Below the pieces are notes generated by a model. It saw only the letters and a program-made list of their open reading frames with translations. It ran no database searches and was not told the DNA's origin. Made by a program: the position numbers and the translations under genes. A stretch of DNA of 64,000 bases from Alphaproteobacteria bacterium LSUCC0396. GTDB lineage: Bacteria; Pseudomonadota; Alphaproteobacteria; Puniceispirillales; Puniceispirillaceae. The stretch's first letter is position 1, and each line of letters opens with the position of its first letter. Where the stretch lies: contig CP166131.1 of assembly GCA_041228345.1 (NCBI GenBank), forward strand, positions 1,977,001 to 2,041,000, read 5' to 3'. Shown in pieces: positions 1 to 64,000 of this stretch.

Positions 1-2
1 TA

Positions 3-761
3 TGTCTTGCGGCATGGGCCGACCGTTCGGCAGCGCGCCGGGCGGAGCTGACCGGCAGGTTTAATGTGGCCTATGGGGCGCATCGCCTGATGCAGTTTGA
101 CCTGCATCCAGGGGCTGCAAATCAGCCAATTATTCTGAATATCCATGGTGGGTATTGGCGTGCATTGGACAAGGCCGATATGGATCATCATATGGCAGAT
201 CTTGCCAAAAGCGGGTTTGGGCTGGTGAATATGAATTACCCGCTATGCCCTGAGGTTAGCGTGACCCAGATGATGCAGCATCTTCATGTCGGTATTGACG
301 AGATTATCGGCACTCTGGATGCTGCAGGCCAAGATCAGCCGATCATCATGCTCGGGCATTCGGCGGGCGCGCATATCGCCCTGCATTTGTCACATCACCC
401 GAAATTGCAGGGCAGGCTTGCCGGTATTGCGGCCTTGTCGGGAATATATGAAACCGAGCTGGTTCGAGAATTGGCGGTCAATGACGATGTGCGGCTTAGT
501 AAGGATGAGGCCAGTAACTGGAACTGCCTGACCCATATGCCTGCGGTTGGGCCGGCCTATTATATCGCAGTTGGCGGCGGCGAGCCGTCGGGGTGGATTG
601 ATCAATCATGGATTATGGCAGATGCGTTGCGCCAGCGCGGAGATCAGGTCATGTTTCACGGATGCGGGGGCTTGCATCATTTCAATCTGGTTGATCGTCT
701 TTGCGATGGCAGCGACCATGATGGCGCGCGGCTTCACCGCTGGATGAAAAGCCTCTATTGA
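3..761 (+). CDS. Alpha/beta hydrolase, kynurenine formamidase-like (5' truncated by window)
   Basis: The reading frame is open to the left window edge, so the true start lies outside. A GTG at 66 is only an internal possibility. Counting from that GTG, the protein shows the oxyanion-hole motif HGGYW (27-31) and the nucleophile elbow GHSAGAH with Ser99. A late His (GLHHF) near residue 205 could complete the triad. This arrangement is typical of the arylformamidase/carboxylesterase branch of alpha/beta hydrolases. No tryptophan-degradation neighbours are visible, so the substrate is open. It converges on the next gene with a 29 nt gap. Fold assignment is confident, function is not. Confidence 0.85.
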   Translation, partial: CLAAWADRSAARRAELTGRFNVAYGAHRLMQFDLHPGAANQPIILNIHGGYWRALDKADMDHHMADLAKSGFGLVNMNYPLCPEVSVTQMMQHLHVGIDEIIGTLDAAGQDQPIIMLGHSAGAHIALHLSHHPKLQGRLAGIAALSGIYETELVRELAVNDDVRLSKDEASNWNCLTHMPAVGPAYYIAVGGGEPSGWIDQSWIMADALRQRGDQVMFHGCGGLHHFNLVDRLCDGSDHDGARLHRWMKSLY

Positions 762-790
762 GACCAACAATCTTGGTCAACGGGGGTCAA

Positions 791-1864
791 TCAGGCGGTT
801 TTGCCAAGATAGCGTGACAGAATATCAGCGCCAAGCATGGCAACGAGTTGCGCTTGACCACCGACCGATGCCGCATTGTCAGCTGACGCATTACCATCTA
901 GGTGGCGTTTTAGAACGCCTTGCAGGATTGCGGCGAAACGGAAACATTGAAAGGCAATCAACGCCTCCCAATTTGCCGGACGATCAAGCCCAGTTTTTGC
1001 GCAGAAGGCGCTGACCAATTGCGCCTCATCAGGTATGCCAAGGCCGGTCCGGTTGATACCACCAAGCCCGCCAATCGGCCAGTCAGACTGCATCCGCAGC
1101 ATTGCACACCAATAGCTAAGATCAATAAAGGCGGGCCCCAGCGTGCTAAGTTCCCAATCAATCAGCGCGGCAATTTCGGTGCGATTGCGGATCAGCAGAT
1201 TATCTAGCCGGAAATCGCCATGGATAATGCAAAATCCGGGCATATCCCCGTCGAGACAGGCGGGCAATTCGGTAATCAGAAATTCCATTGCGGCGATCGT
1301 TTCGGTTTCGCTGGCACGATATTGGCGTGTCCATGTGGCGAATTGGCGGTCGATATAGCCGGTTGGTTTCCCATAGCCTTCCAGCCCTTGCGCAATCGGA
1401 TCAATCGCGGCGAGTGCGGCAAGCACGTCAATTTTGGCATAAAACAGGGCGCCGCGGTCACCGGCACTATAGCTGGCTAATGCCGGATCAAACAGCGTTT
1501 CGCCATCAACTTCGCGCATGACAAAAAATTTCATACCGACCACATCTGGATCATCGCAGACGGCAATCATATCGGGTACGGGCACCGGGCTTTTCCCCAA
1601 TGCCTTCATTACGCGATATTCACGGTCAACGGCATGGGCTGATTTCAGCAGCAATCCGGCGGGCTGGGTACGCAGCACAAAGCGGCCATCCGCGCCGCCA
1701 AGATCGGTTTGCAGCCGGTAGGTTGGGTTCGACTGGCCAGTGGAAAATTTATCCAAAGATAACGGCACGCCGATATCAGGTGCAGCGTCTCTCAGCCATG
1801 CAACGAGAGGCTTATAGAAAGACGGGTCACGCGCGGTATTGGGGCCGTTTTCAGGATTGGTCAT
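791..1864 (-). CDS. APH-like phosphotransferase (ACAD10/11-type kinase domain)
   Basis: This is a 357 aa protein of the aminoglycoside-phosphotransferase/choline-kinase fold. The catalytic loop HGDFRLDN (215-222) and the metal-binding IDWE (235-238) are both present. The frame is open 51 codons further upstream. ATG 1864 is preferred because the extension is low-complexity and the family normally begins about 30 residues before the glycine-rich loop (FSTGQSNPTY). In many alphaproteobacteria such proteins sit beside acyl-CoA dehydrogenases and resemble the N-terminal kinase domain of ACAD10/11, which phosphorylates 4-hydroxyacyl-CoAs. The divergent SDR, acyl-CoA dehydrogenase and ligase genes fit a hydroxy-fatty-acid role, but that is inference. 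Confidence 0.85.
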   Translation of the reverse strand: MTNPENGPNTARDPSFYKPLVAWLRDAAPDIGVPLSLDKFSTGQSNPTYRLQTDLGGADGRFVLRTQPAGLLLKSAHAVDREYRVMKALGKSPVPVPDMIAVCDDPDVVGMKFFVMREVDGETLFDPALASYSAGDRGALFYAKIDVLAALAAIDPIAQGLEGYGKPTGYIDRQFATWTRQYRASETETIAAMEFLITELPACLDGDMPGFCIIHGDFRLDNLLIRNRTEIAALIDWELSTLGPAFIDLSYWCAMLRMQSDWPIGGLGGINRTGLGIPDEAQLVSAFCAKTGLDRPANWEALIAFQCFRFAAILQGVLKRHLDGNASADNAASVGGQAQLVAMLGADILSRYLGKTA

Positions 1865-2080
1865 GTTCTGGCTCGGGCTCAAAAGTAACGGAGTTGATAA
1901 TAAACTGCCGATAGAATCACATGATGGCAGAGAAGATTGTTTTGACCATATTGGCTCAGCTAGCGTAAGTTTACTAGGCTGTTTCAGGCAATGGCGAAAA
2001 AAAGACACCACCTTCAATGACCGTTATTCAGACAAGCATAAATGAGGTCAAACCTGAACTATTGACCTTGGAGAGATAAG

Positions 2081-2815
2081 ATGACCGGACAGCTCGACGG
2101 CAAAAGGATTTTAGTTACCGGCGCGGCGCGCGGGCTTGGGGCGGCTTTTTGTCAGACGATTGCCAAGGCTGGTGGAAGCGTGCTTGCACTCGGCCGTGAT
2201 GCAGGGGCATTGGCGGCAATGATCAAGGGCCTTCCCGGTGACGGGCATGATATTGTGGTTGCTGATGTCGCGAAATCTGGACATCTATCTGGGCATCTCG
2301 CGGGTCAGCAATTTGACGGGCTGGTCAATAATGCCGGCATTGCCATGACCTCGGCGTTGCATGAAAGCGATGAAGATGAAGTCCGGCGTTTGATTGACAC
2401 CAATTTACTTGGCAGCCTATGGATATTACAGGCATCGGTTCCTGCACTAAAGGCGGCTGGCGGCGGTGTGATCGTTAATATAGCCTCGGTTTTAGGTCAC
2501 CGGCCTTTGCCGCATACTGGTATTTACGCGATGAGCAAGGCAGCCATCATTCAGATGACACGCGCGGCTGCATTGGAGCTGGCGCATGACAATATTCGGG
2601 TTAATGCGCTGGCGCCGGGCTATGTGGTTACTGATTTAAATCGTGACTTTCTATCAAGCGACGCCGGTGTAAAGCTGCAAAAACGCACTGCGCTTCGCCG
2701 GTTTGCATCCCCTGCCGAGTTGATGCCGGCGCTGCTTTTTCTGTTGGATCCGGCGAATAGCTATATGACCGGTGAGACCCTGACCATTGATGGCGGGATG
2801 AGTGCCAGTTTATAA
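2081..2815 (+). CDS. SDR family oxidoreductase
   Basis: This 244 aa classical short-chain dehydrogenase/reductase has the nucleotide-binding TGAARGLG (13-20), NNAG (83-86), catalytic Ser136 and the YAMSK pair Tyr149/Lys153. It ends in the usual MTGETLTIDGG motif. A GGAGA ribosome-binding site lies 6 nt before the ATG. It is the first gene of a three-gene rightward run with an acyl-CoA dehydrogenase (36 nt gap) and an acyl-CoA ligase (26 nt gap). A role as a 3-hydroxyacyl-CoA or alcohol dehydrogenase in fatty-acid breakdown is therefore likely. The exact substrate cannot be read from sequence. Confidence 0.9.
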   Translation: MTGQLDGKRILVTGAARGLGAAFCQTIAKAGGSVLALGRDAGALAAMIKGLPGDGHDIVVADVAKSGHLSGHLAGQQFDGLVNNAGIAMTSALHESDEDEVRRLIDTNLLGSLWILQASVPALKAAGGGVIVNIASVLGHRPLPHTGIYAMSKAAIIQMTRAAALELAHDNIRVNALAPGYVVTDLNRDFLSSDAGVKLQKRTALRRFASPAELMPALLFLLDPANSYMTGETLTIDGGMSASL

Positions 2816-2851
2816 TATTATCGCCAAAAAAAAGAATAGGATTACGCGAAT

Positions 2852-4060
2852 ATGGATTTTTCAATTGATGCCAATTTACAGGCGGACCATGACAAGCTGC
2901 GTGCCTTTGTGCGCGACGAAATCGTGCCGCTAGAGGCTGATCGCAAAAATTATGATGCCTATGGCAATATTGATATGGCGGTGTTGCGGGCGCTTCGCAG
3001 CAAGGTCAAGGATGCTGGTTTATGGGCGCCACAAATCCCGCGTGAGCAGGGCGGGCTTGGTTATGGGCCAACCGGTATGGCGGTATTATATGAGGCAATG
3101 AATTATTCGATTTTCGGGCCGGTCGCCTTTAACTGTGCGGCGCCTGACGATGGCAATATGTATATTTTGAACATGGTTGCAACGCCCGCCCAGAAAGACC
3201 GCTGGTTAACGCCAATCATTAATGGTGATGTGCGGTCATCCTTTGCCATGACCGAGCCTGCACCGGGTGGCGGTTCTGACCCAAGCATGATCCAGACCAC
3301 GGCAAAGCGGGTCAATGGTAAATGGGTGATAAATGGCCGTAAATGGTACATCACCGGCGCGGGTGAGGCAGCGCATTTTATCCTGATGGCAAAGACCGGC
3401 GATGGTGCCCGTGACGGGTTAACGGCCTTTCTGTTTCATCGTGATGATCCGGGCTGGCGCATTCAGCGCCGCATCGGCATCATGGGGCCCGAAGAACATG
3501 GTGGGCATTGTGAATTGGTGTTTGACGGTATGGAACTGGATGATGAAAGGGTGCTCATGGGCGAGGGCAAAGGCTTGAAAGTCACCCAGATCCGGCTGGG
3601 GCTAGCAAGGTTGACACATTGTATGCGCTGGCTGGGACTGGCAAAACGTGCGGTTGATATTGCCGCCGATTATGCCAGCAACCGCAGCGGTTTTGGCGTC
3701 AAGCTGATCGACCGCGAATCAATTCAGATGAAACTTGGTCAGGCGGCGATGGATATCGAGATTGGCCGGGTGATGGTAATGCGTGCTGCATGGCGGATCG
3801 AGCAGGGATCGAAGGCTCGTCAGGATATTTCAATCGCAAAAATTCACGTCTCGCAATTATTAAACCGTGTCACGAGTGATGCCATCCAGATTTGTGGTGC
3901 GCGTGGCTATTCCACCGACACGGTATTAGAGTGGATTTATCGTTATGGTCGGCAGGCGCTGCTGGTTGATGGCGCGACCGAAGTGCATCAGATGGTTATC
4001 AGCCGGTTTCTACAACAGTCCGGTGATGATTTCTGGGGCTGGGGTGTTGGCCATGATTAA
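2852..4060 (+). CDS. Acyl-CoA dehydrogenase
   Basis: This 402 aa protein has normal length for the FAD-dependent acyl-CoA dehydrogenase family, which introduces the alpha,beta double bond in acyl-CoA beta-oxidation and passes electrons to ETF. The flavin-binding signature MTEPAPGGGSDPS is near residue 131. The C-terminal helical domain carries the ICGARGYSTDT and YGRQALLVDGATEVHQ blocks. The latter resembles the ACAD10/11 branch, which matches the APH-like kinase encoded divergently. It lies between an SDR and an acyl-CoA ligase gene, probably in one operon. Confidence 0.9.
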   Translation: MDFSIDANLQADHDKLRAFVRDEIVPLEADRKNYDAYGNIDMAVLRALRSKVKDAGLWAPQIPREQGGLGYGPTGMAVLYEAMNYSIFGPVAFNCAAPDDGNMYILNMVATPAQKDRWLTPIINGDVRSSFAMTEPAPGGGSDPSMIQTTAKRVNGKWVINGRKWYITGAGEAAHFILMAKTGDGARDGLTAFLFHRDDPGWRIQRRIGIMGPEEHGGHCELVFDGMELDDERVLMGEGKGLKVTQIRLGLARLTHCMRWLGLAKRAVDIAADYASNRSGFGVKLIDRESIQMKLGQAAMDIEIGRVMVMRAAWRIEQGSKARQDISIAKIHVSQLLNRVTSDAIQICGARGYSTDTVLEWIYRYGRQALLVDGATEVHQMVISRFLQQSGDDFWGWGVGHD

Positions 4061-4086
4061 TGTGAACCCGGGGGGGAGTTTGAGGT

Positions 4087-5724
4087 ATGTCTGAAGGATC
4101 ACTATTCGCCGCGCTAGATATGCAAGGGGCTGATATGCAGCCGCTATCGCCGGTGCATTTTATCCAGCGCGTTGCCTATGTTTTTTCGACAAAAACGGCG
4201 ATTGCCTATGGCGCACGGCGGATCACCTATGGCGAATTTGGCCAACGCTGTAAAAAGCTGGCGGCGGCACTCATCGGGTCGGGGATTAAACCGCAAACTA
4301 CGGTTTCAGTACTATGCCCAAATGTGCCGGAAATGCTAGAGCTGCATTTCGCTGTACCGATGACGGGTGCCGTTCTGAACACCATCAACACCCGCCTTGA
4401 CGCCAAGACAATTGCCACAATTCTTGATCATGGCGAAAGCCAGATGCTGTTTGTTGACCGTGAATATGCCGATGTCGCCGAGGCAGCATTATCGCTTTGT
4501 GGCCGCAAAATCAGGGTGATTGGCATCGACGATCCGGCAATCGAGGCTGGCCGTATGATCGGTGACACGGATTATGAGAGCTTTTTGGCAAGTGGGCTGG
4601 AGACAACGCCGCTGTTCGATTTGCAAGATGAAACGATGCCAATTTCGCTCAGCTATACCTCGGGCACGACCGGCAACCCAAAAGGCGTGGTTTACTCGCA
4701 CCGGGGCGCGGCGTTGAATGCGCTTGGTAATGTTCTGGCGATGGGGCTCAGCACCAGCAGCACCTATCTTTGGACGTTGCCGCTGTTTCATTGCAATGGC
4801 TGGACGCATCCGTGGGCGGTAACGGCCGTTGGCGGCACGCATGTTTGCCTTCGCGCGATCGATCCGGCCGAGGTTTTTCGTCTGATCGAGGCCGAAAATG
4901 TAACGCATATGGCGGCCGCGCCGATTGTGTTGTCGCTGTTGATCCATGCACCCGATGAGGCAAAGCCAAAGACCGCAAAAGAGGTGCCGGTGCAGGTTGC
5001 CACAGGTGGTGCCGCACCGCCTAGCAAGGTCATTGATGATATGGAAACCATGGGGTTTAAAATCACCCATCTATATGGGTTGACCGAATCCTATGGGCCA
5101 TCACTGATTTGCGAAATGCAGGCCGATTGGGAGGAGATGACGCTTGCTGCCCGTGCCCAGAAAATGGCGCGTCAAGGGGTGCCGCACGTTCTGGCTGGCG
5201 ATTATCAGGTCGTTGATCCACAAACCATGCAACCGGTTCCCGCCGATGGGAAAACCATTGGTGAAATTATGCTTCGCGGCAATACCGTTATGAAGGGGTA
5301 TCTGAAGAATCCCGAAGATACGGCAAAGGCGTCGGCAGGTGGCTGGTTTCACAGTGGCGATCTGGCGGTACTGCATCCAGATGGCTATGCCGAGGTAAAA
5401 GACCGGTCAAAAGATATCATCATTTCCGGCGGTGAGAATATTTCCAGCCTTGAGGTTGAAGAGGCGCTTTATCAGCATCCCGATATTATGGAAGCGGCCG
5501 TCGTTGCCCGCCCTGATGATAAATGGGGCGAGACACCATGTGCCTTTATCACGCTAAAGCCGGGTGCAGCCGAGCCGGATATGGACTCGCTGCGGGCCTT
5601 TTGTCGCCAGCATCTGGCGAGCTATAAATTGCCAAGCCATTTTGTGTTTTCTGCCCTGCCGAAAACCCAGACAGGTAAAATCCAGAAAACGGTGCTTCGC
5701 GAGCAGGCCAAGGCGGTCAAATAA
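4087..5724 (+). CDS. Acyl-CoA synthetase (AMP-binding)
   Basis: This 545 aa ANL-superfamily ligase activates a carboxylic acid via an acyl-adenylate. The P-loop TSGTTGNPKG is at 191-200, the A5 block YGLTESYGP near 329, and GWFHSGDLA plus the hinge DRSKD follow. The C-terminal catalytic lysine lies in KTQTGKIQKT near the end. Length and motifs fit medium/long-chain fatty-acyl-CoA synthetases and the DmdB-like MMPA-CoA ligases. No other DMSP genes are nearby, so a general fatty-acid role is the safer call. It is the last gene of the SDR-ACAD-ligase run and converges on the ThDP enzyme gene. Confidence 0.9.
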   Translation: MSEGSLFAALDMQGADMQPLSPVHFIQRVAYVFSTKTAIAYGARRITYGEFGQRCKKLAAALIGSGIKPQTTVSVLCPNVPEMLELHFAVPMTGAVLNTINTRLDAKTIATILDHGESQMLFVDREYADVAEAALSLCGRKIRVIGIDDPAIEAGRMIGDTDYESFLASGLETTPLFDLQDETMPISLSYTSGTTGNPKGVVYSHRGAALNALGNVLAMGLSTSSTYLWTLPLFHCNGWTHPWAVTAVGGTHVCLRAIDPAEVFRLIEAENVTHMAAAPIVLSLLIHAPDEAKPKTAKEVPVQVATGGAAPPSKVIDDMETMGFKITHLYGLTESYGPSLICEMQADWEEMTLAARAQKMARQGVPHVLAGDYQVVDPQTMQPVPADGKTIGEIMLRGNTVMKGYLKNPEDTAKASAGGWFHSGDLAVLHPDGYAEVKDRSKDIIISGGENISSLEVEEALYQHPDIMEAAVVARPDDKWGETPCAFITLKPGAAEPDMDSLRAFCRQHLASYKLPSHFVFSALPKTQTGKIQKTVLREQAKAVK

Positions 5725-5799
5725 GTGCCTGTTATATGTGGGCAATGATCACCGCGCGATCATCCGCAGTGACATGATCTATGCTGCTGGGGGGCGCGC

Positions 5800-7602
5800 C
5801 TATTTGGGAATATAGCGCTCGCCAATTGCAGGCTTGTTAACGCCAAGGCCGGGAATTTCCCAGACGCCAGCACCGGGTGGGTTTAAATCGCCACTGATAT
5901 TGGCATCAATTAAATAGGGGCGGTTGCTTTTGATACCCGCCAGAATGGCGTCGCCTAGATCGCCTGGGCGGTCAATGCTAACCCCCTCAACGCCGGCCGC
6001 GCGAGCCATCGCCGCAAAATCGGGGTTATAGGGAAGGCCGGTATCCGGGTGATGGAAATCTGTTGCTAGCTCGCGGCTGTCAAGATAACCCCGTTGCAGA
6101 CCGCGGATTGACCCATAGGCGTAATTGTTCCAGACCACCCAGACAACCGGAATATTATACTCGACCGCAGTTCCCAGAACATTGGCGTGCATAAAGAAGG
6201 CACCATCACCGCAAACTGAAACACATGGCCGGTCAGGGGCGGCAAGTTTGGCCCCCATTACACCGGCGACACCAAATCCCATGGGGCCAAATCCCATTGA
6301 TCCGATCAATGAGTCCGGGCGGGTTGGGTTACAAAATTGCAACAGCCAATTGTGATGCACGCCGATATCGCTGACCAGAATTGCATCCTCAGGCAGTGCC
6401 TTATCAATCTCGACCGCGGCGCGTTGCGGGTTAATCGGGCTGCTATCATCAACAAACCCCGGAGCAACAAACGCGTTCCATTCGGCGCGATAACCATCAA
6501 TTGCGGCCAGCCATTTGCGGCTTGCTGGTGTTGGCTCACTGCTATGGCCGCGCCGGTCAAGCTCTGCCAGAACCTGTCGCAAAAAGGTACGGACATCCGC
6601 CATCAGCCCCAACGCAACTGGATAGTTTCGGCCGATTTCTTCTGGATCAATGTCAACATGGATCAAGCGTGTGGGCGGAATCGTGAATGAATAGCCCGGA
6701 ATCCACGAACTGGATGTACGATCATCAAACCTGACACCAAGCGCAAGCAGAACATCGGCTTGCCGGCAGGCATGATTAGATTGATAAGTGCCGCCACGCT
6801 GGACAAGGCCAAGGGATAGGGGGTGTTGAACCGGAATTGCGCCAAGCCCACTTGCCGATGATGCTACCGGTATCTGCAAGCGTTCGGCTAGCGCCAGCAA
6901 TTCATCAGCGGCGCCGCCATAGCGCACGCCCTGCCCCACGACAATTACCGGCTTTTCTGCCGACAGCAGCATATCAACTGCCGTGACCACGCCATCAGGA
7001 TCAGCCCCGCAACGTGATGAAATATTCGCTGACCATGCTGCCGGATCAGGGGTTTCACTGGCAGCAGCCTCCTTGAAGATATCGAAAGGAACGTCGAGAA
7101 CGACCGGGCCGGGTCGACCTGTTGTCATGGTTTTCCACGCCTGACGCATCATTAGCGGCACTTGTTCGCCGCGGGTGGGCTGATAGACGCGTTTGCAATA
7201 GGCCTGAACCGTTGACGGGAAATCGGCTTGATAATGGCGATAGGTTTCTTGAAATGCACCTCGATTAAACTGGCTCGTTGGCACATTTCCGGTGATCGCA
7301 AGGAACGGAACCGAGTCAAAAAAAGCATTGCCAAGGCTGATTGGCAGATTTGCCGATCCCGGGCCGCATGAGGTAAAGGTCGCAGTTGGCTGACCAGACA
7401 CGCGGTAATAGACATCTGCCATGAAACCCGCGACACTTTCATGATGCACCGAGATTGTGCCGATATCATCTTGGCGTTCATGCATGGCATCGATCAGACC
7501 AATGTTGCCATGGCCGCACAGGCCAAAAACATAAGGCACTTTTTCCTTGATCAAATAATCAATGATAACCTGTCCGCCATTCAACTCATTTGTATCTGAC
7601 AC
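5800..7602 (-). CDS. Thiamine-diphosphate-dependent enzyme, acetolactate-synthase-like
   Basis: This 600 aa three-domain ThDP enzyme has the catalytic Glu55 in HHESVAG, the central domain, and the ThDP/Mg motif GDG (465-467) ending in NN (492-493). GTG 7602 is chosen as start because GGGGGA lies 7 nt upstream and the longer frame would run into the GntR gene. The retained Glu argues against glyoxylate carboligase, which lacks it. True acetolactate synthase normally has an adjacent small subunit, and none is present. A lyase, decarboxylase or carboligase acting on a 2-oxo or 2-hydroxy acid is likely. Its neighbours (GntR/FCD regulator, D-2-hydroxyacid dehydrogenase) hint at hydroxyacid catabolism. 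Confidence 0.85.
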   Translation of the reverse strand: MSDTNELNGGQVIIDYLIKEKVPYVFGLCGHGNIGLIDAMHERQDDIGTISVHHESVAGFMADVYYRVSGQPTATFTSCGPGSANLPISLGNAFFDSVPFLAITGNVPTSQFNRGAFQETYRHYQADFPSTVQAYCKRVYQPTRGEQVPLMMRQAWKTMTTGRPGPVVLDVPFDIFKEAAASETPDPAAWSANISSRCGADPDGVVTAVDMLLSAEKPVIVVGQGVRYGGAADELLALAERLQIPVASSASGLGAIPVQHPLSLGLVQRGGTYQSNHACRQADVLLALGVRFDDRTSSSWIPGYSFTIPPTRLIHVDIDPEEIGRNYPVALGLMADVRTFLRQVLAELDRRGHSSEPTPASRKWLAAIDGYRAEWNAFVAPGFVDDSSPINPQRAAVEIDKALPEDAILVSDIGVHHNWLLQFCNPTRPDSLIGSMGFGPMGFGVAGVMGAKLAAPDRPCVSVCGDGAFFMHANVLGTAVEYNIPVVWVVWNNYAYGSIRGLQRGYLDSRELATDFHHPDTGLPYNPDFAAMARAAGVEGVSIDRPGDLGDAILAGIKSNRPYLIDANISGDLNPPGAGVWEIPGLGVNKPAIGERYIPK

Positions 7603-7797
7603 AGTAAAATCCCCCGACTGCTCACCTGTGATCGATGCGCGTATTGATCGTAAAAATATCTTCGATAGAGCATGGCATAAGCCGAAACGGCTTCCAACAA
7701 AAATGGCTTGAAAAATAGCGTGGGTTTGATCGTTTGTGAGACTGACTAAACTCTTGTCAAGCGGCAGCTTTATGGCCGCAACTGACGCGCCGGTAAT

Positions 7798-7824
7798 CTG
7801 TTTTTGGGCAACCTGTTTTTGGGC
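7798..7824. repeat. Short tandem duplication, 2 copies, period 15
   Basis: The 12-mer CTGTTTTTGGGC occurs at 7798-7809 and again at 7813-7824. It lies just beyond the 3' end of the GntR gene, upstream of the ThDP enzyme gene. It is one of several similar short duplications at gene boundaries in the window. Confidence 0.7.
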
Positions 7825-7831
7825 GTCAAAA

Positions 7832-8494
7832 TTACTCGTCACCCATGATGCTGTTAAAGCTTGAAACAAGGTCATTAAAGCGCACGCCAACAATGGTGAT
7901 ATGCTTTTTCATCGTTTCCATGGCCCGTTCAGCATCGCCATCACGCAGCGCTTGCAGAATAATATCATGTTCGGCCATTGATTCGTCCATCCGCCCCCGC
8001 ACGCGCAGTTGAAGCCGCCGAAACGGACGCAAGCGGTCATGTAGGCGGCGGGCCTCATGGGCAAGAAAGCTATTGCCTGACATCTGGTAAATTCTGCCGT
8101 GAAGGCGGGCATTCACCTCATAGTATTTTTTCGTGTCACCCGCAGCAACGGCGGCGCGGCAGGTTTCATTATCCTTTATCAGCGCGTTGATATCCGCGCT
8201 TGTTGCGCGCCGCGCCGCAAGCCGAATTGCCATACATTCCAGTTCGGCCATCACTTCGAACATCTCAACAAGTTGGCTAAGGCTGGGCGCGCGCACAAAA
8301 GTGCCACGACGCGGCAAATGTTCGGCAAGACCGGACTCGGCTAGGCGTTGCAGCGCCTCGCGGACCGGTGTGCGCGACACGCCGTAAAAGCTGGATAATT
8401 CGGTTTCATCAAGACGCTTGCCATGTCCAAGCTCACCTTCGACAATTCGCTGTTCAAGCGAGTCTCTTATTTTTGCCGACGGTAATTTGTCCAT
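7832..8494 (-). CDS. GntR-family (FadR/FCD) transcriptional regulator
   Basis: This 220 aa protein has an N-terminal winged helix-turn-helix with the GntR signature VSRTPVREALQRL (about 39-51) and the wing PRRGTFV. It is followed by an all-helical FCD ligand-binding domain whose His residues (LHGRIYQ, AEHDIIL) probably bind a metal. FCD regulators usually sense small organic acids. The gene lies 30 nt downstream of the FAD/Fe-S dehydrogenase on the same strand and upstream of the ThDP enzyme. TTGTATAC-type palindromes in the dehydrogenase/aminotransferase divergent promoter are good candidates for its binding site. Confidence 0.93.
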   Translation of the reverse strand: MDKLPSAKIRDSLEQRIVEGELGHGKRLDETELSSFYGVSRTPVREALQRLAESGLAEHLPRRGTFVRAPSLSQLVEMFEVMAELECMAIRLAARRATSADINALIKDNETCRAAVAAGDTKKYYEVNARLHGRIYQMSGNSFLAHEARRLHDRLRPFRRLQLRVRGRMDESMAEHDIILQALRDGDAERAMETMKKHITIVGVRFNDLVSSFNSIMGDE

Positions 8495-8523
8495 CTAGTT
8501 ATGACCCTAGATTTTGGTTAGCT

Positions 8524-11487
8524 CTAGCGCTCATTATTAGGGGCTTTCATCCATTCGTCCAGAATAATTGCGACATGTTTTGCATCACGGGCGGTGCCGT
8601 CCTTGATCTGACAACGGCATGATGTGCCATCGGCAATGATAAGCGTATCATCATCCGCTTCACGGATTTTTGGCAGTAACGCAGAGTTTGCCATTTTCAT
8701 TGAGACATCAAAAGTATCTGCACCATAGCCAAAGGCACCCGCCATCCCGCAACAGCTGGTCTCGATTTTTTCGACCGTCAGCCCGTCAATCCATGAGAGC
8801 ACGTCCTCAATCGGGCGCACCGCATCAAATGCTTTTTGATGGCAATGTCCATGCAACAGGGCTTTGGCTTTGCCAGATTTGAGTGGCAGTTTAGGTTTGT
8901 CGCGGGCCAGCAATTCCTCAAAGGTCAGCGTGGCGGCAGCAACGGCTTGGGCGTCCTTGTTGTTCAGCAATGCCGGAATTTCGTCACGAAGGGCGAGTGT
9001 GCAGGACGGCTCTAGACCAACAATTGGGATATTGTCTTTGGCAAATGGTGCCATGGCGGCAACCAGACGGGTTGCCTCATGACGGGCACGGTCAATCTTG
9101 CCCGTTGATAAAAATGTGCGCCCACAACAAAGCGGCTGTTTCATGTCTGATGGTGCTGGCGTAAAGACGTCATAGCCAGCGCGTTCCAGTACCCGAACCG
9201 CGGCACGGATGTTTTCCGGCTCAAAATACCGGTTAAAGCTGTCAATAAACAGCAACACTGGCGGTTTTGTGCTGGCGGGAAGGCTTTGCAATTCGCGATT
9301 GCGGAACCAGTTTCGTTGCCACTGCGGTAATGGACGGCGCGCGCTGAACCCGGTCACCTTCTCGCTTAGCCATGCAAAGCCCGGGATAATGTCGCGCAGG
9401 CGGATAAGAGGTGCAATAGCGGCGGCATAGGGCGCGTAATCGGGAAGATGGGCAATCAGCTTGTCATGAAGCGACAGGCCTTTGGCTTCGGTGCGAAGCG
9501 CGGTGACCTCGACCTTCATGCGCGCCATGTCGACACCGGTAGGGCATTCGCGTTTACAGGCTTTGCAAGAAACGCACAGTTTCATCGTTTCAGCCATCTC
9601 GTCGCTTACCATCGCCGCCGCGCCAAGCTGGCCGGATAGAGCTAGTCTAAGGCTGTTGGCACGGCCTCTTGTCGAGTCGCGCTCATCGCGCGTCGCCCGA
9701 AAGGACGGGCACATGACGCCGCCCTCAAGCTTGCGGCAGGCGCCATTGTTGTTGCACATTTCAACCGCGCCCTGCAGGCCGCCAGCCGAACCCGGCCACG
9801 CATCCCAATTTAATCGGGTCGGGAAATCATCAATTTTGTATCCCGGCGCAAAGCGAAACAGCGACCGGTCATCCATCTTTGGTGCATCGGTGATTTTCCC
9901 CGGATTGAAAATTCCCTGCGGATCGAACAAGCGTTTAACTTGGCGAAACAGATCCGTCATTTTGCTGCCGAACATGACCTCGTTAAATTCGGATCTGGCA
10001 ATGCCATCGCCATGTTCGCCCGAATGCGAGCCCCCATATTCTTTTACCAGTTGGAACGCCTCGTCGGCGATGCCTCGCATGGCGGCAACATCATCAGCGT
10101 TTTTCATATCTAGAACCGGCCGCACATGAAGACAGCCAACCGACGCATGCGCATACCATGTTCCAGTGGTATTATATTTGGTGAAAATGCGGGTCAGCTT
10201 GTCGGTATATTCGGCCAGATCGGCTAGTTCGACCGCGCAATCCTCGACAAAAGACACTGGCTTTGCTGCGGTTTTCATCGACATCATGATGTTAAGGCCG
10301 GATTTGCGCATTTCGGTGATCCGCGCCTGATCCTCGGTTTCGCGTAGAATGACCGTGCCGCCAGTCGAGTCGCCTTGTTTATCCCAGCCAAAGCCAAGAT
10401 CAGCCATCATCGCCTCTAACGCTTCAAGGCGGCGCAGGTTTTCGGCCGGATCATCCTCGGCAAACTCGACCACCAGAATTGCCGCAGGCTCGCCCTTGAT
10501 ATAGGCCTCGACGGTCGAACGGAATAGCGGGATGGACCGCGCCAGATCAAGCATGGTATTGTCAATCAACTCGACAGCAACCGGGTCAAGCGTGACCAGA
10601 TGCTGGGCGGCATCCATCGCCTTATAGAAGGTCGGGAAATGACAAAGCCCCATGACTTTTCTGGCAGGTAATGGCGAGAGTTTCAGCGTGATCGCGGTTG
10701 AATAAGCAAGCGTACCCTCAGAGCCAACAAGCAGATGCGCAAGATTAATCCCGTCACCGGCCTTGCCGCCGGGCCGAAGCGCCATCGCATCAGGGATTAA
10801 CGCATCAATATTGTAACCGCCAACACGGCGCAATACTTTGGGAAAACTGGACAGAATCTCATCGCTATGCGTTTTGCCGAGTGCCAATAATTCAGGCAGA
10901 ATCGTGCCCAGCTGGCCAGTGGCGGCGGGCGCAGACGGATCATATTTGCCAAAAGATGCGTGACTGCCATCACCAAGAATGGCGTCAATCGCCAAGACAT
11001 TATCCCGCATGATGCCGTAACGGATTGACCGACCGCCGCAGCTGTTATTTGCCGTCATACCCCCAATGGTTGCGCGGCTAGAGGTCGAAACATCCACCGG
11101 AAACCACAAACCGTGCGGCTTTAGCTGGCGATTTAATTCATCCAGAACGATGCCCGGCTCGACAACGCAAACACGGTTTTCAACATCCAACTCAAGAATT
11201 CGGTTCAGATATTTGGTGTTATCTAGAACCAGCGCATGATTGACCGTCTGCCCACATTGCGAGGTGCCGCCACCACGCGGCAAAAGCGCCATTCCCTGTT
11301 CACGGCAAAAGGCGATTGTGGTCTCAACATCGGCAATCGTTTTTGGAATCACGACGCCATGCGGCATCATTTGATAGATTGACGCGTCGGTGGCATAGCG
11401 CCCGCGCGTGAAACCGTCATCAAATAAAGCGCCGGAAAGCGATTGTCTCAGCCGCTCAAATCCGGCAAAGCTGTTGCCATCAGCCAT
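8524..11487 (-). CDS. FAD- and Fe-S-binding D-2-hydroxyacid dehydrogenase (YdiJ/GlcD-GlcF-like fusion)
   Basis: This 987 aa fusion has an N-terminal PCMH FAD domain (PRGGGTSQCGQTV, about 70-82), an FAD-oxidase C domain, a ferredoxin-like cysteine cluster (CNNNGAC, LCVSCKACKRECP) and a C-terminal CCG domain (LCCGRTF, SCCGMAGAFGYG). The same architecture and length occur in YdiJ-type D-2-hydroxyglutarate dehydrogenases, and it resembles glycolate oxidase GlcD plus GlcF. It should oxidise a D-2-hydroxyacid and feed the respiratory chain. GGAG is 7 nt before the ATG. It is divergent from a glyoxylate-type aminotransferase, so glycolate is a plausible alternative substrate. Confidence 0.9.
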   Translation of the reverse strand: MADGNSFAGFERLRQSLSGALFDDGFTRGRYATDASIYQMMPHGVVIPKTIADVETTIAFCREQGMALLPRGGGTSQCGQTVNHALVLDNTKYLNRILELDVENRVCVVEPGIVLDELNRQLKPHGLWFPVDVSTSSRATIGGMTANNSCGGRSIRYGIMRDNVLAIDAILGDGSHASFGKYDPSAPAATGQLGTILPELLALGKTHSDEILSSFPKVLRRVGGYNIDALIPDAMALRPGGKAGDGINLAHLLVGSEGTLAYSTAITLKLSPLPARKVMGLCHFPTFYKAMDAAQHLVTLDPVAVELIDNTMLDLARSIPLFRSTVEAYIKGEPAAILVVEFAEDDPAENLRRLEALEAMMADLGFGWDKQGDSTGGTVILRETEDQARITEMRKSGLNIMMSMKTAAKPVSFVEDCAVELADLAEYTDKLTRIFTKYNTTGTWYAHASVGCLHVRPVLDMKNADDVAAMRGIADEAFQLVKEYGGSHSGEHGDGIARSEFNEVMFGSKMTDLFRQVKRLFDPQGIFNPGKITDAPKMDDRSLFRFAPGYKIDDFPTRLNWDAWPGSAGGLQGAVEMCNNNGACRKLEGGVMCPSFRATRDERDSTRGRANSLRLALSGQLGAAAMVSDEMAETMKLCVSCKACKRECPTGVDMARMKVEVTALRTEAKGLSLHDKLIAHLPDYAPYAAAIAPLIRLRDIIPGFAWLSEKVTGFSARRPLPQWQRNWFRNRELQSLPASTKPPVLLFIDSFNRYFEPENIRAAVRVLERAGYDVFTPAPSDMKQPLCCGRTFLSTGKIDRARHEATRLVAAMAPFAKDNIPIVGLEPSCTLALRDEIPALLNNKDAQAVAAATLTFEELLARDKPKLPLKSGKAKALLHGHCHQKAFDAVRPIEDVLSWIDGLTVEKIETSCCGMAGAFGYGADTFDVSMKMANSALLPKIREADDDTLIIADGTSCRCQIKDGTARDAKHVAIILDEWMKAPNNER

Positions 11488-11502
11488 GAAGTTCTCCAGT
11501 TT

Positions 11503-11534
11503 TTGGTATACAATTCTCTTGTATTGATATACAA
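11503..11534. promoter_or_regulatory. Paired GntR-type operator candidates in divergent promoter
   Basis: TTGGTATACAA (11503-11513) contains the palindrome GTATAC. TTGTATTGATATACAA (11519-11534) has perfect TTGTAT/ATACAA arms around a 4 nt spacer. The sites lie 16-47 nt from the dehydrogenase start and about 85 nt from the aminotransferase start. FadR/FCD regulators typically bind short AT-rich GTATAC-like palindromes, so the GntR protein at 7832-8494 is the natural candidate. A -10-like TATACC for the dehydrogenase overlaps the first site, which fits repression. Promoter assignment is tentative. Confidence 0.55.
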
Positions 11535-11618
11535 AGCGACTTTAGAGTTCAACCTAATTGACGCGGATTTAGAACAACAACTGCATTTTGACTATGCATC
11601 TATGTGGAGAATAAATTC

Positions 11619-12791
11619 ATGGCTACACCCTATGCCGCCGGCCGCCATTTTTTACAAATTCCTGGCCCAACAAATGTGCCTGATAGGGTGCTACGAGCGA
11701 TGGATTACCCAACAATCGACCATCGCGGTCCACAATTTGCCGAAATTGGCAAAAAATGCCTCGCCGGAATGAAAACGGTTTTCAAGACCGACAGTCATGC
11801 GGTGATTTATCCGGCATCGGGAACTGGTGCGTGGGAAGCGGCCTTGGTGAATACGCTGCAAGAAGGTGATCAGGTATTGATGGTCGAAACGGGTCATTTT
11901 GCCTCTCTTTGGCGCAAGATGGCATCTCGTTTGGGTCTTGAAACCGAGTTTCTGGCGACGGATTGGCGTCGAGGGGTTGATCCACAGCAAATTGAAGATC
12001 GTCTGCGTGTTGATCCGAAAAACAAGATTAAAGCTGTTTGTGTGGTTCACAACGAAACCTCAACAGGATCGACATCCCGCGTTAATGAAGTGCGGCTGGC
12101 AATGAATAATGCCGGTCATGATGCGTTATTGCTGGCCGATACGATCTCATCACTTGCCTCGATTGATTTCCGCCATGACGAATGGGGGGTTGATGTTACG
12201 ATTGCAGGGTCGCAAAAAGGTTTGATGCTGCCACCGGGCCTGTCGTTCAACGCTGTATCGGAAAAGGCGCTAGCGACGGCGCGCAAGGGCGGTATGCGCC
12301 GCAGCTATTGGGATTGGGAAGAACAGATTGCCGCTAATAAGGATGGTGCCTTTCCGTTCACGCCGGCGACAAATCTTTTATACGGGTTGGCCGAAGCGAT
12401 TGATATGCTGCATGAAGAGGGTCTGGATAATGTGTTCAAACGCCATGACCGTCACGCTGCAGCAACCCGGAAGGCGGTTCAGGCATGGGGGCTTGAGGTC
12501 TTGTGTCAGGAACCAAAGGATTATTCCAGCGCATTGACCGCGGTCTTATTGCCCGACGGGCATAATGCTGATGCGTTCCGCGCCGGTGTTCTGAAGAATT
12601 TCAATATGTCGCTTGGCAATGGTCTAGCCAAACTTGCCGGCAAGGTCTTTCGGATCGGGCATCTTGGTGATTTTAACGATCTGATGCTTCTTGGAACGCT
12701 AAGCGGCGTAGAGATGGGTCTTTCGTTGGCAAATATTCCGCATCAAAAGGGTGGTGTTGACGCGGCCATGAACTTGTTGAAAGGTGAATAG
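11619..12791 (+). CDS. Class V aminotransferase, serine-glyoxylate aminotransferase-like
   Basis: This 390 aa PLP enzyme has the family start FLQIPGPTNVP, an active-site Asp174 (LLADTISS) and the PLP lysine Lys200 in AGSQKGLMLPPG. The closest known group is serine-glyoxylate/alanine-glyoxylate aminotransferase, which converts glyoxylate to glycine with serine as donor. ATG 11619 is preferred over the GTG at 11604 because GGAGA at 11606-11610 gives proper spacing. The divergent D-2-hydroxyacid dehydrogenase could supply glyoxylate if it acts on glycolate. No other serine-cycle genes are visible nearby. Confidence 0.9.
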   Translation: MATPYAAGRHFLQIPGPTNVPDRVLRAMDYPTIDHRGPQFAEIGKKCLAGMKTVFKTDSHAVIYPASGTGAWEAALVNTLQEGDQVLMVETGHFASLWRKMASRLGLETEFLATDWRRGVDPQQIEDRLRVDPKNKIKAVCVVHNETSTGSTSRVNEVRLAMNNAGHDALLLADTISSLASIDFRHDEWGVDVTIAGSQKGLMLPPGLSFNAVSEKALATARKGGMRRSYWDWEEQIAANKDGAFPFTPATNLLYGLAEAIDMLHEEGLDNVFKRHDRHAAATRKAVQAWGLEVLCQEPKDYSSALTAVLLPDGHNADAFRAGVLKNFNMSLGNGLAKLAGKVFRIGHLGDFNDLMLLGTLSGVEMGLSLANIPHQKGGVDAAMNLLKGE

Positions 12792-12824
12792 ATAAAGATC
12801 AAGCCGGTTTTGTCATCCTCAAAT

Positions 12825-12844
12825 CCGGCGGCAAACACCGCCGG
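12825..12844 (+). terminator. GC-rich hairpin after the aminotransferase gene
   Basis: CCGGCGG (12825-12831) pairs perfectly with CCGCCGG (12838-12844) around a 6 nt loop, 33 nt past the stop codon. There is no T-tract after it, so intrinsic termination is uncertain. It overlaps the start of a decayed TRAP permease remnant. Confidence 0.35.
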
Positions 12845-13005
12845 TTGCATCGGTGCTGATTACCGCCTGTTCAATTGCGCGGGCCAATATTTGGGAGGTG
12901 ACACGGTTTAATATGCCATCTATTGGCGTCTTGGTGGCGGTGCTTATGATTTGTACTTATTTGCCGGCAATTCCAATGTTCTTGGATGAACTATTTTACC
13001 GCTAG
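12832..13005 (+). pseudogene. Remnant of TRAP transporter large permease (DctM) C-terminus
   Basis: One frame reads from TPPVASVLITACSIA through EVTRFNMPSIG to VLMICTYLPAIPMFLDELFYR and stops at 13003-13005. The TPPV motif, the small-residue helix after it and the final hydrophobic segment ending TYLPA match the last about 55 residues of DctM-type TRAP permeases. No start codon or upstream body is present, and sequence to the left belongs to the aminotransferase 3' region. I infer that a dctM gene was lost by deletion. This assignment is from motif recognition only. Confidence 0.6.
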
Positions 13006-13016
13006 AAGGAGCTGAA

Positions 13017-13814
13017 ATGGCTGCGTCAGATCGTGAATTGCTGATCCATATTGAGGATGGCATTGCCCATGTAAAATTGAACAGGCCGCAGGCAAGAAAT
13101 GCGCTGACATTTGAGATGTATGAGAGGCTAGCGGCGCTTTGTGCCAAGGCTGGCACTGACGATGACGCCGATCACATCAGGGCTATTATCATCTCAGGTG
13201 CTGGTGATAAAGCCTTTGCAGCCGGAACTGATATTGGGCATTTTACTGCCTTTTCCTCGACCGAGGATGGCTTGGGCTATGAAAGCAAGGTTGAGGCGGT
13301 CATAAGCGCGATCGAGGTCTGCCGCGCGCCGGTGATTGCTGCCCTTCACGGTGCGGTAACGGGTGGCGGGTTGGTAATTGCGGCCGCTGCACATATCCGT
13401 ATTGCCAGTTCAGCCGCGATTGCCGGCATGCCGATCGCGCGAACGCTTGGTAATTGTCTGGCGGTCTCAAACCTTCGTCGCCTGACAGCTTTATTTGGCG
13501 AGGCGCGCGTCGCCCATATGATTTTGACAGCTGAATTACTGGATGCTGAAACGTTGCTTACCAGCGGGTTTGTGCATGAGGTGCTGCCCGATCAGGACGC
13601 ATTAATGGCGCGCGCGCAACAGCTGGCTGAACGGATGAAGCAGATGGCGCCATTGACGATCGAGGCCAGCCTTGAGGGGCTGCGAAGGTTGCGTCACGCG
13701 GCGCCATTGCCGCAGGATGATGATCTGATTGAGCGGAGCTATGTTAGTGCTGATTTTGCCGAGGGTGTTCGCGCCTTTCTTGAAAAGCGCAAGCCGCAAT
13801 GGCAAGGCAAATAG
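13017..13814 (+). CDS. Crotonase (enoyl-CoA hydratase/isomerase) family protein lacking both usual glutamates
   Basis: This 265 aa crotonase-fold protein has the CoA/oxyanion segments AFAAGTDI (67-73) and HGAVTGGG (111-118). AAGGAG lies 7 nt before the ATG. Enoyl-CoA hydratases carry one Glu just after GGG and a second about 20 residues later. Here those positions are Val120 and Ile140, so simple hydration is unlikely. Isomerase, lyase, hydrolase or decarboxylase members of the superfamily tolerate such changes. It follows the TRAP permease remnant by 11 nt and converges on leuA. Confidence 0.85.
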   Translation: MAASDRELLIHIEDGIAHVKLNRPQARNALTFEMYERLAALCAKAGTDDDADHIRAIIISGAGDKAFAAGTDIGHFTAFSSTEDGLGYESKVEAVISAIEVCRAPVIAALHGAVTGGGLVIAAAAHIRIASSAAIAGMPIARTLGNCLAVSNLRRLTALFGEARVAHMILTAELLDAETLLTSGFVHEVLPDQDALMARAQQLAERMKQMAPLTIEASLEGLRRLRHAAPLPQDDDLIERSYVSADFAEGVRAFLEKRKPQWQGK

Positions 13815-13866
13815 CCCGCTTGTAAAAGAACAGCGATCACCGGGCTAAATATTATGGTGAGCCTTA

Positions 13867-15540
13867 TCAGCCGGTAACCAGCTTATTGATCGCGCTGACA
13901 ACAGCACGGATTGGGGCAACGGTGATCGAGGTGTCAATGCCAACACCATAAACCGATTGTCCGTCATCATTGACCAGCTCAACATACGCAGCCGATTCGG
14001 CCTTTGATGTCGCGGAGCGTGTATTCTGGCCAAAATCTGAAAGCCGGAAACTCAGCCCAAACTCATCGCGCATCGCATCCACAAAAGCCGAAATCGGACC
14101 ATTGCCGGTGGCACTGATAGTCACGTCCTTACCGTTATGACTTAATCTTGCGGTGATGCGCTCAGACTCGCTAGCCCGACTAGCACGACCAGACTCAAAG
14201 CTGACCAGCGTGAACGGACCCTTCGGCTTGATGTAATGCTGTTCGGCCAGTTCCCAAATACGTTGGCTGGTAATTTCCTTGCCCGTTGTGTCAGCTTCAT
14301 TTTGCACAATGCCAGAAAACTCAACCTCGGCACCGCGCGGCAAACGAATATGATGGTCAGCTTCAAGAAGATAGGCGGCCCCGGCCTTTCCCGATTGAGA
14401 GTTTACCCGGATAATTGCCTCAAAAGTGCGCCCGATATCAGCTGGATCAATTGGCAAATATGGCACTTCCCAGATATCATCATTGGCCTCGACAAGCGCA
14501 TCTATGCCCTTGCGAATTGCGTCCTGATGGCTACCCGAAAAGGCGGTGTGGACGAGCTTACCAGCGTAGGGATGGCGTTCATGTACCAGCAGTTGATTAC
14601 AGAATTCTGCGGTTTCGATCAGGCCATTGATGTCGGAGAAATCAAGGTGCGGATCGACGCCTTGGGTAAACATATTTAGCCCAAGCGTAATCAAATCGAC
14701 ATTGCCGGTACGCTCGCCATTGCCAAACAATGTGCCCTCAACACGGTCAGCACCTGCCATCAGCCCAAGTTCGGTTGCAGCGACAGCACAACCACGGTCA
14801 TTATGCGGATGCAGTGATAGAATAACGGCGTCCCGGTTTGAAAAATGCCGGTGCATCCATTCGATCTGGTCGGCGTAAATATTCGGTGTCGACATCTCGA
14901 CCGTTGCCGGCAAGTTTATAATTGTGGGGTTTTCCGCTGTTGGCTGCCAGACCTCCATGACCGCCTCACAGACGTCCAGCGCATAGTCAAGCTCGGTTCC
15001 TGTAAAGCTCTCAGGGCTATATTGCAGGCGAAGGTTGCCCGCACCAAAGCTGGAAATACGGTCGGCAACCATTTTTGCACCATCAACAGCGATCTGTTTT
15101 ACCCCATCACGATCAGATTTAAAGACAACGCGACGCTGCAGTGTGCTGGTAGAATTATAGAGATGCAAGATGGCATTTGGCGCCCCGCGAAGCGACTCGA
15201 TCGTGCGGTCAATAAGATGTTCGCGCGCTTGGGTTAGAACCTGAATGGTTACATCGGCAGGCACATGGCCCCCCTCGATCAGTTCGCGCAGAAAGTTGAA
15301 ATCGGTATCTGATGCTGCTGGAAACCCAACCTCAATTTCCTTAAAACCCATCGCCACAAGCATTTTGAACATAGCCATTTTGCGAGCGCTATCCATTGGC
15401 TCAATCAACGCCTGATTACCATCACGCAAATCAACCGAGCACCAGATAGGTGCGGTTTCAATTTTTTGGTTTGGCCATGTACGGTCACCTAGATCAGGGC
15501 CGATAAATGGACGGTATTTTTCATGACGCAGGCTTGGCAT
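13867..15540 (-). CDS. leuA: 2-isopropylmalate synthase (LeuA type 2)
   Basis: This 557 aa enzyme condenses acetyl-CoA with 2-oxoisovalerate in the first committed step of leucine synthesis. The metal- and substrate-binding VDLRDGNQAL is near residue 37. The metal-binding HPHNDRGCAVA lies in the TIM barrel. A C-terminal LeuA dimer/regulatory domain covers roughly the last 130 residues and normally mediates leucine feedback. Start MPSLRHEKYRPF and length fit the type 2 LeuA group. The gene stands alone and is divergent from lepA. No leader peptide is evident in the 233 nt upstream. Confidence 0.93.
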   Translation of the reverse strand: MPSLRHEKYRPFIGPDLGDRTWPNQKIETAPIWCSVDLRDGNQALIEPMDSARKMAMFKMLVAMGFKEIEVGFPAASDTDFNFLRELIEGGHVPADVTIQVLTQAREHLIDRTIESLRGAPNAILHLYNSTSTLQRRVVFKSDRDGVKQIAVDGAKMVADRISSFGAGNLRLQYSPESFTGTELDYALDVCEAVMEVWQPTAENPTIINLPATVEMSTPNIYADQIEWMHRHFSNRDAVILSLHPHNDRGCAVAATELGLMAGADRVEGTLFGNGERTGNVDLITLGLNMFTQGVDPHLDFSDINGLIETAEFCNQLLVHERHPYAGKLVHTAFSGSHQDAIRKGIDALVEANDDIWEVPYLPIDPADIGRTFEAIIRVNSQSGKAGAAYLLEADHHIRLPRGAEVEFSGIVQNEADTTGKEITSQRIWELAEQHYIKPKGPFTLVSFESGRASRASESERITARLSHNGKDVTISATGNGPISAFVDAMRDEFGLSFRLSDFGQNTRSATSKAESAAYVELVNDDGQSVYGVGIDTSITVAPIRAVVSAINKLVTG

Positions 15541-15583
15541 CAGCTTCTCTTTTTCTGGAAATTTGAATTTATCTGTCTAAGTG

Positions 15584-15613
15584 CAACAAGATCCAACAAG
15601 ACCTAACAAAATC
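15584..15613. repeat. Tandem 10-mer, 3 copies, in leuA/lepA intergenic region
   Basis: CAACAAGATC, CAACAAGACC and TAACAAAATC follow one another without gaps about 45 nt upstream of leuA. The third copy is diverged. The helical-turn period could suit a regulator, or it may be simple slippage. Confidence 0.6.
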
Positions 15614-15773
15614 GCAAAAATGCATTATACGCACAAGCGGCAAGGGGAAACAGGAAAAAGATCGAAAATCCAGTATATGATCTATGAATAAAAGCGGTAT
15701 TTCAGCTGAAATTGTTGTATAGAAGTGGCGGACACCAGTCATTTCAGCCAGTTTTCCGGATCGCGAATAAAAT

Positions 15774-17576
15774 ATGACCGACATTGATAAAATCCGCAAT
15801 TTTTCGATCATTGCGCATATTGACCACGGCAAATCAACAATTGCAGACCGGTTAATTCAGGTTTGCGGTGGATTGAGTGACCGTGAAATGAAGGAACAGG
15901 TGCTGGATAGTATGGATATTGAGCGTGAGCGCGGTATCACTATCAAGGCGCAAACTGTCCGGCTTGATTACAAAGCCAAAGACGGCAATTCCTATGTTTT
16001 GAATTTGATGGATACGCCGGGTCATGTGGATTTTGGTTATGAGGTTTCGCGGTCTTTGTCGGCTTGCGAAGGCTCTTTGCTGATTGTTGATGCCAGTCAG
16101 GGCGTTGAGGCGCAAACGCTCGCAAATGTGTATCAGGCAATTGATGCCAATCATGAGATTGTTCCTATACTTAATAAAATCGACCTTCCGGCGGCAGAAC
16201 CTGAACGGGTAAAAATGCAGATCGAAGAGGTCATAGGGTTGCCCGCTGATGACGCAATTCCAGCATCTGCCAAAACTGGTGCGGGTATTGCCGATATTCT
16301 GGAAGCGCTGGTAACAAAATTACCGGCACCAGTTGGTGATAAGGACGCCCCCTTGCAAGCGCTGCTGGTGGATAGCTGGTATGACGCCTATCTCGGCGTT
16401 ATGACCCTTGTTCGGGTGCATCATGGTGTGCTGAAAAAAGGCATGAAAATTCGCATGATGGCAACTGGGGCAACGCATGTTGTCGAACGGGTTGGCGTGT
16501 TTGCGCCAAAGCCGGTTGCACTTGACCAGCTGGGGCCCGGCGAGATCGGGTTTATCAATGCTGGCGTAAAGCGGGTTGCTGATGCAAAAGTTGGCGATAC
16601 GATTACCGAGGAACGCCGCCCAACAGATAAAGCGCTGCCCGGTTTTGCGCCGTCTATTCCGGTGGTGTTCTGCGGCTTGTTTCCGGTGGATACTAATGAT
16701 TTTACCGGGCTGCGTGATGCGTTGGAAAAGCTTTCGCTGAATGATGCTTCATTTTCATTCGAAGCTGAAACTTCAGCTGCACTTGGGTTTGGCTTTCGGT
16801 GTGGCTTTTTAGGCCTTCTCCATATGGAAGTGATCCGCGAGAGATTGAGCCGTGAATTCAACCTAGAGCTTATTTCAACCGCGCCATCGGTGGTTTATCA
16901 GATGACCCTAACCGATGGTAAAAGACTGGATTTGCACAATCCGGCTGATATGCCCGAGGTGACGCGGCTTGCTTCAATTGAAGAGCCTTGGATCAAAGCC
17001 ACAATTATGACGCCTGATGAATTTTTGGGGCCAGTCTTGACGCTTTGTACTGAACGCCGCGGCGAGCAGATTGACCTTACCTATGCCGGCAATCGAGCAA
17101 TGGCCGTCTACCGTCTGCCGTTAAACGAAGTTGTCTTTGACTTTTACGACCGCCTAAAGTCAATCACCCGCGGCTATGCCAGCTTTGATTATACTATTGA
17201 CACATACCGTGATGGTGATTTGGTGAAAGTGTCGATCCTGGTAAATGGTGATCCAGTGGATGCGCTGTCGATGATCGTGCATCGTGATCAGGCCGAAAGT
17301 AAAGGCCGAGCTATTTGCATTCGGCTAAAAGATCTGGTGCCGCGGCAGATGTTTAAAGTTGCGCTGCAAGCGGCGATTGGCGGTAAGGTGATTGCGCGTG
17401 AAACCATTGCAGCATTACGCAAAGATGTAACGGCGAAATGCTATGGCGGCGATATCTCCCGCAAGAAAAAGCTTCTTGAAAAACAAAAAGAAGGTAAAAA
17501 GAAGATGCGTCAGTTCGGTAAGGTTGATATTCCACAGAACGCCTTTTTTGAAGCGTTGAAAATGGGCGACAATTAG
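15774..17576 (+). CDS. lepA: Translation elongation factor 4
   Basis: This 600 aa translational GTPase starts [20 protein letters not shown]. It has G1 [10 protein letters not shown]3 DTPGHVD and G4 NKID, followed by EF-G-like domains and the LepA-specific C-terminal domain with its lysine-rich region ([18 protein letters not shown]). EF4 back-translocates or remodels stalled ribosomes. Length and motifs are canonical. The ribosome-binding site before ATG 15774 is weak. The gene is followed by a hairpin with a T-tract. Confidence 0.97.
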
Positions 17577-17623
17577 ACCCTGATCTAATTTTTGATTTCT
17601 GACGAATTTTCATTTCCAAGTGC

Positions 17624-17647
17624 AACCCCGCGATTTGCAGGGTTTTT
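17624..17647 (+). terminator. Probable intrinsic terminator of lepA
   Basis: AACCC (17624-17628) pairs with GGGTT (17640-17644), and the T-tract covers 17643-17647. The stem is short, and an alternative TGCAA/TTGCA pairing exists in the same stretch. It lies 48 nt past the lepA stop and just before the 3' end of the convergent gene. Confidence 0.45.
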
Positions 17648-17656
17648 GTGGGTGGG

Positions 17657-18028
17657 CTATTTTTCGCCACTCCGCTTTAGTCCTCGCGCGCTCGTCTTGC
17701 GCGGAGAGGCATGACCGCCAAGCAGTCCTCCGATTGCCGAGAAAACCATGCAGAACCCGACCATCACTAATGCTGCCGGCCAGCTGAGAACAGTAGCAAT
17801 AATGGGATGCCACAAAAAGGGCGAACAGTCCAAAGCTGTTATGAGGCTGCATGGATCGATGTAACGGCTTATGATGGTCTCGCTTGCCTGTAGGCTGGTC
17901 GGGCTATGTTGGTACCACAGACGGCCCAAAGGCGCGCTGGCGCTATAGCTATTTTTTAAATCCGTCCAGATTGCATAGACGGCAACTGAACCTGCAAGTA
18001 AAGCTAATGTGCGAAATAAGTAGCTCAT
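17657..18028 (-). CDS. Small membrane protein of unknown function
   Basis: I do not recognise this 123 aa protein. It has an N-terminal hydrophobic helix (LFRTLALLAGSVAVYAIW), a middle section with two cysteines (DPCSLITALDCSPF) that could form a periplasmic disulfide, and a second, longer hydrophobic helix (LSWPAALVMVGFCMVFSAIG). The tail is basic (PRKTSARGLKRSGEK). Such a layout, two helices with a cysteine-bearing periplasmic loop and a cytoplasmic basic tail, is seen in many small alphaproteobacterial inner-membrane proteins. It is convergent with lepA, and coding status rests on this composition. Confidence 0.7.
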   Translation of the reverse strand: MSYLFRTLALLAGSVAVYAIWTDLKNSYSASAPLGRLWYQHSPTSLQASETIISRYIDPCSLITALDCSPFLWHPIIATVLSWPAALVMVGFCMVFSAIGGLLGGHASPRKTSARGLKRSGEK

Positions 18029-18380
18029 GGTCGGCTCATCATGTTCCCAAGTTACGACTGTTTCAAGAAGATTTTTGTACGCGCCTTGTTTGTTGCCTCA
18101 GCGTTGGATCTTTGAGATGGCTCTCCTGAAATAGGCAGGTAATTTTTTAACTTCCGGTTAAAAAGCTTCCACAATAAAATGTTATTGCATCATTACGCGT
18201 CCATATGAAATCAAGATAGCCTTGATTTAGCCACAATAAGCCGGGCTTTATGTTGTCTCGCCTCGCAAAACGCGAATAGTTTCAAATTAGTTGAGGCCTA
18301 TTTATGTTTTCTGAGTCTATAATTTGGCAGCAGACATTGGTTTACACAATGCGTATAGCCTGTTAGGTAAACCGGTATTG
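18029..18380. other. Non-coding gap upstream of tRNA-Ser
   Basis: About 350 nt hold no credible gene. A perfect -10 hexamer TATAAT is at 18318-18323, about 57 nt before the tRNA, but no good -35 lies at the right distance. The stretch is more AT-rich than the genes on its left. Confidence 0.5.
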
Positions 18381-18470
18381 GGAGGGGTGGCCGAGCGGTT
18401 TAAGGCGCACGCCTGGAAAGCGTGTTGGGGTTAACGCCCCTCCGGGGTTCGAATCCCCGTCCCTCCGCCA
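18381..18470 (+). tRNA. tRNA-Ser (anticodon GGA)
   Basis: This 90 nt class II tRNA has the acceptor stem GGAGGGG paired to the 3' side, a D-loop with CCGAGCGGTTTAAGGC, and the anticodon stem CACGC/GCGTG around loop CTGGAAA, giving anticodon GGA for UCC/UCU serine. A long variable arm typical of serine tRNAs, the T-loop GGTTCGAATCC and an encoded CCA end complete it. The gene marks the left edge of an AT-rich block, as expected for a classic integration target, though no duplicated tRNA 3' end was found. Confidence 0.97.
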
Positions 18471-18497
18471 CTTGTAATAGAATTAATGGCTTCAGTT

Positions 18498-19937
18498 CTA
18501 CCTTTTGATCTTGAATTCGGCGTTTACGCCCGGTGGCGGTGTGGCTCCAAATCCACCTTTTGCAACCACTGCCTCAATGCCGCCGTTAGCCTCAATAATC
18601 GCGGTTTGATCAGCCTTGGCCTTCGCGTCAATTAATTCTGGATCGCATATTAAACGTAGCTCTCTTTCCAATTTACTTCTGATATCCCTAAATTCTGGGT
18701 CAACACCAAGATCACGCAGTTCCTCAGGGTCTTCAGATAAATTGAACAGCTGTGGTTTCATCGATACATAATAGATGAGTTTCCATGGCCCTTTCCGTAT
18801 CATGAAGGCGCCGGTTTTAGATCCCATGGCGTGATATTCAGAAAAAACCAATCTATCAAAGTCATCGTTGACGTTGGCTAGGTCTACGAGTGATGCACCA
18901 GGCTTTGCTCCTGGTTTGATGCCCGCAGTCTTCAATAAGGTCGGGTAGAAATCAATCAAAGAGACTGGTGTTCTAGAGATTTTACCAATAGGAATTCCCG
19001 GGCCTTTTATAATACAGGGCACACCAACTGATTCTTCATAAAAATTTGATTTGCCCCAAAAGTCACGTTCACCGATATTGTCACCGTGGTCGCTAGTATA
19101 GATAATTTGTGTGTTGCCACTGAGGCCGTTTTGTTCCACAGCCTCTAAAATTTGGCCAATCAAATCATCGACAAACGTGACAAGCCCGTAATAGGATGCC
19201 AATGCAACGCGGGTTCGCTCTGGGGTAAAGTTATCCATGATTTGACAATTTCGCATTGCGTGATGCCAGGGATGTTCGGGGAACTCCCTAGGTTTTGTAG
19301 GCATTAAGCCAAGTGTATCATATAGATCATAGAATTCTTGTGGTGCTATCAGCGGAAAGTGTGGCGCTACCATGGATACGAAAAGTACCCAAGGTTTCCG
19401 TTGTTTACCATTCTCGGCTAACCACTCTATTGTTTCAGCCGCGACTTGACGGTCATAAACATTGTAGTCAGTTTCCCCTGGGCCAATTTTCTCAGCCATT
19501 GACAAAGCCTTCCAGCGTTTTGGTAGGGGCTCCCTAACACAGCCTAGAACATCCCCAGTTCCATCAACTACATGCATTGGTATTTTTTGAAAATCCAGCC
19601 CTACATCATCATCTGAATTTCGATAGTGCAGTTTTCCGATTGAACCCACTGTAATACCAGCTTTTTGTAATTTGCTTCCCCATGAGGGTGGAGAGCCAAA
19701 ATATGGTGTGGCGTTATCCCAATGATGCGAACGATGTGCGTAATCGCCGGTTGCAAATGAAGCCCGTGAGGGTACGCAAATAGGCACGTTTGTGTAAGCA
19801 CTCTCGAATAGCGTTCCCTGACGCGCTAAATTGTCAATATTTGGGGTTTTTATAATTTTATTTCCATAGCAACCAAGGACTTTACGAGTGTGTTCGTCTG
19901 TCATTAGTATCAGCTGATTTGGAATTTTAAAATTCAT
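18498..19937 (-). CDS. Sulfatase (alkaline-phosphatase superfamily)
   Basis: This 479 aa sulfatase has the formylglycine signature CVPSR (Cys54-Arg58), so it should need maturation by a formylglycine-generating enzyme. Metal-binding blocks LMTDEH (12-16) and YTSDHGDNIGE are present, as is VSLIDFYPTLL. It hydrolyses organic sulfate esters. The choline-sulfatase and polysaccharide-sulfatase branches are both possible. No signal peptide is obvious, so a cytoplasmic substrate such as a small sulfate ester fits better than a polymer. The ribosome-binding site before ATG 19937 is poor. The nearby TauE/SafE permease could export sulfite or another sulfur anion. Confidence 0.9.
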   Translation of the reverse strand: MNFKIPNQLILMTDEHTRKVLGCYGNKIIKTPNIDNLARQGTLFESAYTNVPICVPSRASFATGDYAHRSHHWDNATPYFGSPPSWGSKLQKAGITVGSIGKLHYRNSDDDVGLDFQKIPMHVVDGTGDVLGCVREPLPKRWKALSMAEKIGPGETDYNVYDRQVAAETIEWLAENGKQRKPWVLFVSMVAPHFPLIAPQEFYDLYDTLGLMPTKPREFPEHPWHHAMRNCQIMDNFTPERTRVALASYYGLVTFVDDLIGQILEAVEQNGLSGNTQIIYTSDHGDNIGERDFWGKSNFYEESVGVPCIIKGPGIPIGKISRTPVSLIDFYPTLLKTAGIKPGAKPGASLVDLANVNDDFDRLVFSEYHAMGSKTGAFMIRKGPWKLIYYVSMKPQLFNLSEDPEELRDLGVDPEFRDIRSKLERELRLICDPELIDAKAKADQTAIIEANGGIEAVVAKGGFGATPPPGVNAEFKIKR

Positions 19938-20171
19938 AAGCGGATGCCCAATTTTCTACCACCTTGTTAATTTTATACTCAATGTTAGCTTGACCAAATT
20001 ATTTTGCGGAAATTTAAAATGAATGCCCTCTGAAGAATTGGGTAGTATTTTGTGTCTAGCTGTCGCAAATGTAATACTCAGGAAAAGATGTAAATATTCT
20101 GGCTCAACAAAATTGATTGTTGTTACGTGGATTAATGCTCTGAGTTGATTTAAAAAACCTTTTTCGATTTA

Positions 20172-21206
20172 TTAGAAAGATTGCGATTTAACGAAATAGT
20201 CCATTCGATCAACAGTTATGATGTTGAATGTTAAGACCTTACCATTTCTTAGAACTGTTAATTCAATTGTTTCACCGGCTTCACCAGAATTCCATATTTG
20301 CTGGTAAAACGCTTTTAAGTTAGATACTTGCAATCCATCAACTGTCAAAATCACGTCTTGCGGTTTAATGCCTGCATTGAATGCAGGCCCACTTTTACTC
20401 ACTCTTGTGACGGTAATTTGATCGTTTGTGTCATCTGATGAAATCCCAATATATGGTTGAATTTTGTTTTTTCTTCTACCGTAAGATATGAGATCTTGGA
20501 GTATTGGCTTAAGGATGTTTATGGGAACCGACATGTTTCCGGGTGAGGATACTCCGGGTATAGCCTCTGATACAAACAATGACCCTATTCCTAAAATCTC
20601 GCCATTTTGGTTTAAGATGGGTGCTCCTGCCCACAAACCATTTGCCGGCACAGTATATATGGGGCTTTCAAGAAAATATTCCCACCAACCAGCGAAAGGC
20701 CTTCTCGACACAGATCTAACGATTGAACCTACGCCACGTTCGAGCGCGGGCAAAATCAACAGATCCTCATCTGAATTTATAATGTCTGAGTCTCCCAACG
20801 GTAGAGGGTTAAATTTAATTGGAACAACAGATTTGATAATACCAAACCCGGAAGTGTGATCATAGCCGACGATTGTTGCGGGAAATCGTCGTCCATCTGG
20901 TAATTCAATCTCTATTTTCTCCGCCTCAATGATTATATAGCCAATAGTTAAGATATGGGTGTCGTCTATTGCAACACCATTTCCCTCCCGCTTAATTCCA
21001 AGGCTCGCGGCTGTTCGTGCATCACTTGGAACCGAAGTGTGAATGCTTACAATGGATTGGTAAAAACTCCCTAAATTATCTTTTGTAATATTTGCGTAAG
21101 AACTGACTGTACAAAAAAGCAAAAGTAATATTGCTAGAGAGGCTCTGAAAGAACCACTTATGAGACCGTGATAAGTTTCTTTGGTTGACAACTGTATCAG
21201 CAACAC
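20172..21206 (-). CDS. HtrA-like protein with PDZ domain, catalytic triad lost (pseudoprotease)
   Basis: This 344 aa secreted or anchored protein has a hydrophobic signal segment (ASLAILLLLFCTVSSYA, 22-38), a trypsin-like domain and a C-terminal PDZ domain (about 252-330, YIGISSDD...GIKPQDVILTVDG). It aligns well with DegP/HtrA blocks, but the catalytic positions are replaced. The His of LTNxHVI is Tyr90 (LTIGYII), the Asp of the TDLALLK block is Gly120, and the Ser of GNSGGPL is Ala193 (LWAGAPI). It is probably a binding or scaffolding protein, not a protease. A GTG start at 21206 is assumed. It lies between the sulfatase and the divergent TauE-like gene. Confidence 0.85.
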   Translation of the reverse strand: MLLIQLSTKETYHGLISGSFRASLAILLLLFCTVSSYANITKDNLGSFYQSIVSIHTSVPSDARTAASLGIKREGNGVAIDDTHILTIGYIIIEAEKIEIELPDGRRFPATIVGYDHTSGFGIIKSVVPIKFNPLPLGDSDIINSDEDLLILPALERGVGSIVRSVSRRPFAGWWEYFLESPIYTVPANGLWAGAPILNQNGEILGIGSLFVSEAIPGVSSPGNMSVPINILKPILQDLISYGRRKNKIQPYIGISSDDTNDQITVTRVSKSGPAFNAGIKPQDVILTVDGLQVSNLKAFYQQIWNSGEAGETIELTVLRNGKVLTFNIITVDRMDYFVKSQSF

Positions 21207-21300
21207 TGACTCTTTCTGCTAAACAAAAGGTATCTCTAAATTTTGTCTATTCTAAATAATAAAAAATACGTCGATCGTTGAGCCTCTCCAACCAAATCAT

Positions 21301-22152
21301 ATGTCTAATCCTTTGGTTAAAGGAACAAAAAAAATCGTTTTGACATTCTTTTCCGAACTTTTTGCTGCACTTGAAATTGCTGCGCCAATATTATTTTACT
21401 CTGTTGGGTTCATTGCAGTTCTTGTGACAGCAGTCTCTAAATCTGGTTTTGGTGGAGCTGTTGCTTTGGGCATACCAATGCTTTTGCTTGTCACTTCTCC
21501 AAGAATAGCGCTGGCTGTGACTTTACCAATTCTATTAATTATTGATGTGTGGGTAGTGTTTTTTTCGAATAAGAAAATCGACTATAAACTGCTAATTATC
21601 ATGCTTATTTTTGGTCTTCTAGGTCATTTTTTCGGTTGGTATTTTTTTGATTACATATCTAATACTGCACTCGTGATGTTTATCTCATTGATGTCTCTAA
21701 TTACGGTTTTCTCCTATTTCAGAAAACGGTTTTTTCCGGTTAAATTGGATATCGTGAGCAACTTGCCATTTCAGAAGAGGCCGCTGGCACTCTGGAGCTG
21801 GGGAGGGTTTTGGTGCACTTTATCTGGCATCGCGAGCTTTATTTCGGTCTCAGGCGGTATACCTTTGCAGATTTTTCTTATGTCTTGTAAAGTACCCAGA
21901 CATACCTTTATCGGCTCAGCTGGTGCGTTTTTCTTCATTCTAAATTTAACAAAGGTACCTCTTTACTGGGACCTTGGCATTTTATCTAAATCAACTGGAT
22001 TGTTATCTCTTTTACTACTTCCAGCCATACCACTTGGCATTAAATTGGGTCAAAAAATTAATAACAGAATAAGTGATGAGCAGTTTTATTTGCTGCTGCA
22101 CATTATTCTGGGGATTGTTGGGTTGCAACTTCTGTACAGTGTAATCGTATAA
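21301..22152 (+). CDS. TauE/SafE family permease
   Basis: This 283 aa very hydrophobic protein has about eight membrane helices. It carries the family's N-terminal glycine-rich segment (VSKSGFGGAVALGIPMLLL) and its C-terminal repeat (SVSGGIPLQIFLMSCKVPRHTFIGSAGAFFF, split here by helix breaks). TauE/SafE proteins export sulfite, sulfoacetate or other organic anions. AT-rich codon use matches the neighbouring sulfatase and pseudo-HtrA, so the three may have arrived together. ATG 21301 has no clear ribosome-binding site. The start could lie some codons downstream. Confidence 0.87.
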   Translation: MSNPLVKGTKKIVLTFFSELFAALEIAAPILFYSVGFIAVLVTAVSKSGFGGAVALGIPMLLLVTSPRIALAVTLPILLIIDVWVVFFSNKKIDYKLLIIMLIFGLLGHFFGWYFFDYISNTALVMFISLMSLITVFSYFRKRFFPVKLDIVSNLPFQKRPLALWSWGGFWCTLSGIASFISVSGGIPLQIFLMSCKVPRHTFIGSAGAFFFILNLTKVPLYWDLGILSKSTGLLSLLLLPAIPLGIKLGQKINNRISDEQFYLLLHIILGIVGLQLLYSVIV

Positions 22153-22272
22153 TACGCTATGAATTTATAGATTTTATATAAAGAAACTGTTCTTGTTAAC
22201 ATTGGCTTAGCCGACCTCTGGTTTGCCAGAATACTTTTGACTTAATAGAGGCCACCCTGTGGTAATCTTGGC

Positions 22273-22977
22273 TCAAATTCTTGGCAACGGCTGTGCTATT
22301 AAGCTCGGCCAGATAAGAGTGCCGGACCGGTGTCTCAACGCCGCAGTTTCTGGCCTATCGACCATTATAGACCCGTCTGGATTAAATAGATTATCGTCTG
22401 GTGTTTTTGTGCCGTCTCGCAAATGCATCACGATATGTAACGGGCCGCCGGTAACGCTTGTCAGCTTATGCGTGATCGCTGCGATTTGGCCTTCGTCGGC
22501 CTGATTATTGTGAAGGCGCGGCACCAGCTGTTGCACCGCCCATGCGCCAACCGCCTCATCCATCCCGCCAGCACCGCCGGCATCAATACCAAGAAAATCC
22601 AGCCAGTCCGATGTCACAGGGTCGATGAAATTCATATGATCGCCGGTTGCTGGCGGCGTGCCAACGCTCCATTCATGCGTCAAAATCGCCGCATAGGGAT
22701 TATGCCGGAACGCCATCATTTTACGGGTTAGATCATCCTGTTTGGTCTTTAGCTGTGCTGGACTGGGATCCAGAAACACACGCGTTGTCTCGCCGCCGAA
22801 CAATGCAATATAGCTATCCATGTCGGGTTTGGTGGCGGCGCCTTGATAATGGGCTGCCCAACGATACCCTGTCCGTGCCAGCTTTTCCGGGATATGAACG
22901 CGGTGGAACCAATCCAGATACTGATCACGGTCGTTGGCTAAAATATCATAGGTCAAAGCCCAAATTGCGCCGGTCAT
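22273..22977 (-). CDS. Uncharacterised protein, possible EthD-like ferredoxin-fold
   Basis: I do not recognise this 234 aa protein with certainty. The N-terminus (WALTYDILANDRDQYLDWF followed by HRVHIPEKLARTGY) resembles dimeric alpha-beta barrel proteins of the EthD/DUF4286 type, which bind or modify small organic molecules. The rest is soluble, with no signal or membrane segment. ATG 22977 is preferred over the upstream in-frame start because AGGAAA sits 6-7 nt before it and the extension is not protein-like. It is the last gene of the leftward run that includes the 6PGDH-like dehydrogenase, separated from it by a hairpin. Confidence 0.8.
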   Translation of the reverse strand: MTGAIWALTYDILANDRDQYLDWFHRVHIPEKLARTGYRWAAHYQGAATKPDMDSYIALFGGETTRVFLDPSPAQLKTKQDDLTRKMMAFRHNPYAAILTHEWSVGTPPATGDHMNFIDPVTSDWLDFLGIDAGGAGGMDEAVGAWAVQQLVPRLHNNQADEGQIAAITHKLTSVTGGPLHIVMHLRDGTKTPDDNLFNPDGSIMVDRPETAALRHRSGTLIWPSLIAQPLPRI

Positions 22978-23051
22978 TTGCGTTTTTCCTGTATTCCTGA
23001 AAGGGGGGATTAGAGGGGCTACCCCCGGACTTAGGTGATAAAAAAATCGCC

Positions 23052-23087
23052 AACCGGTCAAGGCCGATTTTGACCATGTGACCGGTT
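23052..23087 (-). terminator. Hairpin between dehydrogenase and EthD-like gene
   Basis: Arms AACCGGTCA (23052-23060) and TGACCGGTT (23079-23087) are perfect complements. On the minus strand the stem is followed by GGCGA and then seven T's. It lies 7 nt past the stop of the dehydrogenase gene. An inner GGTCAA/TTGACC pairing competes with the outer stem. Confidence 0.5.
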
Positions 23088-23093
23088 TTGCGG

Positions 23094-23996
23094 TTACGAT
23101 TTTGCCCTTAAGGCGTCAACATACATCTGCAACACATCTGCCAGCGCATGATCATCCTGCGCCGTCTCGCGGGTGCCCGCTGCCAATGGTGTCAGGTCGG
23201 CAAGTCGCATGATTGCAGCCGCGCCCTGATGGAAATGCGGTGTCATACCGTAATAATCATAGGTGCGGGCGATTTCCTCCATTTCATAAATCCAGCGCTT
23301 AGCATCCAGCGGGATACGCGGCGTCATGCGCTCGATTGTTGCCATGGTCGCTGGCTGGCTTTGCGCAAACTCGTTGAATATCTCGTCGCGCAGGCCGGCC
23401 AACTCGGCCATTACCGCCACTGCGGCAAATAGGGTAAAAGCGCCTTTGGTACTGCTTGCATAAATCATTTTCATCGCTGATGCGCGGCCAATTTCCTCGC
23501 CAAGATCGCGCACAATGATGCCGCGCCCATCAAGCTGTCGCACCAGTGATGTGCCTTGCCCACTGACATAAAGACGGGTTCGGCCGTTCTCTTTTACCGG
23601 ATTCAGCCCTATAATGCCGCCATCAATGAACCGTGCTGGCAGGCCATCAAAGGCGGCGGCAACCTGTTTTGTGGTGGTTGGTGAAATGGCATTACAATCG
23701 ACATAATCGGGATAGGCACCGGCAGATTTCATCGCCGTGGCAACAGCTTGCGCTTGTGATAATGCATGTTCGGGCGGCAGAATAGACAAGATAAGATCGG
23801 CACTTTGAACCAGGTCGCCAAGCGATGGCAAATTTTCAAGTCCGGCTGTCTCGGCAAGTGATTTCGTGCGCTGGCTTCGACCAGCAAGACAGGTCACCAT
23901 TCGCAATCCATGTTGGCGGAACTGGCTGGCGCATCCGTGTCCCATATCGCCGGGCATTAAAATAGCAACTGTGGTAAGGGTTTTATCCGGGGTCAT
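23094..23996 (-). CDS. NAD(P)-dependent 6-phosphogluconate dehydrogenase-like oxidoreductase (DUF1932)
   Basis: This 300 aa protein has an N-terminal Rossmann domain (VAILMPGDMGHGCASQFRQ) of the 3-hydroxyisobutyrate/6-phosphogluconate dehydrogenase group. Its C-terminal helical domain matches DUF1932 (ASAMKMIYASSTKGAFTLFA, with the probable catalytic Lys). Substrate is unknown. The motif GxGxxG is altered to GDMGHG. AAGG is 8 nt before the ATG. It follows fni by 44 nt on the same strand, so it may be cotranscribed with the carotenoid operon, but no isoprenoid role is known for the family. Confidence 0.85.
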   Translation of the reverse strand: MTPDKTLTTVAILMPGDMGHGCASQFRQHGLRMVTCLAGRSQRTKSLAETAGLENLPSLGDLVQSADLILSILPPEHALSQAQAVATAMKSAGAYPDYVDCNAISPTTTKQVAAAFDGLPARFIDGGIIGLNPVKENGRTRLYVSGQGTSLVRQLDGRGIIVRDLGEEIGRASAMKMIYASSTKGAFTLFAAVAVMAELAGLRDEIFNEFAQSQPATMATIERMTPRIPLDAKRWIYEMEEIARTYDYYGMTPHFHQGAAAIMRLADLTPLAAGTRETAQDDHALADVLQMYVDALRAKS

Positions 23997-24040
23997 TGAT
24001 GTGCCTTTACATTAGCGATTATGATGAGTGCGTCGCTGAT

Positions 24041-25111
24041 CTAGAGCGGCTGACCGTCAAGCCATGCTGGCTTTTTGCGGAAACCTGCTAAATCTGCGGC
24101 GCCGGTTAGAAACAGGGTTAGCGCCATTTGCCGTTTTATCTGTTCAATAAATTTGCCAAGCGCCTCTGGTGACGGCTCTTTTTCATTGTAAAGCAGCTGT
24201 TTTAGCATGGGACCGGCAAGCGACGTCATCCCAGCACCTAGCCGGTAAGCCCGCATGGCGTCAAGACCATCGCGAAGGCCGCCAGAGGCAATCACCAGCT
24301 GATCTGGACAGGCCTTGGTAACGGCCATCAGGCAATCAAGCGTCGCGATACCCCAATTCAGGAAAGGCGCAAATGGCGCGATATCATCATCACGGCGCGC
24401 CGCCTCAATTCGCGCCCAATTCGTGCCGCCAAATCCGGCAACATCAATCGCCGTAACACCGCGTTCAAACAGGTCGCTTGCAATGCTGGCAGAAATACCG
24501 GCGCCAACTTCCTTGACAATAACCGGCGCAATATCGGCCGCTACCAATGCGGCAATGGCATCACGGACACCGCGCCAATCATGCTCACCTTCGGGTTGAA
24601 TGGCCTCTTGCAGCGGGTTTAGGTGAATGGCGATTGCGTCGGCCCCAACATCGTCGATGGCGGCTTTGGCAAGATCCAGCCCACCTGCCGCTGCCAGCTG
24701 AATGCCGCCAAGGTTGCCAATGATCGGTATGTCGGGCGCAATATCGCGAAGGTAACCGGCACTTTGCCCCAGTTCTAGGGCGGCACGCTGCGAGCCAATG
24801 GCAAAGGCGATTTTCTGATCTTGCGCAACATGGGCAAGGGCGAGGTTAATGGCCTCGGCACGCGGTGTGCCGCCGGTCATTGCGCCAATCATCATCGGTG
24901 CATCAAGCCGCTTGCCCAAAAACGCGGTCGAAAGGTCAATGTCAGGCAGTGCCATTTCAGGCATCGCACAATGTTCAAAACCCATCCGGTCAAAACCATT
25001 GCTGCCGTCCGAACGGGTTTGCGTGTCAAGCGCAAGGTCAATATGCGCATCTTTTCGTGATGCTGCGGTGATGTTGCCGCCTGAGATCTGGTGATTATCG
25101 TTACTGGTCAT
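24041..25111 (-). CDS. fni: Type 2 isopentenyl-diphosphate delta-isomerase
   Basis: This 356 aa FMN-dependent enzyme interconverts IPP and DMAPP. N-terminal SRKDAHIDLAL, the FMN-binding segments MIGAMTGG and AIGSQRAALE, HLNPLQEAIQPEGE and the phosphate-loop region ASGGLRDGLDAMRAYRLGA are characteristic of IDI-2. The start codon overlaps the blh stop by 4 nt, so the two are translationally coupled. In this position it supplies balanced C5 units for GGPP and retinal synthesis, as in other proteorhodopsin clusters. Confidence 0.95.
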   Translation of the reverse strand: MTSNDNHQISGGNITAASRKDAHIDLALDTQTRSDGSNGFDRMGFEHCAMPEMALPDIDLSTAFLGKRLDAPMMIGAMTGGTPRAEAINLALAHVAQDQKIAFAIGSQRAALELGQSAGYLRDIAPDIPIIGNLGGIQLAAAGGLDLAKAAIDDVGADAIAIHLNPLQEAIQPEGEHDWRGVRDAIAALVAADIAPVIVKEVGAGISASIASDLFERGVTAIDVAGFGGTNWARIEAARRDDDIAPFAPFLNWGIATLDCLMAVTKACPDQLVIASGGLRDGLDAMRAYRLGAGMTSLAGPMLKQLLYNEKEPSPEALGKFIEQIKRQMALTLFLTGAADLAGFRKKPAWLDGQPL

Positions 25112-25956
25112 CTTGGCGTGTTACCTTTAACTTCGGTGGCTGCCAATCGTGGGGAAAACCCGTCGACTAGAATCATATGCGGTACGGTCAGTGCGGCAAG
25201 GCCGATGAAGATGATTTTTAATAATTCGGCCTCCGGATTACCGCTATCAATCCCGAAAAACACCGCCGCGCCAACAAGCCAGCTAGCGACTGTAAAGCCT
25301 GCTGCTTGTAAAATCACCCCTTTTGATGACGTCGAAGACGATAGCATATACCAAATCCGTCGCATATGCCTGCCCGTATGAATAACGCAAAAATAGACGG
25401 CAAAACCAACAAGTGGAGGCAAGCTGGCAAAAGCGATTGCGAGCAGAATGAGCTCGGCAAATCGGGGGCGAAGTGATGGGTCACGCAATGCCAATAGAGC
25501 ATAGAGGGCGGCCATCACTGCCATCACCGGTGCGGTGATTTTTGCAAGCGAAAGCGCGAGGCTAGAGGCGCCATCGGTGAGTGCGTTAAACAGCGGGATT
25601 ACGCTGTCTTGCTGGAAATAGATGATCCCAAATATGGGCAATCCACCATGCAGCAAAACCTGAATTATGAAAGCCGGTTGCGATTTTGCCATGGCATCGC
25701 CGCGGCCGAAATGTATCATCGAGACGATCAGGAATAGGCTCAGTGTCAGGCTGGGGGCGATCATCCAGATCGCGATAACCAACAGCGCCGCGGCACAATA
25801 AATGGCGATGAATTTAATCCCCGCCGCGAGCGATCGTCCAGCACCAAGGTGATTGGCAATTGCGCCATCAAAGGCCCCATGTGGAAGGCCGATTAAAACG
25901 ACAAACAACAGCGCAATGAGGCTGGTTGTGTCAAGTAGCACAAGACCTGCCATCAT
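25108..25956 (-). CDS. blh: Beta-carotene 15,15'-dioxygenase (Brp/Blh family)
   Basis: This 282 aa polytopic membrane protein cleaves beta-carotene to two retinals. Conserved histidines expected to hold the active-site iron are visible in GLPHGAFD (about residue 25), MIHFGRGD (about 81) and VIHTGRHMRR (about 187 and 191). It overlaps crtY upstream and fni downstream by 4 nt each. Its presence together with a retinal-binding rhodopsin gene shows that the cluster can make the chromophore. Confidence 0.95.
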   Translation of the reverse strand: MMAGLVLLDTTSLIALLFVVLIGLPHGAFDGAIANHLGAGRSLAAGIKFIAIYCAAALLVIAIWMIAPSLTLSLFLIVSMIHFGRGDAMAKSQPAFIIQVLLHGGLPIFGIIYFQQDSVIPLFNALTDGASSLALSLAKITAPVMAVMAALYALLALRDPSLRPRFAELILLAIAFASLPPLVGFAVYFCVIHTGRHMRRIWYMLSSSTSSKGVILQAAGFTVASWLVGAAVFFGIDSGNPEAELLKIIFIGLAALTVPHMILVDGFSPRLAATEVKGNTPR

Positions 25957-27038
25957 GATGTTGCCGCCCGGTCATTTTGCAAGGCTGCAAACAGAAATGG
26001 CCATTTTGGCATTGCCAGAACAATTTTCAGCCACAGGCGCGGCCCTGCTTCACCGCTAAGGAACAGGGCAAATTCATCCCCCGTTAAACGATCTGCCATC
26101 GCGGTAAAAATCTCTGGAGCAAGCGCTGGTCGGTCTTTGATGACACGCAGAAAAATACGGTCCATGAACAGCTCAAACGGGCTATGCGCCGCGCCAACCG
26201 ATAACGGCATGCCCGGCCTAGCGCTGGCTTTTATTTGGTCAATCTGTTTCTGGATAAAGCTGAACGCATAACCGCTAGATGGCCGTATCGCACCGCCATT
26301 TCCGCCAATCCCGGTTAAGGCAGGGTCGCGTTGTGGCAGGCTTGCCATCGGAATAACGCCTCGTTCACGGCGTATAATCTGGAAGCGATCAACATTGATT
26401 ATGTCTTGTAAATAGTGCCGGATAGCCGTGTCGTAAAAAGGTTCTGGTGCCAATTGTGGCGAGAATAATGTGGACTCGATCAGCGCATTGTGGGCAGAAA
26501 AAGGCAGGCAATAAATAAAATGCATACCGCGGCTTTGATCGCAGCGGAAATCCATCAAGATCGCCGTGTTGCTGTCAAATACGTCGTTATCTGTCTTGAC
26601 TTCATAGCCGGTAAAATGCTGCAGCATTATGCCGCTTGGCATCGGCGGCGGGCGGCTGTCAAGAATTTGTAATGCGTCGTTAGCGGCCATCTCAACTTGG
26701 AAATGAACGCCAGCTTCATTCGCCTTTTCGCGGCATCTGCCAAGCCAGTCATGGCGATTAAGTGCGCAATATGGGTGATTTTCGGACCTACGCTCAACCA
26801 TGCGGTCGTGACTGATAATGCGCCATTGAAACCATTGTTTGCGCGCTACGGCACTGGCCTCGCCTAGCCACGGCATCGCCCAAAACCCCCAGATATGATC
26901 ATCTGTCTTATGCGTTTCCGGATCGACAATCGTGAATTCATGGCTGCCGAATTCAGGTGCCCTTGCCGCAAGGGATAAAGAGGCGCACCCCGCACCAAGC
27001 AAGGCAACAGAAATCCGGTCTGGTGTTTTATTTGACAT
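25953..27038 (-). CDS. crtY: Lycopene beta-cyclase
   Basis: This 361 aa flavoprotein cyclises both ends of lycopene to beta-carotene. It has the dinucleotide-binding start VALLGAGCASLSLAAR, the family block DDHIWGFWA, MDFRCDQSRGMHFIYCLPFS and the GGNGGAIRPSSGYAFSFIQ signature. ATG 27038 is chosen because AGGGGG lies 7 nt upstream and MSNKTPDRISVALLGAG is the normal N-terminus. It overlaps the crtB stop by 11 nt. A longer in-frame start at 27137 would lie within crtB. Confidence 0.95.
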   Translation of the reverse strand: MSNKTPDRISVALLGAGCASLSLAARAPEFGSHEFTIVDPETHKTDDHIWGFWAMPWLGEASAVARKQWFQWRIISHDRMVERRSENHPYCALNRHDWLGRCREKANEAGVHFQVEMAANDALQILDSRPPPMPSGIMLQHFTGYEVKTDNDVFDSNTAILMDFRCDQSRGMHFIYCLPFSAHNALIESTLFSPQLAPEPFYDTAIRHYLQDIINVDRFQIIRRERGVIPMASLPQRDPALTGIGGNGGAIRPSSGYAFSFIQKQIDQIKASARPGMPLSVGAAHSPFELFMDRIFLRVIKDRPALAPEIFTAMADRLTGDEFALFLSGEAGPRLWLKIVLAMPKWPFLFAALQNDRAATS

Positions 27039-27960
27039 GTGGCAGCCCCCTGATCGCGTCATGCAATGCTGGATTATGCGGTGCGGTTGGGTAAAAGCGC
27101 TGCGGCAATGCGGCGAATGCGCGAAGGCTACAGGCAATTTTGACAGCTTTGCTGGTCACCTGACGACCGTCATGCCAAGGATAATTTTTCTGCACAAGCT
27201 GGACACCAATCTGGCGATAGACATAGGCGGCGACGGCAATCGACACATGCGCTCTAAATGGCAGATAGGACAGTCCGGCAATGCCGCTTTTGTAATAGCT
27301 ATCGGCCAGATCAAGCAGCTGGCCGACGGCGTTTGCTATGGATTTGGCGGCATCATCATCTGGCGTTTTAGCCAGCGCCACGATCCGGGCAGGTTCAAGG
27401 TTGCCAACCCAGCTTGCAGGTAAGTAACGCCGCCCCATGCCAGCATCCTCAAGAACGTCGCGTGCAATATTGGTAAGCTGCATAGCAATGCCAAGATCAA
27501 TCGCATGTGCCAGCGCCCTGTCATCTGAGCAATCGAGGACATTACACATTAAAATTCCAACAGTTCCAGCAACATGATAAGCATATGACAACAGCTCGGC
27601 TTCAGTTTTGAGGCGAACGCGTTTCTGATCGCCCAGCAGCCCATCGATCAACGCAACAACCACAATGGTCGATAGTTTCTGTCTGGTCAGGAAAGGTTTG
27701 AATTGAATGAGGGCAGGGTCGCTGGCAGGTCCGAAAGAATTTCCTGCTAGCAAATCTCTGCGGATGCGGCGAAGGCGCTGGGGGCCATGTTCGATATCAC
27801 CATCAGCCATATCATCAAGCACACGGCAAAACTGATAGAGTTGTGCTGCCGATGCGCCCATCTGCACGCCAAGGAAACGCCGCGCCCAATGAAAACTCTT
27901 GCCATAGATCGCAAGCGCCTTGTCGGCTGTCAGTGTCTCGCTATGGGCTGTGGTCACCAT
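27028..27960 (-). CDS. crtB: Phytoene synthase
   Basis: This 310 aa trans-isoprenyl-diphosphate synthase condenses two GGPP to phytoene. The first Asp-rich motif is in CRVLDDMADGD (about 45-55). The second, with the family signature QLTNIARDVLEDAGMGRRYLP, is near 160-180. Spacing to crtI is 33 nt. It is in the leftward proteorhodopsin-carotenoid operon. Confidence 0.95.
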   Translation of the reverse strand: MVTTAHSETLTADKALAIYGKSFHWARRFLGVQMGASAAQLYQFCRVLDDMADGDIEHGPQRLRRIRRDLLAGNSFGPASDPALIQFKPFLTRQKLSTIVVVALIDGLLGDQKRVRLKTEAELLSYAYHVAGTVGILMCNVLDCSDDRALAHAIDLGIAMQLTNIARDVLEDAGMGRRYLPASWVGNLEPARIVALAKTPDDDAAKSIANAVGQLLDLADSYYKSGIAGLSYLPFRAHVSIAVAAYVYRQIGVQLVQKNYPWHDGRQVTSKAVKIACSLRAFAALPQRFYPTAPHNPALHDAIRGLPHVK

Positions 27961-27993
27961 GGTCTACCAATTTCTGAAATGATTAGGTCACAA

Positions 27994-29520
27994 TCATAGC
28001 GCGGCAATGGGGGTGGTGGCGATGCCCTGTTTTTCCTCATCTTCTGCAATAAGGCGTTCAACGACTTTGGCCGAGCATAAAACACCGGGAATACCAGCGC
28101 CCGGGTGGGCACCTGCCGCAGCAAAATAAAGATTTGGAATATGCGGGTCACGATTGTGGAAACGAAACCAGGCGGATTGCATGAAAATTGGCGCAATCGA
28201 AAAGCCAGCCCCATGCATCGACCGATAATCATTTTTGAAATCTTCTGGTGTCATGAAAAACGGATCAGTGATCACCGTCTCCAATTCGGGCAAAATGGTT
28301 TCAGAAAGCGCGGTAATGATACGTTCCTGCAAATCAGGGCCGGTTTTTGCCCAGTCAATATCAGCCCGCAAATTCGGAACCGGGCATAAGACATAAAAAC
28401 TGTCGCATCCCTCTGGTGCAAAGCTCTTATCCGTTGCAGTCGGGCGATGCAGGTAAAGTGAAAAATCATCAGCAAGGATTTTCCGGTCAAAAATATCGGC
28501 TAGTAATTCTTTGTAACGCGGTCCCATCCAGATCGTATGATGGGCAATCTTGTCATAGGTCTTACGCGTGCCAAAAAACAGCACAAACAGCCCCATCGAA
28601 TATTGTGTAAGAGACTCGGGAAACAGGCGTTTCCGGCTGGCGTGCTGTTGGGGCAGCATTTGGCTATAAACAGTTGGCGGATCGCCGTTGCAGATGACAA
28701 GGTCGGCAGAAAAATGGGTGCCATCAGAGGTGGTTGCGCCAATCGCCTTGCCATCTTTTATGTCAATGCGGGCAATATCAATATTCAGAACAACCTCTAC
28801 GCCAACCCGGCGTAACAATGCATCTAGCGCGGCAACAAGCCGTCCCGTGCCGCCCATGGCGAAAAATACGCCCCATCGTCTTTCAAGATAATGGATCAGC
28901 GCATAGATGGATGTTGTGCTAAACGGATTCCCGCCCACCAGTAACGGATGGATTGAAAAGGCTTGTCGTAACAGTGGATGCTTTATGTATTTATTAACAA
29001 TGCCAGCCACCGAAAAATAGCTTTGCAATTTTAACAGGCTCGGGATTTGCGCTAACATTGAAGTGAATTTGGAAAACGGCTTATCGGCCAGTTTTTCAAA
29101 GCCAACTTCGAAGATCGCCTGTGATGCGCGCAGCAATTTAGCGTAACCGGCGACGTCATTCGGTGAAAACCGCCGAATTTCATCGTTCGTATCTTCGATG
29201 GATGGGCGATAATCAAATTGCTCGCCAGTATGAAAATAAAAACGGTACCAAGGATCGAGTGCGCGAAACTCGACATGGTCTTCGCGCTTTTCACCAAATA
29301 GGCTAAACAGCTCGTCAAACAGAAATGGGGCGGTGATCACCGTTGGGCCGGCATCATGACGATACCCGCCACGTTCAAAGACTTGCGCACGGCCCCCAAT
29401 TGCTGGCAGCCGATCGAGCAGCGTGACATCATAGCCGCGTGCACGCATGCGCAAAGCCGCCGCAATGCCGCCAAAGCCCGCACCAATAACAACGACCTTA
29501 CCGCCGGCGGTCAGCGACAT
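27994..29520 (-). CDS. crtI: Phytoene desaturase
   Basis: This 508 aa FAD enzyme converts phytoene to lycopene in four desaturations. The N-terminal dinucleotide fold VVVIGAGFGGIAAALR and GGRAQVFERGGYRHDAGPTVI are canonical, as is the C-terminal AAAGAHPGAGIPGVLCSAK signature. Length is normal for bacterial CrtI. The gap to crtE upstream is 51 nt. The ribosome-binding site is weak (GGAATAACCA). Confidence 0.95.
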   Translation of the reverse strand: MSLTAGGKVVVIGAGFGGIAAALRMRARGYDVTLLDRLPAIGGRAQVFERGGYRHDAGPTVITAPFLFDELFSLFGEKREDHVEFRALDPWYRFYFHTGEQFDYRPSIEDTNDEIRRFSPNDVAGYAKLLRASQAIFEVGFEKLADKPFSKFTSMLAQIPSLLKLQSYFSVAGIVNKYIKHPLLRQAFSIHPLLVGGNPFSTTSIYALIHYLERRWGVFFAMGGTGRLVAALDALLRRVGVEVVLNIDIARIDIKDGKAIGATTSDGTHFSADLVICNGDPPTVYSQMLPQQHASRKRLFPESLTQYSMGLFVLFFGTRKTYDKIAHHTIWMGPRYKELLADIFDRKILADDFSLYLHRPTATDKSFAPEGCDSFYVLCPVPNLRADIDWAKTGPDLQERIITALSETILPELETVITDPFFMTPEDFKNDYRSMHGAGFSIAPIFMQSAWFRFHNRDPHIPNLYFAAAGAHPGAGIPGVLCSAKVVERLIAEDEEKQGIATTPIAAL

Positions 29521-29571
29521 TGGTTATTCCAGTTTTGAGGAAGGCGGGGCAGTTTTCTCATCAAATCGAAA

Positions 29572-30594
29572 TCAGACCGCGCCATTTTTGCTGGCGGTTT
29601 CACAAACCCGCATAATCAAGCCGTGAACCGGCGTGATAACCTCAGAAATTTCGGCTGATAAATCACGCGCCCGACTAGCCGCACGATCCAACGTCGCGAA
29701 CATCCGCCCAGATGCGGTGGTTATCGCCTTCGAGGTCAGGATTTGCCCACGCCAATATGTAAGCTCAGCAGTGTCACCGCTTTTGTACCAGTCGTTGAAC
29801 TTTGCTTGTTCAGCTGATTTCAAACCATCAAAAAAGGATAAGGTAACGGCGTTTGGTGCGCGGCGGGCAAGGTCACCCGCGATTAGTTTGGCACCATCAC
29901 TGCCATTGAAATTCGAGATGTCATTCGCGATCTGATACGCCTCACCAAGGTCACGGAAATAGCTGGCGATGGTTTGCTCGGCTTGATAGTCGCCAACCAT
30001 AATCGCAATGCCCTGCAAAGGCGCGGTTAATAAAGGCGCGGTTTTGTCTGCAGCGATGGTAAGGTAGGCATCCCAGTTAAGGTTGCCGTCCCATTCAAAT
30101 TCCATGGCCTCGCCTGCGGTCGTTTGCGACATATGTTTTGCAAGGACGCGAAGCAAGCGCGGTGTATTCGCAATTTCGGCCGCTTCGGCAGCAAGCTCGA
30201 ATGACAGCGCAATGAGCCAGTCACCCAACGTCAGCGCAACATTTCTGCCAAATTTTGTCCAGATAGCCTGATGACCGCGGCGCTGCTTGTCGCCATCGCA
30301 GATATCATCGTGAATCAAAGATGCGTTGTGCAAAACTTCAACTGCAGCCGCCCAGCGTGTCGCTGCGGCGCGGTTGACATTCAACACATGGGCGCCGCGC
30401 ATGGCCATTGTGGCGCGTAGCATTTTGCCCGGATTATTAAAGTGATGAGCCGCGGCTTTTGCCAAAGGCTGGTCATGTGTTGGTAGCCGGCTAAGAATTA
30501 GATTATGGATAATATCCTTATCGGATGGACGCGGTGTTTCGACGTTGATCGTCTTTTGGAAAGCAGTGTTTCGCAATGCCCATAATTCATTCAT
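29572..30594 (-). CDS. crtE: Geranylgeranyl diphosphate synthase (polyprenyl synthetase)
   Basis: This 340 aa prenyl transferase makes the C20 precursor for carotenoids. The first Asp-rich motif DDICD (96-100) followed by KQRRG is intact, as is Lys184-Thr185. The second motif reads NDISN (224-228) where the family usually has DDxxD, an unusual change of the first Asp to Asn. GGAGG is 7 nt before the ATG. The gene is the second of the cluster, 76 nt after proteorhodopsin and separated from it by a strong hairpin. Confidence 0.92.
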   Translation of the reverse strand: MNELWALRNTAFQKTINVETPRPSDKDIIHNLILSRLPTHDQPLAKAAAHHFNNPGKMLRATMAMRGAHVLNVNRAAATRWAAAVEVLHNASLIHDDICDGDKQRRGHQAIWTKFGRNVALTLGDWLIALSFELAAEAAEIANTPRLLRVLAKHMSQTTAGEAMEFEWDGNLNWDAYLTIAADKTAPLLTAPLQGIAIMVGDYQAEQTIASYFRDLGEAYQIANDISNFNGSDGAKLIAGDLARRAPNAVTLSFFDGLKSAEQAKFNDWYKSGDTAELTYWRGQILTSKAITTASGRMFATLDRAASRARDLSAEISEVITPVHGLIMRVCETASKNGAV

Positions 30595-30630
30595 CGACTG
30601 CCTCCGTCGGGTTTTGGCAAGCCTTAAGGA

Positions 30631-30662
30631 AAACGAGAGCAGCCAGATTGCCGACTGCTCTC
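30631..30662 (-). terminator. Intrinsic terminator/attenuator between proteorhodopsin and crtE
   Basis: On the minus strand GAGAGCAG and CTGCTCTC form a perfect 8 bp stem with a 12 nt loop, followed by GTTTTCC. It begins 8 nt after the proteorhodopsin stop and ends 36 nt before crtE. It probably ends most rhodopsin transcripts and lets a fraction through into the carotenoid genes, giving high rhodopsin and low enzyme levels. Confidence 0.75.
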
Positions 30663-30670
30663 ATTGAGGT

Positions 30671-31447
30671 TTATTTAGATTCTGACTCAGTGACCGCAAC
30701 GTTCCAGATGATCACACCAAATGCGATCTTGTTCCAAACGTCGGCGATGTTGTAGATCACGTTCAGTGACTCGTCGCTGACCGCGCCGTTGAGGTAACCC
30801 ATGAAATAGCCGATTGGGTAAATCGCCCAACCAATCGTGACAATCCAACGCATAGTTGAAAATGCTGATTGTACAGACGGTGGCGCCTTTTCAGCTGCAA
30901 CACGGCTGGCTTCGCCAGCAAAGATCTCATACAGGATGTATGCCCAACCGAGCATCCCGATGATGAAACCTGGCCAGGCACCAATATAGCCAATCTCGCC
31001 AGCGTAACCGCCGACAAGCATGACAAATGTACCGATCATCAGACGCCAGAAAATTCCACCTGACACGGCCGTAATGGCGCGCAGGATCAGATAGAACTCT
31101 ACCATCAGCAATGGCACTGTGATCAGCCAATCGATGTAACGATAGACTGTTGGTGTTTCGCCGGTCGAAATCCACACGTCACGCATGTAAAAATAATGCA
31201 CCGCTGCGACAAGAGTAACGAGGCCTGACACCGTTAGTGATGTTTTCCACTTACCTTGCACGCGAGTTGTTTCGATGAAGAAGAAAGCCGTTGATGCGAC
31301 CAGTGCCATCGAGATGAGCCAGAAAGAAATGCCCACATAATCGTCAGCCTTCAAAGTTATGTCAGCCGCATTAGCCGCAGCTGGCAACAACGCGAATGCT
31401 GCCGTCATCAGGGCCGCTTTCACGCCCTTAGTTGTAATCGAACTCAT
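30671..31447 (-). CDS. Proteorhodopsin, green-tuned light-driven proton pump
   Basis: This 258 aa seven-helix retinal protein has a signal sequence (1-27, cleavage after ANA). The pump residues are present: His84, the Schiff-base counter-ion Asp106, Thr110, proton donor Glu117 and the retinal lysine Lys240 (DVWNKIAFG). The spectral-tuning position is Leu114, which in known proteorhodopsins gives green absorption (Gln gives blue). ATG 31447 is selected over the upstream in-frame start because GGAGG lies 7 nt before it. The protein pumps protons outward across the inner membrane, and its chromophore is made by the genes just downstream. Confidence 0.98.
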   Translation of the reverse strand: MSSITTKGVKAALMTAAFALLPAAANAADITLKADDYVGISFWLISMALVASTAFFFIETTRVQGKWKTSLTVSGLVTLVAAVHYFYMRDVWISTGETPTVYRYIDWLITVPLLMVEFYLILRAITAVSGGIFWRLMIGTFVMLVGGYAGEIGYIGAWPGFIIGMLGWAYILYEIFAGEASRVAAEKAPPSVQSAFSTMRWIVTIGWAIYPIGYFMGYLNGAVSDESLNVIYNIADVWNKIAFGVIIWNVAVTESESK

Positions 31448-31596
31448 AGGATTACCTCCGTTAACATAATACTCGCCCCCTCCAAGCCGCCGATATGCCT
31501 GTGGCAAATTGACGCTTTGACGGGTTGATTACGAGATTTTTCGAAGGTGAAATCAAGTTGAAAAACTGGCGTTCAGCACCAGAATGAGATTTATGT

Positions 31597-31625
31597 ATTC
31601 TTATCAGATAATTAAGCAGTGTCAA
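31597..31625 (-). promoter_or_regulatory. Candidate proteorhodopsin promoter
   Basis: Read on the minus strand, a perfect -35 TTGACA (31620-31625) is followed after 17 nt by AAGAAT (31597-31602), matching 4 of 6 -10 positions. The start would give a leader of about 140 nt before the rhodopsin ATG. The spacing is ideal for a sigma-70-type promoter. Confidence 0.5.
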
Positions 31626-31630
31626 ATTTA

Positions 31631-31649
31631 TTTTGCGATTTTCGCAAAA
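31631..31649. promoter_or_regulatory. Perfect palindrome just upstream of the rhodopsin -35
   Basis: TTTTGCGA and TCGCAAAA form perfect 8 bp arms around a 3 nt centre. The site ends 5 nt from the -35 hexamer, a normal position for an activator. As a hairpin it would lack a T-tract, so an operator is more likely than a terminator. The upstream DUF1989 gene ends about 100 nt away. The binding protein is unknown. Confidence 0.45.
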
Positions 31650-31748
31650 ATAGCAGGTGATTTGCAGTTAATTTTTGTTTTTTGGAATAAGCGTCTCGTT
31701 TTTTGCTTTCGTCGGATTGTTGGGCGTGATTCTGCCGGTTAGATAATG

Positions 31749-32609
31749 TTAATCCCGATGTGAACGGTTATAGCCAGATTTATCGATATAGGGGAATTGT
31801 TCGAGACTGCTGTCTGTTGACTTGAAAATCTCGACAAGAAGCGGGAAACAGGCCGCATGATCGGATGAGTGTTCAGACGAGCAATCACCACCCGGACAGG
31901 CAGACAGGCCGCCAATGATGTCAGTCTCGGCAAAAAACTCAATATAGTCACCCGGACGAACCGGACTAGCCTTCATGAAATATTGATGCGTGTCCTTGGT
32001 AAAACCGGTGCACATAAAAACATTCAGCACGTCATGAACAAGCGGTTCTGCGGTTTCATAATCAAGCTGGCAATGTGCCGCCAATGCGCGGATCAGGTTT
32101 GAGTGACAGCAGTGATGATAGTCGATATTGCCAAGCAATTTGGCCGTGTAGGGATCGCATCTTGTACCAATTACATCATGCACTGACCCGCCATCATCAT
32201 CCCAGCCATACCAATCCAATGTGTCATAACTGATTGTGGCAAGGGGGCGAAGGTAGGGAAAGCTCGACCACATGCGATCGCCAGTCGATAGATGTGTTCC
32301 ATGCAAGGCTCGTGTTTTTCCCGAATAGAAATGTTCAAGCAAATCATCTAACGACCAAAGATTTAAATCACCAACCTGTGGGCCGTCGATACTGGATATG
32401 CGGAAAAAATGTCCTTTTGGCACGTCAAAACAACGGGCGTCGCGGGGTGGCACAACCACTTCGGCGGTTTTCACAAGCGCCGCGCGCGCGGCGGCCAGTA
32501 AGGTCATATCAGGATGCGGCAGACCATCGGTTGGATAGCAGATAACGGGACGGATTTGGCGCCGTGTTTCGGCGTCTGTCGGACCTTGTGGTGTGATAGT
32601 TGGTTTCAT
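31749..32609 (-). CDS. DUF1989 (urea-carboxylase-associated family) protein
   Basis: This 286 aa protein of the DUF1989 family is found near urea carboxylase and amino-acid degradation genes in other bacteria. Family features include FDVPKGHFFRISSIDGPQVGDLN (in parts), LHGTHLSTGDRMWS, HHCCHSNLIRAL with clustered His/Cys likely to bind metal, and a late CPGGDCSSEH. Its biochemical activity is not established. ATG 32609 is preferred to the GTG at 32618 because GAGG is better spaced. It precedes proteorhodopsin on the same strand with a gap of 301 nt. Confidence 0.85.
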   Translation of the reverse strand: MKPTITPQGPTDAETRRQIRPVICYPTDGLPHPDMTLLAAARAALVKTAEVVVPPRDARCFDVPKGHFFRISSIDGPQVGDLNLWSLDDLLEHFYSGKTRALHGTHLSTGDRMWSSFPYLRPLATISYDTLDWYGWDDDGGSVHDVIGTRCDPYTAKLLGNIDYHHCCHSNLIRALAAHCQLDYETAEPLVHDVLNVFMCTGFTKDTHQYFMKASPVRPGDYIEFFAETDIIGGLSACPGGDCSSEHSSDHAACFPLLVEIFKSTDSSLEQFPYIDKSGYNRSHRD

Positions 32610-32850
32610 TGCCTGCACTACCTCATCTAATATGCGATGACCATAACTGACCGCAGGCTGGCTTTATGATTTTGCCGACGGTCTCTTTCATCAAAATAGT
32701 ATGTGCAGCAATTTGAAGCAATTGTCAGATTGGATTGTTTTGATTAGGGTCTTCAATCGTTGCAGTCCTAACGGTTTCAAGTGCTCCAATCAAAGGTGGC
32801 AATCGTCTTGGCTATCAGCGCCATTTTCAAATGATCATTGATCAACGCAC

Positions 32851-32873
32851 TGGAGAATAAGTTGGAGAATAAG
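32851..32873. repeat. Duplicated TGGAGAATAAG across a start region
   Basis: TGGAGAATAAG is present at 32851-32861 and 32863-32873, period 12. The first copy supplies the GGAG ribosome-binding site for a TTG start at 32862, and the second lies within the coding frame. Confidence 0.65.
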
Positions 32874-33638
32874 TTTATTAACGATCTGATGATGTTGTTA
32901 CCGCCTGCGATACCTTTGCTTGATGCTGGTTTGCTTATTTTGGCCAGCTTTGCCACATCATTTATAACAGCAGCGTTCGGAATTGGGGGAGGGGTCATTC
33001 TAATTGCTCTTTTAGCACTGTTGCTTCCTCCGGCGGCGCTAATCCCAGTTCATGGTGTCGTTCAACTTGGCTCGAATGGTGGGCGGGTTGCGATTATGGC
33101 GAGGGACATAGTTTGGCGACCAATTCTCCCCTTTGTATTTGGTGCTATTATCGGCGCCAGTATTGGAGGCTTGGTGGTAGTTCAATTGCCACCTTGGGTG
33201 GTTCAATTGGCGCTTGGCATCTTTATTATTTGGGTGGTCTTTGCAAAAATCCCCCCAATACGCCAGAGTTTTATTCTTATTGGTGGAATTATTTCCAGTT
33301 TTTTGACTATGTTTTTTGGTGCTACAGGGAATTTTATCGCCGCTATGGTTAAAAGCATGAACCTTGAACCTGTACCTCATGTGGCAACACATTCATTGAT
33401 GATGACGTTTCAGCATTTTATAAAAGTGCTAATTTTTGGCATTGTTGGCTTTCAGTTCATGCCGTATGTGCCGCTTATCATAGGGATGTTGATTAGTGGG
33501 TTCATTGGCACAGTAGTTGGCCGTAATTTTCTCGTTCGCGCCGGTGGGCATTATTTTAAACCTATTCTGAACACTATCTTGTTTTTGGCTGCTTTGCGCT
33601 TAATCTGGGCCGGTATTAATGGCTTTCTAGCCTTATGA
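32862..33638 (+). CDS. TauE/SafE family permease
   Basis: This protein of about 258 aa has roughly eight membrane helices. It carries both family repeats: N-terminal ITAAFGIGGGVILIALLALLLP and C-terminal TMFFGATGNFIAAMV. The Gly-rich N-terminal motif is typical of DUF81 proteins, which move sulfite or organic anions. The frame is open from a TTG at 32838. TTG 32862 is preferred because GGAG lies 6 nt before it. ATG 32889 lacks a ribosome-binding site. It is the second TauE-like protein in the window and is not closely similar to the one at 21.3 kb. Confidence 0.87.
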   Translation: MENKFINDLMMLLPPAIPLLDAGLLILASFATSFITAAFGIGGGVILIALLALLLPPAALIPVHGVVQLGSNGGRVAIMARDIVWRPILPFVFGAIIGASIGGLVVVQLPPWVVQLALGIFIIWVVFAKIPPIRQSFILIGGIISSFLTMFFGATGNFIAAMVKSMNLEPVPHVATHSLMMTFQHFIKVLIFGIVGFQFMPYVPLIIGMLISGFIGTVVGRNFLVRAGGHYFKPILNTILFLAALRLIWAGINGFLAL

Positions 33639-33661
33639 ATTACCCTGTATTTATTAATGAA

Positions 33662-34822
33662 TTAGTATGATCTTGGCAAATTGAGCACATGCTCGGCGAT
33701 ATAGCTCAAGATCAGGTTGGTTGAAATAGGTGCAACCTGATAAAGCCGGGCCTCGCGAAATTTTCGCTCAACATCATATTCCTCTGCGAAGCCAAACCCA
33801 CCGTAGGTCTGAACGCACATTTCGGCAGCGGCCCAGGATGCGTCGGCGCATAGCAGCTTTGCAAGATTCGCCTCTTCGCCCGGGTTTTCACCAGCCTCAT
33901 AAAGCCGGATTGATTCCTGCAACATTAACTCGGCGGCGCGCATCTGGCTGTAGGCGCGGGCGATCGGAAATTGGATCCCCTGATTTTGACCAATTGGCCG
34001 GCCAAAGACGCTGCGCTCACTCGAATATGATGACGCCCGCTGGATAAACCATTTCGCGTCACCGATACATTCGGCGGCAATCAGAATACGCTCGGCATTC
34101 ATCCCCGACAAGATATAGCGAAAGCCCTTGCCTTCCTCGCCGACCAGACTGCTTGCCGGAATTCGCATATCGTCGAAAAATAGCTGGGTTGACGAGTGAT
34201 TCATCATTGTGCGGATGGGGGTGATCGTCAGTGATTTGCCGCGCACTTCGCGCATATCGACGAGGAATACCGATAGACCATCGGTTTTTTTGGCGCATTG
34301 ATCAAGCGGCGTTGTGCGCGCCAGTAATAGCATCAAATCCGAATATTCGGCCCGCGAGGTCCAGACCTTTTGGCCATTTACAACATATTCATCACCGTCA
34401 CGACGTGCCGTGGTCCGCAGCGCCGTCGTATCTGTGCCACTGGTTGGTTCGGTTACGCCAAACGCCTGCAGCCGCAGACTACCATCGGCGATCGACGGCA
34501 AATATTGTTGTTTTTGCGCGTCTGAGCCATGACGCAGAACGGTGCCCATCGTATACATCTGGGCATGGCAGGCCGCCGCATTACCGCCAGAGCGGTGAAT
34601 TTCCTCTAAAATTGCTGCGCCAGCTGAAATGGGCAAGCTAAGACCGCCAAATTCTTCAGGGATGAGTGCAGACAGATACCCCGCATCGGTCAATGCCTGC
34701 ACAAAATCGGCCGGATAGGCACGATCCGTATCGCAGGTTTGCCAGTATTTACCGTCAAAATCGGTACATAATTTAGCAACAGCATCGCGGATTTCGACAT
34801 GATCGTGAGGATAATGAAACAT
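33662..34822 (-). CDS. Acyl-CoA dehydrogenase
   Basis: This 386 aa FAD-dependent acyl-CoA dehydrogenase has the flavin-binding block VTEPTSGTDTTALRT near residue 130 and the C-terminal YGGFGFAEEYDVERKFREAR, including the helix near the FAD adenine. The substrate is unknown. ATG 34822 is chosen because AGGAAA lies about 9 nt upstream and MFHYPHDHVEIRDAV is the normal start. The gene stands alone, converging on the TauE-like gene. Confidence 0.9.
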   Translation of the reverse strand: MFHYPHDHVEIRDAVAKLCTDFDGKYWQTCDTDRAYPADFVQALTDAGYLSALIPEEFGGLSLPISAGAAILEEIHRSGGNAAACHAQMYTMGTVLRHGSDAQKQQYLPSIADGSLRLQAFGVTEPTSGTDTTALRTTARRDGDEYVVNGQKVWTSRAEYSDLMLLLARTTPLDQCAKKTDGLSVFLVDMREVRGKSLTITPIRTMMNHSSTQLFFDDMRIPASSLVGEEGKGFRYILSGMNAERILIAAECIGDAKWFIQRASSYSSERSVFGRPIGQNQGIQFPIARAYSQMRAAELMLQESIRLYEAGENPGEEANLAKLLCADASWAAAEMCVQTYGGFGFAEEYDVERKFREARLYQVAPISTNLILSYIAEHVLNLPRSY

Positions 34823-35033
34823 AAGACGGCTTTCCTGAGGCGGGAATTTGATTCGGGTTAAATATTTGGAATGTTGGCAGCTGCACAACGCCTGACCTAA
34901 AGACTAGCCAAAAACGCGAAATGATCAATTGGTCAATGTGAAAAAATCTGACATTCTGGCACGCCGATAATACCCCAATAATATGCTGGCAATAGCGCAT
35001 GAGGGGGATCGGCGAGCATCCATTACGCGCAGC

Positions 35034-35059
35034 AAAAAGGGGCCATTTACCGGCCCCTT
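35034..35059 (-). terminator. Intrinsic terminator of the coxSLM operon
   Basis: On the minus strand AAGGGGCC pairs with GGCCCCTT around a 7 nt loop and is followed by a run of five T's. It begins 21 nt after the coxM stop. It is the clearest intrinsic terminator in the window. Confidence 0.85.
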
Positions 35060-35079
35060 AATATCGTTTTAGCCGCTGA

Positions 35080-35874
35080 TTAGGCGCAGGCGTTCACGGC
35101 GCGGCGGGTCATCTCGCCAATAAGATGCGCCCGATAATCCGCCGAGGCATGAATATCACTCATCAGCCCATCGGCCGAGACCATCCCATCAGCAATTGCA
35201 TCAGCACTGAAATTTGCATCAAGCGCCGCCTCTAAATCACCCGCCCGGAACACGCCATCTTCACCCGCACCGGTAACGGCAACACGCACACCATCGGCAA
35301 ATTTTGCGACAAACACACCAACCATTGCATAACGCGATGCAGGGTTTGGAAATTTAACATAGGCGGCTTTTTCAGGTTTTGGCATCGTGACGGCGCGAAT
35401 GATCTCATCCTCTTCCAATGCAGTGTCAAACATACCGTCAAAATAATCTTCAGCTGAAATTGACCGGGTTTGCGTATGAATCGTACCGCCAAGCGCCAAT
35501 AGCGCCGCCGGATAACAAGCCGCCGGATCATTATTGGCGAGCGAGCCACCGATTGTGCCGCGATTGCGTACCTGCCGGTCGCCGATATGTGCGGCCAGAT
35601 GCGCAAGCGCTGGAATGGCCTTTTGCACCACCGCAGATTCCGCAACATCAACATGGCGCGTCATCGCCCCAATCTGGATCGCACCTCCCTCATCATCGAT
35701 CGAGGACAGGCCGCAAGCAGACAGATCCACCAGACAATCAGGATTGGCCAGCCGCTGCTTTAAGGTGGGTATCAAGGTCATGCCACCAGCCAGAAACTTG
35801 CCATCATCGGCTGATTTCAGGGCTTTCACCGCATCATCAATATCACGCGCTTTGACATATTTTGTTGAATACAT
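35080..35874 (-). CDS. coxM: CO dehydrogenase-type FAD-binding subunit
   Basis: This 264 aa FAD subunit of the xanthine-oxidase/CO-dehydrogenase family has AGGMTLIPTLK (30-40) and GDRQVRNRGTIGGSLANNDPA (about 96-116, split across two FAD contacts). It accepts electrons from the 2Fe-2S subunit and passes them to the respiratory chain. AGGGG is 7 nt before the ATG, and the gap to coxL is 10 nt. Gene order S-L-M is typical of form II enzymes, whereas form I operons are M-S-L. Confidence 0.92.
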   Translation of the reverse strand: MYSTKYVKARDIDDAVKALKSADDGKFLAGGMTLIPTLKQRLANPDCLVDLSACGLSSIDDEGGAIQIGAMTRHVDVAESAVVQKAIPALAHLAAHIGDRQVRNRGTIGGSLANNDPAACYPAALLALGGTIHTQTRSISAEDYFDGMFDTALEEDEIIRAVTMPKPEKAAYVKFPNPASRYAMVGVFVAKFADGVRVAVTGAGEDGVFRAGDLEAALDANFSADAIADGMVSADGLMSDIHASADYRAHLIGEMTRRAVNACA

Positions 35875-35884
35875 TTTCGTTCCC

Positions 35885-38269
35885 CTATTCGGCTGCTTTG
35901 GTCTGGGCGTCTTGAATGGCCCGCCAAACTTTTTCCGGCGTCGCCGGCATCGTTATATCAGTGACACCAAGCGGCAATAAAGCATTAACCACCGCATTGA
36001 TCAATGCAGGTGGTGAGGCGATTGCCCCCGCTTCGCCGCATCCCTTTACGCCCAAATCATTATGCGTGCAGGCTGTCACCAAATGGTCAACCTTCATGGA
36101 TGGCAGATTATCCGCACGCGGCATGCAATAATCCATATAGGATGCCGTCAGCAATTGACCAGATTCGTCATAATGCGCATTTTCGAGCAATGCCTGTCCG
36201 ACACCCTGTCCGATGCCGCCATGAACTTGGCCTAGAACCACCATCGGGTTGATTAGATTGCCGAAATCATCACAACACGCCCAATCGACCACCTCAACAA
36301 CGCCGGTTGTGGCATCAACTTCAACCTCGGCTATATGTGTACCAGCCGGATAGGTGAAGTTGGCCGGATCATAAAAGGCGGTTTCTTCCAGCCCCGGTTC
36401 CAGCCGATCATGCGGGAAATTGTGAGGCACATAGGCAGATAACGCAATCTCGCCAAAGGATTTCTCCCTATCGGTGCCGGCAACGATAAATTTACCGTCT
36501 TTGAACTCGATGTCTGCGTCATCGGCTTCAAGCATATGTGCGGCGATAATTTTGCCCTTGGCAATCACCTTGTCGATTGCTTTGGAAATTGCGGTGCCAC
36601 CAACAGCCAGCGATCTAGACCCATATGTGCCCATGCCAAACTGAATACGGTTGGTATCGCCATGCACAATCTCAACGCTGTCAAGCGGCACACCAAGCCG
36701 TTCATTCACGATTTGCGCAAAGGTGGTGTCATGCCCCTGACCATGGCTATGCGTGCCGGTGAAAACCGAGATTGTGCCCGTTGGATCAACCCGTACAACC
36801 GCGCTTTCGTAAAGTCCGACACGCCCACCAAGTGCGCCGACAACCGCCGATGGTGCGATGCCGCACGCCTCGATATAGCTTGAAAGACCAATGCCCCGAT
36901 ATTTACCACGCTTCATTGCCTCGGCGCGACGTGACTCAAAGCCCTTATAGTCGATCATCTCCAAGGCCTTGTCCAAGGTTGGCTCATAATCACCAATATC
37001 ATATTGCAGTGCAACGGCTGTCTGATATGGGAATGCGTCGTTTGGAATGAAGTTCAAACGCCGGAATTCAGCCGGGTCCATGCCAATTTCACGCGCCGCA
37101 ATATCCATCGTGCGTTCAACGATAAAGGTTGCCTCTGGGCGCCCGGCACCGCGATACGCATCAACCGGCGCCGTTGTCGTTGCCATGCCTTTGACATTGG
37201 TGTAAATCGCCGGAATATCGTAACAGCCCGACAATAATGTGCCATGAAGATAGGTTGGCGTGGCCACGGAAAAAGCCGAGAGATAGCCCCCTAAATTCGC
37301 CAATGTGTCGACCCGAAGCCCGATAATCCGGTTATTCTTATCAAGCGCCATCTGCACTTTGTTAATATGGTCGCGTCCATGCGCATCCGACAAAAATGCC
37401 TGAGTGCGGTCGGCAGTCCATTTCACTGGTTTGCGCAATTTCTTTGACGCCCACGTACAGCAAGCTTCTTCAGCGTAAAGATAAATTTTTGACCCGAAAC
37501 CACCGCCAACATCCGGCGCAATGATTTGCATCTTTGACTCGGGGATACCCAGCACAAAGGCACAAATCACCAGCCGCAACAAATGCGGGTTCTGCGTTGT
37601 TGAATGCAGCACATAAGAATCGGCAATTTCATCATATTCAGCCACCGCGGCCCTTGGTTCCATCGCATTCGGTACCAGCCGGTTGTTGCGCAAGGTTGTG
37701 GTGATAACGCGCGCAGCTGATGACAGCGCGGCTTGGGTGGCGGCTTCATCCCCCAATTCCCAATCGAAATAGGTGTTATTGTCCATGCCATCATGGATTG
37801 TCGCATTATCGGCGGCGCTAGCAAGGTCAATGACGGGTGGCAATTGATCGTAAACGACGTCAACAAGCTCGCCAGCAGACATTGCCTTTTCCAGCGAGTC
37901 AGCAACAACCATTGCGACATGATCGCCGACATAGCGGACTTTGTCCTTGGCAAGAATTGGATGCGGTGGTTCATGCATCGCACTGCCATCACGGTTGGTA
38001 ACGGCCCATCCATTGATCAGCCCGCCAATGCCGTCATTGGCAACATCAGCCCCAGTATAAATGGCGGCCACCCCGGCAACCGCGGCAGCCTTGTCTGTTT
38101 TAATTGATTTGATTGTCGCATGGGCAACAGGCGAGCGGACAAAATAAGCAAAAAGTTGGCCCGCGCGATTAATATCGTCAGTGTAGCGCCCCTTGCCGGT
38201 CAGAAAGCGTTTATCTTCCTTGCGCCGAACTGATGCGCCAATCCCCTGATTTACGGTACCTTCTGGCAT
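35885..38269 (-). CDS. coxL: CO dehydrogenase-type molybdopterin large subunit, form II
   Basis: This 794 aa molybdopterin-binding catalytic subunit has GGGFGSK (255-261), the active-site loop AYRGAGR (371-377) and a late GCGEAGAI with the catalytic Glu. AYRGAGR is the form II signature. True form I CO dehydrogenase has AYRCSFR with the Cu-binding Cys, which is absent here. Form II enzymes have been linked to CO oxidation in some bacteria, but their substrate is debated. ATG 38269 starts 1 nt after the coxS stop with GGAGG upstream, so the longer frame is not used. Confidence 0.93.
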   Translation of the reverse strand: MPEGTVNQGIGASVRRKEDKRFLTGKGRYTDDINRAGQLFAYFVRSPVAHATIKSIKTDKAAAVAGVAAIYTGADVANDGIGGLINGWAVTNRDGSAMHEPPHPILAKDKVRYVGDHVAMVVADSLEKAMSAGELVDVVYDQLPPVIDLASAADNATIHDGMDNNTYFDWELGDEAATQAALSSAARVITTTLRNNRLVPNAMEPRAAVAEYDEIADSYVLHSTTQNPHLLRLVICAFVLGIPESKMQIIAPDVGGGFGSKIYLYAEEACCTWASKKLRKPVKWTADRTQAFLSDAHGRDHINKVQMALDKNNRIIGLRVDTLANLGGYLSAFSVATPTYLHGTLLSGCYDIPAIYTNVKGMATTTAPVDAYRGAGRPEATFIVERTMDIAAREIGMDPAEFRRLNFIPNDAFPYQTAVALQYDIGDYEPTLDKALEMIDYKGFESRRAEAMKRGKYRGIGLSSYIEACGIAPSAVVGALGGRVGLYESAVVRVDPTGTISVFTGTHSHGQGHDTTFAQIVNERLGVPLDSVEIVHGDTNRIQFGMGTYGSRSLAVGGTAISKAIDKVIAKGKIIAAHMLEADDADIEFKDGKFIVAGTDREKSFGEIALSAYVPHNFPHDRLEPGLEETAFYDPANFTYPAGTHIAEVEVDATTGVVEVVDWACCDDFGNLINPMVVLGQVHGGIGQGVGQALLENAHYDESGQLLTASYMDYCMPRADNLPSMKVDHLVTACTHNDLGVKGCGEAGAIASPPALINAVVNALLPLGVTDITMPATPEKVWRAIQDAQTKAAE

Positions 38270-38270
38270 T

Positions 38271-38738
38271 TTATCCTCCCATTTTTGTTGCGGCATCCTG
38301 TACTGATTTAACGATGTTGTGATAGCCGGTGCAGCGGCAGATATTTCCCTCTAATCCTTCGCGGATTTCACGCTCAGACAGGTTCTTGCTTTTCTCTACA
38401 AGCTCAATCGCGCTCATCACCATCCCCGGTGTGCAAAACCCGCATTGCAGACCATGATTCTCATGAAACGCCTGCTGCATCGGATGCAGCTCATCACCAT
38501 TGGCGATACCCTCAATCGTCGTGACATCGGCGCCGTCAAGCTGCGCTGCTAAAATGCTGCATGATTTGATGGAGTCGCCATTCACATGGACAATACAGGC
38601 GCCGCACTGGCTGGTATCGCACCCAACATGTGTTCCGGTCAGCCCCATGGTCTCGCGCAAAAATGAAACCAGCAACGTATTATCCGGGATATCATGACTT
38701 ACACTCGCCCCGTTCACCTTCATTGCTACGGTTGGCAT
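38271..38738 (-). CDS. coxS: CO dehydrogenase-type 2Fe-2S small subunit
   Basis: This 155 aa protein has two 2Fe-2S domains: N-terminal [15 protein letters not shown] and C-terminal CGFCTPGM with [10 protein letters not shown]. It transfers electrons from the molybdenum site of CoxL to the FAD of CoxM. AGGAG is 6 nt before the ATG. It is the first gene of the leftward coxSLM operon and divergent from the coxD maturation operon, with 157 nt between them. Confidence 0.95.
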
Positions 38739-38895
38739 TGATCTCTCCTTTGGCTGATAATTTCATTTCTTTTGTGACTGAGATCACTTAGCCGGAATCG
38801 CCTAGCAGAAATCACTCACAAGAGGAAAAGCTTGTATGGATTCGCCGTATTTGTAAACATAGAAAAAGTGACATCGAATTTGGGCAGAGGGATTA

Positions 38896-39849
38896 GTGGA
38901 GATGGTGCGGGCGTTTGACACAGTCGAGGCCGTTCAGCAAGGGCTTGTTTCTGCGGGCTATATTGCCAATGACGGCTTGGCTGTTAGCCTGTTTCTGGCC
39001 CTTGCAAAGCAGCGCGCACTTTTTCTTGAGGGCGAGGCTGGTGTTGGAAAAACCGAGATTGCCAAAGTGCTTGCTAGCGTTCTTGGGCGCGATCTGATCC
39101 GACTTCAATGCTATGAAGGGCTTGATATTAATCAGGCTGCCTATGAATGGAATTATGCGCGGCAGTTAATTGAAATTCAGGCGCAAAGATGCGCCGATGA
39201 CGCGCAATCATCTAACCCGCCAGATACTAGTGATACCGGGGCTGATAATCTGTTTCGCGAGACCTTTTTAGTTGAACGCCCTTTATTGCGCGCGTTACGG
39301 TCGCACCCGGCTGGCGCGCCTATATTGCTGATTGATGAAATTGATCGCGCCGATGAAGCCTTTGAAGCCTATTTGCTTGAACTGCTTTCCGATTGGCAAA
39401 TCACAATCCCGGAACTGGGAACAATCACCGCTGCAACGCCGCCAATTGTGATCATCACATCAAACCGCACACGCGAGATTCACGATGCGTTAAAACGGCG
39501 GTGTTTTTATTATTGGGTTGATTACCCAAGCCGTGAGGTTGAATTGCAAATTCTCGCTGAAAAAGCACCGGATGCAGGCCCCGCCCTGCAGGCACAGGTG
39601 GTGGAATTTGTGCAAGCGCTTCGGGGCCAGCAATTGTTTAAATCACCGGGTGTCGCCGAAACCATTGACTGGGCGCAGGCGCTGGTGGAATTAAACTGTG
39701 TCGCGCTCGATCCGCAAACCGTTGATTCGACGATGGGCGTCTTGTTGAAATATCAGGATGATATCAGCCGTATTCAAGGAACCGAAGCGGCGCGCATCTT
39801 GTCTGAAGTGCAGGGCGCAATGGTTCAGGGCGAGCTGTCACGGGCATGA
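38896..39849 (+). CDS. coxD: MoxR-type AAA+ ATPase, CoxD-like maturation factor
   Basis: This 317 aa AAA+ ATPase has Walker A GEAGVGKT (46-53), Walker B ILLIDEIDRADE and sensor motif ITSNRTREIHDALKRRC. In CO dehydrogenase clusters the equivalent CoxD helps build or modify the molybdenum site. GTG 38896 is assumed, and ATG 38902 is equally possible. It overlaps coxE by 4 nt and opens a four-gene rightward operon divergent from coxSLM. Confidence 0.9.
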   Translation: MEMVRAFDTVEAVQQGLVSAGYIANDGLAVSLFLALAKQRALFLEGEAGVGKTEIAKVLASVLGRDLIRLQCYEGLDINQAAYEWNYARQLIEIQAQRCADDAQSSNPPDTSDTGADNLFRETFLVERPLLRALRSHPAGAPILLIDEIDRADEAFEAYLLELLSDWQITIPELGTITAATPPIVIITSNRTREIHDALKRRCFYYWVDYPSREVELQILAEKAPDAGPALQAQVVEFVQALRGQQLFKSPGVAETIDWAQALVELNCVALDPQTVDSTMGVLLKYQDDISRIQGTEAARILSEVQGAMVQGELSRA

Positions 39850-41144
39850 CAGGGTCGCTGAAACCTCCGCCGAAAAAGGTAACGCCAAAACTTGATCAAA
39901 ATATCATGCTGTTTGTGCGGCTGCTTCGGGCCATTGGGATGAAGCTGGGATCGGCGGATATGCTGAACGCGGTCGATGCGGCAAAAACAGTTGGTGTTGC
40001 GAATAAGAATTTTATGTATCACGCTCTGGCAAGCAGTCTGATCAAACGGCGCGAGGATAAGCTGCTTTTTGATCAGGCCTTTTATATGTTCTGGCAAAAC
40101 CCAAAATTTCACGAACGCATCCGTGATCTCTTGTTGCCAAAGATCAAATCACCCGGCGATGAGCATGATGATGGCGCGGCGATGCTGCGTCGCTTGTCCG
40201 ACGCGCTAGCCGCCCCGCCCAAGGATCAGCCAAGCGCCAATGATGATGTCAAAATTGAGGTGGATACCACGGGCACCGCCACCGATAGCGACCGGCTTAA
40301 ACATAGAGATTTTGAAATGATGTCTGCTGAGGAAATTCAGCTTGCCGAACAGGCGATTGCCAGCCTTTGGCCTTGTTTACCCCGGCGCCCGGCGCGGCGG
40401 TCAAAATTATCACCGCGCGGCCAGAAAATAGCGATGCGTTTTGCCTTACAACGCAGCGTTAAACAATTAGGCATCGTATTTCCGCAATTTCAAACAATCG
40501 TAACCAAGCCGCGGCCGCTGGTCGTCTTGTGCGACATTTCCGGCTCGATGGAACAATATAGCCGCATCATGCTGCATTTTATTCATACGCTGACCCGCAA
40601 CCATCCTGCCGTGTCTAGTTTTTTGTTTGGAACGCGTTTGACCAATATCAGCCGGCAAATGCAAAATCGTGACGTTGACGAGGCGGTGCAAGCGGTATCG
40701 CATCTTGTCGAAGATTGGTCGGGTGGCACCCGTATCAGCGGGTGCCTGGAGCAGTTTAATCAGGATTGGTCACGCCGTATCATGGGGCAGGGGGCAATAA
40801 CGCTGCTGATCACAGACGGGCTTGATCGCACGGCAGACCCCGCATTCGGCGCGCATATGGCACGCCTGCATAAATCGACATCGGCGCTGGTCTGGCTGAA
40901 CCCGCTATTGCGCTTTGATGGATTTGCACCAAAGGCGCAGTCGGTCAGGATGATGATCCAGCATGTCGACCATTTTTTGCCGATACATTCATTGCAGGCA
41001 ATGCGTGATTTGACGACCAGTCTTGCAAAAATACAAAATCAGCGTGACGCCCGATTGACCGAATGGCAAGATGCGGCGCGTCGTGCCGGATTTACCGATC
41101 GTGCGGTACCGTCTTATGCGCAGGAAAAAGGGTCTTTGGCTTGA
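39846..41144 (+). CDS. coxE: VWA-domain protein, CoxE-like
   Basis: This 432 aa protein has a C-terminal von Willebrand A domain with the metal-ion site DISGS (230-234) in VVLCDISGSMEQYS and later WSGGTRISGCL and TDGLDR. MoxR ATPase plus VWA pairs act as chaperones for metal-cofactor insertion. CoxE works with CoxD in CO dehydrogenase maturation. The N-terminal half is helical and charged. The start overlaps the coxD stop by 4 nt, and the stop overlaps the next gene's ATG by 1 nt. Confidence 0.9.
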   Translation: MTGSLKPPPKKVTPKLDQNIMLFVRLLRAIGMKLGSADMLNAVDAAKTVGVANKNFMYHALASSLIKRREDKLLFDQAFYMFWQNPKFHERIRDLLLPKIKSPGDEHDDGAAMLRRLSDALAAPPKDQPSANDDVKIEVDTTGTATDSDRLKHRDFEMMSAEEIQLAEQAIASLWPCLPRRPARRSKLSPRGQKIAMRFALQRSVKQLGIVFPQFQTIVTKPRPLVVLCDISGSMEQYSRIMLHFIHTLTRNHPAVSSFLFGTRLTNISRQMQNRDVDEAVQAVSHLVEDWSGGTRISGCLEQFNQDWSRRIMGQGAITLLITDGLDRTADPAFGAHMARLHKSTSALVWLNPLLRFDGFAPKAQSVRMMIQHVDHFLPIHSLQAMRDLTTSLAKIQNQRDARLTEWQDAARRAGFTDRAVPSYAQEKGSLA

Positions 41145-42136
41145 TGAGTGATCAGCGGAGTGAACATCTTGATAGTCGTTTGATGCTTGCTGACGACGCA
41201 TTGCTACAACAGGCGGCAAGCTGGCAGGGTGCGGGCCATAAGCTGGCTTTGGCGTTTGTCATCCAGACATGGGGATCATCACCGCGTCAGGTTGGTAGTC
41301 TGATGCTGGTACGTGATGACGCACGGATCGCAGGTTCGGTGTCGGGCGGTTGTGTTGAAGGGGCGGTAATTGACGCCGCGCTTGAGATGATTGAGGCCGG
41401 CGGTAGCCAGCGGCTGGATTTTGGCGTTGCCGATGCGACCGCATGGGAGGTCGGTCTGTCATGCGGTGGGCAGATTTCCATTCTTGTCATGGCGGTTTCT
41501 GAAACTGGATTCTCTCCAGCGTTACTTGACGATGCAGCAAAATCTCTGGCGCGACGTGTGCCGGTTGGGTTTTGTCTTTCGGTTACCGGTGGCGGCGCGC
41601 ACAAGGCCAAATCATTACCGCAAAAAAGCGAATTGATTGATGATGAATTTTGGTTTGTACAAACACCGCGGCCGCATATCATCATCATCGGCGCGGTTCA
41701 TATCAGCCAGCATTTGGCCTCGATGGCATCGCAGGCCGGTTTTGCGGTGACGGTAATTGATCCACGGCGCACATTTGCCACAGATGACAGGTTTCCGGGC
41801 ATTGATCTTGTGTTTGATTGGCCGGACCGCGTTCTAGGTGAGATTGCGCTTGATCAGGAAACTGCACTCATCGCGTTGACGCATGACCCCAAAATTGACG
41901 ATGCGGCGTTGCATATGGTGCTTGGCAAACCATTATTTCACATTGCCTGCCTCGGCAGTAAGCGCACCCATGCAGCACGGCTGCAACGTCTTGGCGATGC
42001 CGGCTTTAGCGATGCTGATATCGGACGAATTAAAGGGCCAGCCGGATTGGATATTGGTGCCAAGACACCAGCCGAAATTGCGGTTTCGGTGCTGGCGGAG
42101 CTGATTGCGGCCTTTCGTGGAAAGCTGGCACAATGA
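41144..42136 (+). CDS. XdhC/CoxI-family maturation protein
   Basis: This 330 aa protein has the XdhC signature VIQTWGSSPRQVGSLMLV, SVSGGCVEGAVI and a C-terminal Rossmann domain (HIIIIGAVHISQHLASMA, FHIACLGSKRTHAARLQRL). XdhC-type proteins insert or sulfurate the molybdenum cofactor of xanthine-dehydrogenase-family enzymes, here presumably CoxL. ATG 41144 overlaps the coxE TGA by one base. An upstream in-frame start inside coxE is rejected for lack of similarity. It overlaps the next gene by 4 nt. Confidence 0.9.
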   Translation: MSDQRSEHLDSRLMLADDALLQQAASWQGAGHKLALAFVIQTWGSSPRQVGSLMLVRDDARIAGSVSGGCVEGAVIDAALEMIEAGGSQRLDFGVADATAWEVGLSCGGQISILVMAVSETGFSPALLDDAAKSLARRVPVGFCLSVTGGGAHKAKSLPQKSELIDDEFWFVQTPRPHIIIIGAVHISQHLASMASQAGFAVTVIDPRRTFATDDRFPGIDLVFDWPDRVLGEIALDQETALIALTHDPKIDDAALHMVLGKPLFHIACLGSKRTHAARLQRLGDAGFSDADIGRIKGPAGLDIGAKTPAEIAVSVLAELIAAFRGKLAQ

Positions 42137-43806
42137 AGCTGGCAAGGTTCCCGCTTGATGATTGTGAAGGGCTTATATTAGCGCATCGCCACACCAGCTC
42201 CTATGGCACTCTATCAAAGGGAACATTGATGGATAGGGCGATGCTTGAACGGCTGCGGGCCGACGGCATTTCGTCGCTTGTTTGCGCAAAACCTGATCCG
42301 GATGATGTGCATGAGGATGTTGCGGCAGAACGGCTGGCAAAAGCCTTGTCGCCGAGCAGTGTTGATTTTACCCATGCTGCGACAGGACGGGTTAATATTC
42401 GCACGCGGCAACGCGGCATTATCCGGTATGACCGTGACCTTATCCGTCAGCTGAACGAGGTTGATGAGGCAATCACCTTTGCGCTGGTCCAGCATAATCA
42501 GCTGCTTGAAGCGGGTCAGATGGCGGCAACCTTGAAGATAATCCCCTTTTTTGTCGCAAAAGCCTCTATTGTGGCGATTGAAAATCTGCTTGTTGAGCGA
42601 ACAGCCTTTGCCTTTCATGGCTTGCGCGAGGCGAGTGTTGGGCTGATCCAAACGCGGCTTCCGGGGCAAAAAGACCGGCTGTTCACGGCCACAGAAAATG
42701 TGACCAGAGCGCGCCTGACCCAGCTTGGCTGCCCTCTTGTTGAGAGCAGTATTTGCGGACATGACCGCGCGGTCGTTGCAGCCGAAATCAGTGCCATGGT
42801 TGCAGCGGGCGTTGAGATAATTCTGATCTGCGGTGGATCGGCAATCATTGACCGGCAGGATGAGGTGCCGCAAGCAGTTATTCTTGCTGGCGGCGAGATT
42901 GATCAATTTGGCCTTGCGGTCGATCCGGGTAATTTGTTGATGGTTGCCAAAGTTGATAAGCCCGCCAGATTTGATCATGCTGCGGGCGAACAGGGACATC
43001 ATCATGTGATTGGTATGCCGGGTTGTGCGCGCTCGCCGAAACTGAACGGGTTGGACTGGGTTCTGCAATTGGTGCTGGCGGATATACCGCTTAGTCGCAA
43101 TGAGCTTGCTGAAATGGCGGCTGGCGGGTTGTTGATGGAAATTGCCTCACGGCCTATGCCGCGCGCGCTTGCGACGATCCCGCCAAGCCAAGATAAAATC
43201 GCTGGTATTCTGCTTGCTGCAGGTCAGTCGCGGCGCATGGGATCAATCAATAAGCTGCTCGCGCCAATTGCTGGAAAGCCGCTTGTTCGCCACGCCGCCG
43301 AAGCGATGATTGCGGCTGCATTATCGCCGTTAATTATTGTGATCGGCCATGAGGCAGATAAGGTTGCGGCCGCGCTTGATGGCTTGCCGGTGGCCCTTGT
43401 GTTTAACCCTGATCATGCCAGCGGTCAGGCGGCCTCGGTCGGGGTCGGGGTTGGTGCGCTTGATGGCGATGTAACCGATGTTTTGATCGGGCTTGGGGAT
43501 ATGCCGCTGGTATCGCCAGCGGTGCTCGAAACACTGGTGCAAAACCATTTGGAACGCGATGATCATCAGCGCTGCATCACCTTGCCAACCAATGCGGGCA
43601 GACGCGGTAATCCGGTGTTGTGGGGACGGGCATTTTTCCCTGAATTATCGGCGCTAACCGGCGATAGCGGGGGCCGCCAACTGCTTGATGATCACGTGGC
43701 CGCGCAAAATCTGGTGGAATGTGATGATTCGGCTATTTTTCAAGACGTTGATACGGCCGAGGCGCTTGCCGCGATGACGCGTAATGTCGAGACGGGCAGG
43801 CAGTAG
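42133..43806 (+). CDS. mocA: Molybdopterin-binding domain fused to MocA-like cytidylyltransferase
   Basis: This 557 aa fusion has a first part (about 1-340) resembling the molybdopterin-binding MoeA/CinA-like fold (ILICGGSAIIDRQDEVPQAV, HHVIGMPGCARSPKLNG). The second part (from about 355) is a MobA/MocA nucleotidyltransferase with AGILLAAGQSRRMGSINKLL and GLGDMPLVSP. MocA makes the molybdopterin cytosine dinucleotide cofactor required by CO-dehydrogenase-type enzymes, which fits its place as the last gene of the maturation operon. It overlaps the xdhC-like stop by 4 nt. The fused layout could allow the cofactor to be handed over directly. Confidence 0.88.
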   Translation: MKLARFPLDDCEGLILAHRHTSSYGTLSKGTLMDRAMLERLRADGISSLVCAKPDPDDVHEDVAAERLAKALSPSSVDFTHAATGRVNIRTRQRGIIRYDRDLIRQLNEVDEAITFALVQHNQLLEAGQMAATLKIIPFFVAKASIVAIENLLVERTAFAFHGLREASVGLIQTRLPGQKDRLFTATENVTRARLTQLGCPLVESSICGHDRAVVAAEISAMVAAGVEIILICGGSAIIDRQDEVPQAVILAGGEIDQFGLAVDPGNLLMVAKVDKPARFDHAAGEQGHHHVIGMPGCARSPKLNGLDWVLQLVLADIPLSRNELAEMAAGGLLMEIASRPMPRALATIPPSQDKIAGILLAAGQSRRMGSINKLLAPIAGKPLVRHAAEAMIAAALSPLIIVIGHEADKVAAALDGLPVALVFNPDHASGQAASVGVGVGALDGDVTDVLIGLGDMPLVSPAVLETLVQNHLERDDHQRCITLPTNAGRRGNPVLWGRAFFPELSALTGDSGGRQLLDDHVAAQNLVECDDSAIFQDVDTAEALAAMTRNVETGRQ

Positions 43807-43823
43807 CAGCTGCCCAAACGCGG

Positions 43824-45221
43824 CTATTTCAGACCGGGTTTTCGCCCGCCCGCCTGTTGGGGGCTGAAAATACCGCCAATCAGCGGAATTGAGGCATGGT
43901 GCGCCACGATGAGTGACAGGATCAAACCGGAAAGAACACTTGTGGCAATGCCGTACCAGACGCCAACGACGCCAAATCCCCAAATATGCACGAAAATATA
44001 GCTGAAAAAGGCCACGCCAAAGGCCTGACGATAAATGCCAATCAACAATGTCCACATCGGCCTTTTCAACGCCTGCAAAAATGAATTGATAGCAAAAAGC
44101 ATCATATAGATTGGCAAGATAAAGCCGTCCACCCGCAGATAGCTGACGCCGATAGCAATCACGTCAGGGTCGTGGGTAAAGCTGCGCATCAATAACGGTG
44201 CGGCGAAATAAAGCGTTGGGCAGGCCACCAGCATGAAAAGCCAGCCAAACTTCCAACAAGTAAATAGGGCGATCCGGACGCGTTCACGCTCGCCAGCGCC
44301 GAAATTCTGTGCCGCAATGGGCAATAACGCACCGGTGAGGCCGAAAATCGGCAGCAAAAATAACTGTTCAACCCGCAAGGCAACGCCGTAAGCAGCGACT
44401 GCTGAAGTGCCAAATGATTTGAGATAAAACTGCACGATAAAGCCAGCAGTAAACATCACCAGCATGGTGAATGTTGTTGGCAGAAGCTGTGCCAGAATTT
44501 GTCGGTACACAAGGAGATTGGGCAGGATATTGGCAATCGTTTTCTGTGCTAAGATGGACGAACGAGACAGCCTGACCCCGATGAAAATCATAACCCCAGT
44601 TTGGCTGATCACCGTTGCCGCGGCAATGCCATCAAAGCCGAGACCGTTCCATACACCCGGAATGCCAAACATCATCAGCGGGTTCAATCCGATATTCGCA
44701 AAAAAAGCACCAATTAGTGCATATTGCATCGAAACGGTATCACCTTGTGCCTGCAACAATCCGTTAAGTCCATAGCCAATCACAAAGGCCGGAAGACTGA
44801 GCAGCAATAGTGTGAAATAGGCCGCACCAGCATCGCGGTAAGCGCCTTCGGTCGAAATAAAGTTCAGCAAATGGGGGCCAATGAAATAGGCCGCTGCCAT
44901 TAACAAGCCAGATGCAACAATGGCAAACCCTACACCTTGGGTTGCAACCAAGCTGGCGTCATGGTCATTTTTGGCACCAATGGCGTTGCCAACAAGCGCG
45001 GTCATTGCCGAGCCAAGGCCAAAGCCCACGGTAACAAAAATGAAAAAGGCCTGAAAGGAAATTGCCAGACCGGCCTGTGCATCGGTGCTGATCAAGCCAG
45101 CAAAAAACACATCGACAACATTATAAAGGGTTGAAAATACCATGCCAATGGCGGCAGGCAAGGCAAGCCGCAGGAAATGTCCGGCCAGTGATCCTGTGGT
45201 AAGGTCATGCGTTTTTGTCAT
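43824..45221 (-). CDS. MATE family efflux transporter
   Basis: This 465 aa protein has about 12 membrane helices in two halves. It carries MATE-type motifs: N-terminal LALPAAIGMVFSTLYNVVDVFFAG and repeats such as ALIGAFFANIGLNPLMMFG with conserved Pro/Gly. MATE pumps export drugs or metabolites with Na+ or H+. It is convergent with the mocA-like gene (17 nt gap). Its start has only a weak ribosome-binding site. Substrate unknown. Confidence 0.9.
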   Translation of the reverse strand: MTKTHDLTTGSLAGHFLRLALPAAIGMVFSTLYNVVDVFFAGLISTDAQAGLAISFQAFFIFVTVGFGLGSAMTALVGNAIGAKNDHDASLVATQGVGFAIVASGLLMAAAYFIGPHLLNFISTEGAYRDAGAAYFTLLLLSLPAFVIGYGLNGLLQAQGDTVSMQYALIGAFFANIGLNPLMMFGIPGVWNGLGFDGIAAATVISQTGVMIFIGVRLSRSSILAQKTIANILPNLLVYRQILAQLLPTTFTMLVMFTAGFIVQFYLKSFGTSAVAAYGVALRVEQLFLLPIFGLTGALLPIAAQNFGAGERERVRIALFTCWKFGWLFMLVACPTLYFAAPLLMRSFTHDPDVIAIGVSYLRVDGFILPIYMMLFAINSFLQALKRPMWTLLIGIYRQAFGVAFFSYIFVHIWGFGVVGVWYGIATSVLSGLILSLIVAHHASIPLIGGIFSPQQAGGRKPGLK

Positions 45222-45341
45222 TCCGATTGCTTACGCTTCATTCACGGTGGTTTCAATCGTCTTTTTGTTGCGATCGTCGGCGCTTTCGCGATAGGTTGCC
45301 CGCAGCTAGGATCATCATCATTTTAAAAGGGCGAAAAACAT

Positions 45342-45569
45342 ATGTTTGGTACCGGTATCATGGAGGGGCTGAGTTCACAGACAATCATTCTGATGGCTGT
45401 TGCTGGTGCCGGTTATGCGCTCTACATCTCGGGCGAAAGCCTCGCCAAGAAGGCTGCAAAGAAAGATACAAACGCGCCGCTTGCCACATTGTTAAAAATG
45501 ATTGGTGGCCCGATGATGCTGATTGCCATTGGGGTGTTTATGCTGCGCTGGTTAATAAACCGCTTCTAA
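45342..45569 (+). CDS. Small two-helix membrane protein
   Basis: I do not recognise this 75 aa protein. An N-terminal helix (TIILMAVAGAGYALYI) is followed by a lysine-rich stretch (SLAKKAAKKDTN) and a second helix (MIGGPMMLIAIGVFML). AGGG is present upstream of the ATG at usable spacing. The regular hydrophobic/basic/hydrophobic pattern and an isolated start support coding. A longer overlapping frame in another phase looks random. Confidence 0.65.
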   Translation: MFGTGIMEGLSSQTIILMAVAGAGYALYISGESLAKKAAKKDTNAPLATLLKMIGGPMMLIAIGVFMLRWLINRF

Positions 45570-45621
45570 AGCCGGGTCGCCGACGCCTTTATCGGCGCAA
45601 TCATCCTGCACATAGGATTCT

Positions 45622-45646
45622 GGCATCCAGATGGGGCATCCAGATG
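45622..45646. repeat. Tandem 13-mer, 2 copies
   Basis: GGCATCCAGATG occurs at 45622-45633 and 45635-45646, just past a CGCCGA/TCGGCG hairpin (45578-45597) that follows the small membrane protein gene. Confidence 0.7.
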
Positions 45647-45676
45647 TGGGGCGGGCTTATAGAGAAATCGAGGCTG

Positions 45677-46894
45677 CTATTGCCCGGCTTCGGCGATCCG
45701 GTAAAGACCGCCTTTGCCCTCGTCACTAAGCAGGAGGACGCTGCCGTCAAACGCAACCGCAACATCACGCACCCGTCCGATAGCGCCGTCCAGCATGACG
45801 GATTCTCGAACTGGTCGACCGTTTTCGATTATTACTAGATAGAGCCGCTCGAATTTTAGCGAGCCAACCAGTAGATGCCCGTTTAAATAGGGAAACATCT
45901 CGCCTTGATAAAAAGTCATGCCTGACGGGGCGATTGAGGGGGTCCAAACCCACACAGGGTCGCTAAGGCCGGGCGCGCTTGTACCGCTGCCAATACTGCC
46001 GCCGATATATTCCTTGCCATGGCTGACTTTGGGCCAGCCGTAATTATGGCCGGCCTCAATGATGTTTATTTCATCACCGCCGCGTGGGCCATGCTCATGC
46101 GCCCAGATTTCGCCATTTGACGGGTTGATTGCTAGGCCTTGCGGGTTGCGATGCCCCTTGGTCCATAGTTCAGGGGCCCAGCCGTCCAGCCTTGGATTGT
46201 CGGGCGGCGTGCTGCCATCATGGAAAAGCCGGATGATCGCGCCGGCGTGAAGGGAGGGGGCTTGTGCATCATGGCGATCACCCCGTTCGCCAAGGCTGGC
46301 ATATAAATAGGTTTCATCAAGCACAATGCGGCAGCCATAATGAATCGCATTACGCGTCGGGTTATTTGCGCGGAAAATCGTTGTTCGGTCGGTCAGGTTA
46401 TTGCCGTCAAATCCGGCACGATCAATCGCGGTAACGGTTTCATTGCCAATTTGCAGGCTATAACAAAGATAGATAGTGACAGCATCATCGCTTGAACCAG
46501 TGCCGGCGATATTCCCCGAAATCATGCCAGCTGGCGCTTTTACCGCGACATCTAGCAGCCCGCCCTGCCGGTTCGCCGAAACAGCGGGCAAATTGCCGAT
46601 GGTTTTGCGATCGCCGGACAAAAGATCGACAAGAAAAAGATTGCCCTCACGCTCGGTAACAAATAATTGCCGTTTATCCAGAAAATCCATGCCCCACGGG
46701 TGCGATAGCGGCGCGCCGATCTGCTGAATTAAGGGGGCGGAGATTGCTGGCGTTACCATCCCGATAGCGCCTATTCCGCCAAAAAACAGCCACCCAACGA
46801 TTGCCCAAGCAAGCCTGAGATTATGGCAAGCCGCAGCAGTGATCAGGCGGCCGCTTCCTTGCCGAATAGATTTAATCAGATAAAAATGAGGCAT
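45677..46894 (-). CDS. PQQ-dependent sugar dehydrogenase (Yli/Asd-like)
   Basis: This 405 aa beta-propeller protein has an N-terminal hydrophobic segment (AWAIVGWLFFGGIGAIGMV) acting as signal or anchor, then the soluble glucose-dehydrogenase fold. Motifs include LSHPWGMDFLDKRQLFVTER, GHRNPQGLAINPSNGEIWAHEHGPRGGDEINII (in parts) and NYGWPKVSHGKEY. Such enzymes oxidise aldose sugars in the periplasm with PQQ and pass electrons onward. No pqq synthesis genes are in the window. Confidence 0.88.
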   Translation of the reverse strand: MPHFYLIKSIRQGSGRLITAAACHNLRLAWAIVGWLFFGGIGAIGMVTPAISAPLIQQIGAPLSHPWGMDFLDKRQLFVTEREGNLFLVDLLSGDRKTIGNLPAVSANRQGGLLDVAVKAPAGMISGNIAGTGSSDDAVTIYLCYSLQIGNETVTAIDRAGFDGNNLTDRTTIFRANNPTRNAIHYGCRIVLDETYLYASLGERGDRHDAQAPSLHAGAIIRLFHDGSTPPDNPRLDGWAPELWTKGHRNPQGLAINPSNGEIWAHEHGPRGGDEINIIEAGHNYGWPKVSHGKEYIGGSIGSGTSAPGLSDPVWVWTPSIAPSGMTFYQGEMFPYLNGHLLVGSLKFERLYLVIIENGRPVRESVMLDGAIGRVRDVAVAFDGSVLLLSDEGKGGLYRIAEAGQ

Positions 46895-47057
46895 CGTTGA
46901 AAAAAGCCCTTGCTAGTGGTTCGGCAAATTTAATCCAAAACATACTAGTACTATTTTGCCCCCAATAGTGAGTCGTACTCAAACTATGTGGTTATTCTGT
47001 TGCATGGAACAAGTCTTGTGCTGGCAGATTGACCCAAAACAGAAATATAGGCAGGTA

Positions 47058-47390
47058 ATGACCGGCATAGACCTTGATCACATGACAGCGATCATCCAGC
47101 ACGAGATCGATGCGTTAAAACAGCTGAGTGAAACGACCAAACCTAGCCGTGCGCCGGTGATGCTTGATCAGCAATCAGTTGGCCGCCTATCACGCATTGA
47201 TGCACTGCAGCAGCAATCTATGGAATTGGCAACCGAAGAACGCCGCCAGCAGCGCCTTTTAGCACTTACCGCTGCATTGCGCCGGATCGAGGCAGGCGAT
47301 TACGGGTTTTGTTTGAAATGTGACGGTGATATTGCATCCGGGCGGCTGGCAGTTGATCCGGCGGTAACGCTGTGTATTGATTGTGCCTAG
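47058..47390 (+). CDS. DksA/TraR-type zinc-finger protein
   Basis: This 110 aa protein has a coiled-coil N-terminal part (LATEERRQQRLLALTAALRRI) and a C-terminal zinc finger CLKC...CIDC with two CxxC pairs about 17 residues apart. Short DksA/TraR relatives bind RNA polymerase through the secondary channel. The upstream open frame (from 46956) is hydrophobic and Cys-rich and looks non-coding, so ATG 47058 is preferred. GCAGG lies just before it. Confidence 0.85.
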   Translation: MTGIDLDHMTAIIQHEIDALKQLSETTKPSRAPVMLDQQSVGRLSRIDALQQQSMELATEERRQQRLLALTAALRRIEAGDYGFCLKCDGDIASGRLAVDPAVTLCIDCA

Positions 47391-47432
47391 CGCGACCCTC
47401 AAATGACCTCAACGGTTGGGGGGTTTTTGGGG

Positions 47433-48158
47433 TTAAGCCAATTCGCGCCGTGCCAGATAGATGCTTTGCAAAAAATCGCGATCTTGAAGCGGGTTATGGA
47501 ACGGCACCGCAACCGCGCTTGCCTCGCTAAATACCGATTGCAGCCGACGGGTAAAATCATCATCAGGCGGGTCGTTTGACCATAGTGCAAAGATGCCGCC
47601 ATTCTTGAGGTGATGCTGCAGCTTCATCAGGCCTTCGGGCTGGTAAAATCCGGCATGGGCAGGTGCGAGATGAAAATCTGGTGCATGATCAATATCCAGC
47701 AATATGGCATCAAAACGGTGCTCGGGCTGCGCTGGATCGAATCCGTCATGCCCCGCTGCCATCTGAAAAAAATCGCCCTCAACAAAGCGGCATTTGGGAT
47801 CACCGACAAGGCGTTTGCCTAGCGGGATCATCCCTGCTTCATGCCACCCAATTACCGGGGCCAGTTTTTCGATGATCAGCAGATCATCAATCCGGCTGTC
47901 ATTCAATGCCGCATCCGCAGTAAAACCCATGCCGAGCCCGCCAACAACAACTGACAATCGCCGGTTATCCGAAATTGCAGCAAGGCCGTGTTCGGCAAGC
48001 GCTACCTCAGATGTCGTAAACAGATCGGACATCAAATGTTCATCGCCAAGCATGATTTCCAGCACATCAACATCAAGGCGTAATTCGCGCCGCCGCCGCA
48101 GCGATATGGGGCCAATGGCAGTTGGCTGGTAATCGAGTTCTTCGAAATAGCGGCTCAT
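47433..48158 (-). CDS. Spermidine-synthase-like methyltransferase-fold protein
   Basis: This 241 aa protein has a Rossmann-type SAM/decarboxy-SAM fold: VVVGGLGMGFTADAAL as the nucleotide loop, acidic VEGDFF, and LLDIDHAPDF in the active-site position. It lacks some residues of true spermidine synthase and belongs to the wider PABMT-related group of unknown function. ATG 48158 is chosen over 48194. It is divergent from the DUF983 gene. Confidence 0.85.
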   Translation of the reverse strand: MSRYFEELDYQPTAIGPISLRRRRELRLDVDVLEIMLGDEHLMSDLFTTSEVALAEHGLAAISDNRRLSVVVGGLGMGFTADAALNDSRIDDLLIIEKLAPVIGWHEAGMIPLGKRLVGDPKCRFVEGDFFQMAAGHDGFDPAQPEHRFDAILLDIDHAPDFHLAPAHAGFYQPEGLMKLQHHLKNGGIFALWSNDPPDDDFTRRLQSVFSEASAVAVPFHNPLQDRDFLQSIYLARRELA

Positions 48159-48264
48159 GGCAAATCTTTCGTCACTTTTTTGGTGTCTAGTCATTTACGG
48201 GTCATTGAGGGCGTGCGCGTCTGTCGCATTTCAATTATCCGGTTTGCGTGTTATTCAAATAACC

Positions 48265-48750
48265 ATGGATCCGACAAAATCACCAGCATCACGCATATTT
48301 AATGCCGATCAAGCGGGTGCTGACCACGCGCCGGCAGCACGTCAGTTCTCTTTTGCACTTTTATGGCGGGGGATCACAAAGCGCTGTCCGCAATGCGGAA
48401 TTGGGCCCGTTCTATCTGGCTATCTTGCGCCAAACCCCTGCTGTGCGCATTGCGATGAAGATTTCCGACACATCAGCGCGGATGATGGGCCGGCCTGGCT
48501 GACCTTGCTTGTGATCGGTCATGCGGTGGTACCATTGATGATTGTTTTTGGGCGCGATGCAACGATATCGCCGATATTGGCAATTGTCATTCTGGCTCTG
48601 GTCACGCTTGTCGGTGTCTATTTTGTGCTACCGCGCGCAAAAGGCGTTTTTATTTCGTTGATATGGCTAACCGGTGCAACTGGACAAGATATGTTCACCG
48701 CCGATCAGGAAACATCAGACCGGCCTGCTGATCAGCCAGCTGATCAGTAA
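48265..48750 (+). CDS. DUF983 family membrane protein
   Basis: This 161 aa protein has a zinc-ribbon-like N-terminal part (KRCPQCGIGPVLSGYLAPNP and CAHCDEDF) and two hydrophobic helices (LTLLVIGHAVVPLMIVFG, ILAIVILALVTLVGVYFVLP). This matches the DUF983 family, whose function is not established. ATG 48265 is the best start. The upstream frame encodes a non-conserved stretch overlapping the divergent gene. Its last codons contain a tandem duplication (PADQPADQ). Confidence 0.85.
   Translation: MDPTKSPASRIFNADQAGADHAPAARQFSFALLWRGITKRCPQCGIGPVLSGYLAPNPCCAHCDEDFRHISADDGPAWLTLLVIGHAVVPLMIVFGRDATISPILAIVILALVTLVGVYFVLPRAKGVFISLIWLTGATGQDMFTADQETSDRPADQPADQ
48727..48750 (+). repeat. Tandem 12-mer at the end of the DUF983 gene
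   Basis: GCTGATCAGCCA (48727-48738) is followed by GCTGATCAGTAA (48739-48750). The repeat adds Ala-Asp-Gln-Pro then Ala-Asp-Gln-stop, so the second copy carries the stop codon. Confidence 0.75.
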
Positions 48751-48903
48751 GTGCGGATAAGGCGATACCGCCGATCGCTCATCAATCCTAACCGTCAAAT
48801 ACCCCGATTATACTCTCCGTCAATCGCGTGGCCTTTCGCGTGAGGTTTCTGCGTGCCCCGATGAAAAAAAACCATGAAAATTATACAGCAGTGAAAAAAA
48901 CAT

Positions 48904-48914
48904 TGAAATTTTCA
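48904..48914. promoter_or_regulatory. Operator candidate upstream of the cupin/XRE regulator
   Basis: TGAAATTTTCA is a perfect TGAAA/TTTCA palindrome around one base. A related ATGAAAATT half-site is at 48874-48882, complementary to AATTTTCAT at 48907-48915. The site is 43 nt before the regulator ATG and suits autoregulation. Confidence 0.4.
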
Positions 48915-48956
48915 TTTATTTCGGTTCAGGATGAAATCATCAGGCGCGGGGGATCG

Positions 48957-49565
48957 ATGCTAATTGATTTAAAACAAGATGCCAAAGCAGGCACCGGGGC
49001 AAAAGCCCCCTTAAGGTCAAGCGGCAAGATTGGCAGTGATATTCGTGCGTTGCGCCGGTCGCGCAATTGGACGTTAACCGATCTTGCGGAACGGCTTGAC
49101 CGGTCGGTTGGCTGGCTATCACAGGTTGAGCGTAATGTTTCCGAGCCGACGCTTGATGATATTCGCAAAGTCGCCAGTCTATTCTCGTTGCCGGTTAGTT
49201 TCTTCTTTACCGATGGCGGCCATGGTGACGAGGCAGCCTATATTGTGCGCGCCGGGTCAAGGCGGGTTATGAGTGACGCATCAAAGGGCTTGGCCGAAAG
49301 TTTGCTATCGCCGGATCTTGGCGGCGCTTTTGAGATTGTGCATTCGGTCTTTGCACCGGGGGCAAGCTGCCCCGAGCCATTTATCCGCCCAACCGAAGAA
49401 GCTGGCTATGTGATCGAGGGCAGCCTTGTGCTGTTTATTGATGGCGTCCGGTTTGAGCTTAATCCGGGTGACTCGTTTCGGTTTGCCGGCGAAGAGATCA
49501 CTTGGATCAACGAGGGCAAGACTAACGCGGTTTTGATATGGGTGATTGCACCGCCGGTTTATTAA
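48957..49565 (+). CDS. XRE-family regulator with cupin sensor domain
   Basis: This 202 aa protein has an HTH_3 DNA-binding domain (SDIRALRRSRNWTLTDLAER then SVGWLSQVERNVSEPTL, about 25-75) and a C-terminal cupin domain (PFIRPTEEAGYVIEGSLVLF, LNPGDSFRFAGEEITW). Such regulators often respond to small metabolites and control adjacent catabolic genes. ATG 48957 is preferred. The frame upstream to 48828 is lysine-rich and looks non-coding. It is 168 nt upstream of the FAD-GcvT dehydrogenase genes on the same strand and likely regulates them. Confidence 0.88.
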   Translation: MLIDLKQDAKAGTGAKAPLRSSGKIGSDIRALRRSRNWTLTDLAERLDRSVGWLSQVERNVSEPTLDDIRKVASLFSLPVSFFFTDGGHGDEAAYIVRAGSRRVMSDASKGLAESLLSPDLGGAFEIVHSVFAPGASCPEPFIRPTEEAGYVIEGSLVLFIDGVRFELNPGDSFRFAGEEITWINEGKTNAVLIWVIAPPVY

Positions 49566-49668
49566 TGTGTGACCCATCCAAAAGAGAACGGCAAAGACGG
49601 CATTGAGACGAGACCCGAAAAATCAGGCTACTGAAACCGGACGAATAAGACATCGGGCACAAAGAAGA

Positions 49669-49696
49669 ACCTGACGGGCAAGTAAGACCTGACGGG
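49669..49696. repeat. Tandem repeat, period 18, before the first FAD-GcvT gene
   Basis: ACCTGACGGG is at 49669-49678 and again at 49687-49696, within a longer, diverged series of similar units (GACGAATAAGACATCGGG upstream). The region separates the regulator from the operon. Confidence 0.6.
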
Positions 49697-49733
49697 AACG
49701 TAAAATAAGCGATCTGGACGCGGAGATGAGCAC

Positions 49734-52229
49734 ATGACGCAAGCAACTGTGACTTCAAAAGAGACCAAATTACAGGCATCGGCCAATCTTCCCGCAACTG
49801 CGCGTGTGTTGGTGATTGGCGGCGGGGCTGTTGGGTGCTCGGTGCTTTACCATCTGGCGGAAATGGGCTGGTCAGATTGCGTTTTGCTGGAAAAGAATGA
49901 GCTGACATCAGGCTCGACATGGCACGCCGCGGGCAATTGCCCGAATTATGTCGGGTCATGGACAATGATGAAGATCCAATCCTATTCAACCGCGCTCTAT
50001 CGCAAGCTGGGGGATCTGGTCGACTATCCGATGAATTATCATGTCACCGGAGCCATTCGATTAGCGCATAGCCGCCAACGCATGGAAGAATTTCGTCATG
50101 TACAGGCAATGGGCCGCCATATGGGGGTCGAATTTGAAGAAATGTCGAATGCCGATATGCAGGCGATCTATCCGTTCCTTGAAACCCATGATCTTTATGG
50201 CGGCCAGTGGGATCCATTAGATGGCGATATTGATCCGGCGCAATTGACCCAAGCATTGGCCAAGGGCGCGCGCGATATGGGCGCAAAGATTATCCGGTTT
50301 TGTCCGGTGACCGGGGTTGAGCGTATTAACGATGAATGGAAAATCACCACCCCAAACGGTGAAATCAGAGCCGAATATGTTGTGAATGCGGCCGGGTATC
50401 GGGCAGGTGAACTTGGCAAGATGTTTGGGCGTGATGTGCCGTGTGTTTCGCTGGCGCATCAATATCTGATCACCGAGCCGATTGCCGAATTAACGGCGCG
50501 GGATAAAAAATTGCCGCTGCTTCGTGATCCTGACAGCTCATATTATCTGCGGCAGGAAAAGGACGGGTTGCTGCTTGGCCCTTATGAGAAAAACTGCCGT
50601 GCGCATTGGCTGGATGCCAGTGATCCGATGCCAGATGATTTTTCTTTCCAGCTCTATAACGACGATCTGGAACGGCTGGAATGGTATATTGAGGATGCGT
50701 GTGCGCGGGTGCCAATTCTTGGTACCGCTGGCATTACGCGGGTGGTGAACGGGCCAATCCCCTATACGCCGGATGGTCTGCCGTTGATTGGGCCAATGCC
50801 CGGTGTGCCGAACGCGTTTGAGGCGTGTGTCTTTACCTTTGGGATTGTTCAGGCTGGTGGTGCTGGCAAGCTGCTGGCCGAGATTATCATTGAAGGCGAG
50901 GCCGACAGCGATAGCTGGGCTGTTGATCCGCGCCGCTTTACCGACCATGTCGACACGGCTTATACAGCGGCCAAGGCGATCGAGACCTATAGCCATGAAT
51001 ATGCGATGCATTTCCCGCAGATTCAGTGGCCGGCTGGCCGCAAGGCAAAATCTTCGCCGCTTTATGACCGGCTGGCGGCAGCGGGTGCTGAATTTGGCAG
51101 TTATGGGGGATGGGAACGCGCTGACTGGTTTCCGGCGGTTGATGCCGACCGGCGGCCGGCCGATAGCTATGACCGCCAGCACTGGTTTGATGCCGTCGGT
51201 CAGGAATGCCGCCACGTCGCAGCCCATGCCGGGATTCTGGAGCTTACAGGATTTTCGCGGTTTCATGCGAGCGGCGATGGTGCTGACGCGTGGCTGACCC
51301 GTCAGATTACCGGTAATCTGCCGCGTGTTGGCCGCATAGGGCTAGTCTATTTTGCGTCACCAAAAGGCAAGATGCTAAGCGAGATGACCGTCACGCGCTT
51401 TGCCGAAAATGATTTTCTGTTGATGAGTGGCGCGGGAGCCTATTGGCATGACCGTGATTTGTTGATGGCGAACCTGCCCTCGGACGGCTCGGTGCAAATC
51501 ACCGATGTGACGTATGATCTGGCAACCTTGCTGGTGACCGGGCCTAAGGCACCGGCAATTCTTGCTGATCTGACCGGCCACTCAATGGCAAATGATGATT
51601 TTGCCTGGTTAGCGTGCCGTAAGATTGAAATTGCTGGCGATGAGGTAACCGCCATTCGCGTGTCATTTGCCGGTGAAGCCGGATTTGAAATCCATTGCAA
51701 GATGGATAATATCGTCGCTGTTTATGATGCGATCACTGCCGCAGGTGCGGCTTATGAACTCGCCCCATTTGGAATGTTGGCATTGGACTCGATGCGCCTT
51801 GAAAAAGGCTATCGTTCATGGAAATCGGATCTCACGTCAGATTATACGATGCTGGAATCGGGGCTTGGGCGCTGGGTGAATTTCAACAAAGACGATTTTG
51901 TTGGCCGGACTGCCCTGCAAGCTGAACAGCAGGCGGGTAGCAAAAATGAGTTTGTGACTCTCGTGCTAGATGATCCGGATGATGGCGAGCCGTTTGGCGA
52001 CGCTGTCTATCTTAGCAGCGTTGTGATTGACGGAAATGTTGCCGGATTGGTTTTGTCGGGTGGATACGGGCATCGGGTTGGTGCATCGATTGCGATGGCG
52101 GTTGTCGATTGCGGTGCGTTGCGGGCGGCAAAGGATATTTCAGTTCTGGTTCTTGGGCGATCGCGCCGCGCCGTACTGGTCGATGGCCATGTTTTATATG
52201 ATCCAGAAAATATAAAGATGAAGGGCTGA
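49734..52229 (+). CDS. FAD-dependent dehydrogenase with GcvT domain (dimethylglycine/sarcosine dehydrogenase family), copy 1
   Basis: This 831 aa protein has an N-terminal DAO-type FAD domain (VLVIGGGAVGCSVLYHLAEM) with GSTWHAAG, in which the His is the covalent FAD attachment site in dimethylglycine and sarcosine dehydrogenases. A central FAO_M part and a C-terminal GcvT folate-binding domain (MLALDSMRLEKGYRSWKSDL) follow. These enzymes oxidatively remove N-methyl groups and hand the one-carbon unit to tetrahydrofolate. The substrate of this copy is unknown. GGAG is 8 nt before the ATG, and only 3 nt separate it from copy 2. Confidence 0.9.
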   Translation: MTQATVTSKETKLQASANLPATARVLVIGGGAVGCSVLYHLAEMGWSDCVLLEKNELTSGSTWHAAGNCPNYVGSWTMMKIQSYSTALYRKLGDLVDYPMNYHVTGAIRLAHSRQRMEEFRHVQAMGRHMGVEFEEMSNADMQAIYPFLETHDLYGGQWDPLDGDIDPAQLTQALAKGARDMGAKIIRFCPVTGVERINDEWKITTPNGEIRAEYVVNAAGYRAGELGKMFGRDVPCVSLAHQYLITEPIAELTARDKKLPLLRDPDSSYYLRQEKDGLLLGPYEKNCRAHWLDASDPMPDDFSFQLYNDDLERLEWYIEDACARVPILGTAGITRVVNGPIPYTPDGLPLIGPMPGVPNAFEACVFTFGIVQAGGAGKLLAEIIIEGEADSDSWAVDPRRFTDHVDTAYTAAKAIETYSHEYAMHFPQIQWPAGRKAKSSPLYDRLAAAGAEFGSYGGWERADWFPAVDADRRPADSYDRQHWFDAVGQECRHVAAHAGILELTGFSRFHASGDGADAWLTRQITGNLPRVGRIGLVYFASPKGKMLSEMTVTRFAENDFLLMSGAGAYWHDRDLLMANLPSDGSVQITDVTYDLATLLVTGPKAPAILADLTGHSMANDDFAWLACRKIEIAGDEVTAIRVSFAGEAGFEIHCKMDNIVAVYDAITAAGAAYELAPFGMLALDSMRLEKGYRSWKSDLTSDYTMLESGLGRWVNFNKDDFVGRTALQAEQQAGSKNEFVTLVLDDPDDGEPFGDAVYLSSVVIDGNVAGLVLSGGYGHRVGASIAMAVVDCGALRAAKDISVLVLGRSRRAVLVDGHVLYDPENIKMKG

Positions 52230-52232
52230 TAA

Positions 52233-54704
52233 ATGCAGATTCCGTCAAAAGCGCGTGCGGTTATCATCGGTGGCGGTGTTATTGGCTGTTCGATTGCCTA
52301 TCATCTTGGGAAACTGGGCTGGAAGGATGTTGTTCTGCTCGAACGCAAACAGCTGACTTGTGGCACCACATGGCACGCGGCAGGCTTGGTCGCACAGTTA
52401 CGTAACACCCAGAATATGACGCGGCTGGCGAAATATTCACAAGAACTCTATTTCGGCCTTGAGGCGGAAACGGGTGTCGCAACCGGTTTCAAGCGCAACG
52501 GATCGATCACCATGGCGCTGAATGACGAGCGGATGGAGGAATTGCGCCGTCTGGCCGCTATGGCGCGGGCATTTGGGGTCGAGATCGACGAGATTGGCCC
52601 CAGCGATATCACAAACCGCTATCCGGGGCTTGCAACAAAGGATGCGGTTGGCGGGGTGTGGTTGCCAAAGGACGGACAGGCAGATCCGGTTAATATCACC
52701 CAAGCGCTGGCCAAGGGTGCGCGTAATTTTGGCGTGTCGATCCTGCAAGGTGTCAAGGTCACAGCCATTCATCAGGCAAATGGCCGGGTGAGCGGAGTTG
52801 ATACTGACTTTGGGCCGATTGAGGCTGAATATGTGGTCAATGCTGGCGGCATGTGGGGCCGTGAAATTGGCGCTATGGCTGGCGTTTCGGTTCCACTTCA
52901 TGCCTGTGAGCATTTTTATATCGTAACCGAGCCTATGCCTGATATTACACCAAATCTGCCAGTGTTGCGGGTGCCAGATGAATGTTGTTACTTTAAAGAG
53001 GATGCTGGCAAGATGCTGCTGGGCGCATTTGAGCCGGTGGCAAAACCCTGGGGGATGGATGGCATCCCCGAAGATTTCGAATTTGACTCTCTGCCCGAGG
53101 ATTTTGATCATTTTGAACCAATTCTTGAGCGCGCGGTCGAGCGTTTCCCAATGCTGGCAACGGCGGGAATCCAGACCTTCTTTAACGGGCCGGAGAGCTT
53201 TACCCCCGATGATCGCTATATCCTTGGCGAGGCACCTGAGCTTGATCATTTTTATGTGGCGGCCGGATTTAATTCGGTCGGGATCGCCTCGGCGGGTGGT
53301 GCCGGTATGGCACTTGCTGAATGGATGGATAGCGGCAAACAGCCGTTTGATCTGTGGGATGTTGATATCCGGCGAATGCAACCGTTTCAGGCCAATCGCA
53401 GCTATCTAAAGGCGCGTGTGACGGAAACGCTAGGCCTGCTCTATGCAGACCATTTCCCTTATCGTCAATTTGCATCGGCACGTGGCGTGCGGCGCTCACC
53501 TGTTCATCATTACCTCGAGGCTGAAGGTGCCTGTTTTGGCGAGGTTTCTGGCTGGGAGCGTGCCAACTGGTTCTTGCCACAAGCCGAACGTGATGCCGGT
53601 AAAAAAGCCGAATATGTCTATAGCTGGCGCCGTCAGAACTGGTTTGACTATAGCGCGGCTGAACATATGGCAGTGCGGCAAAAGGTTGGCATGTTCGATA
53701 TGTCCAGCTTTGGTAAGATAAAGCTGGTTGGCCGTGATGCCGAGGCGGTGCTGCAAATGATCGCGGCAAATGATGTTGCTGTTCCAGTTGGTAAGATCGT
53801 CTATACGCAGTTTCTCAATTCAGATGGTCATATTGAGGCTGATGTCACGATTACCCGCCTTAGCATGGACGCGTTTATCATCATTACGCCAGCCGCCACA
53901 ATCCGCCGCGATCTGAATTGGATTAACCGGCATATTCCCGAAAATGCGCACGCCATCGCGGTAGATGTTACCGTGTCAGAGGCAGTGCTTGTCGTGATGG
54001 GGCCTGAGGCTCGAGATTTTCTTCAGCCAATGATTCCGCAAAGCCTTGCCAATGAAGATTTCCCGTTTGGGACTATGCAGACGGTTGAAATTGGTCATGC
54101 TATTGCCCGTGCGCATCGTGTTACTTATGTTGGCGAGCTTGGCTGGGAACTTTATGTGCCAAGCGATATGGCGGCGCATGTGTTTGAGGCGATTACCGAA
54201 CGCCGAGACGATCATGCCATCGCAATGTGCGGCCTTCATGCTCTTGATAGCTGCCGCATCGAAAAGGGGTTTCGCCATTTCGGTCATGATATCTCAAACG
54301 AGGATCATGTGCTTGAGGCTGGGCTCGGTTTCGTGGTGAAGGAAAATAAACCTGTTGGCAAATTCGGCGGGATGATTGGGGCTGATGCGGTCAAGGCCAA
54401 ACGAAATGATGGTCTGTCACGCCGGCTGGTTCAGTTTCGCCTGACCGACCCTGAGCCATTGTTATATCACAATGAAGCGATTTACCGAGACGGTGCGCTG
54501 ATCGGGTATCTGACAAGCGGTAATTACGGCCATCATATTGGTGCCGCAATCGGGCTTGGCTATGTCAAATGCAATGAAGTTGGTGAGAGTGCTGAATCGC
54601 AATTAAGTTCGCATTATCAGATTGATGTGGCTGGCAGGCTGGTGGACGCCGAAGTGAGTTTGCGTCCAGTTTATGATCCAAAGGCTCTACAGGTAAAAAT
54701 CTAG
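52233..54704 (+). CDS. FAD-dependent dehydrogenase with GcvT domain (dimethylglycine/sarcosine dehydrogenase family), copy 2
   Basis: This 823 aa paralogue of the preceding protein has the same order of domains: AVIIGGGVIGCSIAYHLGKLGW, the FAD-attachment region GTTWHAAGLVAQL, and a C-terminal GcvT part (YVGELGWELYVP, LHALDSCRIEKGFRHFGHDI). Differences across the substrate domain suggest the two copies act on different methylated amines, for example dimethylglycine and sarcosine in turn. AAGGG lies 8 nt before the ATG within the 3' end of copy 1, which implies cotranslation. The MttB-like gene follows after 29 nt. Confidence 0.9.
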   Translation: MQIPSKARAVIIGGGVIGCSIAYHLGKLGWKDVVLLERKQLTCGTTWHAAGLVAQLRNTQNMTRLAKYSQELYFGLEAETGVATGFKRNGSITMALNDERMEELRRLAAMARAFGVEIDEIGPSDITNRYPGLATKDAVGGVWLPKDGQADPVNITQALAKGARNFGVSILQGVKVTAIHQANGRVSGVDTDFGPIEAEYVVNAGGMWGREIGAMAGVSVPLHACEHFYIVTEPMPDITPNLPVLRVPDECCYFKEDAGKMLLGAFEPVAKPWGMDGIPEDFEFDSLPEDFDHFEPILERAVERFPMLATAGIQTFFNGPESFTPDDRYILGEAPELDHFYVAAGFNSVGIASAGGAGMALAEWMDSGKQPFDLWDVDIRRMQPFQANRSYLKARVTETLGLLYADHFPYRQFASARGVRRSPVHHYLEAEGACFGEVSGWERANWFLPQAERDAGKKAEYVYSWRRQNWFDYSAAEHMAVRQKVGMFDMSSFGKIKLVGRDAEAVLQMIAANDVAVPVGKIVYTQFLNSDGHIEADVTITRLSMDAFIIITPAATIRRDLNWINRHIPENAHAIAVDVTVSEAVLVVMGPEARDFLQPMIPQSLANEDFPFGTMQTVEIGHAIARAHRVTYVGELGWELYVPSDMAAHVFEAITERRDDHAIAMCGLHALDSCRIEKGFRHFGHDISNEDHVLEAGLGFVVKENKPVGKFGGMIGADAVKAKRNDGLSRRLVQFRLTDPEPLLYHNEAIYRDGALIGYLTSGNYGHHIGAAIGLGYVKCNEVGESAESQLSSHYQIDVAGRLVDAEVSLRPVYDPKALQVKI

Positions 54705-54733
54705 TTATTGGCTCTTGGTGGGGAGAAATATCC

Positions 54734-56281
54734 ATGAACCAGAATAGAACAATCCCTCATTCGTCACGCCGTAGTGGTGGTCGTGAGGCGAGGCGCACAT
54801 TGCGCGCTGCACCATTGGCCGAAGATTTGCGTCCAGTTCGAGCAGGGCTTGAGGGCGGTAATTTTAAACCGCTCGATGCTGCCGCGGTCAAGGCTGTGGA
54901 TGCAACAGTCTATCAAATTCTAGAAGAGATAGGCCTTACTCAGGCACCTGATACCGGCATTAAATATATGACTGAAGCTGGGGCTGTTTTGGGTGATGAC
55001 GGCCGCCTCCGGTTTCCCCGTGCACTGGTTGAACATACGCTGGCAATTTGTGGTCGGCACATCACCCTTCATGGACAAAATCCGAAGCATGATTTGTTAC
55101 TATCGGGGTCGCGCGTGCATTATGGTACGGCGGGTGCCGCGGTTCATGTTGTTGATGTTGCCAAGAATGAATATCGCGAATCCTATCTGGCCGATATTTA
55201 TGATGCGGCGCGTATCGTCGAACAGATGGATAATATCCATTTTTTCCAGCGCCCGATGGTGGCCCGCGATATCCCCGATCCGGCCGATCTTGATTTCAAT
55301 ACTGTCTATGCGGCGATCAAGGGCACGACCAAACATGTTGGGGTCAGCTTTACCGAGGCTGAATATATGAAACCGGTTTTTGAAATGCTGCATATGGTTG
55401 CTGGTGGCGAGGATAAATGGCGCGCGCGTCCGTTTGTGTCTAACAGTAATTGCTTTGTTGTGCCGCCATTGCGATTTGCCACCGAATCCTGTTTGGTGAT
55501 GGAAGAAGCCGTGCGAAACGGTATGCCGGTTTTGCTATTATCTGCAGGGCAGGCAGGGGCCACGGCACCGGCCAGTATCGCTGGCGCGGTTGCACAGGCG
55601 CTTGCCGAGGTGGTTGCCGGGCTTATCTATGTGAATGCGATGAAGCCGGGTCATCCATGTATTTGTGGCACTTGGCCTTTTGTTTCGGATTTACGTACTG
55701 GTGCGATGTCGGGCGGATCGGGCGAGCAGGGGCTGTTGACTTCAGCCTGCGCGCAGATGCTGCAATATTATGATTTGCCGGGTGGTGCAGCCGCCGGTAT
55801 GGCCGATGCGAAAATGCCAGATGCGCAGTCCGGCTATGAAAAGGGCAGTACCCTTGTCATGGCGGGATTGTCAGGACTGAATATGGTTTATGAAGCCGCC
55901 GGTATGCACGCCTCTTTGCTGGGGTTTTGTCTGGATAGCCTGATCATTGATAATGATATGCTCGGTCAATGTATGCGGTGTGTGCGCGGCATCGAGGTGA
56001 ATGAAACAACCTTGGGCGTACAGGTGATGAAGGATGTGTGCATGGGTGGCCCCGGCCATTATCTTGGCCATGACCAAACGATTAAATTAATGCAGACCGA
56101 ATATATCTATCCGGTGATTGCTGATCGTTCCAGCCCCAAAGAATGGGAGGAGTTGGGCAAGCCCAATCTTCTGGATACGGCAAGAAAGCGCAAAGAGGAA
56201 ATTTTGGAAAGCCCGCATCCGCTGCATATTCCAGATGCGCTTGATAAGGATTTGCGGGCTCGCTTTAATGTCTTGCTTTAA
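54734..56281 (+). CDS. Trimethylamine methyltransferase (MttB) family protein
   Basis: This 515 aa protein is of the MttB superfamily, with length and TIM-barrel blocks as in the non-pyrrolysine members (AVDATVYQILEEIGLTQAP, AGQAGATAPASIAGAVAQAL, MAGLSGLNMVYEAAGMHASL). No in-frame amber codon is present, so it is not a pyrrolysine enzyme. Characterised members without pyrrolysine demethylate glycine betaine or similar quaternary amines onto a corrinoid protein. No corrinoid protein or activator is encoded nearby. It ends the cupin-regulator operon with the two FAD-GcvT enzymes. GGGGAG lies 8 nt before the ATG. Confidence 0.88.
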   Translation: MNQNRTIPHSSRRSGGREARRTLRAAPLAEDLRPVRAGLEGGNFKPLDAAAVKAVDATVYQILEEIGLTQAPDTGIKYMTEAGAVLGDDGRLRFPRALVEHTLAICGRHITLHGQNPKHDLLLSGSRVHYGTAGAAVHVVDVAKNEYRESYLADIYDAARIVEQMDNIHFFQRPMVARDIPDPADLDFNTVYAAIKGTTKHVGVSFTEAEYMKPVFEMLHMVAGGEDKWRARPFVSNSNCFVVPPLRFATESCLVMEEAVRNGMPVLLLSAGQAGATAPASIAGAVAQALAEVVAGLIYVNAMKPGHPCICGTWPFVSDLRTGAMSGGSGEQGLLTSACAQMLQYYDLPGGAAAGMADAKMPDAQSGYEKGSTLVMAGLSGLNMVYEAAGMHASLLGFCLDSLIIDNDMLGQCMRCVRGIEVNETTLGVQVMKDVCMGGPGHYLGHDQTIKLMQTEYIYPVIADRSSPKEWEELGKPNLLDTARKRKEEILESPHPLHIPDALDKDLRARFNVLL

Positions 56282-56284
56282 TCT

Positions 56285-56308
56285 CCGGCGTTAATCCCCG
56301 GCGTTAAT
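56285..56308. repeat. Tandem repeat of CCGGCGTTAAT, period 13
   Basis: Copies at 56285-56295 and 56298-56308 lie immediately after the MttB-like stop codon, in the gap to the convergent FadB-like gene. Confidence 0.7.
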
Positions 56309-56339
56309 TACCTGTCTCTTTTTCTCTTTAAAGCGATGG

Positions 56340-58667
56340 CTAATTTCGGATTGGGGCGCCATCATCTAACATAGCAGCAATGCGTGCATGGGTTTCCGGG
56401 GTTTTTGCAAGCCGGATAAAAGCCGCTCTTTCTCGGGCAAACAAACCTTCTTCATCAATGGTTTGACCTTCGCCTGCGCCTTGCACTATGATACTGGCGA
56501 TCTGCATGGCAACGGTTTTGTCATGCGGCATGAAATCGCCGCGATCAACACCATCCTGCATAAATGCATCCATCTTTTCGGCGAGCGCTGCCGGTGCAAG
56601 CTCGGCCTCTGGCGGGCGCGGCGGTGAATAATTATGCGCCATTTCGGTTACCAGCTGGATCGCGCGCGGTAATAGCCGGTCACGGTTCATTACCGTATCA
56701 TCACGGTCAGCAAGGAAATACTGCATTCGCGCCGCCAGCTCGGGCGATGAACCGGTGGCCGCATAGCCAAGATTCATCCATGCCTTCCATGCGGCCTGTT
56801 CCCAGTCGCCAAGGTGATGATGCCAGCGTAGATAGCTCTCTTTTACCCCGCCGCCACTCGGCACAACACCAACTGCCGCCTCGACAAGGCCAAGCACTGA
56901 ATTGGTGTGAACGACAAGGCGGTCGCAATGCGCCAGCACTTCAAAACCACCACCAGCGGCCAGACCTGACGGTGCGCCTACAACTGGAACCGGCGAATAT
57001 TTCAGCGCTGCAACGGCGCGTTGAAACCGCCATAAAAAGGCATCTATCTCATCCCATTGCCGACCTTTGATCATGCGGCGAAACGCATTCAGATCAACCC
57101 CGGCCGAAAAATGCTGTGCATCATTATGAACAATGATCCCCGCACCATGATCGGTGGCCGCCGCCGCAACAATTTCCATTGATGCGTCGGTTAGCGCATT
57201 TGCTTTGGAGTGAAATTCAACAAGCCGCAGATTACCCTCAAGGGCAAATAGGCTGGCCGCTTCATTGCTTAAAATAGGGTGCAAGGTTCGCCGCGTCATA
57301 TGAAAGCGCATAACGCCATCGGGTAAATTGACCGGATAACGATGGCCATCGGCGTGTCGCACCATCAAATTGCCGGTCTGCACGGTATAATTTGGCGCTC
57401 CATCCTGCAGAAATGGCGGCATATCCAGACCGCATTCGTCAAGCAGTGCGGTAAAACGCTGTGCGCCGATTGCGTCGATCATCTCAAATGGCCCGCGCTG
57501 CCAATTGAAACCCAGCTTCATCGCATCGTCGATATCTTGCGGTGTGGTGGTCACTGATGGCACTAGGCTTGCGGCATAATGCAGAATTCGCCCCAGAACA
57601 TTGCGGCAAAATCTGGCCTGATCATCATTACCATCAAGCAGCGGAAACAACGGCTCATCTTGCCATGCAGCGGCCTCTGCGGCGGCGATTGCTGCTGGTG
57701 GGAGTGCAGTTTTGGCGGGTTTATAAGGCGGCATACCATCGCCTTCAAATCCGGCAAACTGGCGCGCCATTCGCACGCCGTCATGACAGTAAAAACCGCC
57801 CTTGCCCTTATCGCCGGTAAAGCCTGCGGCAATCATTGCAGCGATGGCCGGATTAGCCCCGCCAACGCTGTGAAAGGCATCGTCAGCGGGAAGGATATTG
57901 CCAAGTGAGACCACAACATCGGCCATCAGATCGATGCCGATCAAATCATAAAGCCCGAAAACACCGGTTTTGGGAATACCCATTGGACGGCCAAATAGGG
58001 CGTCTGCATCTTCAATCGAAAGACCGCATTTCAGGGTTTCATCAATACCAACCTGAAGCGCAAAAACCCCGACACGGTTGCCAAGAAAACCGGGCGTATC
58101 GGCGCAGCGCACCACGCCCTTGCCAAGAACGCGGTCATTAAAATCGGCAAGGCGATCGATTACGTCGGCGTTGGTTTCAGCACCGGTCACCAGTTCAAGC
58201 AGCCGCATATAACGCACCGGATTGAAATAATGGGTTATGGCAAATCGCTGGCGAAACGCCGCTGGCATATTCTCGACAAGCAGCTTGATAGGGATGGTTG
58301 ATGTGTTCGAGCTGACGATGCAATCTGGCCCGATAACCGCATCAAGGCGGCGATATAGTGCCTTTTTGATATCTAGCCGTTCGACAATTGCCTCGATAAT
58401 CCAGTCACATTCAGCCAGCTTGTGAAAATCATCGTCAATCACGCCGGTGCTGATGCGTGCCGTGTTTTTCTTTGACATTAATTGCGGGGGATCAGATGCC
58501 AGCAGCCGGTCAATCGCAATTTCAGCCGGCGTTTTGCCACCCCCAGTCTTGGCCCCAAGGTCAAGCAGAAGAACATTATGGCCGGCATTGGCAATCTGGG
58601 CGGCAATTCCGCTTCCCATCGTGCCCGCGCCAATCACAGCAATATTTTTAAAATTTGCAGCCTTCAT
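56340..58667 (-). CDS. 3-hydroxyacyl-CoA dehydrogenase / enoyl-CoA hydratase fusion (FadN/FadJ-like)
   Basis: This 775 aa protein begins with a 3-hydroxyacyl-CoA dehydrogenase domain (IAVIGAGTMGSGIAAQIANA, 9-28, and CDTPGFLGNRVGVFALQ as the conserved hinge). The C-terminal third has a crotonase domain (HFSAGVDLNAFRR, APSGLAAGGGFEVLAHCD). This order, dehydrogenase first, is that of FadN-type enzymes rather than FadB. It carries out two steps of beta-oxidation. GAGGA is 8 nt before the ATG. It lies downstream of the hydrolase/metY genes on the same strand. Confidence 0.92.
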   Translation of the reverse strand: MKAANFKNIAVIGAGTMGSGIAAQIANAGHNVLLLDLGAKTGGGKTPAEIAIDRLLASDPPQLMSKKNTARISTGVIDDDFHKLAECDWIIEAIVERLDIKKALYRRLDAVIGPDCIVSSNTSTIPIKLLVENMPAAFRQRFAITHYFNPVRYMRLLELVTGAETNADVIDRLADFNDRVLGKGVVRCADTPGFLGNRVGVFALQVGIDETLKCGLSIEDADALFGRPMGIPKTGVFGLYDLIGIDLMADVVVSLGNILPADDAFHSVGGANPAIAAMIAAGFTGDKGKGGFYCHDGVRMARQFAGFEGDGMPPYKPAKTALPPAAIAAAEAAAWQDEPLFPLLDGNDDQARFCRNVLGRILHYAASLVPSVTTTPQDIDDAMKLGFNWQRGPFEMIDAIGAQRFTALLDECGLDMPPFLQDGAPNYTVQTGNLMVRHADGHRYPVNLPDGVMRFHMTRRTLHPILSNEAASLFALEGNLRLVEFHSKANALTDASMEIVAAAATDHGAGIIVHNDAQHFSAGVDLNAFRRMIKGRQWDEIDAFLWRFQRAVAALKYSPVPVVGAPSGLAAGGGFEVLAHCDRLVVHTNSVLGLVEAAVGVVPSGGGVKESYLRWHHHLGDWEQAAWKAWMNLGYAATGSSPELAARMQYFLADRDDTVMNRDRLLPRAIQLVTEMAHNYSPPRPPEAELAPAALAEKMDAFMQDGVDRGDFMPHDKTVAMQIASIIVQGAGEGQTIDEEGLFARERAAFIRLAKTPETHARIAAMLDDGAPIRN

Positions 58668-58735
58668 GTTATGTTCCTCTTTATCAGAGCTCTTTGTCGG
58701 GATGATTAACGAAGAGGTCTATACCTCCTTATGAA

Positions 58736-59530
58736 CTAGCCGGCCAGAAATCCTCGCAGCGCGTCATTTACCTCGGCCGGCCGTTCCGCAGGCAACATAT
58801 GACCAGCGCCGTCAAGAATGATTTGTTGGCTATTGACCAGACTATTTGCCATTGCGATACCGTGTTTGACCGGTGTCATACGGTCGGCACCAGCAAGTAT
58901 ACATATGGCTGGCTGGGTAATTTTCGTGGCGGCGTCTTGGCCAGCTGAATATTGGTTGCAGGCAATAAGATCATTGCGAAGTGCTGTTTCATCATTACTC
59001 GCCATCAGCCGGTTGCCATAACCAAGAAAGGAATGTCCGGGCTGGGTATTGTCATGCATATGCGCCATCGGCCCATGACCCCAGCTGGTCATCACGCTAA
59101 TGGCCTTACCCAAGGCCTTGTCCGACATCGTTAATAGCTGATCATTTACCGGAATTGCCAATGCCCCGGCAATCAGGCCAAGCCGGGTAATGCGACGTGG
59201 ATAGCGCGACGCCGCATCGATTGCGACGAGACAGCCTTGTGAATGGCCGACAAGACACGCGGTGTTGACGTCAAGGCTATCCAGCAACGCGATCAGCCAG
59301 TCAGTCATCGCCTCAATCGAGTCTAAAGGGGTGCCGCCAGATAGTCCATGCCCGGGAAAATCAGGGGCTAGAACCGGAAAGCCGCGATAAGCAAAATACC
59401 GGCTTTGCAATACCCATGTCAGATGATTTTGGCCGCTGCCATGCAGCAGAACAAGAGCCTCGCCGTCATTGGTGAACGGGCGCCCTCCAGTGGCGATATG
59501 GATCGATGTGTCAAATAGCTGATGTTTCAT
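58736..59530 (-). CDS. Alpha/beta hydrolase
   Basis: This 264 aa protein has the nucleophile elbow GHSQG (in CLVGHSQGCLVAID), the oxyanion motif LLHGSGQNHLTW and a late GAGHMLPAE His, giving a complete Ser-Asp-His set. It is of the haloperoxidase/esterase type. The substrate is unknown. AAAGGA is 7 nt before the ATG. The upstream gap to metY consists largely of a 14 bp tandem repeat. Confidence 0.87.
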   Translation of the reverse strand: MKHQLFDTSIHIATGGRPFTNDGEALVLLHGSGQNHLTWVLQSRYFAYRGFPVLAPDFPGHGLSGGTPLDSIEAMTDWLIALLDSLDVNTACLVGHSQGCLVAIDAASRYPRRITRLGLIAGALAIPVNDQLLTMSDKALGKAISVMTSWGHGPMAHMHDNTQPGHSFLGYGNRLMASNDETALRNDLIACNQYSAGQDAATKITQPAICILAGADRMTPVKHGIAMANSLVNSQQIILDGAGHMLPAERPAEVNDALRGFLAG

Positions 59531-59541
59531 AACAAGTATCC

Positions 59542-59583
59542 TTTGATCCTATCTCTTTGATCCTATCCCTTTGATCCTATCCC
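59542..59583. repeat. Tandem 14-mer, 3 copies, between metY and the hydrolase
   Basis: TTTGATCCTATCTC, TTTGATCCTATCCC and TTTGATCCTATCCC stand head to tail. On the coding strand each carries an AGGATCAAA block like the hydrolase's own AAAGGAT ribosome-binding region. Confidence 0.85.
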
Positions 59584-59590
59584 TTTTGGA

Positions 59591-60895
59591 TCATCCTTTG
59601 GCTTTTTGCTGCTTGGCCGCGGCGCGGAATGCCATCTCGAAATCAGCTTTGATATCGTCAAAATCTTCTAAACCGACCGATAGCCGGATCATATCGTCAG
59701 ACAGGCCACCCTCGATCATGGCCTCGGCGGAAATATGTGAATGGGTCGTGCTTGCCGGATGGATAACAAGGGTTTTCGCATCGCCAACATTGGCCAGATG
59801 CGAGGCAAGCTCGACCGACTCAATAAAGGTACGGCCAGCATCGCGGCCACCCTTTAGGCCAAAGACGATGATCGAGCCAGCACCGCGCGGCATCATGCGT
59901 TTTGCCAGTTCATGCCCCGGATGATCAGCAAGGCTTGGATGGCGAACCCATGCCACCTGATCATGCCCACCAAGAAAATCTAGCATCTTGGCGGTATTGT
60001 CCATGTGACGCTGCATCCGCAACGGCAGGGTTTCCATGCCTTGAAGGATATGAAACGCATTTGTTGGCGACAGTGACGGGCCAAAATTATACATCCCTTC
60101 AGCACGAAACTTTGCGGTAAATGCGGCTGGGCCGAATTCTTCGTAAAAATTAATCCCGTCCATGGCGTAATGCGGGCCGGCGATGGTGGGGAATTTATCA
60201 TTCTGTCCCCAATCAAAATTGCCACCATCAACAACAGCACCGCCAATAGCAACGCCATGACCGCCAATCCATTTGGTCAGGGAATGAACGATAAGATTAG
60301 CGCCGAGCGTAAAGGGCTTGAGCAGCCAAGGCGTATTAAAGGTACAATCCAGCATCAGCGGGATACCGGCCTTGCCAGCAATTTTCGCCACCGCTTCGAC
60401 ATCCATAATATCAAGGCCCGGATTACCGATAACCTCGCCAAAGATCATCTTGGTATTTGGTGTGATTGCCTTTTCGATACCGGCAAGATCTGACGGGTCA
60501 ACAAAACTTGTGGTGATGCCAAAGCGCGGCAGGGTGTTTTCCAGCAAATTAATGTTGGCGCCATACATGCGGGATGATGAAACGATATGATCGCCTTGCG
60601 AGCACAACACCAGAACAGCGGTCGCAAGCGCGGCCATACCAGACGCGGTTGCGGTTGCGGCAACACCGCCTTCAAGCGCGGCAATGCGCTGTTCCAATAC
60701 GGCAACTGTAGGGTTCGAGATGCGCGTATATAGATGCCCGCCAAGTTCCTGATTATAGAGCGCGGCAGCATGTTCAGTGTTCTGAAACACATAGGATGTC
60801 GTCTGGTGAATGGGCACTGCGCGCGAACCATGACGCTCGTCAGGGACGTGCCCTGCATGCAGACTTAGCGTATCGAATTTATAATCACCGCTCAT
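59591..60895 (-). CDS. metY: O-acetylhomoserine sulfhydrylase (MetY)
   Basis: This 434 aa PLP enzyme of the Cys/Met-metabolism family has the N-terminal TLSLHAGHVPDERHGSRAVP, the family segment QTTSYVFQNTEHAA and the PLP lysine in HSLTKWIGGHG. The late SVGLEDFDDIKADFEMA is also typical. It forms homocysteine from O-acetylhomoserine and sulfide. The length (about 430) and insertion pattern separate MetY from MetB/MetC. AAGG is about 9 nt before the ATG. The leader upstream contains a SAM-II/V-like pattern. Confidence 0.93.
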   Translation of the reverse strand: MSGDYKFDTLSLHAGHVPDERHGSRAVPIHQTTSYVFQNTEHAAALYNQELGGHLYTRISNPTVAVLEQRIAALEGGVAATATASGMAALATAVLVLCSQGDHIVSSSRMYGANINLLENTLPRFGITTSFVDPSDLAGIEKAITPNTKMIFGEVIGNPGLDIMDVEAVAKIAGKAGIPLMLDCTFNTPWLLKPFTLGANLIVHSLTKWIGGHGVAIGGAVVDGGNFDWGQNDKFPTIAGPHYAMDGINFYEEFGPAAFTAKFRAEGMYNFGPSLSPTNAFHILQGMETLPLRMQRHMDNTAKMLDFLGGHDQVAWVRHPSLADHPGHELAKRMMPRGAGSIIVFGLKGGRDAGRTFIESVELASHLANVGDAKTLVIHPASTTHSHISAEAMIEGGLSDDMIRLSVGLEDFDDIKADFEMAFRAAAKQQKAKG

Positions 60896-60924
60896 TGTCT
60901 TTTGCCTTTTGTTGCTCGTCTCGA

Positions 60925-60976
60925 TACCCCCTTTCTGCCCGCTTCATGAAACCAAGTCAATAAAGCCACTGGCCGA
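60925..60976 (-). promoter_or_regulatory. Possible SAM-II/SAM-V-type riboswitch in the metY leader
   Basis: On the minus strand, about 30 nt before metY, GCTTT and GAAGC can form a short stem whose loop reads ATTGACTTGGTTTC, followed by GCAGAAAGGGGG. This resembles the TTGATTTG-rich loop and 3' GCTAAAAAGG of SAM-II and SAM-V riboswitches, which often regulate metY in alphaproteobacteria. I recall the consensus only approximately, so the call is weak. Confidence 0.3.
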
Positions 60977-61034
60977 GGTTTGGGGAAAAAGTGATGGGCT
61001 GGTATGAAGATGTGTGATCGCTGATGTTGCGCGG

Positions 61035-62135
61035 TCAGCCGAGGTTGAAATAATCAACCCCGGCTTTTTGCACGATCTGCATCTCGCCGCGTGCAACAAG
61101 ATGATTTAAGTGCGCGCGCGCCTCGCAGCTGGCAAAGAATAATTCATGGTCAGTCAACTCAAAGGCAAATAGCGTGGCCATGGCATCTGCAGTTGTCATT
61201 GGTCCGGTGGTTGCCGCATCGCGCAATTGTTGGAGCCGCATATTATGATGTTCAATCAAATCTCTTGCCCGAACGCCGCCACCAAAATAAGGCCAATCAT
61301 GTCCGGGGATTACCAGCCAATCATTATCCAGCTGACGCATCTGCTCAAGATACTCGTAATAATACCCAAGCATATCCACCTTGATAGCGCGCAGGCTGAC
61401 CGAGATATTTGGCGATATGCGCGGTAACAGGAAATCAACGCAAATATAGAGTTTGCGATCAGCATCGACGAGGCTCATATGGCCGGGTGAATGACCCGTA
61501 TCAAAGCGCGGTGTCCAGATGCCAGATTTGGTCTGAAACCGTTGATCAGTTTCGATGATAGTTACATCGGGCAAATCGCCCGATAATTTGCGGAAATAAT
61601 TGCCTTGTGCCCTGATGCGCGCCACCACCGCGTCTGCCAGCCCAAAGCGGGCATAGGTATCACCCATAACAGTGCCAAATCCGGTGTCAGTCTGCGCTAG
61701 GCTCCAGCTTGCTTGGCCATGTTCAATCGAGCCCATGTAAATACGAGCACCGGTGATCGCTGCAAGCTTGCCCGCATAGCCAACATGATCAGCGTGGTAA
61801 TGCGATACGATGATGCCGCAGATCGGCCTTCCAGACAGCGGCCCGTCCAGCATGATCTGCCATTGATCGGCGATCGCCTGACTATTGATACCGCAATCAA
61901 GCAGTAGCCAGCCATCTTCTGTATCAAAAGCATAGAGATTGATATGATTGAGCCGGAACGGCAATGTAAAGCGCATCCAGTAAAGATCATCGGCAAGCGC
62001 CACCATTTCGCCAGCTTTTGGGGGGTCAATCGCAAGAGGTGTCATGATGTCTGATGCCATATCAGGGCGCGTAATATCAGGGCGCGCGGGTTGAGGGGGG
62101 ATAGGTTTGTCTGACATCGGATTCATGGGGCTCAT
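61035..62135 (-). CDS. MBL-fold metallohydrolase
   Basis: This 366 aa metallo-beta-lactamase-fold protein has the metal motif HYHADH (in GIIVSHYHADHVGYAG), the second His region DTGHSPGHMSL, and VIPGHDWPYFGGG. It probably hydrolyses a thioester or ester such as a CoA or glutathione conjugate. The start is uncertain. ATG 62135 is chosen among several nearby ATGs because the longer frame (62216) overlaps trmL. The N-terminal part contains an RPDI/RPDM repeat from a 15 bp duplication. Confidence 0.87.
   Translation of the reverse strand: MSPMNPMSDKPIPPQPARPDITRPDMASDIMTPLAIDPPKAGEMVALADDLYWMRFTLPFRLNHINLYAFDTEDGWLLLDCGINSQAIADQWQIMLDGPLSGRPICGIIVSHYHADHVGYAGKLAAITGARIYMGSIEHGQASWSLAQTDTGFGTVMGDTYARFGLADAVVARIRAQGNYFRKLSGDLPDVTIIETDQRFQTKSGIWTPRFDTGHSPGHMSLVDADRKLYICVDFLLPRISPNISVSLRAIKVDMLGYYYEYLEQMRQLDNDWLVIPGHDWPYFGGGVRARDLIEHHNMRLQQLRDAATTGPMTTADAMATLFAFELTDHELFFASCEARAHLNHLVARGEMQIVQKAGVDYFNLG
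62059..62086. repeat. Duplicated 13-mer within the MBL protein N-terminus
   Basis: ATATCAGGGCGCG occurs at 62059-62071 and 62074-62086, period 15. In frame it repeats five residues (ARPDI then TRPDM), so the duplication keeps the reading frame. Confidence 0.7.
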
Positions 62136-62172
62136 GGAATTGGCTCGATAACAATCTGCGGCGAATGGGCGG

Positions 62173-62640
62173 TTAATAGTTGGCACCGGCAAATCCGTGC
62201 TGACGCCATGCTTCATAAATCACGATTGAAACCGCGTTGGCAAGGTTTAGCGAACGATTATCAGCCATCATTGGCAGCCGCAGTTTTTGAGGCTCGGCAA
62301 TGCTGGCGTGAATATGTGCCGGCAAGCCAGATGTCTCCGAACCAAATAAAAAGGCGTCACCGGGCAAAAAGGCGCGTTCAAACAGGCTGTCTTTGCCGCG
62401 TGTGGTGATAGCAAAGAGACGCGGTTGCCCCAGCCAGTCCAGACAGGCAGTCAAATCCTTGTGGATATGAACATCGCTCAATGCGTGATAATCGAGTCCG
62501 GCGCGCCGGCAGGATTTTTCATCCAAGCTAAACCCGAGCGGCTCAATCAGATGCAGGCGGTTACCGCTATTTGCCGAAAGCCGGATAATGTTTCCGGTAT
62601 TTGGTGGAATCTGCGGCGCAAAAAGAATGATCTCGAACAT
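62173..62640 (-). CDS. trmL: tRNA (cytidine/uridine-2'-O-)-methyltransferase TrmL
   Basis: This 155 aa SPOUT methyltransferase has APQIPPNTGNIIRL at the start, LFGSETSGLP, and the knot motif RSLNLANAVSIVIYEAWRQ. TrmL methylates the wobble position of leucine tRNAs. Length is canonical. It lies 37 nt upstream of the MBL gene on the same strand. Confidence 0.95.
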   Translation of the reverse strand: MFEIILFAPQIPPNTGNIIRLSANSGNRLHLIEPLGFSLDEKSCRRAGLDYHALSDVHIHKDLTACLDWLGQPRLFAITTRGKDSLFERAFLPGDAFLFGSETSGLPAHIHASIAEPQKLRLPMMADNRSLNLANAVSIVIYEAWRQHGFAGANY

Positions 62641-62715
62641 CAGATGAAAGCCTTCGACGTGATCTTGGGTTTAATGATGGGGAAACACCGTATTATTCAA
62701 ATCATAGGGGATTAG

Positions 62716-62862
62716 CACCAGCTAACCAAGTCGGATATCACGCCTGTTGTTTCAGCTGGTATGCCGTTAACCATCGATATTCTGGGTCATAAGCGCACGG
62801 TGATGAGTTACATCATTACGCCAATTCAGAAATCATGGAAAACGGCGTCTCGTGAAAAATAG
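62716..62862 (+). pseudogene. Remnant of HlyD-type membrane-fusion protein C-terminus
   Basis: Just after a TAG (62713-62715), one frame reads SDITPVVSAGMPLTIDILGH then KRTVMSYIITPIQKSWKTAS and REK, with a stop at 62860-62862. The GMP...(D/E)I....RT.(L/M)SY(L/I)..P(I/L)..S pattern is the usual end of type I secretion HlyD proteins. Only about 48 codons remain, with no start or body. I infer a decayed gene. Confidence 0.65.
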
Positions 62863-62922
62863 GCCCGCAACAGCAATCATGCGATAACAAAGGATGTGAT
62901 GGTAAGATGATGCCTGCCCAAA

Positions 62923-62961
62923 ATTGATATGGCAGATTCATATGGCAAATTGATATGGCGA
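62923..62961. repeat. Tandem 13-mer, 3 copies, beside the exporter gene end
   Basis: ATTGATATGGCAG, ATTCATATGGCAA and ATTGATATGGCGA run head to tail and stop 1 nt before the exporter's stop codon. The second and third copies are diverged by 1-2 bases. Confidence 0.8.
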
Positions 62962-62962
62962 A

Positions 62963-64000
62963 TTATTCGACCAGAAACAGCCAGCTATATGAAATAATGA
63001 CCGCAGGCACTGCCGAATAGAGGGTGGCGACCACCGCCACTTTCGGGGCAATCGCAATCGCCGGAAACAGGGCATCACCATCATTGCTGAGGGCATTACC
63101 GATTTGCGCGGATAGTGGCAGAATACCGGCAAGATACATAGTTGTCACCAGAACTTGTGGGCCGCATCCGGGCAAAAACCCAATCAGAATAGCGATCATT
63201 GGGGTGAAAAGCGTATAGCCGCTAAAGATTTGTTTGAGATCAATCGCAAAGAAATAAACCGATAAATCAAACACCAGATACGCGCCAACAACCCAAACTG
63301 TGACGAAGTTAGTATCGGCAATCGTGCGCCGCAAAATAGAGCCGCCAGCAGAAAAAGCCAGATCGCCTTTAATGCCAAATTGTGGTGCAAGCCGCATGGA
63401 AATCGCCAGAACGCCGCCCAACACGCCAAGAAGGCTTGCCGGCTTATCGAAATAGTCATTGGCAAACAGCGCGTCAGCATCAATCTGAAAGGCCAGAAGC
63501 CCGGCAAGAATAAAACCCGGAAGCATGATAAGAAGCCAGATACCATCCAGAAACGGTGTGCTGGCATCTTCGTTCGCATGGTCGATATCAGTATTCTTGC
63601 CGGTGTCTCCGCGCAAAAAATCACGACCGTGAATATAATTGACGATCCAGCCACTTATTGTTCCGACAACAAAGCCAAGCACTATAATCGCAAGGCCGGT
63701 AAGTGGTTCCTGCGCAATTAGCAGAAATGCGGCATCACCCATCGTTGCGGTCAATACGGCGACAACGCTGCCGAAACTCAACCGCCCCGACACATATTGG
63801 GTCACAACGATAATCGCACCGCCGCAACCAGGCATCGCGCCCAGCGCCGCCGCCACCGGAACTTGCCAAATGTTTGCTTTGCGAAGCGCTGCCGTTGCAT
63901 CAATGTTGAGCAGCCGCTCAATACCGTAGAAAAGGAAAAATGTCGCCGCAACGAATGTGCTGACCTGAAGGTAGGAATCGGCAATTGCCTTGAACAGAAT
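62963..64000 (-). CDS. Putative 10-TM heavy-metal exporter (ArsP_2-like), 5' truncated by window
   Basis: The frame is open to the right window edge, giving 345 or more residues without a start. Many membrane helices are visible, along with two copies of the motif PGCG (GAMPGCGGAIIVVTQY and GFLPGCGPQVLVTTMYLAG). These paired cysteine-containing repeats are typical of the putative 10TM heavy-metal/manganese exporter family. The GTG at 63856 is internal. The gene ends next to a tandem 13-mer repeat. Confidence 0.8.
   Translation of the reverse strand: MLFKAIADSYLQVSTFVAATFFLFYGIERLLNIDATAALRKANIWQVPVAAALGAMPGCGGAIIVVTQYVSGRLSFGSVVAVLTATMGDAAFLLIAQEPLTGLAIIVLGFVVGTISGWIVNYIHGRDFLRGDTGKNTDIDHANEDASTPFLDGIWLLIMLPGFILAGLLAFQIDADALFANDYFDKPASLLGVLGGVLAISMRLAPQFGIKGDLAFSAGGSILRRTIADTNFVTVWVVGAYLVFDLSVYFFAIDLKQIFSGYTLFTPMIAILIGFLPGCGPQVLVTTMYLAGILPLSAQIGNALSNDGDALFPAIAIAPKVAVVATLYSAVPAVIISYSWLFLVE

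Follow-up and report, generated by a model that had tools for sequence, protein, structure and literature searches.

The window analysed here, a 64,000-nucleotide stretch of the genome of Alphaproteobacteria bacterium LSUCC0396, encodes a 344-residue relative of the HtrA proteins in which the three catalytic positions are occupied by other residues, and we consider it reasonably probable that this gene specifies a secreted binding protein with a PDZ domain and no proteolytic activity, derived from a rebuilt HtrA. HtrA proteins are quality-control proteases of the cell envelope. The gene, termed pseudo-HtrA here, occupies positions 20172..21206 on the minus strand, has orthologues in relatives, starts with GTG and is preceded by the purine-rich stretch AGAAAGAG. 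Its product begins with a signal-peptide-like segment (residues 1-39, 21090..21206, minus strand), recognised from sequence and hydropathy, in which the hydrophobic core ASLAILLLLFCTV is followed by SSYA-N and the hydropathy maximum is 2.45 over 14 residues. Two Pfam matches alone were found, both above the cut-off, namely a trypsin-like domain (Trypsin_2, PF13365, E 2.6e-10; residues 75-207, 20586..20984, minus strand), whose fold matches that of HtrA proteases, and a single PDZ domain (PDZ_2, PF13180, E 2.1e-19; residues 251-329, 20220..20456, minus strand) with a PYIGI loop of the carboxylate-binding type. The window genome, a single contig of 2.59 Mb, contains three Trypsin_2 matches, which correspond to DegP at 2459288 (130 bits), to position 55410 (82 bits) and to pseudo-HtrA (44 bits). 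The window protein exceeds no NCBIfam cut-off; its best match is TIGR02037 (Do family), at 91.9 bits vs the curated 416.2 bits, and this model is matched at E <= 1e-10 by 95 of 95 family members, the bit score being given for the window protein only.

Replacement of the catalytic site and predicted fold

The catalytic residues of the window protein are indeed replaced, as the original prediction had stated: the His position is taken by Tyr90 (20937..20939), the Asp position by Gly120 (20847..20849) and the Ser position by Ala193 (20628..20630, all on the minus strand). These assignments are based on family and control alignments. When 22 DegP-type controls, comprising DegP of the window genome and 21 loci of the same order chosen by similarity alone, were aligned together with the 138 family rows, the three columns contained His, Asp and Ser in 22 of 22 controls. 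The same triad was found in all six DegP rows of an earlier control alignment (five from the window genome and its order, one from a planctomycete), the Ser column of which proves nothing because the pattern used to choose these rows demanded the Ser motif. The phmmer alignment to DegQ likewise places His, Asp and Ser on Tyr90, Gly120 and Ala193. An alternative register that restores a triad was considered and rejected on the basis of the phmmer and control alignments and of the histidines of the window protein, which are located at positions 13 (in the signal region), 56, 84 and 117 only, with positions 84 and 117 not conserved in the family.

Further elements of the catalytic machinery are changed as well. 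The oxyanion-glycine column (chymotrypsin 193) holds Leu191 in the window protein; it is Gly in 22 of 22 controls and in 2 of 138 members. Column 184, which we take to be that of DegP Gln200, the glutamine before the nucleophile loop, holds Tyr184 in the window protein, an aromatic residue (Phe, Tyr or Trp) in 138 of 138 members and Gln in 22 of 22 controls. Gln200 of DegP is named as an activation residue in a published study (PMC11642142). A corresponding claim for a second activation residue, DegP Arg187, was withdrawn because the two control alignments disagree on its column 171, which is Arg in all six controls of the first alignment and Asp, Asn, Glu or Ala in the 22-row set; the nearby Arg169 is kept in 122 of 138 members.

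Both domains are well kept, in agreement with the original prediction, as is evident from the Pfam matches, the AlphaFold2 model and its HtrA structure matches. The single-chain AlphaFold2 model of the window protein (mean pLDDT 96.3, pTM 0.92) takes the HtrA fold, and the best 50 structure matches listed are all HtrA/Deg entries with Z scores of 22.9-26.6. The nearest solved structure is plant Deg1 (3qo6, Z 26.6, rmsd 5.0 over 283 residues), DegS (6ew9) is matched at Z 24.9, and the HtrA structures cover nearly the full length of the model. MamO is absent among the structure matches listed, which is uninformative either way. The whole chain superposes loosely on HtrAs (Foldseek TM 0.40-0.64, rmsd 5.5-10.0), whereas the match to protease domains alone is tight (3tjo, rmsd 2.5 over 179 residues), so the placement of the PDZ domain relative to the protease domain may differ in the model from that in HtrAs. 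The PDZ ligand loop is conserved in the family, with Arg or Lys in 124 of 138 members and with both Trp/Tyr and Gly in 138 of 138; the window protein has Gln250 in place of the basic residue.

A conserved, non-catalytic family under selection

The family alignment of 138 rows was obtained from 148 loci after removal of two without a match, four outside the family (L041, L205, L207 and L208) and four duplicates by the last 250 residues (L035, L036, L111 and L125), with near-duplicates still among the rows (L004 and L034, for example, represent one species). The His position is Tyr in 134 members, Phe in three and His in one, and the Asp position is Gly in all 138. At the Ser position, Gly (77), Ser (27), Ala (25), Thr (3), Gln (3), Pro (2) and Asn (1) were observed. 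No triad residue is matched in 110 of 138 members, one is matched in 28, and two or more in none. The pattern is the same among the 101 members that are less than 78% identical (His position Tyr 97, Phe 3, His 1; Asp position Gly 101). Residue 192 in the nucleophile loop is Trp, Phe or Tyr in 136 of 138 members, and Trp175-Glu176-Tyr177 (20676..20684, minus strand), shortly before this loop, has an identity of 1.00 in each column over the 138 rows. In a 95-row alignment, the invariant residues (full-protein numbering) are Leu69, Gly70, Arg73, Thr87, Gly120, Trp175-Glu176-Tyr177, Pro187 and Gly194 and, further along, Gly202, Leu210, Pro228, Gly254, Pro274 and Arg334.

Conservation is higher in the former active-site segments, which were picked after the alignment had been viewed, than in the remaining protease domain (0.655 vs 0.479), and 0 of 174 circular shifts reach 0.655. 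Among 296 columns ranked by conservation, Tyr90 is 8th and Gly120 is 20th; the Ser and oxyanion positions, ranked 142nd and 245th, drift. There is no conserved His column in the family, the best having His in 88 of 138 members. Two members outside the class, of the secreted type and from genomes G661 and G746 (L237 and L238), have the nucleophile loops DHSGAG and DHAGAP, in which His replaces the usual Trp or Phe; these genes were probably transferred.

Usable dN/dS values were obtained from two pairs, and both lie at 0.14-0.22 depending on the method. For the window gene and its 85%-identical orthologue (L071), dN is 0.068 and dS 0.496 by NG86 (ratio 0.14), or 0.071 and 0.417 by YN00 (ratio 0.17); for the pair L072-L074, dN/dS is 0.058/0.342 by NG86 or 0.063/0.285 by YN00. 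Comparison of the window gene with L072 and L074 themselves (72-74% identical) gave no value owing to saturated dS. Judged from these sequence comparisons, pseudo-HtrA is under purifying selection, and not for catalysis, since the site is dead yet conserved, the PDZ loop is kept and dN/dS is low. Because many relatives keep the same site replacement, the protein probably binds other proteins rather than cleaving peptides.

The N-termini divide the family into two types. By a hydropathy window combined with in-frame starts, and with four rows set as ambiguous by hand, 63 of the 138 rows look secreted and 71 are leaderless. Three annotated rhizobial coding sequences begin right at the domain; stop codons in the same frame lie 23, 30 and 10 codons ahead of these starts. 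On a tree built by a quick method without bootstrap, in which 41 of 104 inner branches are open, the leaderless members form approximately one clade; the leaderless label requires two changes (shuffled mean 35.9) and the secreted label five. The window protein belongs to a secreted clade together with other SAR116 members and a homologue from the 1.2-Mb genome G158 (SH-aLRT 82), and G432 carries a similar gene. A tally of 97 genomes, which omits G088 (secreted), G162 (leaderless) and the window's own genome, shows one secreted and one leaderless copy in 33, a leaderless copy only in 37, a secreted copy only in 22, two secreted copies in one (G008) and ambiguous calls in four. The selected, non-proteolytic periplasmic role originally proposed for the window protein can thus be divided: the non-proteolytic part is well supported by a dead site kept family-wide under purifying selection, and the periplasmic part fits the window member and its clade but not for the family as a whole, given the 71 of 138 members that have no signal-like N-terminus.

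Distribution and genomic neighbourhood

The pseudo-HtrA family is old and mainly alphaproteobacterial. Within the order sample, a clear homologue is present in 8 of 60 relatives besides the window genome, namely in 5 of 14 congeners (71-85% identity) and in 3 of 9 genomes of family f4 (52-54%); G008 holds a second copy at 54% identity. Homologues in this sample score at least 374 bits and other HtrAs at most 72 bits. The patchy occurrence (8 of 60) implies that pseudo-HtrA is dispensable in the order. Two single-contig genomes of 1.2 Mb (L080/G158 and L081/G432), a size at which few spare genes are expected, retain a 52% homologue. The class sample, with the window genome included, gave a family match at E <= 1e-25 in 94 of 385 alphaproteobacterial genomes, and the family profile matched at least 335 bits in 35 of 398 genomes of the phylum sample, two of them (G661 and G746) outside the class; up to five candidates were scored per genome in both samples, and second copies may therefore be missed. 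The family border is sharp, with members at 335 bits or more and the other listed matches at 120.5 bits or less. Five partial rows of the class sample were left out (three of G370 and one each of G350 and G358). Named carriers comprise 26 plasmid records of Neorhizobium, Rhizobium, Azospirillum, Phyllobacterium and Pararhizobium. The gene is labelled 'S1C family serine protease' in four of the 25 plasmid records listed and 'signal protein PDZ' in one; it is nameless in the rest.

In the window, pseudo-HtrA is flanked by a divergent gene for a TauE/SafE family transporter (21301..22152, plus strand, PF01925) and, downstream, by a co-oriented sulfatase gene (18498..19937, minus strand, PF00884). 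The sulfatase retains the motif Cys-x-Pro-Ser-Arg (CVPSR), which marks the formylglycine site in type I sulfatases. Together, the three genes of this trio were detected only in this species (L034 and L035) and in its closest relative, G008 (L071, the 85% orthologue). The four orthologues at 70-74% identity have a sulfatase downstream in none of the cases, and TauE is absent at the one of them with a readable upstream side. Over 67 context loci, TauE was detected in L071 and L035 and weakly (30%) in L084, and the sulfatase in L071 and L035 only. These results speak against the role for the neighbouring sulfatase and TauE genes that had been suggested for the window protein, and coupling to a divergent TauE gene as a MamO-like trait of the family was rejected on the same 67 loci.

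GC3 is 0.35-0.39 in the trio genes, compared with 0.49-0.55 in six genes close by. We read the trio as low-GC cargo, apparently recent, at a variable site, because the interval from lepA to the gene at 22273 holds other genes in three congeners (G005, G013 and G010; loci L234-L236). This interval corresponds to a variable cargo site at 17657-22273 of the window, between lepA/17657 and the 22273 gene. A 123-residue minus-strand open reading frame at 17657-18028, beside lepA, is conserved within the genus, three congeners having it at 57-69%. Two further records of the same species merit mention. Contig L034 (VMCW01000046.1), titled as a Flavobacteriaceae MAG, encodes proteins 98-100% identical to those of the window for three genes (TauE being partial) and is probably mis-binned. 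On a contig of a same-species MAG (L035 and L239), lepA, pseudo-HtrA and TauE are each broken by short deletions; these breaks point to assembly error because lepA and TauE are affected as well.

Elsewhere in the class, the main recurrent neighbours, whose clusters were identified by Pfam on one representative each, are uvrD and a gene for an M24 peptidase; both lie near pseudo-HtrA in 9 of 60 loci, seven of which also have prmA. Of 66 stretches, the gene caller used for context overlooked pseudo-HtrA in six, and some flanks stop at contig ends; another gene caller was discarded since it picked antisense open reading frames in high-GC loci. The uvrD/M24/prmA position suggests housekeeping synteny and vertical descent at this place, and inference of function from operons was rejected because such recurrent neighbours (9 of 60 loci) look like housekeeping synteny. 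On two Neorhizobium plasmids (L231, 7298-7831; L233, 7339-7875), the gene immediately upstream of the leaderless homologue encodes a secreted-looking protein of the DUF992 type (a name taken from the L231 record), and no tblastn match to it was obtained in the other 65 of the 67 context loci.

Possible functions and comparison with known systems

The favoured reading is that the HtrA catalytic centre would have been rebuilt, not merely lost, with Tyr, Gly, an aromatic residue in the nucleophile loop and the fixed Trp-Glu-Tyr as the replacement. The PDZ domain, with its kept ligand loop, would capture C-termini or hydrophobic segments left exposed, and the remodelled cleft might offer a fixed contact surface for a peptide, a ligand or a partner. 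The secreted branch would act in the periplasm and the leaderless branch in the cytosol. A more detailed scenario, which we regard as tentative and open to considerable doubt, is that an early ancestor of the alphaproteobacteria already had the cleft as a new, fixed binding site, which has been kept since then and serves in two compartments, the cytosolic form having lost its signal about once and often being carried together with the secreted one. We infer the work as a binding protein from the site replacement, the PDZ loop and the selection pattern.

Among the other explanations, a MamO-like partnership with an active HtrA is the main rival. Pseudo-HtrA would then be a regulatory partner of DegP, joining or activating it by analogy with MamO, an inactive HtrA of magnetosomes that is reported to promote MamE-dependent proteolysis (PMC4794232), and the window genome does encode, at 2459288, a DegP whose triad is intact. 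We nevertheless think such a partnership unlikely: a periplasmic DegP would be out of reach for the leaderless half of the family, degP is about 460 kb from pseudo-HtrA in the window genome, and MamO, in the same source, needs a TauE domain for MamE activation, which pseudo-HtrA does not have. That pseudo-HtrA acts in the periplasm as a sensor or scaffold specifically for the sulfatase and the TauE exporter encoded beside it, as suggested by the adjoining divergent TauE and co-oriented sulfatase genes, their shared low GC3 (0.35-0.39) and the retention of the trio in G008, is quite improbable in view of the 67 context loci, where both genes accompany pseudo-HtrA only in L071 and L035 (TauE also weakly in L084), and of the lepA-22273 interval, which is filled with other genes in three congeners.

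The two remaining alternatives concern the catalytic site itself. Ser at the nucleophile position in 27 of 138 members, and His in one at its own position, would agree with a protease that is still active through a changed or borrowed catalytic set, for instance with a Ser nucleophile in some members; two of the three triad residues, however, occur together in 0 of 138 members, only 2 of 138 retain the oxyanion glycine, and in the conservation order of 296 columns the Ser position is no higher than 142nd and the oxyanion position 245th, which leaves this alternative very little probability. Functionless decay of a protease gene could account for the low GC of pseudo-HtrA, its patchy presence in the genus and the frame-shifted copy in the same-species MAG, but it is scarcely credible and was rejected: dN/dS is 0.14-0.17, the gene is intact across the class, the new motifs are invariant, and the same MAG has lepA and TauE broken too, with a 99% identical unbroken copy present in L034.

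If the two-compartment scenario outlined above is true, a non-proteolytic HtrA system spanning both compartments would be hidden under the annotation 'serine protease'. A family that occurs in roughly one in four of the alphaproteobacterial genomes sampled (94 of 385) and divides into secreted and leaderless branches would show how a protease fold is converted to a stable non-enzymatic protein. Most labelled members are proteases by name, and the label 'S1C family serine protease' is no warrant for protease activity. The Rhizobium and Azospirillum carriers are tractable hosts for finding what pseudo-HtrA binds.

Inactive HtrA homologues are already known from several sources. The plant protein AtDeg16 and the degenerate second domain of AtDeg7 are likewise HtrA domains with mutated triad residues (PMC3473262); they are eukaryotic, have other architectures and are set apart from pseudo-HtrA here by their description, not by sequence. 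A prokaryotic survey of 2008 counted 42 inactive homologues among 966 serine proteases from five families in 91 genomes (PMC2605481), a count over several families in which, as far as the accessible text goes, the pseudo-HtrA family is not described. A limited search of the open-access literature on HtrA proteins and pseudoproteases, on the annotation name and on SAR116 retrieved no description of it, and within the partly accessible literature found, the family appears undescribed and MamO is the sole bacterial HtrA-type pseudoprotease.

Pseudo-HtrA resembles the HtrA/Deg proteins of the Do family (DegP, DegQ and DegS) in the order of its trypsin-like and PDZ domains, the predicted HtrA fold, the PDZ loop and, in one branch, the signal-like N-terminus. 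It differs from them in the replaced triad, oxyanion glycine and activation glutamine, in the invariant Trp-Glu-Tyr and Arg334, in having one PDZ domain and in the absence of a leader in about half of the family. With respect to DegS, which has a membrane anchor and a PDZ domain sensing the C-termini of OMPs, the PYIGI loop is present in the PDZ domain of pseudo-HtrA, and its N-terminus looks like a cleavable signal that could serve as an anchor. MamO is compared here from its description (PMC4794232), in the text of which the word PDZ occurs nowhere. Both proteins are alphaproteobacterial and share a degenerate HtrA site, a non-glycine residue at 193 and a bulky aromatic residue in loop L1, the latter being placed at 194 in pseudo-HtrA and at 192 in MamO. 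TauE, the MamO domain required for MamE activation, is fused in MamO, whereas for pseudo-HtrA it is the product of a separate, non-conserved neighbour gene. MamO also has a di-histidine metal site, whereas pseudo-HtrA has no conserved His column; past its signal region, the window protein has His56, His84 and His117 only, which, judged from sequence, speaks against a di-histidine site in pseudo-HtrA.
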